A program made the position numbers and the translations under genes. This document shows, piece by piece, positions 1-32,332 of a stretch of DNA of 32,332 bases. Under the pieces are notes generated by a model. That model made no database searches, had not been told where the DNA came from, and was given only the letters and a program-made list of their open reading frames with translations. How positions within the stretch are numbered: position 1 is the first letter of the stretch; each line of letters opens with the position of its first letter. Origin of the DNA: Bacillota bacterium (GTDB lineage: Bacteria; Bacillota; Sulfobacillia; Sulfobacillales; JAIMBI01); the NCBI GenBank assembly GCA_021846505.1, contig JAJZWV010000043.1, positions 1 through 32,332 on the forward strand, written 5' to 3'.

Positions 1-185
1 GTGGGGAGCGGGATCCCCAGGGTCCGCGCAATGGCGGGACAGCTGGCGCCGTCGGCATACGCCGTCAGCACCCGGGCCCGGGCTACAGCCCGGGCGGGCG
101 CCGTGCGCGACCGCGCGAGGCGATCCAAGTAGGTACGGTCCTCGGCGCTGACGGTCACCGGTGGAATGGTGCGGGGATGGGCCAC
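1..185 (-). CDS. IS630-type transposase, N-terminal part (runs off the window)
   Basis: This is the first 61 codons of a transposase that continues beyond the left edge. The start is GTG at 185, preceded eight bases upstream by an AGGAGG ribosome site at 194-199. The protein begins VAHPRTIPPVTVSAEDRTYL and continues with a helix-turn-helix (ARARVLTAYADGAS, then IARTLGIP). This matches the DNA-binding start of IS630/Tc1-like transposases, which cut and paste at TA dinucleotides. The DDE catalytic part is outside the window, so whether the gene is intact cannot be judged. The adjoining 186-374 stretch carries no gene and probably includes the element's left end. Confidence 0.65.
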   Translation of the reverse strand, partial: MAHPRTIPPVTVSAEDRTYLDRLARSRTAPARAVARARVLTAYADGASCPAIARTLGIPLP

Positions 186-374
186 GGGGGTCACCTCCTA
201 GAACGGATAAACCCAGTGTGCCCCCAACTCTTCCAATAAGTCAACATCTAAGAATGGATCTACTAGATAGCATGACAGCACCCGCCCCCACTCATCGCAA
301 GTGCCGCGGGCTACACTACCGACGCGCGGGAACGCGAAAGCGTGCAGAGCCGCATACGATGGGAGGCTGGTGCT

Positions 375-1315
375 ATGAGCGAGTATACCCGGTTTGTGGC
401 GTTCGATGTGAGTGCCGCGACGATCGCGGTGGCGGTGGCGGCACCGGGCCGCACGCCCGCGGTGGATGCGGGCGTGCGGGCGGCGGACGCGGCTGCCGTG
501 CGGCAGGGGGTGATGCGGCAGCCCGACCGCGGCACGTTGCTGGCGTGCTACGAGGCGGGGCCGACGGGGTTTGGCCTGCAGCGGCAGTTGACCGCCTTGG
601 GGGTGGCGTGCCAGGTCATCGCGCCGGGCTTGGTGCCGACGCGGCCGACGGACCGGGTGAAGACGGATCGCCGGGATGCGCGCCATTTGGCGGACGCCCT
701 GCGGGCCGGGACGCTGACGCCGGTGCGGATTCCCACCGAGGTGGAGGAGGCCTGTCGGGACTTGGTGCGGGCGCGGACGACCGCGGTGCAGGTCCGCCAG
801 CGGGCGCGCCAGCGGGTGAAGAGCCCGCGGCTCCGCTAGGGGCTGCGACCCGCCGGGGGGCCGCCGCGTGGGGGCCGTCCTACCGGACATGGCTCCGCAA
901 GGTGGCGCCGACGCCGGCACCCCGGGACGCGGTGTGGGTGGCACTGCTGAGCCAGCTCGCCGAAGCGGACCGTCGGGTCGACCGCTTGACCCGGCAGATC
1001 GCGGCCGCCTGGCCCACGCACCCGCTGGCGCCCCTGATGCGGGCCTGGCAGGAGCTCCGCGGCGTGGACTGGCTCACGGCCGCCACCCTGGCCGCGGAAC
1101 TCGGCGACCGGGCGACCTTCCCCGAGCCTCGCCACGCGATGGCCTGGGTGGGCCTCGTGCCGTCCGAAGCATCCAGCGGCGTCACCCGGCACCAGGGTGG
1201 GCTCACGAAGACCGGCAACGCCCCCCTGCGCCGGATCTTGGGGGAGGCGGCGCACAGCTATCGGTTCCGCCCGCGCACCGACGGACCCGTGGGGCGTGGG
1301 GCGGCCGGTGAGTAG
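375..1315 (+). pseudogene. IS110-family transposase, frameshifted and 3'-truncated
   Basis: The ATG at 375 follows GGGAGG at 361-366. The first frame (375-839) encodes the IS110 DEDD nuclease domain: FVAFDV, then CYEAGPTGFGL, then VKTDRRDARHLADAL. Around 830 the frame changes. The C-terminal transposase_20 domain then continues in the next frame to 1315 (RGVDWLTAATLAAELGD, AMAWVGLVPSE, TKTGNAPLRRILGEAAH). The protein stops soon after the usual SYRFRP motif, so the last tens of residues are missing or scrambled. IS110 elements use a recombinase-like transposase and usually lack terminal inverted repeats, and none was seen. The 3' end abuts the broken protease gene on the other strand, which suggests that this insertion removed the end of that gene. 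Confidence 0.85.
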
Positions 1316-2419
1316 GGCGGGAGGGTAGTGTGGTAGGCCGGACTCGAGGTCGACACGACCAGCGGGGTCTCGGTGATGGCATCGGCCGAATTGTTCGGAT
1401 AGGTGCCCGCGCAAGTGAAGTACTGCCAGCCGGTGCTGTCGCCATTGCCCCCATCGAGGGCGATGGCCTTGTACTTGAAGTACAACGTGCCGCTGACCTT
1501 GGCCGCGCCGATGTAATCGACTTGGCTCCAGATGTCATCCCCCGGGGCAAAGCCGCCAATGTTGTCCTTGTAACACAGGCCGTTGGAGCTGGACAGCCCT
1601 TAGACGAACAGGCTGCTCTGCTTGTCGCCACTGCTTTGACTGCTCCTGATGTAGTAGCGGCGTATCCCCCCGGCCTGCGCCAGGCCCGTGTTGCCGTTGA
1701 CGGAGGTGTACCCCCCAAGGCCCACCCACTGCGCGATGCCTTGGCCATAGGACAGCATATACGCGGTGGTGGCCATGTGAAACTGGGCTTGAATGCCGCT
1801 GTACGTCGCCTGGGTGTCGACGTATCCGGCCCAGTTGGGACCGGGTGCCGTGGAGGTATGCCAGGCGCTTCCCGGCGGCACGACACTGGCGGGCCGGCTG
1901 TTCTGATAGTGCAGACGGGGCAGCAAGCTGCGCACGCCCGCAAGTCATGCGGCGTATTGGGGGGTGTCCTTGGCGGCCGCCGGCAGCGGCAGGCCCGCGC
2001 GCGTCAGCTGTGCGTTGGTCATCGTGGACGGGTTAAGCCCGCTCTCGGCCCCTTTCGCGAACGAGCGGGTGGCCGAGTATCCCCACCCCACGCCGAGCCG
2101 CGCCAAAGGCGCCGTGGCGCTAGCCGGAGGCGCCGCGGTGAACTGGACCCACCAGCTGGTGGGTGAGACATTGGACACGACGGTGCCCCCTGCCGGCAGC
2201 GACGCCAAGCTGGGATACTGCCGCAGGGCTTGGGCCAAGGGAATGGCGGTCGGTTTGGGCAACCGGATGGACCCGGCGGCCGACAATCCTGAAACGGTTG
2301 CGGGGCTGGTCACGGCGTGAGGGTCAGTGGCCCCCCCGTGAAGCGGCAGGCTGCATCGCTATCAAGGCCGCGCTGGCCGACAGCGCCAGGCCTACACCAA
2401 GCCAAGCGTGATGACGCAT
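1316..2419 (-). pseudogene. secreted G1 (eqolisin)-like glutamic protease, disrupted
   Basis: Reading leftward from ATG 2419 (ribosome site AGGAGG just upstream) gives a signal peptide starting MRHHAWLGVGLALSASAALI. An extra C in the plus-strand C7 run at 2331-2337 shifts the frame. The next frame holds a pro-domain (SLASLPAGGTVV, WWVQFTAAPP) and then a G1-like catalytic domain: GPNWAGYVD, AQWVGLGGY, LAQAGG, FAPGDDIWSQV, ADAITETP. An in-frame TGA (1945-1947) and TAA (1600-1602) interrupt it. The 3' end is lost against the IS110 remnant near 1316. G1 peptidases are acid-active secreted enzymes using a Gln/Glu pair. The Gln is plausible in LAQAGG; the usual AEWI Glu appears as Asp (ADAI). Family assignment rests on these motifs alone. 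The gene follows 2431-2886 as the second gene of an operon. Confidence 0.6.
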
Positions 2420-2430
2420 GATGTTTCCTC

Positions 2431-2886
2431 CTACTGCCCCCAGTTGGGGAGAGGTGGATTCGGGGGCTGTCCTTTCATGGCGAAGTAGCCGGGCAGCGTC
2501 TCCGAAAACACGAATTGGGTCGGCCGCGCGGGTGTCTGTGGTCCCAGGCTGTATCCAAAGCCCCCCGGGTCCACGGCCAGCACCTTCGCCAGCAGGCTCA
2601 TGGGTGGATCCGCGGTGAAGTGCAGGCTCCAGGTGCAGGGCATGTACCAGGTGTGAAAGCCCGATCCGATGAACGTGACGGTCCCGCCGTCAGGCAAGTT
2701 GTTGAGCACCGGCACCTTTTTGGCCGCTGCGGCAAAGGGAAGCCCGCCCTGCGGACACGTAGTGCCCAGGGCTGCCGTTTCGCGAATAGGCTGCCGCCGG
2801 GCCGCATGAGGCGTGCTGCCCGCACCCCCGGCCAACAGCCCCACCAGCGCCAAGCCCGGCACGGCGAGCCAGTATGAACGACGCAT
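2431..2886 (-). CDS. secreted protein sharing the pro-domain of the adjacent G1-like protease
   Basis: This is a 151-residue protein starting at ATG 2886 behind an AGGGAG site (about 2897-2902). Its signal peptide begins MRRSYWLAVPGLALVGLLAG. The mature part (LNNLPDGGTVTF, WSLHFTADPPMS, AVDPGGFGYS) aligns by eye with the N-terminal domain of the neighbouring protease (LASLPAGGTVV, WWVQFTAAPP, GVGWGYS), but no catalytic domain follows. It may act as a stand-alone propeptide, an inhibitor or an exported scaffold; no function is known. Its TAG stop is part of the ribosome site of the protease gene 12 bases on, so the two form an operon. The reading frame also stays open upstream into a helicase remnant, giving a spurious 386-codon fusion. 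The signal peptide and promoter show the real start is 2886. Confidence 0.65.
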   Translation of the reverse strand: MRRSYWLAVPGLALVGLLAGGAGSTPHAARRQPIRETAALGTTCPQGGLPFAAAAKKVPVLNNLPDGGTVTFIGSGFHTWYMPCTWSLHFTADPPMSLLAKVLAVDPGGFGYSLGPQTPARPTQFVFSETLPGYFAMKGQPPNPPLPNWGQ

Positions 2887-3065
2887 CTGCGGTTTCTCCC
2901 TTCCGTATTCATCCACTGCACATCGGTCAACGGTTGCCCCGGCACGGGATCCCCTGGCTTCAGCCGTAAGGTCTATGAACATGCCCCGACGCATGGTGCC
3001 GTGTTCCGGATCGCTCCGTGAACAGCGCCAGCCCCCAATCGTCGGACTTGGAGGGACCCATTGCC

Positions 3066-3094
3066 AGTATAGATCTGACGCCCCGCCCATGCAA
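3066..3094 (-). promoter_or_regulatory. sigma70-like promoter for the secreted-protein/protease operon
   Basis: On the minus strand TTGCAT (3089-3094) and TATACT (3066-3071) are separated by exactly 17 bases. Transcription would start near 3058, leaving a leader of about 170 bases before the ATG at 2886. It supports separating this operon from the helicase remnant upstream. Confidence 0.5.
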
Positions 3095-3227
3095 AATCTG
3101 GCACTTGCTTTACACGCCATGGGGTGTGAAAGTTTGCTGAGCGTGATGCACACGGACGACGGCCCACTGCCTTGGGAGAATCGGGCGGCAGAGGTCGCCT
3201 GTCGCGTGACGCAATTGGAGGTTCCGC

Positions 3228-3420
3228 GCTGCCGACTTGCCCAATGCGCCAACTCTTCGCGGTGCACCACAAACAGCGTACGGCGCGGGACGCGCTGGGA
3301 GAGCGCGGCGGCGACAATGGTCTTGCCCGCCCCGGTGGGGAGCACCAGGAGAGGCCGCCGGGTCTGGCCCGCCGGAACGGCAGCGACAGCTGCCTCCTGG
3401 TACAGCCTTAAGGCCAGCAT
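3228..3420 (-). pseudogene. superfamily-2 helicase, N-terminal remnant only
   Basis: The ATG at 3420 is preceded by GAGAGGAG. About 60 residues look like the start of a DEAD/DEAH helicase: MLALRLYQEAAVAAV (Q-like region), then LPTGAGKTIVAAALS (Walker A, motif I), then TLFVVHREELAHWA (motif Ia). After that the homology ends and the frame runs on into the promoter region of the next gene. All later helicase motifs (DEAH, SAT, motifs IV-VI) are absent, so this is a truncated gene whose start signals happen to survive. It lies next to transposition-ATPase fragments, consistent with loss by rearrangement. Confidence 0.7.
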
Positions 3421-3572
3421 GGCGTCACTCCTCTCTCTGGTCCCCGCAGTGCTGTAGAGCCTCACACGGTCTGGCCGCCCGGGTCCCACGCTCGCTGACC
3501 GCGTCGGGGGACAGGAGTGCGGGGCGACGCGTACGTCGCCCCGCACCGGGGACCGGCTGCCGCCGCCCGGGG

Positions 3573-3966
3573 TTACACCGCCCCCGCCCACTGGAGCTCG
3601 GTCGCCGCCGTCGCGGCGACGGTATCGTCAACCAAGGTGAGCTGGCGGGCGTACGCCGCCATTAAGCAGGCCCGCGCCCAGGTGTTGAGGTGCCGGGGGA
3701 TCCCGTGCGACCAGTCCCACCCGGTTTGCAGCGCCGCGTCTCTGAACATCGGGCGGTCCACGCCCACCTGCTGGAGCGGGTGGGTCACATAGGGCCCCGC
3801 CTCCGCCGCCGTCAGCGGCGGCAGATGGTAGCCCACCGTCACCCGCTGGCGAATGGCCTCCAGCGGCCGCCGCGCGAGCTTGTGGCGCAACTCCGTATGC
3901 CCGCACAAGAACAGCGCCCCCGGGGCCGTGCGGTCGAGGTGGCAGCTCAAGAGTTATCGGGAATTC
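3573..3966 (-). pseudogene. ExeA/TniB-like AAA+ ATPase, C-terminal fragment (copy 1)
   Basis: The fragment reads GALFLCGHTELRHKL, EAIRQRVTVGYHLPPLTAAE, QQVGVDRPMFRD and HGIPRHLNTWARACLMAAYA, ending at 3573. This is the sensor and lid half of the ExeA-like ATPases that accompany DDE or Mu-like transposases in many Bacillota. Walker A and B are missing because the fragment begins at a GAATTC junction (3961-3966) facing a second copy on the other strand. No lesion is seen inside the retained part. Confidence 0.7.
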
Positions 3967-3973
3967 GGGATAA
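3954..3973. repeat. near-palindromic junction of two inverted ATPase fragments
   Basis: The 20 bases TTATCGGGAATTCGGGATAA pair in 8 of 10 positions around a central GAATTC. Each half is the truncated 5' boundary of an ExeA-like fragment, one per strand, cut at what seems the same codon position. The point looks like a head-to-head fusion of two homologous sequences. Confidence 0.6.
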
Positions 3974-4341
3974 TTGCTGAACCAGGCGATGGACGCGGCG
4001 AGCCCGTTGGTCCTGATTCTGGTGGGCCAGACCGAGTTGTGAGACCGGCTGAGTCTGCAAGCCTACGCCGCCATCCGCCAGCGCATCGACCTCCCGTGCC
4101 GGGTGCCGTATCTGGACCGCGCGCAGACGGCGGCCTATCTGCAGGCGCACCTCACGTACGTCGGGAGGGCCCAGGCCCTCTTCGCCGAGGCGGCGGTGGA
4201 CGCCATCCACCGGGACTCCAGTAGAGCGGTGCGCCTCATTATAAGGTGGCCACGCACGCGCTGCTCTACGGGGCGCAGAATGGGCACCGCGTCCTCGATG
4301 CCCCGCTGGTCACGCGGGTCATTCCGGGGGAGCTGGCATGA
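3961..4341 (+). pseudogene. ExeA/TniB-like AAA+ ATPase, C-terminal fragment (copy 2), disrupted
   Basis: The plus-strand translation reads LLNQAMDAASPLVLILVGQT, then a TGA at 4040-4042, then RLSLQAYAAIRQRIDLPCRV and YLQAHLTYVG. Near 4241 one base appears missing (the expected LIN-K becomes LI). The C-terminus follows in another frame: KVATHALLYGAQNGHRVLDA and VTRVIPGELA, ending TGA at 4341. This is the same family as copy 1 on the opposite strand but clearly diverged from it. The N-terminal Walker half is missing. The stop overlaps the next ORF's ATG by ATGA, so the original gene was translationally coupled to it. Confidence 0.7.
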
Positions 4342-4763
4342 GGGCGGCGCGCGCGACCGCGCCGCCCTCCGGGACCCCGGCGTGTCGGGCCCGGCCGTGG
4401 GCCCCAGTCTACGACGCCGCGGGCTTCCCCGAGGCGGCGCTGAATGACTACCTCCGGTTCGTGGCGTCGCAGGACCATCCGCCGCGGCGCGTAGCGCACG
4501 GGGCCCCGGCGTGGGCCCAGGCCGCGACCGGGTTGGCGGGGCACGGGCACCCCAGGCGCGAGGGGGACCTGGGCGTGTGGACCGCCTACGTGTTGATGCT
4601 GGCCGGCCCGCAGCCTGACCGGGCGGCGCGGCTCGCCGTGCGGCGGGCCGTGGCCACGCTCCACCGGGCATATGCCTACTGGCATTGGCGCCGCACACGG
4701 TTCCGCGGCCGTGGCGGCGGGGCGGTGAGGCGGGGCCCGTGGGGGTTTTGCCGTCGAGCGTGA
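4338..4763 (+). CDS. unknown protein coupled to a transposition-ATPase gene
   Basis: This 141-residue ORF has its ATG overlapping the stop of the ATPase fragment (ATGA at 4338-4341). The family is not recognised. It contains a regular-looking stretch (AALNDYLRFVASQDHPPRR, GDLGVWTAYVLMLAG, RRAVATLHRAYAYWHWRRTR) rich in Trp, Tyr and Arg, which looks helical and possibly nucleic-acid binding. The C-terminus becomes low-complexity Gly/Arg and may lie past the true end. The overlap argues for an accessory gene of the same transposon. Codon third positions are strongly GC, as in neighbouring genes. Because the ATPase is broken, expression is doubtful. Confidence 0.4.
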   Translation: MRAARATAPPSGTPACRARPWAPVYDAAGFPEAALNDYLRFVASQDHPPRRVAHGAPAWAQAATGLAGHGHPRREGDLGVWTAYVLMLAGPQPDRAARLAVRRAVATLHRAYAYWHWRRTRFRGRGGGAVRRGPWGFCRRA

Positions 4764-4960
4764 GCGTCGGGGCGATAGCCGTGGCCCCGCGAGCGCGCCA
4801 CCGTGTCCTGGGCTTCCGCAGGGGCCGGCGCGGCGAAGAGGCCGACCGGGCCCGCCCGTGTTGCTGACCAGGTGCGCCTGGTGGGGCCGCGTTTCCTCGC
4901 CAGCGATCGATGCGGGCTCCTACCTCGTTGGGGCGGGCGGGGGCGGCTCGGGCGTCTGAG

Positions 4961-5623
4961 TTAAGTAGGGTGGCCAGCACTCGACAAGGGTGCGGTGTAC
5001 GGCGGCACGAGCAGGGCGGGACGGTGCCCATGGTGGATCAGGTCAAGGTTGGTCAACAGACGCGCCGTGCGGCCGTTTCCGTCGAGGAAGGGGTGAATGC
5101 TGACAAAGCCGCTATGAAGCCGGGCGGCGCGGGCGATGGGGTGCAGGGCGGATGCCTGATTCCACTGGGCCACCCACTGGTCCATCAGCGACGGCACGGC
5201 GGTGGGGTCAGGGGGGACGTGGGCAGAGGCCCCGATGCGCACGCCGGTCGTCCGCCACCGGCCCGCCTCATCGGGCCGGGAGCGGCGCAGAACCAGCGCG
5301 TGGATCGATCGGACATCGGCGCCCGTGAAGGCTGGACCCTTCTCCGCCAATTCCCAGATGAAGGACAAGGCCTCCGCGTGATCGACTGCTTCCAGGTGAT
5401 CACGCAGCGGCTTGCCTTGGACGGTCTGCCCTTCGAGCACCACCATCGGCTCCCGAAGGGAGAGCGTGTTGCCCTCGATGGCGTTGGACGCATAAGTGAG
5501 CGTGATGCGGAGGTGCCCCCGAATCTTGTCCAACACCCCCGCACTGAGCGGGCGGGCGTGCTCCAGGGCGGCGGCATCGGCATCGCACTGAGCGAGCAGG
5601 CAGGCGGTGGGGGGCTCCCACAT
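4961..5623 (-). CDS. Fic-domain protein (probable AMPylase), shortened at the C-terminus
   Basis: The ATG at 5623 follows a GGGAGGT site at 5632-5638. The 220-residue protein carries the inhibitory helix motif SNAIEGN (residues 46-52, Glu50), then GNTLSL and HAEALSFIWELA, then the Fic active site HPFLDGNGRTAR (177-188, catalytic His177). Fic enzymes move AMP or related groups onto hydroxyl side chains of target proteins, and the helix carrying Glu50 keeps them off. Relatives of this type run over 300 residues, with a winged-helix C-terminus. Here the frame stops at 4961, about 30 residues after the active site, so the end is missing or shifted. The catalytic core is nearly complete; activity is uncertain. 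No partner gene is evident. Confidence 0.85.
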   Translation of the reverse strand: MWEPPTACLLAQCDADAAALEHARPLSAGVLDKIRGHLRITLTYASNAIEGNTLSLREPMVVLEGQTVQGKPLRDHLEAVDHAEALSFIWELAEKGPAFTGADVRSIHALVLRRSRPDEAGRWRTTGVRIGASAHVPPDPTAVPSLMDQWVAQWNQASALHPIARAARLHSGFVSIHPFLDGNGRTARLLTNLDLIHHGHRPALLVPPYTAPLSSAGHPT

Positions 5624-5991
5624 CGCCGTCACCTCCCCCCTTATTACAGCGAGGCGGGCACGCCGTGGACGGCCACCACCGCGCCTTCTTCGATGGACAC
5701 CCTCACCTGGAGGGACCCGTCCACGGCCTTGGTCCAGCTTGCATGTCGTGCGTGGTGGCCACGTCCGCCAAGAGCCGCCGGCTCCCGGAGTCCGGCACGA
5801 GCCCCGCCCTGAACCCGCATGATGCGCAGCGTCGGATGGAGAGCGCGCGTCGTGGGAGGCCGAGGCTGAGAAACCCATGTGTCGCGTTTAGGTGCCCTCA
5901 GACACAGCGGCGGCGGCGGGCGAGTCCCAATCCATCCAGTCAGGCGCTCGCCGGAATTCCCCAGGTGCGCCGTGGCGGCGGCCGCTCGTTT
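5624..5991. other. intergenic, no supported gene
   Basis: Between the Fic start and the WYL promoter no ORF has a convincing start and family. A 58-codon minus-strand ORF (5644-5820) ending in TAATAA just before the Fic ribosome site is possible but unsupported. Confidence 0.4.
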
Positions 5992-5999
5992 GCTATGCT
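5992..5999 (+). promoter_or_regulatory. extended -10 promoter for the WYL/Rsm22 operon
   Basis: TGCTATGCT at 5991-5999 contains an extended -10 (TGnTATGCT). No good -35 lies at the usual distance, which fits the extended -10 class. Transcription would start near 6006, about 40 bases before ATG 6046. Confidence 0.4.
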
Positions 6000-6045
6000 G
6001 GCGTCAGTGGAGAGGATCTGAGGTTGGCCAGGAGATGAGCAAGAC

Positions 6046-7008
6046 ATGAAGCGGCCCGAGCGCCTCATGGCGCTGGTGCTGGAGCTGGAGGCTCGCCCCG
6101 CCGCGACGGCGGCGGAGCTGGCGGCGCGGATGGGGGTCTCCCGCCGCACCATGCTGCGCGACTTGCAGGCGCTGTCGGAAGTGGGGGTGCCGCTGGCCAG
6201 CCGGCCCGGGCCGCACGGCGGCTACCAGCTGGTGCGCGACCGGGTGCTGCCGCCGGTGTCGTTTACCGTGGACGAAGCCACCGCCCTATTTTTCGCCCAG
6301 CAGGCGCTGCAAGACTATGGCCCGCTGCCCATCGCCGCCGATGCCCGCGTCGCTCTCGGCAAGCTGTATCAGGCAATGGCGCCCGCCGCGCGGCTTCGCG
6401 TGGACCGGCTGGCGGGTCGGATGGCGTTTGTGAGCGAGCAGCGGGCGGCGGCTCACCCGCATCTGGCGGCACTGCTGGAGGCCGCCTTAGGCGGCGCTGT
6501 CGTAGAGATGCGGTACCGCGGCCGGGATGGCGCGGCCTGGCGCCCGGTGCAGCCAGTGGGCGTGTACGCCGAGCACGGCTACTGGTACCTGCCGGCCTAT
6601 TGCTTTCTCCGCCAAGGCATGCGGGTATTTCGAGTGGACCGGGTGGAGGCGGTGCGCCCCGTGGCCGAGCCAGCCCCGCGGGACGACGTGGCCGCTCTCA
6701 CGGTGGCCGACTACTACGAGCGGTTTGTGCATCCGCGCGCCGAGTGGCTTGCGCTTAACGTGCGCCTGACGGCGGAGGGGGTGCGGCAGCTGGCGGGCGA
6801 CCCGGGGCTGCGCGTGGATCCGGATGGCTCGGGATGGCTGGCCAGCCGGGTCGAGCTTCGGGATGTGGATCTGTTTGCCGATCGCTTGGGGCGCCTCGGG
6901 GCAGACGCGGTGGTGGAGGAGCCGCCGCTGCTGCGCCAGCGCATCCGCGAGCGGGCCGCCGCACTGCTGGCGCTCTATGGCTCGGCCAGCCAGGAGTGTC
7001 CCTCGTGA
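6046..7008 (+). CDS. HTH/WYL-domain transcriptional regulator (YafY-like)
   Basis: This is a 320-residue protein. Residues 1-60 form a DeoR-type winged helix (LEARPAATAAELAARMGVSR, then RTMLRDLQALSEVGVPL). The middle carries a WYL domain with the signature GYWYLPAYC and nearby VFRVDRVEAV. A C-terminal WCX-like segment follows. WYL domains bind ligands, often nucleic acids or nucleotides, and control the attached HTH. The start follows AGGAG about 11 bases upstream; an alternative ATG at 6034 gives only four codons. The stop overlaps the next gene by GTGA, so the regulator and an rRNA-methyltransferase-like protein are co-translated. Confidence 0.88.
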   Translation: MKRPERLMALVLELEARPAATAAELAARMGVSRRTMLRDLQALSEVGVPLASRPGPHGGYQLVRDRVLPPVSFTVDEATALFFAQQALQDYGPLPIAADARVALGKLYQAMAPAARLRVDRLAGRMAFVSEQRAAAHPHLAALLEAALGGAVVEMRYRGRDGAAWRPVQPVGVYAEHGYWYLPAYCFLRQGMRVFRVDRVEAVRPVAEPAPRDDVAALTVADYYERFVHPRAEWLALNVRLTAEGVRQLAGDPGLRVDPDGSGWLASRVELRDVDLFADRLGRLGADAVVEEPPLLRQRIRERAAALLALYGSASQECPS

Positions 7009-7982
7009 ACCTGCCGGCCGAACTGCAAGCCGCCATCCAGGAGGCGCTGGCCGCCAGCGGCACCTCTCATCGGGCGTTGGCCGCCGCGGCCGCTCGGCTG
7101 TCGCGCCGGTATCGGGGGCCGGACCCCGGCGGCGGCGCCGGCTGGCAGCCGGCAGCTCTGGGCGCCTATCTCGCGACCCGCCTGCCCGCTACGTGGGCCG
7201 CCACCTGGACCGCCTTGTCGGCGGCTGCGGCGGCGCGGCCGGGCTGGCGGCCGCGCACTTTGCTGGACATCGGGGGCGGGCCTGGCACGGCCATGTGGGC
7301 CGCGGCGCTGGTGTGGCCCGGCTTGGAGCAGGTCCGGGTGGTGGAGCGCGATGCGCGGATGGTGGCCGTGGGGCGGCGCTTGGGCCAGCAGGCCGCGCAT
7401 CCGGCGGTGCGCGAGGCCGCGTGGATTGTGTCCGACGCGGGCGAGGCGCTCCCCGGCGATCCCGCCGACTTAGTGGTGGCGGCGTATGTGGTGGGAGAGC
7501 TGGGCGAGGCCGCGCGCGCCCGGCTGGTGGGCCGGCTGTGGGGGTTGGCGGACCTGCTGGTGGTGGTGGAGCCTGGGACCCCGGAGGGCGCGCAGGCGGT
7601 GTTGGCCGCCCGCCAGGCCGTGCTGGCGGCGGGCGGCCACACCCTGGCCCCCTGCCCCCATGATGCCGCCTGCCCGCTGAGCCGCCCGGACTGGTGCCAC
7701 TTTGCCGCGCGGGTGGCGCGCACGAAGCTTCATCGCCAGCTGAAAGGCGGCCAAGCCCCTTACGAAGATGAAAAGTTTAGCTACGGCGCGTGGGCGCGCG
7801 AGCCGCCGCAGGGCGCGCCCAGCCGCATCCTGCGCCATCCCCGCGCCGACCCCGGGCGCATCCAGCTCACGCTGTGCACCCCCGGCGGCGCGGCCGACGT
7901 GGTGGCCACCCGCAGTGGGGCCGACTTCAAGGCGGCGCGGAAGGCGCGCTGGGGCGGCCCCTGGCCGCCGGCCAGCCGCTAG
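7005..7982 (+). CDS. Rsm22-like small-subunit rRNA methyltransferase family protein
   Basis: The 325-residue protein starts at GTG 7005, eight bases after AGGAG and overlapping the WYL stop. Its SAM-binding motif I is TLLDIGGGPGTAMWAA. It also carries the family's Cys cluster (APCPHDAACPLSRPDWCHF) and the following ARTKLHRQLKGG and YEDEKFSY. This is the pattern of COG5459/Rsm22, whose mitochondrial members (yeast Rsm22, human METTL17) bind a 4Fe-4S cluster and assist assembly of the small ribosomal subunit. The four Cys here are seen in sequence; cluster binding is inferred. The earlier in-frame start at 6834 is rejected because of the ribosome site and overlap at 7005. Confidence 0.85.
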   Translation: MNLPAELQAAIQEALAASGTSHRALAAAAARLSRRYRGPDPGGGAGWQPAALGAYLATRLPATWAATWTALSAAAAARPGWRPRTLLDIGGGPGTAMWAAALVWPGLEQVRVVERDARMVAVGRRLGQQAAHPAVREAAWIVSDAGEALPGDPADLVVAAYVVGELGEAARARLVGRLWGLADLLVVVEPGTPEGAQAVLAARQAVLAAGGHTLAPCPHDAACPLSRPDWCHFAARVARTKLHRQLKGGQAPYEDEKFSYGAWAREPPQGAPSRILRHPRADPGRIQLTLCTPGGAADVVATRSGADFKAARKARWGGPWPPASR

Positions 7983-7987
7983 CTCGA

Positions 7988-9565
7988 CTATGAAGAGGAT
8001 GAAGGCACCGACGCGGCCTGATAGACGAAGTAGCCATGCGCTTGCTGGAGCCGCTTTACAAACTGCAGCGTTCCCAGGGACGCGGGCGAAAACGCGGTGG
8101 GCGTTTCGCGAAACACGGCACTGGTGGGTGGTGCATTCAAAATGACCGGGCAGGCTCCCTGACTGCGGCAGTAGGCGGCCGCTGCCTGGGCCACACTGGG
8201 GATGTTGAGATTGGTGTTGGCAGCATACGTGAGGTGCGGGTACCCCATTAAGTCCAGCAGGTACACGTCCCAATAGTAGCCCCAGCCGGTGGTGTCGTGG
8301 TGCGCCCGGAGCCACGTGGCCTCGGACCGGGTGGCCAGCACCGTGGCGTCGGGGCCGGTGGCGGCCACGCCATGCACAAAGCTTTGGCCGTCGTACATCA
8401 GCGCGGCCAGGCACACCAGCGCCGCCACGGGCACCAGCCGCCGCGCGGAGCTGGCGGACACGGCCCGCGTCCGGCCAGCCACAAAAATGGCGGTGGCGAT
8501 GCCCAGGGTGTACAGGCCGGGGTACAGATACCGGATGCTGTACATGTCGATGGGCATAGTGCTGGCCGCGTACAGGACCATGTTCGCATACAGCGGGGAC
8601 AGCACCAGCACGCGGGTGGCCAGCGTCTCCCAGGGCGCCCAAAAGAGAAAGGCAGCCGACAGCGCCAGCACGAAGAGGCCGGTGGCGATGGCCGCCGGGT
8701 GGCTGGCGTACGGAATGGAAAACATGCCCCACGCAAAGGCCTGCAGCATGATGCGGATGTTGCCCACCAGCCCGGCGAGCGTGGTAATGCCGGTGTGCAG
8801 CACCAGCTTGCCGCCTTCCAAGCGATACAGCAGCGCCGGCAGATACCCCCCCAGCAGTCCCAGGACCCCAGCCAGCGCGGCGGTGACGCGCGGGCGCTGG
8901 ACAAAGGCCCACACCAGCATGATGGCAAACGGAATCAGGGCCGACACGATAATTTCGTCCGAGTACCAGAAGAACCCGATCACCACCCCAAACCCCAAAA
9001 AGCTGGCAGCGGCCACCGGGAGCGAGTGGATGTCCCGGTACTTGAGAATCCAGCGCAGCAAAATCGCTGAGCCCAAGAGGCCCATCACGTGGCCGGAGGG
9101 GCGAAGCGTGTTGAGCGGCGCCAGCGCCAAGAACATGGCCAGCAGTACAAAAGCCAGGGCGGCGCGCCGCGACACGTAGCGGTCCAGGCCGTCAATGAGA
9201 ATGCCGAAGCTGGCCGCCCCAAAAAGGCCCCACGCCAGCGTCAGCGTCCACAGGTGGGGGCCAAACAGCTTCACCAAACCGGCCGCCACCCAGGCAGGCG
9301 CCATGCCCATGTAGGATTGGTTGGCCAGAAAGATGGGAAACATGCCCTTTTGCGCAAACAGAAACGCCTGCAGGCCCGCAATCGCGGCATCGGCGTTGAA
9401 CAGGTTGCCGGCGGCCAAAAACGCGGTCACGTGAGCCGCCAGCCATATGGCCGCAATCACCGTGACGGCGGACCAGGCCGGCCAGCGCGCGGAAAGCCCC
9501 TTCGGCAGTGTCCAGGGACTCGCCGCCTGCGGCGCGGAAGACTCGTGGATCGATGCGTCGGCCAT
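7988..9565 (-). CDS. polytopic GT-C glycosyltransferase (GT39/GT83-like)
   Basis: The 525-residue membrane protein starts at ATG 9565, seven bases after GGGGAGG. After a short polar N-terminus come about ten or more hydrophobic segments. The first long loop carries an acidic site (NLFNADAAIAGLQ), as in GT-C enzymes, where an early Asp is catalytic. A soluble extracytoplasmic C-terminal domain follows (TGWGYYWDVYLLDLMGYPHL). Such enzymes transfer a sugar from a polyprenyl-phosphate carrier to an acceptor outside the membrane. The gene lies 138 bp downstream of a GT2 gene of the type that makes such carriers, so the two probably form one pathway. It converges with the Rsm22-like gene, leaving only five bases between them. 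The exact sugar and acceptor cannot be read from the sequence. Confidence 0.75.
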   Translation of the reverse strand: MADASIHESSAPQAASPWTLPKGLSARWPAWSAVTVIAAIWLAAHVTAFLAAGNLFNADAAIAGLQAFLFAQKGMFPIFLANQSYMGMAPAWVAAGLVKLFGPHLWTLTLAWGLFGAASFGILIDGLDRYVSRRAALAFVLLAMFLALAPLNTLRPSGHVMGLLGSAILLRWILKYRDIHSLPVAAASFLGFGVVIGFFWYSDEIIVSALIPFAIMLVWAFVQRPRVTAALAGVLGLLGGYLPALLYRLEGGKLVLHTGITTLAGLVGNIRIMLQAFAWGMFSIPYASHPAAIATGLFVLALSAAFLFWAPWETLATRVLVLSPLYANMVLYAASTMPIDMYSIRYLYPGLYTLGIATAIFVAGRTRAVSASSARRLVPVAALVCLAALMYDGQSFVHGVAATGPDATVLATRSEATWLRAHHDTTGWGYYWDVYLLDLMGYPHLTYAANTNLNIPSVAQAAAAYCRSQGACPVILNAPPTSAVFRETPTAFSPASLGTLQFVKRLQQAHGYFVYQAASVPSSSS

Positions 9566-9639
9566 GTGTGTGCCTCCCCTGTGGCCCCCACAGCGGGGAC
9601 GGCTTGGCAGAAACATGCCAGCCCTCAGTGCGCGTCTTG

Positions 9640-9684
9640 CGCGTGGCGGCTGGCGACTTACGCTAGGTGAACGCGTGGCGGCTG
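9640..9684. repeat. short direct repeat between the two glycosyltransferase genes
   Basis: CGCGTGGCGGCTG occurs at 9640-9652 and again at 9672-9684, a 32-base period. The role is unknown; it may be a protein-binding site or a slippage remnant. Confidence 0.4.
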
Positions 9685-9703
9685 CGCGAGGTTACGCGAG
9701 CGG

Positions 9704-10612
9704 CTACTTCGAGTGCTGGAGGTGAGGCCACAGCACCTCGACTTCGGCGGCGGTTTCGCCTTTGGTGGATACGCGATACCGAATCAGGGCGAAAATGGCC
9801 AGGACGCCATCGCGCCAGCCGATTTTCTTGCCGTCGTCCTTGGTGCGGCTGGCATAGCTGATGGGCACCTCCATGATCGATACCCCGCGCCGCAGCACTT
9901 TCGCCGTCACTTCGGGTTCAAAGTCAAAGCGGTGCGCGTGCAGCGGGATGGACCGCACCAGGTCGGCGCGAAACACTTTGTAGCACGTTTCCATGTCCGA
10001 AAGGCGCGTGCCGTACAGGAGGTTCGTAAGGCCGGTGAGCGCGAGGTTGGCCAGCCGGCTCAGCGGCCGCATGAGCACGGCTTTGCCTAAAAAGCGCGAC
10101 CCATACACCACGGCAGCGTCGCCGGCCAGCACCGGGCCCACCAGCCGGGGGTAGTCGGCCGGGTCATACTCCAAGTCGGCGTCCTGGATCAGGATGATGT
10201 TGCCGGTGGCGTACTTGAGCCCCTCCTGAATCGCCTTGCCCTTGCCGCGATTTACCCGCTTCAGCACCACCAGCATATCGGGATGGGCCGCCGCCTGCTC
10301 CCGCAGGATGTTGGGGCTGTCGTCCGACGACATGTCGTCGACCGCAACGATTTCAAACGATCCGATGCCCGTGATGGACTGGGCGGCCGCCCGCACACGC
10401 TCCAGGAGCACCTCCAGGGTGGCGGCCTCGTTGAACACCGGTATGATGATCGAAAGCTTGGCGGGCTGCGTCGTGGTGATGATCCTAACCCCCCATACGG
10501 TCTTCGCATTCGGCGCCGCGGCTCGAATTCCTGCCTTCCGGCAGTGGCTTCGCAGGCGCACAGGGACGCCGCTGACCTTCCCGGGCGCCCCGCCCACCAT
10601 CAGCAACATCAT
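9704..10612 (-). CDS. GT2 glycosyltransferase, polyprenyl-phosphate sugar synthase type (DPM1-like)
   Basis: The core begins KLSIIIPVFNEAATLEVLLE and carries the nucleotide-sugar motifs AVDDMSSDDSP and LIQDADLEYDP, then RGKGKAIQEGLKYA and VYGSRFLG. This matches DPM1-like or GtrB-like GT2 enzymes, which load a sugar from a nucleotide donor onto polyprenyl phosphate on the inner membrane face. The lack of C-terminal membrane helices resembles the soluble DPM1 type. The start is uncertain: the longest frame opens at 10612, but a TATGAT box overlaps it (10608-10613) and no good ribosome site is seen. GTG 10561 is an alternative. The GT-C gene downstream is the likely user of the lipid-linked sugar. 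Confidence 0.82.
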   Translation of the reverse strand: MMLLMVGGAPGKVSGVPVRLRSHCRKAGIRAAAPNAKTVWGVRIITTTQPAKLSIIIPVFNEAATLEVLLERVRAAAQSITGIGSFEIVAVDDMSSDDSPNILREQAAAHPDMLVVLKRVNRGKGKAIQEGLKYATGNIILIQDADLEYDPADYPRLVGPVLAGDAAVVYGSRFLGKAVLMRPLSRLANLALTGLTNLLYGTRLSDMETCYKVFRADLVRSIPLHAHRFDFEPEVTAKVLRRGVSIMEVPISYASRTKDDGKKIGWRDGVLAIFALIRYRVSTKGETAAEVEVLWPHLQHSK

Positions 10613-10756
10613 ACACGAACCCGATGCGCGCTTTGGTGGCAGTTAATCACATCGCCAACCGCATGCGGCTAAATGTCGCCGCCGCCCACAGAGAGGCGGG
10701 CCGGGGCGGCCAGCTGCGGGTGCGGCGCACCGGGCGCGCGGGCCGAGGGGCGCCTC

Positions 10757-10910
10757 GGCGTGGGCTGGAACAAGGTTAAAGCCGCCAACGATCCCCTGGG
10801 TCACGATGAATACCGCGCAGCGGCTCCCGTCGGTGTGCCGCGCCGGAGAGTTGGTCGTGCGCCTAGGCGGCGACGAGCTGGCGCGGCTGCTGAGGATGGT
10901 GCGGTGCCGG
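10757..10910 (+). pseudogene. GGDEF (diguanylate cyclase) domain remnant
   Basis: One frame gives NKVKAANDPLGHDE, matching the substrate-binding segment of GGDEF domains (DLDxFKxxNDxxGHxxGD). A second frame, from 10806, gives CRAGELVVRLGGDELARLL, matching the active-site loop but with GGDEL. The two pieces need a frameshift near 10810, and the rest of the domain is absent. It is a degraded fragment with no likely activity. Confidence 0.6.
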
Positions 10911-10955
10911 TGCGGCGCGCCCCCTGATCCAGGCCGGCGCGCCGCGCGGCCTCGT

Positions 10956-13094
10956 CTAGACGTGCTGGAGGAGATACTCCAGCGTGCGCCGCGCGCGGTA
11001 CCGGTTTATTGTGGGCCCCCTGACCGAGTGCCGCGATGAGGGCAGCGCCAGCACGTCGAAATCTTTGTCGGCGGCCACCAGCGCCTCGATGAGGCGGGCC
11101 GTGTGCCGGAAGTGCACGTTTTCGTCAATCATGCCGTGCACGATGAGGAGGCGGCCGGAAAGACGCCCCACGTGCTCCATCACGGTGGCATGGCGGTATC
11201 CGTCGGGGTTGCCCTGGGGCGTGTCCATGTATCGCTCCGTGTAGGCGGTGTCATAGCCGCGGAAGTCGGTCACCGGGGCGCCCGCCACGCCGGCTTTGAA
11301 AAGGTCGGGCGCCTGCAGCATCAGCATCAGGGTCATGTAGCCGCCGTAGCTCCAGCCCGTCACCCCCACGCGGCTCAGATCGGCGCCGTGGTGCTTCGCG
11401 AGCCAGTGCACGCCCGCCACTTGATCTTCGACTTCTACAGTGGCAAAGCGGCGGTGCAGGGCTCCCTCAAAGCGGCTGCCGCGGTTGTACATTCCGCGGT
11501 TGTCCAGCTTGAACACCAGGTAGCCGTGCTGCGCCAGGTACTGGGCCTGCAGGTCCATCGTGAGCATCCAGCTGGCGGTCACGGTTTGGGCATGCGGGCC
11601 GCCATACACCGACACCACCACCGGCGCCGGCTGGCCGGCCTGGCGTTGCCGAGGGTGGTAAATGGCCCCGTACAGCGTGGTTTCCCCGTCGGCCGCTGTG
11701 AGCGTGACCAACTCGGGCGGCGTGAGGCCCAACGCCTCAGCCGTTGCCCCCTCGGCCTGGTGAATCAGCCGGGGGGGCGCCGTGCCGGTGAGGTCCACCA
11801 AGTGCGTTTGCGGCGCATGGTGCAGGGAGGACACCTGGTCCACCATCCATGCGCCGTCGGGGCTCACAACCGCCATGTGCATGCCGGCCTCGGTGGTGAC
11901 GCGCGTCATGGGGCCGCCCGACAGGCTGACACGGTACACCTGGCGCTCGGTGGGGCTGGCTTCGGTGGCCGTGCAGTACAGCACCTGGCGCGCCTCGTCT
12001 ACCCGGTTCAGCTCCGTCACGATGAAAGGGCCCTCCGTCAACGCGGTCGCGGTCCCGTCGGGGGAGCGGCGGTAGAGATGCCGAAAGCCGCTTTCCTCGC
12101 TGTCGGCAATCACATCGCCGCCGTCCAGAAACACCAGCTCATGGGGCAAGTTGACCCACGGCTGGCCGGTTTCTCGCCACCACCGCTCTCCGGCTCCCGT
12201 GCTCGGATTGATGCGCCACCACTCCATCGACCGGTGGTCGCGCGCGAGAAACAGCACCAGGAGCTCGCCCGTGGGCGACCACTGCACCCGGCCCAGGTAG
12301 CCGTCCGGCCAATCCCCCTGCACCCAGCGCGGCGCTGGTGGCGTGGGGCTATCCAGGGGCACCACCCCGAGGCGCCAGCGCACGTTGGCCTGCCCGGCAA
12401 AAGGGTAGGCCACTTCCTCCAGCCACACTTCGTCGTCGGCTTGGTGGGCAATGGGGTAAAGCGGCACGGGACTTTCGTCCACTTCTTCGAACGCGAGCCA
12501 GCGGCCGTCCTCGCTGGGCCAGTAGCCCCGATGGCGGCCCAGCTCCTCTGCCGCCGCAAATTCCGCCACCCCGTGGGTGGTGCGGCCTGTGGCGCCGGTG
12601 GTAAGCGGGCGGAAGGTGCCCGCGTCCAGGTCCAGAAGCTCGACGTCGCCGTGGCGCACAAAAACGACCCGGCGGCCGTCCGGCAGCAACTCGGGGTCGA
12701 TGGCCCCTTCGGAACCGGCCACCCGGGACACCGGCCCGCCGCCCCGCTTGATCCACAGGGCGCCTTGGTAGCGCAGCAGCCACGTGTCCCCGTGGCGCTG
12801 ATAGCCCGTAAAGCCCTCCCACATCATGCGGGCGCGCTCGCGCTCGAGCTCCTCTTCCAGGGAGTAGTGCTCCGCTGCCGGGGGCGACGCCTCCACGCGG
12901 CTTTCGCCGGTGGCAAGGTCATGCGTCCACAGCTGCAGGGCCGGTGACCCCTCGCGGGGCAGCAAGTACGACACCTGCTGGCTGTCGGGCGCAAACTGAA
13001 TCTGGGTGGGCACGACCCCACCGGGCTTGGGAAACTGGGCAATCTGGTCGAAGGTAATGTCGTCATAGCGGGGCATCTCGGCCTTCACCGTCAT
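10956..13094 (-). CDS. S9 family peptidase, dipeptidyl-peptidase IV-like
   Basis: The 712-residue protein has an N-terminal beta-propeller (DPPIV_N) followed by an alpha/beta-hydrolase domain. The propeller carries AFEEVDESPVPLYPI, the region that binds the substrate's free N-terminus in DPP IV relatives. The catalytic domain shows VVVSVYGGPHAQTV, VFKLDNRGMYNRG, the nucleophile Ser in GWSYGGYM, Asp in GMIDENVHF and His in SSRHSVRG. It should release dipeptides from N-termini. No signal peptide is seen, so it is probably cytoplasmic. ATG 13094 follows AGAGGG; a second Met lies six codons later. The gene is divergent from the broken ATPase at 13267. Confidence 0.92.
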   Translation of the reverse strand: MTVKAEMPRYDDITFDQIAQFPKPGGVVPTQIQFAPDSQQVSYLLPREGSPALQLWTHDLATGESRVEASPPAAEHYSLEEELERERARMMWEGFTGYQRHGDTWLLRYQGALWIKRGGGPVSRVAGSEGAIDPELLPDGRRVVFVRHGDVELLDLDAGTFRPLTTGATGRTTHGVAEFAAAEELGRHRGYWPSEDGRWLAFEEVDESPVPLYPIAHQADDEVWLEEVAYPFAGQANVRWRLGVVPLDSPTPPAPRWVQGDWPDGYLGRVQWSPTGELLVLFLARDHRSMEWWRINPSTGAGERWWRETGQPWVNLPHELVFLDGGDVIADSEESGFRHLYRRSPDGTATALTEGPFIVTELNRVDEARQVLYCTATEASPTERQVYRVSLSGGPMTRVTTEAGMHMAVVSPDGAWMVDQVSSLHHAPQTHLVDLTGTAPPRLIHQAEGATAEALGLTPPELVTLTAADGETTLYGAIYHPRQRQAGQPAPVVVSVYGGPHAQTVTASWMLTMDLQAQYLAQHGYLVFKLDNRGMYNRGSRFEGALHRRFATVEVEDQVAGVHWLAKHHGADLSRVGVTGWSYGGYMTLMLMLQAPDLFKAGVAGAPVTDFRGYDTAYTERYMDTPQGNPDGYRHATVMEHVGRLSGRLLIVHGMIDENVHFRHTARLIEALVAADKDFDVLALPSSRHSVRGPTINRYRARRTLEYLLQHV

Positions 13095-13194
13095 GTTGGG
13101 CGCCCTCTTCTCTATGTTTCGGTCTCGCGCTCGCCGCGCCGCGCAAACCATGTGATAGCCTCACCCAAGCTTCGCCCTCGCCGGCGCAAATCCT

Positions 13195-13227
13195 GTCGGC
13201 CGCCAGGAAAAAAGGGAAACGGCCGAC
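13195..13227. repeat. inverted repeat between divergent genes
   Basis: GTCGGCCG (13195-13202) and CGGCCGAC (13220-13227) form a perfect 8-bp inverted repeat around an A-rich 17-base spacer. It sits between the S9 peptidase and the ATPase pseudogene and could be an operator. There is no T-run, so it is unlikely to be a terminator. Confidence 0.35.
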
Positions 13228-13266
13228 CGCGCATCCTCGACCTTTGGTATTGGAGAAATCGGATAC

Positions 13267-14464
13267 ATGGTAGATCATGGCACTGTGGACGTGATGAAAA
13301 ATCCCTACGCCCCGGGGGCAGGGGTAGTGCCACCGGAGATTGCGGGGCGGGACGGTGAGATGGCGGGATTTGCTTCCGCCCTGGGTCGGCTGTCCCATGA
13401 TCGACCCGGCCGCGGGCGCATGCTGGTGGGTTTGCGCGGCGTGGGGAAGACCGTGCTGCTCCGCGCCTTAAGCTCCGAGGCGCAAAGCCGCGCGTGGGCG
13501 ACGGGCTGGGTGGAAGTGCAGCCAGACAAGCTGCTCGGGCCGCTGCTGGCGTGAGCCATCCAACTGGCCCTGCGCCAGTTGAGTCCGGCCTTGCGAGCCC
13601 ACGAAGCTTTTGCCCATTTGGTGTCGGTGCTGCGCGCCTTTAGTCTGAGCGTTCACGCGAGCACCCCCTGGACCACGGGCGTTGACTTCGCGCTGGTCGC
13701 CGGCATTGCCGACACCGGGCACCTGGACGTCGACCTGCCGGAGCTGTTTGTGGAGACGGCCCAGTCGGTGAAGCGATTGGGGGCGCCTGGGATCGCGCTG
13801 TTTCTCGACGACTTGCAAGACGCCGCCGCGGCCGATTTGACCGCCTTGTGCCTCGCGAGCCACGCCGTCGCCCAGGTCGGTACCCGGCTCATGGTGATCG
13901 GGGCGGGACTGCCTCACTTGCCGATGCGGCTGGCGGACGCGAGAAGCTATGCCGAGCGGCTGTACGAATACCACGTGGTGGACCGACTGGACCGGGAAGC
14001 CCTCCGTGCGGGCCCTGGTGGCGCCGGCACGGCGCGAGGGCGCCCAATTCGACCCGGACGCGCTGGAGTTGCTGTACACGCTGTCGGAAGGCTACCCGTA
14101 TTTCCTGCAGGCCTATGGGCAGTGTGCGTGGGATGTGGCTACGGCTAGCCCCATCGGGCGGGGTGATGTGGAAGTGGCGGCGCTGGTGGCGCAAGAGCAG
14201 CTGGATGTCGGATTTTTTGGCACGCGCTATGACCGCGCGACCCCGAAGGAGCGGGCCTATCTGACGGCCATGGCGGGCGTGGCGGCGGGTGGCGAGGCCA
14301 GCACCGCCGATATTGCCCAGGCGCTGGGCCGCTCGGCGCGCAGTTTGTCGGCGGCGCGCGATGGCTTGATCCGCAAAGGGCTGGTGTTTGGATCCGCGCG
14401 CGGGCGGCTGGCGTTCATGGTGCCGCAGTTTGCCGAATACCTCCTGCGCCGGCCGGGCGACTGA
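13267..14464 (+). pseudogene. AAA+ ATPase (Orc1/Cdc6-like, COG1672 type), disrupted twice
   Basis: The first frame begins near ATG 13267 (alternative 13294, MKNPYAPGAG) and has Walker A GLRGVGKTVLLRAL. A TGA at 13552-13554 interrupts it in frame. The same frame resumes (QLALRQLSPALRAHEAF) with Walker B GIALFLDDLQDA. An extra base near 14005 then shifts to the frame encoding ARREGAQFDPDALELLYT, YPYFLQAYGQCAW and a C-terminal winged helix (STADIAQALGRSARSLSAA), ending at 14464. Apart from these two lesions the protein of about 400 residues is complete, so inactivation looks recent. Relatives are stand-alone ATP-binding proteins of poorly known role. No partner gene is adjacent. Confidence 0.75.
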
Positions 14465-14496
14465 CCCGGCGCGGGCGTCCTAAGGGGATGGCGCCT

Positions 14497-15096
14497 TTAG
14501 GCTTGCGGCGGCCGAGAGAGCTCGGCGTAGCGAAAGCAGCCCACCAGGTGGTCCTGCACCATGCCGGTGGCCTGCATAAGCGCGTAGCAGATGGTCGGCC
14601 CCACGAACTGAAAGCCCTGGCGCTTTAAGGCCTGGCTCATCGCCACCGAGGTGGGCGTCTGACTGGGCACGTCTTGGGCGCGCGCCCACTGGTTAATGGT
14701 GGGTGCGCCGCCGGCCAATCCCCAGAGATAGGGGCCCAGCGCCTCGGCGCCGCCGGGCAGCTCGGCGGCCCGCTGAGCATTGCGGACGGCCGCGGTCAGC
14801 TTAGCCCGATTGCGAATGAGGCCCGGGTGCGCCAGCAGCCGCTCGATGTCGGCGGCTTGCCAGCGCGCGATGCGATCAGGGTCAAAGCCGTAAAACGCCT
14901 CCCGGTACGCCTCGCGCTTGGCCAGCACCGTCCGCCAGCTTAAGCCCGCCTGGGCCCCCTCCAGCACCAGAAACTCAAACAGGCGCCGCGAGTCGGTGAC
15001 CGGCACGCCCCACTCGCGGTCGTGGTAGGCCAGCGACAGCGGGTCGCTCCCGGCCCAGTCGCAGCGGGGCCGGCCGTCGGCCGCGCTAGGCGTCAT
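14497..15096 (-). CDS. tag: DNA-3-methyladenine glycosylase I
   Basis: The 199-residue protein removes 3-methyladenine from alkylated DNA at the start of base excision repair. The zinc site known from E. coli Tag is visible: Cys12 and His25 near the N-terminus (RCDWAGSDPL, AYHDREWG), and His183 and Cys187 near the end (QDHLVGCFRY). The substrate-pocket segment LEGAQAGLSW carries the conserved Glu46. ATG 15096 follows GGAG and overlaps the end of the M61 peptidase gene by 11 bases, so it is the last gene of that minus-strand unit. An 8-base-arm imperfect hairpin just beyond the stop (about 14480-14500) may help end transcription. Confidence 0.95.
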   Translation of the reverse strand: MTPSAADGRPRCDWAGSDPLSLAYHDREWGVPVTDSRRLFEFLVLEGAQAGLSWRTVLAKREAYREAFYGFDPDRIARWQAADIERLLAHPGLIRNRAKLTAAVRNAQRAAELPGGAEALGPYLWGLAGGAPTINQWARAQDVPSQTPTSVAMSQALKRQGFQFVGPTICYALMQATGMVQDHLVGCFRYAELSRPPQA

Positions 15097-16870
15097 CGCG
15101 GGGCCACTCCGCCGACAGCCACGCCTGGTAGGTGGCGATTTGCGCCGCCGTGGGCCGCTGGACCCGCTCCACCTGATAATGGGTGGGCGGCGCGGCTCCC
15201 AGGGTCACGCGGCGGGTGACCAGCCGGTCGCGGCGAAAGGCGGTGATGTCGACCGGGTCGCCTGGCCGATAGTCGGACGGGATGCGCTGGTCCAGGGCGC
15301 TGGCGTCGGGGATGCGCCAGCCCGCCAGGGCCATCAGCTGATCGCCGGCGTCCAGCACCCCCGCCGCGGGCCCGGGGTCGTAGGCGGTCCGCACGAAAAG
15401 ACGCCCGGCCTCTGTCCTGGTGGTGATGCCGAGCCAGGCGGGGGGGACAGCCCGGCTCGCCGCCTCGTCGCCGGCCGGCTTCCAGCGCCGGGTCAGCGCG
15501 AGGCCGGCAGTGGCCAGGAGGGTGTCTAACGGCAGCGGATCCAGCCCATTGATGTAGCGGCCGAAAAACTGGGCCAGCGAGCCGCCGGCCACTTCTTCCG
15601 CGGCGGCCTGGTAGGCGGGTTCCGGAAAGCCGCGGTCATATTGGCCATAGCGCTCAAACAACAGCCGCTGGACATCGTCCAAAGAGCGCCGGCCGCCCGT
15701 GCGGCTCCGAATCTCCAGGTCCAGCGCCAGGCCCACCAAGCTGCCTTTCAGGTAGTACGACATGGCCCGGTTGAGCGTGTCCTCGTTGGGGTGATACTCC
15801 CCCAGCCACGTGTCAAACGAGGACCGCGACAAATCCATGACGTAGCGGCCCGGCTGGCTCTCGTAGCGCTGGGCGTCTTGCGCCAGCGCCTCCAAGTAGT
15901 CGGACACGGTATAGAGGCCCGCGCGCCGCAGCAGCAGGGGCGCGTAGTAGCTGGTGAAGCCCTCCATAGCCCACAGGAGATGCGTGTGCACCTCCTGGGT
16001 GTAGTCAAAGGGGCCCAGCATATCGGGGTGGATGCGCTTGACGTTCCACAGGTGGAAAAACTCGTGGGCGATGAGCGACAGCGCGCGCCGGTAGCGCGCC
16101 GCGGGCTGGAACGAGAAGCGCTCGAAGCCACAGGTGGTGGAGTTTTTGTGCTCGAGCCCGCCCGTGCCGCGCTCGGCGATGTGAAAAATAAAAGTATAGT
16201 TTCGATACGGCAGCCCGCCAAACAGCGCCGCCTCCGCTTCCACGATGCGGCGGATGTCTTGCACCAGCTGCGCGTCATCCTGGTTGCCGCTGCCCCAAAT
16301 AGCCACGGTGTGCCGCTTGCCGTCCACCCGGAACTCATACCGCCGATGGGTCCCCACCTCGACGGGGGAGTCCACCAGCTCGTCATAGTGGGCGGCGTGC
16401 AATGTCAGGGGCTCGTGCGAGTCGGCGGCCAGCGCCGTCGACGCGTGCCAGCCCGCGGGGGCCCGCACCTGCACGCGGATGGGCAGCTCTTTGAGATCGT
16501 CCAGGTAGAAAAACAGCGTGCCGCCGTTCCAGTAGGCATGGGTGTCGTCCAAGTGGCTTCGGGTAGTGCCAAGCTCAAAGGCATACACCGCATAGGTGAC
16601 GGTTGCGGCGCCGGCCGGGGCGGCAAAGGCCCAGACGTTTTTGGCCACCTTGTCCACCGCCAGCGGCTGGCCCGCCGCATCCTGGACGGCTAGGTCAAAC
16701 ACATGCCGCGAAAAGTCTTCAATCTCGTAGCCGCCGGCCCACGCGGGGAGGGTCAGGCGGTGGGGTCCTGGCGCCAGATTGGCCAGCGCCAGCGCCACGC
16801 GATAGATGTGGCGGGACGGGTCGGTGCAGTCCACCGTGTAATTGAGCGTCGGGGCGGCGACTTTGGCCAC
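15086..16870 (-). CDS. M61 family (glycyl aminopeptidase-like) metallopeptidase with PDZ domain
   Basis: The 594-residue protein has the M61 N-terminal beta domain, the segment GGLEHKNS (237-244), the zinc motif HEFFH (269-273, within SLIAHEFFHLWNVKRIHP) and the third ligand in EGFTSYY (Glu303). A PDZ-like domain follows (AWLGITTRTEAGRLF, then AGDQLMALAGWRI). These enzymes release N-terminal Gly or Ala from peptides. There is no signal peptide. The start is GTG 16870. Its ribosome site (GAGGTG) lies inside the last codons of the TetR gene, whose stop is only four bases upstream. The gene is therefore probably read from the ABM/TetR promoter and followed by tag. Confidence 0.93.
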   Translation of the reverse strand: MAKVAAPTLNYTVDCTDPSRHIYRVALALANLAPGPHRLTLPAWAGGYEIEDFSRHVFDLAVQDAAGQPLAVDKVAKNVWAFAAPAGAATVTYAVYAFELGTTRSHLDDTHAYWNGGTLFFYLDDLKELPIRVQVRAPAGWHASTALAADSHEPLTLHAAHYDELVDSPVEVGTHRRYEFRVDGKRHTVAIWGSGNQDDAQLVQDIRRIVEAEAALFGGLPYRNYTFIFHIAERGTGGLEHKNSTTCGFERFSFQPAARYRRALSLIAHEFFHLWNVKRIHPDMLGPFDYTQEVHTHLLWAMEGFTSYYAPLLLRRAGLYTVSDYLEALAQDAQRYESQPGRYVMDLSRSSFDTWLGEYHPNEDTLNRAMSYYLKGSLVGLALDLEIRSRTGGRRSLDDVQRLLFERYGQYDRGFPEPAYQAAAEEVAGGSLAQFFGRYINGLDPLPLDTLLATAGLALTRRWKPAGDEAASRAVPPAWLGITTRTEAGRLFVRTAYDPGPAAGVLDAGDQLMALAGWRIPDASALDQRIPSDYRPGDPVDITAFRRDRLVTRRVTLGAAPPTHYQVERVQRPTAAQIATYQAWLSAEWPRDDA

Positions 16871-16874
16871 AACA

Positions 16875-17414
16875 TCACCTCAAGCAATGGCGTTCTCCAG
16901 CGTGTGCGGCCGGCACGGCCTCGGCGGCCATCATACCACCCCGGCTTCGCCGCCGGCGCGGGCGTCGCGGGCCGTCGGCGCCATCCGGTGGAAACCCCCC
17001 GATGGCGCCGTACACAGCGTGCGTGTCGGCCGGCCCCAGTGCGCGCCGCATCTCCCGGTGCCACTGGCGGAGCGGCTCCCCCCAGGGCGCCCCGGGCTCG
17101 GCCAGCAGCTCGGCGGCGGCGCGGTGCAGGACTAAGAGGCCCGTGGGATCGTCGGCGGCTCGCGCATCCAGCGCGGCACGGGCAGCCGCGGCGGAGGACG
17201 GCGCCGGCACCAGCGCCCAGCGCCGCACCACCAGCGCCACGGCCTCGGCAAACAGCGCGGCCTTGTCTTGGAACTACCAGTACAGCGCGCCCTTGGTGAC
17301 GCCGGCCGCGCGGGCCAGGGCCTCCGTGCTGGCGCCCGCATAGCCGGCTTGGCCAAACACCGCCACCGCGGCCTCCAGGATGCGCCGATCGGGAGCGTGG
17401 CCAGGGTCAGGCAC
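16875..17414 (-). pseudogene. TetR-family regulator with one in-frame TAG
   Basis: Reading from GTG 17414, which overlaps the upstream gene by eight bases, the frame gives a classic TetR N-terminus: RRILEAAVAVFGQAGYAGAS, then TEALARAAGVTKGALYW. A TAG (17274-17276) stands where the family has Tyr or His before Phe (YWxF). The same frame continues FQDKAALFAEAVALVVRRW with a ligand-binding domain to TGA 16875. Apart from the one stop the frame is intact at 180 codons, the normal TetR length. As read, only a 46-residue DNA-binding stub would be made. A dyad at 17731-17753 is the likely operator. Confidence 0.8.
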
Positions 17415-17709
17415 GGGGCGGCGGCACCAGGTAGCTTGCGTCCCACGGCTCCACGCGCCCGATGCGCTCCATGGCGTCCCAAATCTCGCGGACCACGGGG
17501 TGCTCGTGGGCGTGCTGCACCGCCTCCCACGACAGCCACTCACAATATTCCAGGCAGACGCCCGGGTGCCGGGCGACGGCCATCACCACGGCCGGCTGGT
17601 CCGACGTCAGCCCCTCCGCATGGAGGGCCGGCCAATGGCGGGCCACCAAGTCTCCCAAGGCCTGCTCTGAGCCGGGCTAGGCCGTATACCGCACCACTAC
17701 TGGATGCAT
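17407..17709 (-). pseudogene. small antibiotic-biosynthesis-monooxygenase-like protein with one in-frame TAG
   Basis: ATG 17709 has a perfect AGGAGGT site. The frame reads MHPVVVRYTA, then TAG (17677-17679) at codon 11, then PGSEQALGDLVARHWPAL, LEYCEWLSWEAVQHAHEHPV and IWDAMERIGRVEPWDASYLV, ending at 17407. The pattern (EYxEWxSxEAVxxAHEHPxV) is that of dimeric alpha/beta-barrel proteins of the ABM superfamily. The family call is tentative. The stop sits where a Lys (KPG) would be usual, one base from AAG. Translation could restart at TTG 17658. It is the first gene of the unit and overlaps TetR. Confidence 0.6.
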
Positions 17710-17727
17710 CGCGCACCTCCTGCCAGC

Positions 17728-17756
17728 AACACACCGACCGTTTAGTATGGTGTCAA
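17728..17756 (-). promoter_or_regulatory. promoter and probable TetR operator of the ABM/TetR/M61/tag unit
   Basis: The minus strand has a perfect -35 (TTGACA, 17751-17756) and, 17 bases on, a weak -10 (TGTGTT, 17728-17733). The arms ACACC (17731-17735) and GGTGT (17749-17753), 13 bases apart, overlap the spacer and the -35. The TetR gene itself is the second gene downstream, so autorepression is the natural reading. Confidence 0.5.
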
Positions 17757-17805
17757 GAGCCAGCCGCCCGGAGCCTTCGGGGTGCGCGCCGTGGTACGCC
17801 GTGAG

Positions 17806-18234
17806 CTAAATGTCTCCGAGGCTGTCCAGGTAATCGGCAAACGCGCGCGGCCCGATGACGCGGGTGACCCCGCACGTGCCCAATGCCAGCAGCCCCTTGT
17901 CCCCCGTCACCAAAAACTGAGCCCGGGCATTTTTCGCGGTGGCCAAAATCCGATCGTCTTCGGGGGGCGTCGCCACGCCGGCAGCCGGCTCGATAATCGG
18001 GTGCACCAGGGCGGTTTCCTGTAGGAGGTCCAAAAAGTGGCGCGCCAACACCTTCCCTACTTGGTCTGCGAAGTAGGGCTTCGCCAATGTGCGCTCGACT
18101 TCCTCGAGCAGGGGATCCGACACCGAGACCTGAAACCTGCCAGCCGGGCACGCTTCGCGGATGACCGCTAAGGGTCCCCGCTCTGCTCGAATGGCCGAGA
18201 CGACTGCGTTCGCATCCAACACCACTCGGATCAT
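17806..18234 (-). CDS. PIN-domain nuclease, toxin type (COG1569-like)
   Basis: The 142-residue PIN protein has the expected acidic metal-binding set: Asp7 in RVVLDANAVVSA, Glu44/Glu45 in DPLLEEVERTL, Asp93/Asp94 in PEDDRILATAK and Asp112 in LVTGDKGLLAL. PIN toxins of toxin-antitoxin pairs cut RNA, usually tRNA or mRNA. The ATG at 18234 overlaps the stop of a 53-codon ORF by ATGA, the usual arrangement for antitoxin then toxin. All catalytic residues and the frame are intact. The ABM/TetR unit starts 97 bases further on the same strand with its own promoter. Confidence 0.85.
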   Translation of the reverse strand: MIRVVLDANAVVSAIRAERGPLAVIREACPAGRFQVSVSDPLLEEVERTLAKPYFADQVGKVLARHFLDLLQETALVHPIIEPAAGVATPPEDDRILATAKNARAQFLVTGDKGLLALGTCGVTRVIGPRAFADYLDSLGDI

Positions 18235-18392
18235 GCAGAGGGCGAGCCATCCGAGCGGGAAGAACGACTCTCCCTGACCGCTTGCTCAAGCGCACGGTCG
18301 AAGTCAACGGGCGGCAATACACGCAGCGCCCATGGCGGCGGAATGGCCGGGGGCGCGATGGCGCCGCGGACGCTGAAGTCCCCCGGCACCAC
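18231..18392 (-). CDS. small protein overlapping the PIN gene, candidate antitoxin
   Basis: The 53-residue ORF starts at GTG 18392 (or GTG 18389) and ends in a TGA that overlaps the PIN ATG. It reads VVPGDFSVRGAIAPPAIPPP then VDFDRALEQAVRESRSSRSD. The second half looks like an amphipathic helix with a charged tail, as in the toxin-wrapping end of many antitoxins. No known DNA-binding fold (RHH, AbrB, Phd) is recognisable. The identity is inferred from position and overlap. There is no strong ribosome site. A repeat cluster lies immediately upstream. Confidence 0.45.
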   Translation of the reverse strand: MVPGDFSVRGAIAPPAIPPPWALRVLPPVDFDRALEQAVRESRSSRSDGSPSA

Positions 18393-18394
18393 CC

Positions 18395-18448
18395 GCGGTG
18401 ACGGTCCGCCAGCGGGTCACCGTATCCACGGCGGTGACGGTCCGCCAG
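18395..18448. repeat. repeat cluster upstream of the PIN module
   Basis: GCGGTGACGGTCCGCCAG occurs twice (18395-18412 and 18431-18448), exactly 36 bases apart. The core CGGTGAC is found at 18396-18402 and 18432-18438 and, inverted (GTCACCG), at 18416-18422. Three alternating copies just ahead of the small ORF look like an operator array. Alternatively they are remains of a duplicated coding repeat. Confidence 0.55.
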
Positions 18449-18882
18449 TGGACGACCGGTTTGGCCGTCGCAGCCACGGACGCGGCCAGCCGACGGTGTA
18501 GTCGGCCAGAAAGGCGACCGGCGACGCTAGGAGGCCGACCGTCAAGGTGCCGGCCACCCACCCCCCGCGGCGGCCACGACGCGGAACGTAGGCCCCGATC
18601 CCCGGGCGTCAAGGTCTGGCTGCCCCGTCCCGGACCGGGGGCGGGACCCGGTTCCCGTCGACGGGTGGGAAATATGGGGTGGTAAAAAGCCCGTGGTACG
18701 GGTAGCAGTCGAGGCGCGCGAGGGTGTTGGGGGTCCCACACCGCGGCAAGGATGCAGCGATCCGGCCATGCGGTCCCTCCTCATCGTGCCGGCATTGGCA
18801 CCGGGGGTCGTCGCCGACTCCAGTTGCCCCTCCGTCTTCGGGCCGGTCCCTCAGGAGGTCTAGATGAGAGTGGCAAAGGCTG
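18449..18882. other. intergenic, no supported gene
   Basis: About 430 bases without a convincing coding frame or recognisable RNA on either strand. The 18600-18660 part is G/C-rich with short imperfect hairpins (for example GTCCCG with CGGGAC). The ORFs here look like chance frames. Confidence 0.4.
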
Positions 18883-19329
18883 CTAGCGTGTCCCTTCGGG
18901 GGGCAGGGGTCCTTCGGGGGGCTCGCCGCCCAGACGGCGCCACGCGGCCGCGTTGGCCTCCTCCCGTTCACGTTCCCGGTTGGCCCGCAAGGTCTCACGC
19001 TCCGCGCATCGGGCCGCGGCCAGCGCCTCGCGTTCGGCCAGATAGCCCGCGAACGCCGCCGTTAACGAGTCGCGCTCGGCGTCAAAGGTGGCGGGATCCG
19101 TGGTGACGCCCTCCAAGAGTTCCCGACGAATGGCGGCGCCCTCCGCTGGGTACGCCCCGCAGAGACGATTGAACGTGAAGATCGGATAGCCCCCGAACCC
19201 CCTCCAGTTGCCTCCCAACATCACTTCGAACAGGTGGAGCTGGTACACGTAGTCCATGTCCTCAGCACGGCGGCCGCGGATTTGGGACCGCACGAACTCG
19301 GTCTGGATGTCATCGATCCAACTGGTCAT
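18883..19329 (-). CDS. hypothetical protein with charged coiled-coil C-terminus
   Basis: The 148-residue protein starts at ATG 19329 (GGGGAAGGGG upstream). The N-terminal half (MTSWIDDIQTEFVRSQIRGR, YVYQLHLFEVMLGGNWRGFG, IFTFNRLCGAYPAEG) looks globular. Residues of about 95-140 form a charged, Ala/Arg/Glu-rich segment (ERETLRANREREREEANAA) that should be a long helix or coiled coil. The family is not recognised. It is a single gene with no operon partner; the nearest upstream gene is a transposase remnant on the other strand. Confidence 0.55.
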   Translation of the reverse strand: MTSWIDDIQTEFVRSQIRGRRAEDMDYVYQLHLFEVMLGGNWRGFGGYPIFTFNRLCGAYPAEGAAIRRELLEGVTTDPATFDAERDSLTAAFAGYLAEREALAAARCAERETLRANREREREEANAAAWRRLGGEPPEGPLPPEGTR

Positions 19330-19739
19330 CGGCTCGTCCCCTTCCCCTCTCGTAGGGCCGTGCAGGCCCGTTGTCAGGGATTCCAGGCAGGCCGAGAGGC
19401 CCGAAAAAAATCGGCCGCGAGACGGCCGTGTCTGCACACCTCTCATCTGCCGGGTTGCCCCGCCGGATTAGCACCGTACCTTGCGGCCGGTTGCCCAGGT
19501 TTCATTGGCCGGATCCTCCACCTGTGCTGAATAAGAGCGAACCTATGAAGTTGCTCCTAACGTACACGCCCGGGATTCCGGCGTCAAGTCCTTGGGTTCC
19601 ATTGGGCGCGGCTTACGATTGTGAGACAGTTGCTGGGATAGAATAGAACAGACGAACCCAAAGGAGTGGCGAGGCGCAAAGCAGAAGGAAGCTCCTCAAA
19701 ATGGGGGTCTCACCGACCCATCAAGAGGAGCTGTGACGG
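19330..19739. other. intergenic, lower-GC stretch before a transposase remnant
   Basis: About 410 bases, noticeably less GC-rich around 19500-19700 than the rest of the window. A 33-codon frame from 19545 (MKLLLTYTPG) is too short to call. It may include the left part of the ISKra4-like element. Confidence 0.35.
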
Positions 19740-20079
19740 CATGATAACGCAGGACGAACGGGTGACCACCGGTCCCGCGCCGCGCTGGCCGCCCTGGCGC
19801 CGCCCACCGCCACGGCGCAGAGGGTCGTTGCGCTCCAAACGGCGTATGTCACGTATCACAAGACTCGCCTGCAGTACCCGACCTACCAGGACCGCGGCCT
19901 GCCGATGGGGTCCGGCCGCGTGGAAGGCGCCTGCAAAGCGCTGGTCAACACCCGGCTGAGCCAGAGTGCGGTGCGCGGCGCCGCCGCGGGGCGCCAGCCG
20001 TGGCCACATTGCGGGCGTTAGCCCGGTCCGGGGGTGGGAGGCGTTCTGGGCGGCCCAGCCTAAGCGGCCCGCCGCATGA
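19740..20079 (+). pseudogene. ISKra4-type transposase, C-terminal remnant
   Basis: The plus strand reads RVVALQTAYVTYHKTRLQYP, then the family signature GLPMGSGRVEGACKALVNTR. It then shifts frame to VATLRALARSG and again to WEAFWAAQPKRPAA, ending TGA at 20079. ISKra4 (formerly ISL3-like) transposases end in just this way (GLPIGSGxVESACK, vRLKxxG, LRA). At least two frameshifts separate the pieces, and the catalytic N-terminal two-thirds are missing. Confidence 0.75.
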
Positions 20080-20297
20080 GACACCCTGCCAGCTTATGTC
20101 GCACAAAAATACGCGGCACCCGGGGCTCTAAGGGGCCCACCGTAACCCTCCTCATGGACGGCATGGGTACCCCTGCAGGTGGCGGCCGGCTCCGGGCAAA
20201 AATGTCTACCTGCCGTTCCAGCGGCAGGAATTGGGTGCCGCCCAGGCGAATCGTGCCCGCATTGGGCCCGAGGCTGCCATCACGAGGAGGACTTCAC

Positions 20298-21173
20298 ATG
20301 GACGGAGGGCGCTCGCGCATCATCACGCTGGCCAGTGGGCATCACGTGTGGACCAGCAAGGTGGGCCAAGGCGGCATCCCCATTCTTACGCTGCATGGCG
20401 GTCCCGGCGCCACGCACGAATACCTGGAAGTGCTGGCGGACCACCTGCCGCTGGACCAGTACACGCTGTACTTCTACGACCAGCTGGGATCCGCCTACTC
20501 GGATCAGCCGGAGGATCCAAGCTTGTGGATGATTGACCGGTTTGTGGCCGAGGTGGACGAAGTGCGGCAGGCACTCGGCCTCGAGCGCCTTGTCGTGTAC
20601 GGGCAGTCGTGGGGCGGCATGCTGGGCATCGAGTACGCCCTGGCCCACCCCGAGCCCCTGATGGGCTTGGTGATTTCCAACATGGTGGCCAGCATCCCCG
20701 ACTACGTCCGCCATCTCAACGCGCTGCGGGGCCAGCTGGATCAGGGGCTGCAGCAGGAGCTGGCGGAGTACGAGGCGCGCGAGCAGTACTTCCACCCACG
20801 GTATCTGGAAATCATGGATGTGCTGTACCGCCGCCACTTGCTGCGGCTGCCCGAGTGGCCGCCCGCCGTCACGCGGTCGCTCGCTCGGCTGAATCCAGAG
20901 GTTTACGGCACCATGCAGGGCCCGAACGAATTTGTGGTGACCGGAACCTTCAAGGACTGGGATCGGTGGGCTGACCTGGAGCGCATCCGCGTGCCGACCC
21001 TCCTGCTGGTGGGCGCCCACGACACCATGGACCCGCAATCCGTGCAGGCGATGGGGCGGCGGATGCCCCACGCCGACGCGGTGGTCTGCCCCAACGGCAG
21101 CCACCTGGCCATGTGGGACGATCCCGAGCACTATTTTCCGCCGCTGCGGGGATTTTTGGAGAGCCTGGTGTGA
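20298..21173 (+). CDS. proline iminopeptidase-like alpha/beta hydrolase (S33)
   Basis: The 291-residue enzyme starts at ATG 20298, seven bases after AGGAGG. The oxyanion motif is LTLHGGPGATHEY (residues 31-42). The nucleophile is Ser104 in VVYGQSWGGMLG, the acid is in LLVGAHDTMDP and the His in CPNGSHLAMW. HGGPG plus GxSWGG is typical of prolyl aminopeptidases and related hydrolases that clip N-terminal Pro from short peptides. There is no signal peptide, so a cytoplasmic role in peptide use is likely. A perfect 7-bp hairpin (CCTGCCG with CGGCAGG, 20209-20228) lies 70 bases upstream; its role is unknown. Confidence 0.9.
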   Translation: MDGGRSRIITLASGHHVWTSKVGQGGIPILTLHGGPGATHEYLEVLADHLPLDQYTLYFYDQLGSAYSDQPEDPSLWMIDRFVAEVDEVRQALGLERLVVYGQSWGGMLGIEYALAHPEPLMGLVISNMVASIPDYVRHLNALRGQLDQGLQQELAEYEAREQYFHPRYLEIMDVLYRRHLLRLPEWPPAVTRSLARLNPEVYGTMQGPNEFVVTGTFKDWDRWADLERIRVPTLLLVGAHDTMDPQSVQAMGRRMPHADAVVCPNGSHLAMWDDPEHYFPPLRGFLESLV

Positions 21174-21312
21174 GTGGGCGGCTCACAAGTCCCCGCGCCC
21201 GCACCGCCGGGGGGCGGTTGGGCCGCTGGCGTGCGGCGTGGCCGCCAGCGTGATGCTTCCCTTCGCCGCATCCGTCTCGGCCTGCTCCTGATTTTCCCCA
21301 GCCGGCTGGACG

Positions 21313-21969
21313 GTGGGGACCCAGGGTGCCGTGGCTGCATGGCGCATCGTCCCCGAGACGGCGCCCGCAGGCGGCTTCACCCTGACGAAAGACACTCGGC
21401 TGGTGGTGGCGGCTGGACAGGAGGGATGTTCCATCCCGCTGGCAGTGCTGGCCCACCTTCAGCGGGTGGCCATCACCCGAATCTGGGTGCCGGTGCTGCA
21501 GGTGCCGAACCTCTTGGGGGCGCGTGTCACCGTGGCCGCTACCATTCACCTGCCCCTGCCCACCGTGTGGGAGGCATCGGGGGTGCCCGCGTGGCGCCAA
21601 GCTCCCTGGGAGGTCGTGGTGCATCGCCAGGCCCGTGAGGTGCTGCGCTTCGCGCTCGGGGTTGGGCGGGGATATCGCATGGGCCACCTGCGCGCGGTGC
21701 CGCGCGTCGCCTCGAAGCTTTCCTGTCAAGACAATCCCCCCATGGGCGGTTTCGTGTCCACGGCGCGCGGCACCGGCTTCACGAGGCCGCCGGCGTCGCA
21801 GACGCGCAGATGGTCTTTCTGGGGGGAATCCGTAGCCGTCCACACCGGCTACGTGCTATCGGCCTACGCACGCACGGTCGGGCTTATGCTCTACAGCAAC
21901 CCCACGAACTGGGACGATATGTTTCTGCAGCGCACCCACGCCAGCGGTGAGATTCTGCCCGGCTGCTGA
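21313..21969 (+). CDS. unknown protein, possibly the body of a secreted protein with a broken signal peptide
   Basis: The frame is open from GTG 21313 to TGA 21969 (218 codons) with codon third positions strongly GC, as in real genes here. It reads AVAAWRIVPETAPAGGFTLT, LAVLAHLQRVAITRIWVPVL and GYVLSAYARTVGLMLYSNPT. The family is not recognised. Just upstream, in the same frame but before a TGA at 21289-21291, lies LACGVAASVMLPFAASVSAC, which looks like a signal peptide. A further G-run slip (21208-21213) would connect it to a GTG at 21170 overlapping the hydrolase stop. If so, this was a secreted protein following the hydrolase. The last third may be out of its true frame. Confidence 0.35.
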   Translation: MGTQGAVAAWRIVPETAPAGGFTLTKDTRLVVAAGQEGCSIPLAVLAHLQRVAITRIWVPVLQVPNLLGARVTVAATIHLPLPTVWEASGVPAWRQAPWEVVVHRQAREVLRFALGVGRGYRMGHLRAVPRVASKLSCQDNPPMGGFVSTARGTGFTRPPASQTRRWSFWGESVAVHTGYVLSAYARTVGLMLYSNPTNWDDMFLQRTHASGEILPGC

Positions 21970-21984
21970 GGTTCCGGCGCGGCG

Positions 21985-22075
21985 GTGTGCCAAGGCCGGC
22001 AGGCCGCGCGGCACCGGGCCATAGCTCGACGGCGGCTGGGCCCGCGCCGGGGCGACCGCCACGACTTCTTGCACT
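21985..22075 (-). pseudogene. 3' fragment related to the membrane-anchored gene at 22463-23317
   Basis: The minus strand reads QEVVAVAPARAQPPSSYGPV then PRGLPALAHRRA. This parallels the C-terminus of the protein at 22463-23317 (GQVVAVGPTLAEPLSSYGPV then QQGLAALERLV). The DNA is also similar (TCGAGCTATGGCCCGGTGC in both). The remainder of this copy cannot be followed upstream, so it is a decayed tandem duplicate. Confidence 0.6.
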
Positions 22076-22462
22076 CGCGCAGCCTTTATCCGCGCCCATG
22101 TTCCGCAGCGCCAGCGCCAGAGCGCCGGATGCTAGCCGCGAGGTTAAGTCATGCCGAGCCCTGTGCGAATGGAGCGCCTCGATGGACCCAGGGTGGCCGC
22201 GGTGCGGCTAGCAAAGCGGCCAGCGGCTGTCGCCCTAAGGTGCACCCAGGCACCGGGAAGCCTGATGTCGCCGCGCGTAGCGCCGACGCCACTCCCATTT
22301 AGGGACGGATGCGAGGAGCGCTCTTGCAGCCGCTGCCATGGGCGGAGGCCACCCGCGATAGGGCCTAGGCCCGTATTGCTGGATACCTCACCGCATTCCC
22401 ATGCCTCGGGCAGCCGGTCATCTTCTCCGGCTCCACAGGTGTCAGCCCAGGCGGCTCGCTTC
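22076..22462. other. intergenic between a gene and its decayed copy
   Basis: About 390 bases with no supported gene. It probably holds unrecognisable remains of the duplicate ending at 22075. Frames on both strands are short or shadows. Confidence 0.4.
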
Positions 22463-23317
22463 TTAGAGACCCACTAATCGCTCCAAGGCCGCAAGCCCCT
22501 GCTGCACCGGGCCATAGCTCGAGAGCGGCTCCGCCAGCGTCGGGCCTACCGCCACGACCTGCCCATTGGTGTTGACCAGCCAATAGGATGGATCGAGGCC
22601 CTTCACTTGCACCAGCAGCAGGCGGCCGCCGGTGAAGTGACTCACGCCCGCCGCGTAGTGGATGGGGACGGTTGGCAGGCCCGGAAAGCTGCCCGACGGC
22701 AGGGCGACGAAAGCCAGGGCGGGCGGCTGCTGGCGGCCAATCAGGGTGAGGGCAGTAGCCCACGACGGCCCCGGAGCCGCTACCTTGCGGCTGGTGACGA
22801 ACCACCAAGCCGGCCGCATCACCGAGGGGATCAAGAGGTCACGGGCGGCCGGCACCACCACCTCTTCCAAGGGGGCCGCGGTCCCCTGCATGTTCCACAC
22901 CAGCACCGCCGTGCTGCCGCTGCGGAGCTTGGTGGCCATGAGGCCCACCAGGGTGTTGGAGGCGAGCCCCGCCGGCCGATAGGCGGGCACCAGGTGCGCG
23001 GCGGGCACTTCGGTCGCCATCGGCACGGCGCCCGCGACCGCCAAGGGCGCCACGGGGCCCTGGCCCGCCGGCGAGACGGAGGCGAGCGGGCGGTTGAAAA
23101 GCATGTAGGTGCCACCGACGAGCAGCACGGCCGCGGCGGCGGCCACTCCCGCGGTGAACACCCACGCGCCGCGCTGGCGGCCGCGGTAGTGCCGATCCAG
23201 GCCGTCGGCCAGCGCCATCAGCTGGCGCTGCTCCTCCGGGTCTGACACTTCTTGGTCCACGGCCGCCCGCACATCGGCCAAGCGGTCGCCATCGGACCCA
23301 GGGTTGCTTCGCTTCAT
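22463..23317 (-). CDS. membrane-anchored protein, anti-sigma-like layout
   Basis: The 284-residue protein starts at ATG 23317 behind AAGGAG. Residues 1-50 are charged and cytoplasmic (RAAVDQEVSDPEEQRQLMAL). One hydrophobic segment follows (GAWVFTAGVAAAAAVLLVGG, about 50-75), then an extracytoplasmic domain of about 200 residues (LLVQVKGLDPSYWLVNTNGQ near the end). This single-pass layout resembles anti-sigma factors, but no zinc-finger motif or sigma gene is present, so the function is unknown. It lies 108 bases after arsB on the same strand, and part of it is duplicated at 21985-22075. Confidence 0.65.
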   Translation of the reverse strand: MKRSNPGSDGDRLADVRAAVDQEVSDPEEQRQLMALADGLDRHYRGRQRGAWVFTAGVAAAAAVLLVGGTYMLFNRPLASVSPAGQGPVAPLAVAGAVPMATEVPAAHLVPAYRPAGLASNTLVGLMATKLRSGSTAVLVWNMQGTAAPLEEVVVPAARDLLIPSVMRPAWWFVTSRKVAAPGPSWATALTLIGRQQPPALAFVALPSGSFPGLPTVPIHYAAGVSHFTGGRLLLVQVKGLDPSYWLVNTNGQVVAVGPTLAEPLSSYGPVQQGLAALERLVGL

Positions 23318-23425
23318 CGGCTATCGCTCCTTCAGCCGGGCTCACTGATGTGATGCCCTCTTGCTCGGTTGTCGGCCGCGGCGGCAAACTGTGACACCCG
23401 CCCGCGCAAGTGGCCGCCGGCGCCG

Positions 23426-24721
23426 CTATCCCGCTAAGATGGCCGACCAGCCCCACAGTGCCAGCAGCGTGACCAGCAGGACTGGCACGGTGAGCGTGAC
23501 GCCCACGCGAAAGTAATAGCCCCAGGTGATGCGGATGCCGCGGCGGTCCAGCACGTGGAGCCACAGCAGCGTGGCCAGAGAGCCAATCGGCGTAAACTTG
23601 GGGCCCAAGTCACAGCCCACCACGTTTGCGTATGCCATGGCGGTTTGCAGAGAGTGGACCGCCGCGTCGTGAATCGCCAGTGCGTTGATTAGCACCGAGG
23701 GCATGTTGTTCATAATCGAGGAGAGCACGGCGCCCACCACGCCGGTGCCGACAACGCCCACGACGGCGCCGTGTGCGGCCAGTGCGGTGAGGACGTCGGC
23801 CAAGAGGTGCGTCAGCCCCACGTTGCGCAGGCCAAACACCACCACGTACATCCCGATGGAAAACACCACGATGCGCCAGGGGGCTTCGCGCACTAGCTTG
23901 GGGATGTGCACCGCGGGGCTCCGATGCGCCACCAGCAGCAGGGAGATGGCCGCGGCGCCCGCAAATGCCGCCACCGGCCATGCCAGCGCCTGGCTGGCAA
24001 AGTAGCCCACCAGCAGCAATCCCAGCACCACCCACGCCACCCGAAACACATAGGGATCTTTGAGCGCGGCGGCTGGGGCCGGCAGGGCGGCGGTGCTGAC
24101 CGCATCCGGCAGGCTCCGCCGGTAAAACAGATACAGCACCGCGAGGCTGGCGGCCAGCGACACGGCATCGACCGGCACCATCCGAAGGGCGTAGGACGCA
24201 AAGCCCAAGTGAAAGTATCCCGCCGACACGATGTTGACCAAGTTGGACACGACCAGCGGCAGCGAGGTGGTGTCCGCAATGAAGCCACTGGCCATGATGA
24301 GTGCCAGCGTGGCCTTCGGGTCCAACTTCAGCGCCTTGGCCTGCTCGTACACAATGGGGGTCAAGATGAGGGCCGCGCCGTCATTGGCGAAAAACATCGC
24401 GACTAGGGCGCCCAGCACGCCTAGCAGCAAGAACAGGCTCAGTCCGCGCCCGTGCGCCAGGCGGATCATATGGAGCGCCGACCACTCAAAAAAGCCGATG
24501 GCGTCTAGAATCAGAGAAATCAGGATGACCGCCACAAACGTCAGGGTGGCGTCCCAGACAATGCCCACGACCGTGCCGACGTTGGCCCATGACACAATGC
24601 CCAGCAGAAGCGCCACCGCGGCTCCACCCGCGGCGGTCCAGCCAATGGACAAGCCGCGGGGCTGCGCAATGATCAGCACCAGGACCAGCAGAAACAGGCC
24701 CAGCGCCAGCGCCACGGCCAT
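23426..24721 (-). CDS. arsB: ArsB-type arsenite/anion efflux permease
   Basis: The 431-residue polytopic membrane protein shows ArsB/ion-transporter-superfamily signatures: NDGAALILTPIVYEQ, FIADTTSLPLVVSNLVNIVS, MNNMPSVLIN and CDLGPKFTPIGSLATLLWLH. ArsB pumps As(OH)3 or Sb(OH)3 out of the cell, driven by the membrane potential or by ArsA. The ATG at 24721 shares one base with the arsR stop (TGATG); a TTG one codon earlier is possible. The gene is translationally coupled to arsR and under its operator. No arsC or arsA is in the window, so resistance to arsenate would need a reductase elsewhere. Confidence 0.93.
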   Translation of the reverse strand: MAVALALGLFLLVLVLIIAQPRGLSIGWTAAGGAAVALLLGIVSWANVGTVVGIVWDATLTFVAVILISLILDAIGFFEWSALHMIRLAHGRGLSLFLLLGVLGALVAMFFANDGAALILTPIVYEQAKALKLDPKATLALIMASGFIADTTSLPLVVSNLVNIVSAGYFHLGFASYALRMVPVDAVSLAASLAVLYLFYRRSLPDAVSTAALPAPAAALKDPYVFRVAWVVLGLLLVGYFASQALAWPVAAFAGAAAISLLLVAHRSPAVHIPKLVREAPWRIVVFSIGMYVVVFGLRNVGLTHLLADVLTALAAHGAVVGVVGTGVVGAVLSSIMNNMPSVLINALAIHDAAVHSLQTAMAYANVVGCDLGPKFTPIGSLATLLWLHVLDRRGIRITWGYYFRVGVTLTVPVLLVTLLALWGWSAILAG

Positions 24722-25113
24722 CAAGCATCGACTCCTCTAGCAGGCTCGGATGCGGAGAGCGGGCCGGCCTTGCTCGCCGGCAGTCCCTTGGGACAGGACT
24801 CCCCCACATGGTGGGTGCTGAGCCACTCGGCATCGTGGGCGTCCACGGGCACGTCGGCCAGCCACTCACGGAGGTGGTCCGGCATGTCCGGCCGCAGGCG
24901 ATAAAAGGTCCACGCCTGCTGGCGGCGCACGGCCACCAGTCCCGCCTGCCTCAAGCGGCGAAGGTGCTGGGAGACGGCTGGCTGGCTCACCGGCAAGAGG
25001 GCCGCCAGCTCACAGACGCACGCCTCGCGGACGCGGAGCAGCGCCAAAATGCGGAGCCGCGTCGCATCCCCCAGCACCCGAAACTGCTCGGCCCAGTCTT
25101 CGTACACCAGCAC
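24721..25113 (-). CDS. arsR: ArsR/SmtB-family arsenic-sensing repressor
   Basis: The 130-residue repressor has the winged-helix core (EQFRVLGDATRLRILALLRV, VSQPAVSQHLRRLRQAGLVA). The metal site ACVCEL (Cys32, Cys34) is that of classical ArsR proteins, which release DNA when arsenite binds. A further Cys occurs in the long tail (VGESCPKGLP), a possible third ligand. The frame opens at GTG 25113; GTG 25107 is better spaced from the GAGGGG site. It heads the arsR-arsB operon and has a matching dyad in its promoter. Confidence 0.92.
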   Translation of the reverse strand: MLVYEDWAEQFRVLGDATRLRILALLRVREACVCELAALLPVSQPAVSQHLRRLRQAGLVAVRRQQAWTFYRLRPDMPDHLREWLADVPVDAHDAEWLSTHHVGESCPKGLPASKAGPLSASEPARGVDA

Positions 25114-25128
25114 ATCCCCTCTATAGGT

Positions 25129-25158
25129 ACATTAGCATATGCTTATGAAAGGCAGCAA
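25129..25158 (-). promoter_or_regulatory. arsR promoter with ArsR operator dyad
   Basis: On the minus strand TTGCTG (25153-25158) and TAATGT (25129-25134) are 18 bases apart. Between and over the -10 lies the 18-base dyad CATTAGCATATGCTTATG (25130-25147), symmetrical at 16 of 18 positions around AGCATATGCT. It is the A/T-rich type bound by ArsR/SmtB proteins, placed to block RNA polymerase. Confidence 0.6.
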
Positions 25159-25887
25159 CGGGAAAGAGCAGGCGTGGGCACTCCAGGTATCCTGCCAGCC
25201 ATGGCTCCGGCCCCGGCAGCATCGTGCACTAGCGGATTCGCGGCAAGCCCCCAGGAGCATATGGGCCACTTGGGCTCTGCCATAACATGGCGCCGGAGAC
25301 TGGAGGCAGTCGACAGCGCTCCGAGGTGCGCCACCGAGTTCCTCACTATCCACGGCCCAGCGTCATGGCAAGCGGGACGAGGAGGCCATGGACGCCACCG
25401 GTGGCCTGCGGCTTTCCCACTGACCCCACGGCTGCGAGCGAGCCGTCGGCCAGCCATGCGCGATGGACGGCGATCGGGAGGGCGCTCTAGCGCAACAGAA
25501 GCCCGGCGCCCGTGGGGGGCGGCGGGTGTGGGCAGCCTTCCGTTGTTGGCGGAAGGGATCCCTGCCGAGCCAAGATGTGCAGGCCGGCCGCCGTCTCGCG
25601 AGGGCGGGTGACTTACGCTTCTTGCGCCGGATGGCCCAACGCCGCGAGACCGGGATGAAGAACATCCACTCCATCACATGCCCGCGCCACCTCCGCGACG
25701 GCCCGGCAGCGCCAGAGATCCTAGGCGACGCCGCTTCAGGAGCGGATTGCGACTCGAGTGCCCACACCTCACTGGGAAGACCGCGGGACTTTCCGCAAAG
25801 ATCGTTTGCCCCGTGTACTTCGACTTACATCACCAGCACTCTCGACCGGCGATATGCCGCAGTGGGACGCCGGTTAAGCTGTCCGAT
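25159..25887. other. intergenic, no supported gene
   Basis: About 730 bases between the arsR promoter and the serS promoter. No frame has a convincing start, family or codon pattern. A stable hairpin (CCTTCCG 25536-25542 with CGGAAGG 25550-25556, outer arms GGCAG and CTGCC) is visible but has no T-run. The region may be the remains of a lost gene. Confidence 0.4.
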
Positions 25888-25916
25888 TTGACACGGTGGC
25901 CGCGGATCCATAGGAT
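25888..25916 (+). promoter_or_regulatory. strong sigma70-type promoter for serS
   Basis: A perfect -35 TTGACA (25888-25893) and TAGGAT (25911-25916) are separated by exactly 17 bases. Transcription should start near 25922, leaving a leader of about 255 bases that contains the T-box. Confidence 0.7.
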
Positions 25917-25921
25917 GATGC

Positions 25922-26138
25922 CAACACGCGCGCCGTCAGGCGGGCGTTGGCGATGACGGGCCTAAGTGGCCGCCCGACTTCAAGCGAGCCGGCGGTGGGT
26001 GCAAGCCGGCACGGGCGCTCGCGTTCCAGCCCAGAGCTCCGCGCAATGGCGGCGGGTCAGCCCGATAGCGCTGGCAAAAGCAGCAAGCAGGGTGGCACCA
26101 CGGGCTCACGCTCGTCCCTCGAGGGATGGGCTTTTTTT
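25922..26138 (+). promoter_or_regulatory. T-box leader controlling serS
   Basis: The T-box sequence AGGGTGGCACCACGGG (26089-26104) is followed by the typical CTCGTCCCTC arm of the competing terminator (26110-26138). T-box leaders read the charging state of a tRNA: uncharged tRNA stabilises the antiterminator and the synthetase gene is transcribed. By position this one should sense tRNA-Ser. The upstream part folds into at least two hairpins (GCCAAC with GTTGGC; GCGAGC with GCTCGC). The specifier Ser codon and the stem I loops could not be placed by eye, and stem I may be of the shortened type. Confidence 0.8.
26110..26138 (+). terminator. T-box attenuator terminator
   Basis: GCTCGTCCCTC (26110-26120) pairs with GAGGGATGGGC (26121-26131), including G-T pairs, and is followed directly by seven T (26132-26138). 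It sits 40 bases before the serS start and is the off-state of the T-box switch. Confidence 0.85.
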
Positions 26139-26178
26139 GATCCCGGGTCCGTGTTTGCGGCGGAGGGAGGAGCCCATC

Positions 26179-27456
26179 ATGCTGGACATGCACATTCTGC
26201 GCCAGGAGCCAGAGCGGGTGCGGGCCGGGTATCGGGTGAAGCACGTGGAGGCGCCGTGGGAGCGTGTGGCGGAGCTGGACCGGCAGCACCGGGGCCTGCT
26301 CCAGACGCTGGAGGCGAAAAAGGCGGAGCGCAATCGCGCGACGGAGGAGGTGGCGCGGCTGCGCCGGGCCCACGATCCCGCCGCCGAGGGCCTCATTGCC
26401 GACATGCGCCGGCTGGGCGACGAAATTCGGGGGCTGGAGGAACAGCGCCACCCGATTCGCGAAGAGCTCGAGCAGCTGATGTGGGAGCTGCCTAACTTGC
26501 CCGAGGCGAGCGTTCCCGAGGGGGAGGGTGAGGCCGACAACCCGGAGGTGGCGCGTTGGGGCACGCCGCGGCCCGACTCGCCCGGCGTCACGCCACACTG
26601 GGATCAGGGGCCCGCGCTGGGGATTTTGGACTTTGAGCGCGCGCAGAAGCTGGCTGGGGCCCGCTTTGTGGTATTGAGGGGGTTTGGTGCTCAGCTGTCG
26701 CGGGGGCTGGTGAATTTCATGCTGGCCGATGCAGAGCAGAGCGGCTATGAAGAGGTGGCCCCGCCGGTCCTGGCCTTGGCGGACAGCCTCTACGCCAGCG
26801 GGCAGTTCCCCAAGTTTGTGGAAGACGTGTTTCACGTCAGCCCGCATGACCTTTACCTGATTCCCACGGCGGAGGTGCCGCTGGTCAACCTGCGCCGTGA
26901 AGAAATTCTGGACGAGGACGAACTGCCCCTGCACTACACGGCGCATACCGCCAGCTTTCGGTCCGAGGCGGGGGCGGCCGGCCGCGACACCCGCGGGCTC
27001 ATTCGCCGCCACCAGTTTGACAAGGTGGAGCTGGTGGCCGTAGCGCGGGCAGAAGACGGGCTGGCGGAGCTGGAAGCCATGCGGCGGCAATCGGCTCGGC
27101 TGCTGGAGCTGCTGGAGCTGCCCTATCGCACTGTGGAGCACTGCGGCGGGGACTTGGGCTTTGGCCACGCCAAGTCGTACGACCACGAAGTGTGGATGCC
27201 CAGCTACGGGCGCTATGTGGAAATCAGCTCGGTCAGCCTCATGGGCGACTTTCAGGCGCGGCGCGCCAAGATGCGCTGGCGGGCCCGCGGCCAGCACACG
27301 ACGCAGTTCCCGGTGACCTTAAACGGCAGTGCCCTGGCGGTGGGCCGCACCATCGCGGCGCTGATGGAGAACCACCAGACCAAGGCGGGCGGGTTTCGCA
27401 TTCCTGCGGCGCTGCAGCCCTTCGTGGGGGGCCGCACGGAATTTCCGCCCGCCTAG
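26179..27456 (+). CDS. serS: seryl-tRNA synthetase
   Basis: The 425-residue class II synthetase attaches Ser to tRNA-Ser. Residues of about 30-100 form the tRNA-binding coiled coil (QTLEAKKAERNRATEEVARL). The catalytic core has the serine-binding TAE (230-232), motif 2 (FRSEAGAAGRDTRGLIRRHQ, 260-279) and motif 3 (GSALAVGRTIAALMENHQ, 383-400). The ATG at 26179 follows GGGAGGAG. Length and motifs are normal. The stop TAG forms CTAG with the stop of the convergent aspartoacylase-like pseudogene. Confidence 0.97.
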   Translation: MLDMHILRQEPERVRAGYRVKHVEAPWERVAELDRQHRGLLQTLEAKKAERNRATEEVARLRRAHDPAAEGLIADMRRLGDEIRGLEEQRHPIREELEQLMWELPNLPEASVPEGEGEADNPEVARWGTPRPDSPGVTPHWDQGPALGILDFERAQKLAGARFVVLRGFGAQLSRGLVNFMLADAEQSGYEEVAPPVLALADSLYASGQFPKFVEDVFHVSPHDLYLIPTAEVPLVNLRREEILDEDELPLHYTAHTASFRSEAGAAGRDTRGLIRRHQFDKVELVAVARAEDGLAELEAMRRQSARLLELLELPYRTVEHCGGDLGFGHAKSYDHEVWMPSYGRYVEISSVSLMGDFQARRAKMRWRARGQHTTQFPVTLNGSALAVGRTIAALMENHQTKAGGFRIPAALQPFVGGRTEFPPA

Positions 27457-28400
27457 CGCGCCGCCACGGCAAACAGCGGGTCGCCAGATCGGGTGGCGAG
27501 GGAGGTGGCGTGGAGCAGGATGCGGCCGTCCTGGGGCACCCGGACCCGCTCCACCCCGTCGCCGAAGTCATTGGTCAAGAGGGCACCCGGCTGCCCGGCG
27601 TCCACGGCTTCTCCGATCCGCACCTGCGGATGTTGGAGCCCCTCGCCGGGAGAGCGCCCCCAAACATTTTGGGTGTAGGTGGCGGTTTCAAACGCGTTTG
27701 CCGGCCCCGGCCGCATCCCGATGAGGCGGCAGATGTTGGCGAGCCCGGCCAGGTGGCGACCCACCCCCTCGGGCTCCAGCTGGCCGACTTGGCCGCTCTT
27801 CGCCAGGATGGCGGCGATTCCGGCCGCGGCGGCGGCGGCATAGGTGCCGCCCGGCGTGGCGGGCGACTCCACCAGCACCGGTATGCCATAGGCCGGGCCA
27901 TCGCGCGAGCCAGTTGGGCTACGGCGGGCGGGCCTTCGGGGGAGTAAATCACCAAGGCCTCCAGCGCCTCATGCAAGTCGTCGCTGTGCAGGTCGATCCA
28001 GGCGTTGGCGGTCGCGGCCACAGCCATGACCGCGTGCGCGATGCGCTCGGCCAGGGTGCCGTCCGCCCGCCCGGGAACGACACGGTTGACGTTGGCGCCG
28101 CCCTCGGGCACCACGTACGGCCGCTTCGCTCAAAACGACGGCGGGTTGACCAGGGGAATCACCGTCACCTGGCCGTGGATAGCGCCAGGGTCCAATCCCG
28201 CGGCAAACGAAATCGCGGCCTCAATGCCGCAGTACTCACGGCCATGCACGCCCCCGGCTATGAAGGGCGACGGCCCTGGCTCAGGCCCCACCCCCCGGAT
28301 AGCGGGGGAGGCCGCTGGGCACTCCCGGCACCGGCAGGCGGCTCCGCACCTTCGTGCCGGGTCGCTGAGGATCTGACGCCTGCCCCGTGGCTTCACTCAT
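27453..28400 (-). pseudogene. aspartoacylase/succinylglutamate desuccinylase-like metallohydrolase (AstE/M14 type), three lesions
   Basis: From ATG 28400 (AGGAGG upstream) the frame reads GTKVRSRLPVPGVPSGLP. It shifts at a G5 run (plus 28304-28308) into FIAGGVHGREYCGIEAAISF with the zinc motif HGxE. A TGA (28130-28132) replaces what is normally Trp (NPPSF*AKRPYVVPEGG). IDLHSDD then gives the third ligand His. Near 27890 another base is lost, and the C-terminal half (ESPATPGGTYAAAAAAGIAA) follows in a new frame to 27453. Members hydrolyse N-acyl amino acids or peptides with Zn. With the three lesions repaired the protein would be of normal length and motif content, so decay is recent or the lesions are sequence errors. 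Confidence 0.72.
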
Positions 28401-28487
28401 CGGCTCAGGGCCTCCTGGCCATGCACGCCCTGCACCCGCCCGCTCGTCCATCGAGCCCAGTGTACTCCGGCGATGCATCTCGGCGGC

Positions 28488-29693
28488 CTATCGCGGCAGC
28501 TGCGCGGTGGCACTCCGCCACACGGATCCCCCGTCGGCGGTTTTCATCAGCGCGCCCTGTCCGCTGGCCGATTGGCCCAGGAGGTGGCCGAGGCTGCTGG
28601 CGGCGAAGGACAGCGCGGGCGATACGAACGAGCCGCCCGCCCTCGACACGAAAAACTGTGGGGCGGAAGGGGCGATGAGGAACGAGGACACGTGCCAAGA
28701 GCCTCCCGCATTGGTGAGCACCACCCAGTGGCTGTCGCGGTTGGCCTGCCATCCCGCCAAGTACACTGTGTGGGCACCCACCGCCGCCAGCGGGCCCGGA
28801 TCCATGATAGGGGACGCCAGCTGGGGATGGACCGACGGATAGGCCGTGGGGGCCAAATAGGCCTCGTCAGTCACCGCCGTCCACTTGGTTCCAGCCGCAG
28901 TGCCATGCCACAGGACAAATCCCATTTGGCTGGCGCTATCCACACCGCCTGACACCAGCAGCCACACGCTGTCCGCCGAATTCGCGGCCAGATGGGCGGC
29001 CCAGTGCGACCCCTGCACCGGCGCCGTGAACACCTCGTCCCAGGTTTGGCCCCCCGTCTCCGTGCGCCACACCCGGCTGCCGGCGGCGGCATACCCTACG
29101 CGGGCAGAAAGCCATGCCATGGACTGGACCGGGCCGATGGCCGTGGACACGTCGGCCCAATGCTCGGTGGTGATGTCGAGCGCGTAAACGGAGCCAGCCA
29201 TGAGCGCATAGACCCGGCCGGGCGGCGGCGAAGGGGAAGGAGCGGCCAGCTGATCCACAGACCCGCCGGCGGGGAGGGGGGCCAAGTGGCTAACCCGGCC
29301 GGTGCTGGACACCTCCAGCACGGAGGCCGCGGTGGCAATCCAGACATGTGCTGCGCCCACCCCGGCGATGGCGTCTATCTTTCCGGGCGCGTGAGCCGAT
29401 CCGCTGGGGAAGAGGGGATCCCAGGCGGCACCGCCATTGGCGGTCCGGTAGAGCGTCGACTGCGCAATTAGGTAGCCTGTGGCAGGGGACGCCCAATACA
29501 TGGCGCGTGGGGTCACCGGGGCGGGCCGGGTCGCATGTGGCGCGCGCGCCGGCTTCACAGCCGCCGCCGGCCCAGCGCGCTTGCCGCCGGCGCGAGGCGA
29601 GCCCGCGGCCGTACCCGCGACACGGCCGCACGCGGACAGCGCTAGCAGCGCCACCGCCAGCAGGGGAGGCCCCAGCTGCCGTATTCCCATCAT
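28488..29693 (-). CDS. lipoprotein with BNR/YCF48-like beta-propeller
   Basis: The 401-residue protein starts at ATG 29693 or 29690. Its lipoprotein signal is LLAVALLALSACGRV with lipobox LSAC (Cys22), so it is anchored to the outside of the membrane. A Pro/Ala-rich linker follows. Repeats of the BNR type then occur (LYRTANGGAAWDPLF, VWRTETGGQTWDEVF, LMKTADGGSVWRSA), the SxDxGxxW-like blades of propellers related to sialidases and the photosystem assembly factor Ycf48. The role is probably binding rather than catalysis. The frame stays open 180 codons upstream, but that part has no coding character and contains a terminator-like hairpin. Confidence 0.75.
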   Translation of the reverse strand: MMGIRQLGPPLLAVALLALSACGRVAGTAAGSPRAGGKRAGPAAAVKPARAPHATRPAPVTPRAMYWASPATGYLIAQSTLYRTANGGAAWDPLFPSGSAHAPGKIDAIAGVGAAHVWIATAASVLEVSSTGRVSHLAPLPAGGSVDQLAAPSPSPPPGRVYALMAGSVYALDITTEHWADVSTAIGPVQSMAWLSARVGYAAAGSRVWRTETGGQTWDEVFTAPVQGSHWAAHLAANSADSVWLLVSGGVDSASQMGFVLWHGTAAGTKWTAVTDEAYLAPTAYPSVHPQLASPIMDPGPLAAVGAHTVYLAGWQANRDSHWVVLTNAGGSWHVSSFLIAPSAPQFFVSRAGGSFVSPALSFAASSLGHLLGQSASGQGALMKTADGGSVWRSATAQLPR

Positions 29694-29773
29694 GCGGTAA
29701 CTCGCAGCGTCATCGCTCGTCGTCCCCACTTCTCCGTCCCTACCGACCACCTGGCTCCAGATGCCACCTGCTG

Positions 29774-29820
29774 AAAAACAACGAGCGGCTGGCGCGTAAG
29801 GTTGCCTCTGGCCAGCCGCT
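29774..29820 (-). terminator. hairpin plus T-tract in the leader of the lipoprotein gene
   Basis: On the minus strand AGCGGCTGGC (29811-29820) and GCCAGCCGCT (29784-29793) form a perfect 10-bp stem with a 17-base loop, followed by CGTTGTTTTT. It lies about 80 bases ahead of the lipoprotein start. It therefore acts either as an attenuator of that gene or as the end of an RNA transcribed from further upstream. Confidence 0.5.
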
Positions 29821-30084
29821 GGGGACCTGGCTCGATGGCTCGTGCGGGGCTTTTGGCACAGGGCACGGCCACGGCTGCGGGCTGCGGAAAGGATGGGGCT
29901 CTCACGCGCAAGCCTTGCAGGCGCTCGCCTGAGAGACTGCAGCCACGGCAGCTGGAGGCAGGCTAATTCGGCTGGGGATGCTTGTCCCTGACCAGCTGCC
30001 GCCGAGCCGCCAGTCGCTATGTGGCGCGGCTTGGTGCATCTGAGAGGCTGAGGGAAAGGGAATGCGGCGGAGCAGCGGGGGTAC
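29821..30084. other. non-coding stretch, possible structured leader
   Basis: About 260 bases with no supported ORF. Besides the terminator it contains an imperfect hairpin with CTCTCA (29899-29904) and TGAGAG (29930-29935) arms. No known riboswitch class could be recognised. Confidence 0.4.
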
Positions 30085-30363
30085 ATGAAGGGCGCCGTGG
30101 GCGTTGCAGCCCGTGACGGGTTTATCATGTGGGGGCGCTTCGATGATGGGGCAGAGGGAGTGATCGACCTCGGCGATTTGGCAGGGCGCGCTGTGTTCCA
30201 AGCGTGGGGCGACCGGCTTGCTTTCCCGTCCTTGCGCATGGGCGAGGGCGGCGCTGTGGAATGGCCAGGCGGTGTGGATCTCTGCCCTGAAGCGCTTTAT
30301 GTGCGCTTGACCGGTCAGCCGCGAGCGGAGCGATTCCCTGTCCCTGGTGTGGCCCCTGCCTGA
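30085..30363 (+). CDS. DUF2442 domain protein
   Basis: The 92-residue protein fits the DUF2442 pattern: a small beta domain (FIMWGRFDDGAEGVIDLGDL), then AVFQAW, then the hallmark end GGAVEWPGGVDLCPEALYVR. The biochemical role is unknown. In many genomes such genes lie beside DUF4160 or toxin-antitoxin-like genes, but no DUF4160 partner is seen here. ATG 30085 follows a weak GGGGG site. The frame is intact. A disrupted small frame (30377-30553, TAG at codon 21) follows but is not assigned. Confidence 0.75.
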   Translation: MKGAVGVAARDGFIMWGRFDDGAEGVIDLGDLAGRAVFQAWGDRLAFPSLRMGEGGAVEWPGGVDLCPEALYVRLTGQPRAERFPVPGVAPA

Positions 30364-30630
30364 CGTGCACGCTGCCGTGAGCGACTTCAGCCATCGGATC
30401 GCCGGCGGTCATCACGCCCGGGGGCTGGTGGTGGAATAGGCCGCGCTGCACCAGGCCCGCCTCGTGTCCGCTTGGCATCGAGCGAAGGCTTTGGAGCTTC
30501 CGGGACAGACCGCCCCTCTGGTTTTGCCATCGGGAGTGCGCCAGCCATCCTGAGGAGGCAGAGCGGCTCGGACGAACCCCAAGCTTCGCCGCGCGCTGGC
30601 CTAGAATAGCGGGCATGGGGGGGTGGTGGC

Positions 30631-31743
30631 TTGGATCCGCTGGTCCGGCCCATTGGCGGTCGCGAGGAATTAGAGCAGTGCTTTGACCTGTGGGGATCGG
30701 TGTTTGGCGAAGGCCGCCGGTTCTTCCAGAGCCGCTTGGATCTGGACCGCACGTATTCACCCGCCACCACCTGGGTGGCTGTGGCCGATGGGGAGATTGT
30801 CAGTGCCGCGCAGCTTTTCCCTTTTGAGGCCCAGTGGGGCGGGGTGGCGCTTCGGGTCGCGGGCATTGGCAGTGTGGCCACGCGGCCCACCCATCGGGGG
30901 CGAGGCCTCGCCCTGGCGATCCTGAATGCCCAGCGCCGCTGGATGGAGGAAGCAGGCAGTGCCCGGAAAGGGTTTGCGCTGGCGCTGCTGTTTGCGGCGC
31001 CCCGGGCGGAGCCCCTCTATGCCCGTGCGGGCTTCCATCGACTGCCGTTTGGCACGGCGGTGGCGTGGGAGCCTGTCGGCTGGGGCCACCCGCCTTATCG
31101 CGTGAGGCCCGTGGCCGAGGGGGACTGGCCCGCGCTGCGGGCCATTTACGCATCCCAGCTTTCCCATCTGCCCATGGGCCACATCCGCCCGCCGGCGTTT
31201 TGGGCAGACGCGATTCGGTGGACAGATGCGGGGGAGCCGGGCGGGGTGCGGCTGGTGGCGGAGTCGGGCGGTGAGGTCGCGGGATACCTGTTTTATCGAT
31301 GGGGCGAAGACGGCCGGGCCCGAGTGCTGGAGGTGGTCGCTCACCCGGGGCACCCCCGCGCGGCTGAGGCGCTGGCCCAGGAGGTTTATCGGCGGGCGGG
31401 CGCTGGCCGCGCCCTTCCGCTGACGCTGCCGGTCGGCCACGGCCTGGCCCGCGGCCGGCCGGCAGAGCCCGGCCCGGATCGGGCCATGTGGTCGGTGGTG
31501 AACCCCGCCGCCTTAGTGAGAGCCATTCATCCCGTGCTGCAGCGGCGCTGGGTGGAAGAGCGCGGCCCCCTCGAGGTTGCCGCCGTGCCCGGGGGCATGC
31601 ACCTGCGGTGGCCATCGGGGGAGCGCACGCTGGCGGGGCAAAATCTCCTGGCCGCCATGATGACCGGCCTAGAGGGCGATCCTCTCCTGCAAGGGCTGTT
31701 TCCCTTTGCGCCTCCGTATCTGTGGAGCCTGGACCACTTTTAG
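30631..31743 (+). CDS. GNAT-superfamily N-acetyltransferase, Eis-like layout
   Basis: The 370-residue protein has an N-terminal GNAT domain with the acetyl-CoA loop VATRPTHRGRGLALAIL, then a second GNAT-like half (RVRPVAEGDWPALRAIYASQ, GYLFYRWGEDGRARVLEVVA) and a C-terminal sterol-carrier-like part ending PYLWSLDHF. This three-part order is that of Eis-type enzymes, which acetylate amines on small molecules, including aminoglycosides, or on peptides. The substrate here is unknown. The start is TTG 30631 behind GGGGGGTGG; no in-frame ATG is close. A TAGAAT -10-like box at 30603-30608 has no good -35. Confidence 0.85.
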   Translation: MDPLVRPIGGREELEQCFDLWGSVFGEGRRFFQSRLDLDRTYSPATTWVAVADGEIVSAAQLFPFEAQWGGVALRVAGIGSVATRPTHRGRGLALAILNAQRRWMEEAGSARKGFALALLFAAPRAEPLYARAGFHRLPFGTAVAWEPVGWGHPPYRVRPVAEGDWPALRAIYASQLSHLPMGHIRPPAFWADAIRWTDAGEPGGVRLVAESGGEVAGYLFYRWGEDGRARVLEVVAHPGHPRAAEALAQEVYRRAGAGRALPLTLPVGHGLARGRPAEPGPDRAMWSVVNPAALVRAIHPVLQRRWVEERGPLEVAAVPGGMHLRWPSGERTLAGQNLLAAMMTGLEGDPLLQGLFPFAPPYLWSLDHF

Positions 31744-31761
31744 CATGTGGGGCCGACTGGC

Positions 31762-31802
31762 GCGCCTAAGCCTGAACGGCTAGGCCTTAGGCGCCGGCTT
31801 TT
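31762..31802. terminator. terminator between convergent genes
   Basis: GCGCCTAAG (31762-31770) and CTTAGGCGC (31786-31794) form a perfect 9-bp stem with a 15-base loop, followed on the plus strand by CGGCTTTT. It begins 19 bases after the acetyltransferase stop and overlaps the end of the facing membrane-protein gene. Confidence 0.55.
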
Positions 31803-32199
31803 GCGGGCGGCGTGGCGCCATGCCGCCCAAGAGGGCAAAAATGCACCCAAACAGCGCCATCTGCAAGGCGTCATTAACCACGTAGCTGGCCCAGGCGGGG
31901 TGCATGACGGCCGCGACCAGCTGAGCGTGCGACTGCAGCGGCGCCCGAGAGTTGCCCCGCTCGTGCAGATAGGCGGCCCATATGGTGCGCACCAGAGTCG
32001 CTTTGCCTGGGATGATGACGGCCGCGGCGAAGCTGGCCAAGCCAGCCACTAAACCGTAAATCAGGCCGGCCCACAGGCCCACAAGGAGCGGGTGGTGGCC
32101 CTGACGCCGGGCGATGCCGCCCGCCAGCGCAAACAGGCCCAGCGGAATGACGTCCAGCACCACGCTCCACCACAGGCCGGGGTTCAAGGCGGTCTCCAC
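31780..32199 (-). CDS. small integral membrane protein, unknown function
   Basis: The 139-residue protein has about three hydrophobic segments (WWSVVLDVIPLGLFALAGGI, LLVGLWAGLIYGLVAGLASF, ALQMALFGCIFALLGGM) and a basic tail (RRPQKPAPKA). The family is not recognised. GTG 32199 is the first usable start. The same frame remains open and protein-like further upstream (KVFRLWRQLNYPCFHILCAE) but lacks a start codon before a stop near 32303. The usual reading is that this is chance overlap with the end of the next gene. Confidence 0.6.
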   Translation of the reverse strand: METALNPGLWWSVVLDVIPLGLFALAGGIARRQGHHPLLVGLWAGLIYGLVAGLASFAAAVIIPGKATLVRTIWAAYLHERGNSRAPLQSHAQLVAAVMHPAWASYVVNDALQMALFGCIFALLGGMAPRRPQKPAPKA

Positions 32200-32243
32200 T
32201 TTAAACAGGTCTTCCGCACACAGAATGTGGAAACACGGGTAAT

Positions 32244-32332
32244 TTAGCTGGCGCCATAGTCGGAATACTTTCGCAAAGGAATCGGGGGCTCGAACGCGAA
32301 GTTAGCCCCCATGAACACTCCACCCCAACTCG
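32244..32332 (-). CDS. C-terminal end of a gene that continues beyond the window
   Basis: A frame enters from the right edge and ends at TAA 32244-32246, reading SWGGVFMGANFAFEPPIPL then RKYSDYGAS. The phase matches a continuous frame to the window edge. The family cannot be identified from 29 residues. It lies 44 bases ahead of the small membrane protein, on the same strand. Confidence 0.35.
   Translation of the reverse strand, partial: SWGGVFMGANFAFEPPIPLRKYSDYGAS

What the first reader, a model, noticed from the sequence alone, without database searches (positions are those of the whole stretch)
1316..2886. A secreted domain found both stand-alone and as pro-domain of a G1-like acid protease
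The 151-residue secreted protein and the N-terminal part of the neighbouring protease share the pattern LP.GGTV, then W..(H/Q)FTA.PP, then G(F/W)GYS. The stand-alone copy is intact, has its own promoter and overlaps the protease ribosome site. This looks like a protease sold with an extra propeptide, either an inhibitor or a folding helper, a pairing I do not know for bacterial G1 relatives.
Basis: partly seen in the sequence, partly recalled or inferred. Interest (0 to 1): 0.62.

Follow-up and report, generated by a model that had tools for sequence, protein, structure and literature searches.

The report
Stand-alone twin of protease pro-domain
A bacterial gene for a small secreted protein sits directly before a gene for a G1-type (glutamic) acid protease and is related to that protease's own front domain; the pair recurs in sister species, so the small protein may keep the protease in check, but every protease copy found is damaged and no experiment has been done.

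Summary
On the minus strand, a 151-aa secreted protein (2886-2431) and the front domain of the next gene (about 2271-2050) are homologous (hhalign 96.5%, E 7.6e-10; 0 of 5000 shuffles). Its stop codon overlaps the protease ribosome site by one base. The downstream protein is a divergent G1 (eqolisin-type) protease. Pfam misses it, but its profile matches bona fide G1 proteins (E 6e-16), and the catalytic Gln and Glu align. The same gene pair, in the same order, occurs in two congeneric genomes. Both proteins evolved under purifying selection (dN/dS about 0.2). The domain has no Pfam or NCBIfam match. In 154 genomes of the class it occurs only in one family, plus one contig-edge fragment. Stand-alone copies carry a conserved Cys pair that the protease copies lack, and occur in a sister genus without an adjacent protease. 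The window's protease is a pseudogene: a frame shift at a G7 tract after the signal peptide, TGA, TAA, and a 3' truncation beside an IS110 remnant. The relatives' protease copies are also interrupted. Best reading: a stand-alone, disulfide-stabilised pro-domain homologue, probably inhibiting (or helping fold) the co-secreted protease. New for G1 enzymes, but a known kind of arrangement. Function is inferred only.

The parts
2431..2886 (-). Intact small gene: 151-aa secreted protein, stand-alone copy of the domain; Cys44 and Cys84 conserved in all stand-alone copies
   Evidence: intact ORF; homologues in 4 other genomes
2500..2781 (-). The shared domain within the small protein
   Evidence: profile match 132.5 bits, E 1.4e-38 (this sequence is in the profile); independent of circularity: hhalign of small-only versus pro-domain-only profiles E 7.6e-10
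3066..3095 (-). Promoter-like site TTTGCA-18-TATACT about 180 bases upstream of the small gene, in a stretch partly alignable with the two congeners
   Evidence: consensus match only
2427..2431 (-). Shine-Dalgarno GGAGG of the protease gene, overlapping the last base of the small gene's stop codon
2324..2419 (-). Protease signal peptide ORF, MRHHAWLGVGLALSASAALIAMQPAASRGGH then TGA; in a different frame from the mature protein
   Evidence: same arrangement in two congeners
2331..2337 (-). G7 tract at the signal peptide / pro-domain junction where the frames part (G8 runs in both congeners, same relative shift)
2050..2271 (-). N-terminal extra (pro-)domain of the protease, homologous to the small protein, without the Cys pair
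1830..2040 (-). Linker / pro-segment of the kind seen in related G1 proteins (NPSTMTNAQLTRAGLPLP...), interrupted by TGA at 1945-1947
1298..1833 (-). G1-like catalytic region with candidate catalytic Gln (codon 1675-1677) and Glu (codon 1369-1371); TAA at 1600-1602; similarity to congeners ends at about 1298
342..1315 (+). Degenerate IS110-type transposase remnant (reading-frame break) abutting the protease 3' end
   Evidence: translation; family named from general knowledge of transposase sequences, not from a profile search

Best explanation
The pair is a small operon. The first gene makes a secreted, stand-alone homologue of the protease's N-terminal pro-domain. The second makes a G1-type acid protease carrying that same domain between its signal peptide and the usual short G1 pro-segment. 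Most likely mechanism: the covalent copy holds the zymogen inactive and is lost on acid activation, as in other glutamic-peptidase zymogens. The free copy is made just before it from the same message and is probably locked by a disulfide. It survives outside the cell and binds the protease in trans as an inhibitor or regulator that protects the producer. Shown: homology, gene order, coupling geometry, G1 relationship, past purifying selection. Inferred: pro-domain role, disulfide, inhibition. In this genome the protease gene is now broken, so the small gene is an orphan unless it acts on one of the genome's other G1 proteases.
For: Domain homology. G1 relationship by profile-profile comparison with PF01828-related bacterial proteins, E 6e-16, with Q and E aligned. 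Same pair and order in two congeneric genomes, L008/L034 and L007/L033. dN/dS 0.21 (small) and 0.19 (protease) between the window and a congener. Stop codon/ribosome-site overlap in the window and, with different bases, in both congeners. Two Cys conserved in all stand-alone copies aligned, absent from the protease copies. [quoted passage not shown] Spi/SpeB and staphostatins/staphopains, co-transcribed inhibitor and protease (PMC3462683). Glutamic-peptidase zymogens activate at acid pH (PMC3009609, PMC9343461).
Against: No complete, unbroken protease of this subfamily was found in any genome searched. Stand-alone genes in the sister genus are not beside a protease, and G006 has no protease of this subfamily, so the domain may do something not tied to it. 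Structure prediction failed to give a usable model, so no contact with the active site can be argued.
Confidence: 0.45

Rival explanations
1. The stand-alone domain is a folding helper in trans (an external intramolecular-chaperone copy) for the protease rather than an inhibitor.
For: It is translated immediately before the protease from an adjacent frame. Pro-domains of secreted proteases often aid folding, and neprosin could not be made without its pro-domain (PMC9343461).
Against: The protease already carries its own copy, so a second in trans is not obviously needed. The stand-alone copies persist where no subfamily protease is found, as in G006.
Confidence: 0.2
2. The domain is a general secreted module (for example a surface- or polymer-binding domain) used both alone and fused to the protease; it has nothing to do with zymogen control.
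For: Stand-alone copies outnumber fusions and occur without the protease. No other G1 in these genomes has the domain. No family match tells its role.
Against: Strict adjacency with coupling in all three genomes that have the fused copy. The fused copy lies between the signal peptide and the usual G1 pro-segment, where it would be cut off on activation.
Confidence: 0.3
3. The gene pair is phase-variable: slippage in the poly-G tract between signal peptide and pro-domain switches protease secretion on and off, and the assemblies happen to hold the off state; or the frame is bridged by programmed slippage.
For: All three genomes have a G7-G8 run at the same site, the same relative frame shift, and a stop codon two codons later, while both sides show purifying selection.
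Against: Each copy also has private lesions elsewhere (window: TGA, TAA, 3' truncation; G001: shift at QAGG; G002: shift at LP/GGTV), which point to decay. Tracts of 7 occur five times in this window. No reads or variants could be examined.
Confidence: 0.12
4. Mere remnant: the whole locus is dying in this genus and neither gene is functional today.
For: Protease broken in the window, G001 and G002, and cut at its 5' side next to an IS3-like transposase end at a contig edge in G004; small gene frame-shifted in G001; a truncated extra copy on contig C53 of the own genome.
Against: Small gene intact in the window, G002, G004 and G006; dN/dS 0.21 and, between the two closest species, 0.15 over 108 codons.
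Confidence: 0.25

Closest known systems
Peptidase family G1 (eqolisins; PF01828), e.g. scytalidoglutamic peptidase, aspergilloglutamic peptidase, bacterial pepG1 (PMC3009609)
   Same: Catalytic-region profile match; Gln and Glu of the catalytic dyad aligned; short LT..GLP-type pro-segment before the NWAGY start as in related bacterial G1s
   Different: Too divergent to score against Pfam; additional N-terminal domain of about 75 residues; window copy is a pseudogene
Stand-alone propeptide-like protease inhibitors (MEROPS I9 such as SUB1-ProM, TgMIC5; I29 such as CTLA-2alpha and BCPI)
   Same: Small secreted protein homologous to a protease N-terminal domain; like SUB1-ProM, encoded beside protease genes
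   Different: Unrelated sequence; the target would be a glutamic peptidase; inhibition not shown
Spi/SpeB and staphostatin/staphopain gene pairs (PMC3462683)
   Same: Bacterial protease gene next to a gene for a small cognate inhibitor, one transcription unit
   Different: Those inhibitors are described as cytoplasmic and act on cysteine proteases; here the small protein has a signal peptide
Neprosin (glutamate-class peptidase with an all-beta pro-domain; PMC9343461)
   Same: Glutamic peptidase with a sizeable pro-domain released at acid pH
   Different: No stand-alone pro-domain described in the passages read; sequences not compared here

Membership tests
Peptidase family G1 / PF01828 | Sequence profile match to the family | tested here: inconclusive
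   No Pfam or NCBIfam hit, even at E 10, but profile-profile match to five PF01828-related bacterial proteins at 98.6%, E 6e-16
Peptidase family G1 / PF01828 | Catalytic dyad Gln and Glu | tested here: met
   Q213 and E315 of the window read-through align with the conserved Q and E of the other G1 proteins
Peptidase family G1 / PF01828 | Beta-sandwich fold of the G1 type | tested here: inconclusive
   AlphaFold model mostly strands but pLDDT 51; Foldseek gave no significant match
Peptidase family G1 / PF01828 | Acid-pH, pepstatin-insensitive peptidase activity | not testable with these tools
   needs enzyme
Stand-alone propeptide-like inhibitors | Homology to the N-terminal domain of a protease precursor | tested here: met
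   hhalign 96.5%, E 7.6e-10; z 11.3
Stand-alone propeptide-like inhibitors | Encoded and exported without a catalytic domain | tested here: met
   151-aa ORF with an N-terminal hydrophobic signal sequence and its own stop; four more stand-alone genes; export itself is read from the sequence only
Stand-alone propeptide-like inhibitors | The homologous domain is removed from the mature protease | not testable with these tools
   needs N-terminal sequencing of mature enzyme
Stand-alone propeptide-like inhibitors | Inhibits the cognate protease | not testable with these tools
   needs assay

The most novel reading that the evidence does not exclude
A first propeptide-derived inhibitor system for glutamic (G1) peptidases: a new domain family, used both as covalent pro-domain and as a disulfide-locked free inhibitor in one operon, with secretion of the protease switched by a poly-G tract between signal peptide and pro-domain.
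Probability: 0.1. Interest if true: 0.65.

Novelty: new variant of a known kind. Interest (0 to 1): 0.4.

Why it matters
No protein inhibitor of G1 peptidases turned up in the literature searched here. If the small protein binds the protease, this would be a genetically encoded one, and a further class of protease for which the pro-domain-set-free strategy has evolved. It also defines a small secreted domain without a Pfam entry, confined almost entirely to one family of uncultured Bacillota.

Tried and rejected
Pfam and NCBIfam scans of both proteins: nothing. PDB sequence search with the domain and protease profiles: nothing significant. Structure route: models too poor (pLDDT 45.7 and 51.3). 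Foldseek/VIA rows for the small protein are alpha-beta plaits at Z up to 6.1, no better than background for such models; [quoted passage not shown] Foldseek on the protease model: no G1 hit, inconclusive. Viral contigs and plasmids: none. Phylum sample of 398 genomes: none beyond the own genome (first-look candidates were capped per genome). Wholesale assembly error as the cause of the broken frames: canonical G1 ORFs of the same MAGs are intact, but contig coverage is low (2.65x for L033, 7.4x for L034), so single errors there cannot be excluded. Domain tree: stand-alone and protease copies separate, but no branch is strongly supported.

Full report
What is there. On the minus strand the window holds a 151-residue ORF (2886-2431) followed by a protease-like gene whose ribosome site (GGAGG, 2431-2427) shares one base with the small gene's stop codon. 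A sigma-70-like site lies at 3095-3066, inside the only upstream stretch that aligns with a congener. The small protein has an N-terminal hydrophobic signal sequence and no lipobox (sequence reading).

Is the similarity real? Yes. The small protein finds the N-terminus of the neighbouring protease in the whole own genome at E 8.2e-4. A profile of four stand-alone proteins alone matches a profile of protease N-termini alone at 96.5%, E 7.6e-10. Local alignment scores 91 against a shuffled mean of 30 (z 11.3, 0 of 5000). The conserved core is A-x(4)-P-x-L-x-x-LP-x-GG-T ... W-x(3)-FT-x-x-PP.

Is the neighbour a G1 protease? Probably a divergent one. Pfam and NCBIfam do not see it. But its profile matches related bacterial proteins, including intact PF01828 members from the same and sister genomes, at 98.6%, E 6e-16, over the pro-segment and catalytic region. 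The two catalytic residues (Q213, E315 of the read-through) sit in the conserved columns.

State of the genes. In the window the protease is a pseudogene: the signal peptide frame ends at a TGA just after a G7 tract (2331-2337), the rest is in another frame, TGA at 1945-1947 and TAA at 1600-1602 interrupt it, and similarity to congeners ends at about 1298 next to a degenerate IS110-type transposase. In the two congeners the pair is in the same order, but the protease again changes frame after the signal peptide at a G8 run, in the same direction. Each also has a private frame break (G001 at QAGG, G002 at LP/GGTV), and the G001 small gene is frame-shifted near GGFGYS. In the sister genus, G004 has a catalytic-region homologue without stops that starts at a contig edge next to an IS3-like transposase end. 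A truncated copy of the protease front lies on contig C53 of the own genome.

Selection. Codon comparison of in-frame pieces gives dN/dS 0.21 for the small gene and 0.19 for the protease between the window genome and G002. Between G001 and G002 it is 0.15 over 108 codons of the small gene and 0.30 for the protease. So both proteins were under constraint for most of the divergence, with the protease perhaps relaxing recently.

Distribution. In 154 genomes of the class the domain is found in five genomes of one family and as a contig-edge fragment in one other family. A sample of 398 genomes of the phylum adds none. Among named genomes the relatives are four Bacillota MAGs (DS3.bin47, TL1-2.bin2, TL1-5.bin82, YP2.bin78). 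The sister-genus copies (L009, L010) are stand-alone, with signal peptides and no protease beside them. None of 10 intact canonical G1 ORFs from these genomes carries the domain.

How it most likely works. The fused copy sits between signal peptide and the usual G1 pro-segment, so it is best read as an extra pro-domain. The free copy, translated just before the protease and carrying a conserved Cys pair that the fused copy lacks, is best read as a stable trans-acting partner, most likely an inhibitor (inference). Precedents in other catalytic classes are SUB1-ProM (PMC6993865), and Spi/SpeB and the staphostatins (PMC3462683). Glutamic-peptidase precursors activate at acid pH (PMC3009609, PMC9343461). 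A folding helper and a general binding module remain open.

Limits. Structure prediction was uninformative. No intact pair was seen, so functionality today is uncertain. The pro-domain role and inhibition are untested.

Noticed in passing
window 2331-2337; L008 about 2060-2070; L007 about 935-950 (-): Poly-G run (G7, G8, G8) at the signal peptide/pro-domain junction of the protease in three species, with the downstream frame shifted the same way each time and a stop codon two codons after the run; shared old lesion, phase-variable tract or programmed slippage.
   Followed up: partly
L023 (G000:C53) about 1501-1635: Second, truncated copy of the protease signal/pro-domain in the own genome, fused to unrelated sequence.
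   Followed up: partly
L018 (G097:C215) 1-132: Fragment of the same domain (GEVPLARAVKEDANLRHLPAGGQVYVVNGVWAVKFASRP) at a contig edge in another family of the class; what follows is unknown.
   Followed up: no
L040 (G004:C44) 1-130: IS3-like transposase end directly upstream of a G1-like catalytic region in the sister genus, where the pro-domain would be.
   Followed up: partly
window 342-1315 (+) and 3300-3950: Degenerate IS110-type transposase on one side and a helicase-like fragment and an AAA/ExeA-like fragment on the other: the pair lies in a decayed, mobile-looking stretch.
   Followed up: no
L003/L005 (G000:C60 about 61900-62430): Another G1 gene of the own genome is split over two frames near a contig end; intact relatives are L062 and L063 in the congeners.
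   Followed up: no
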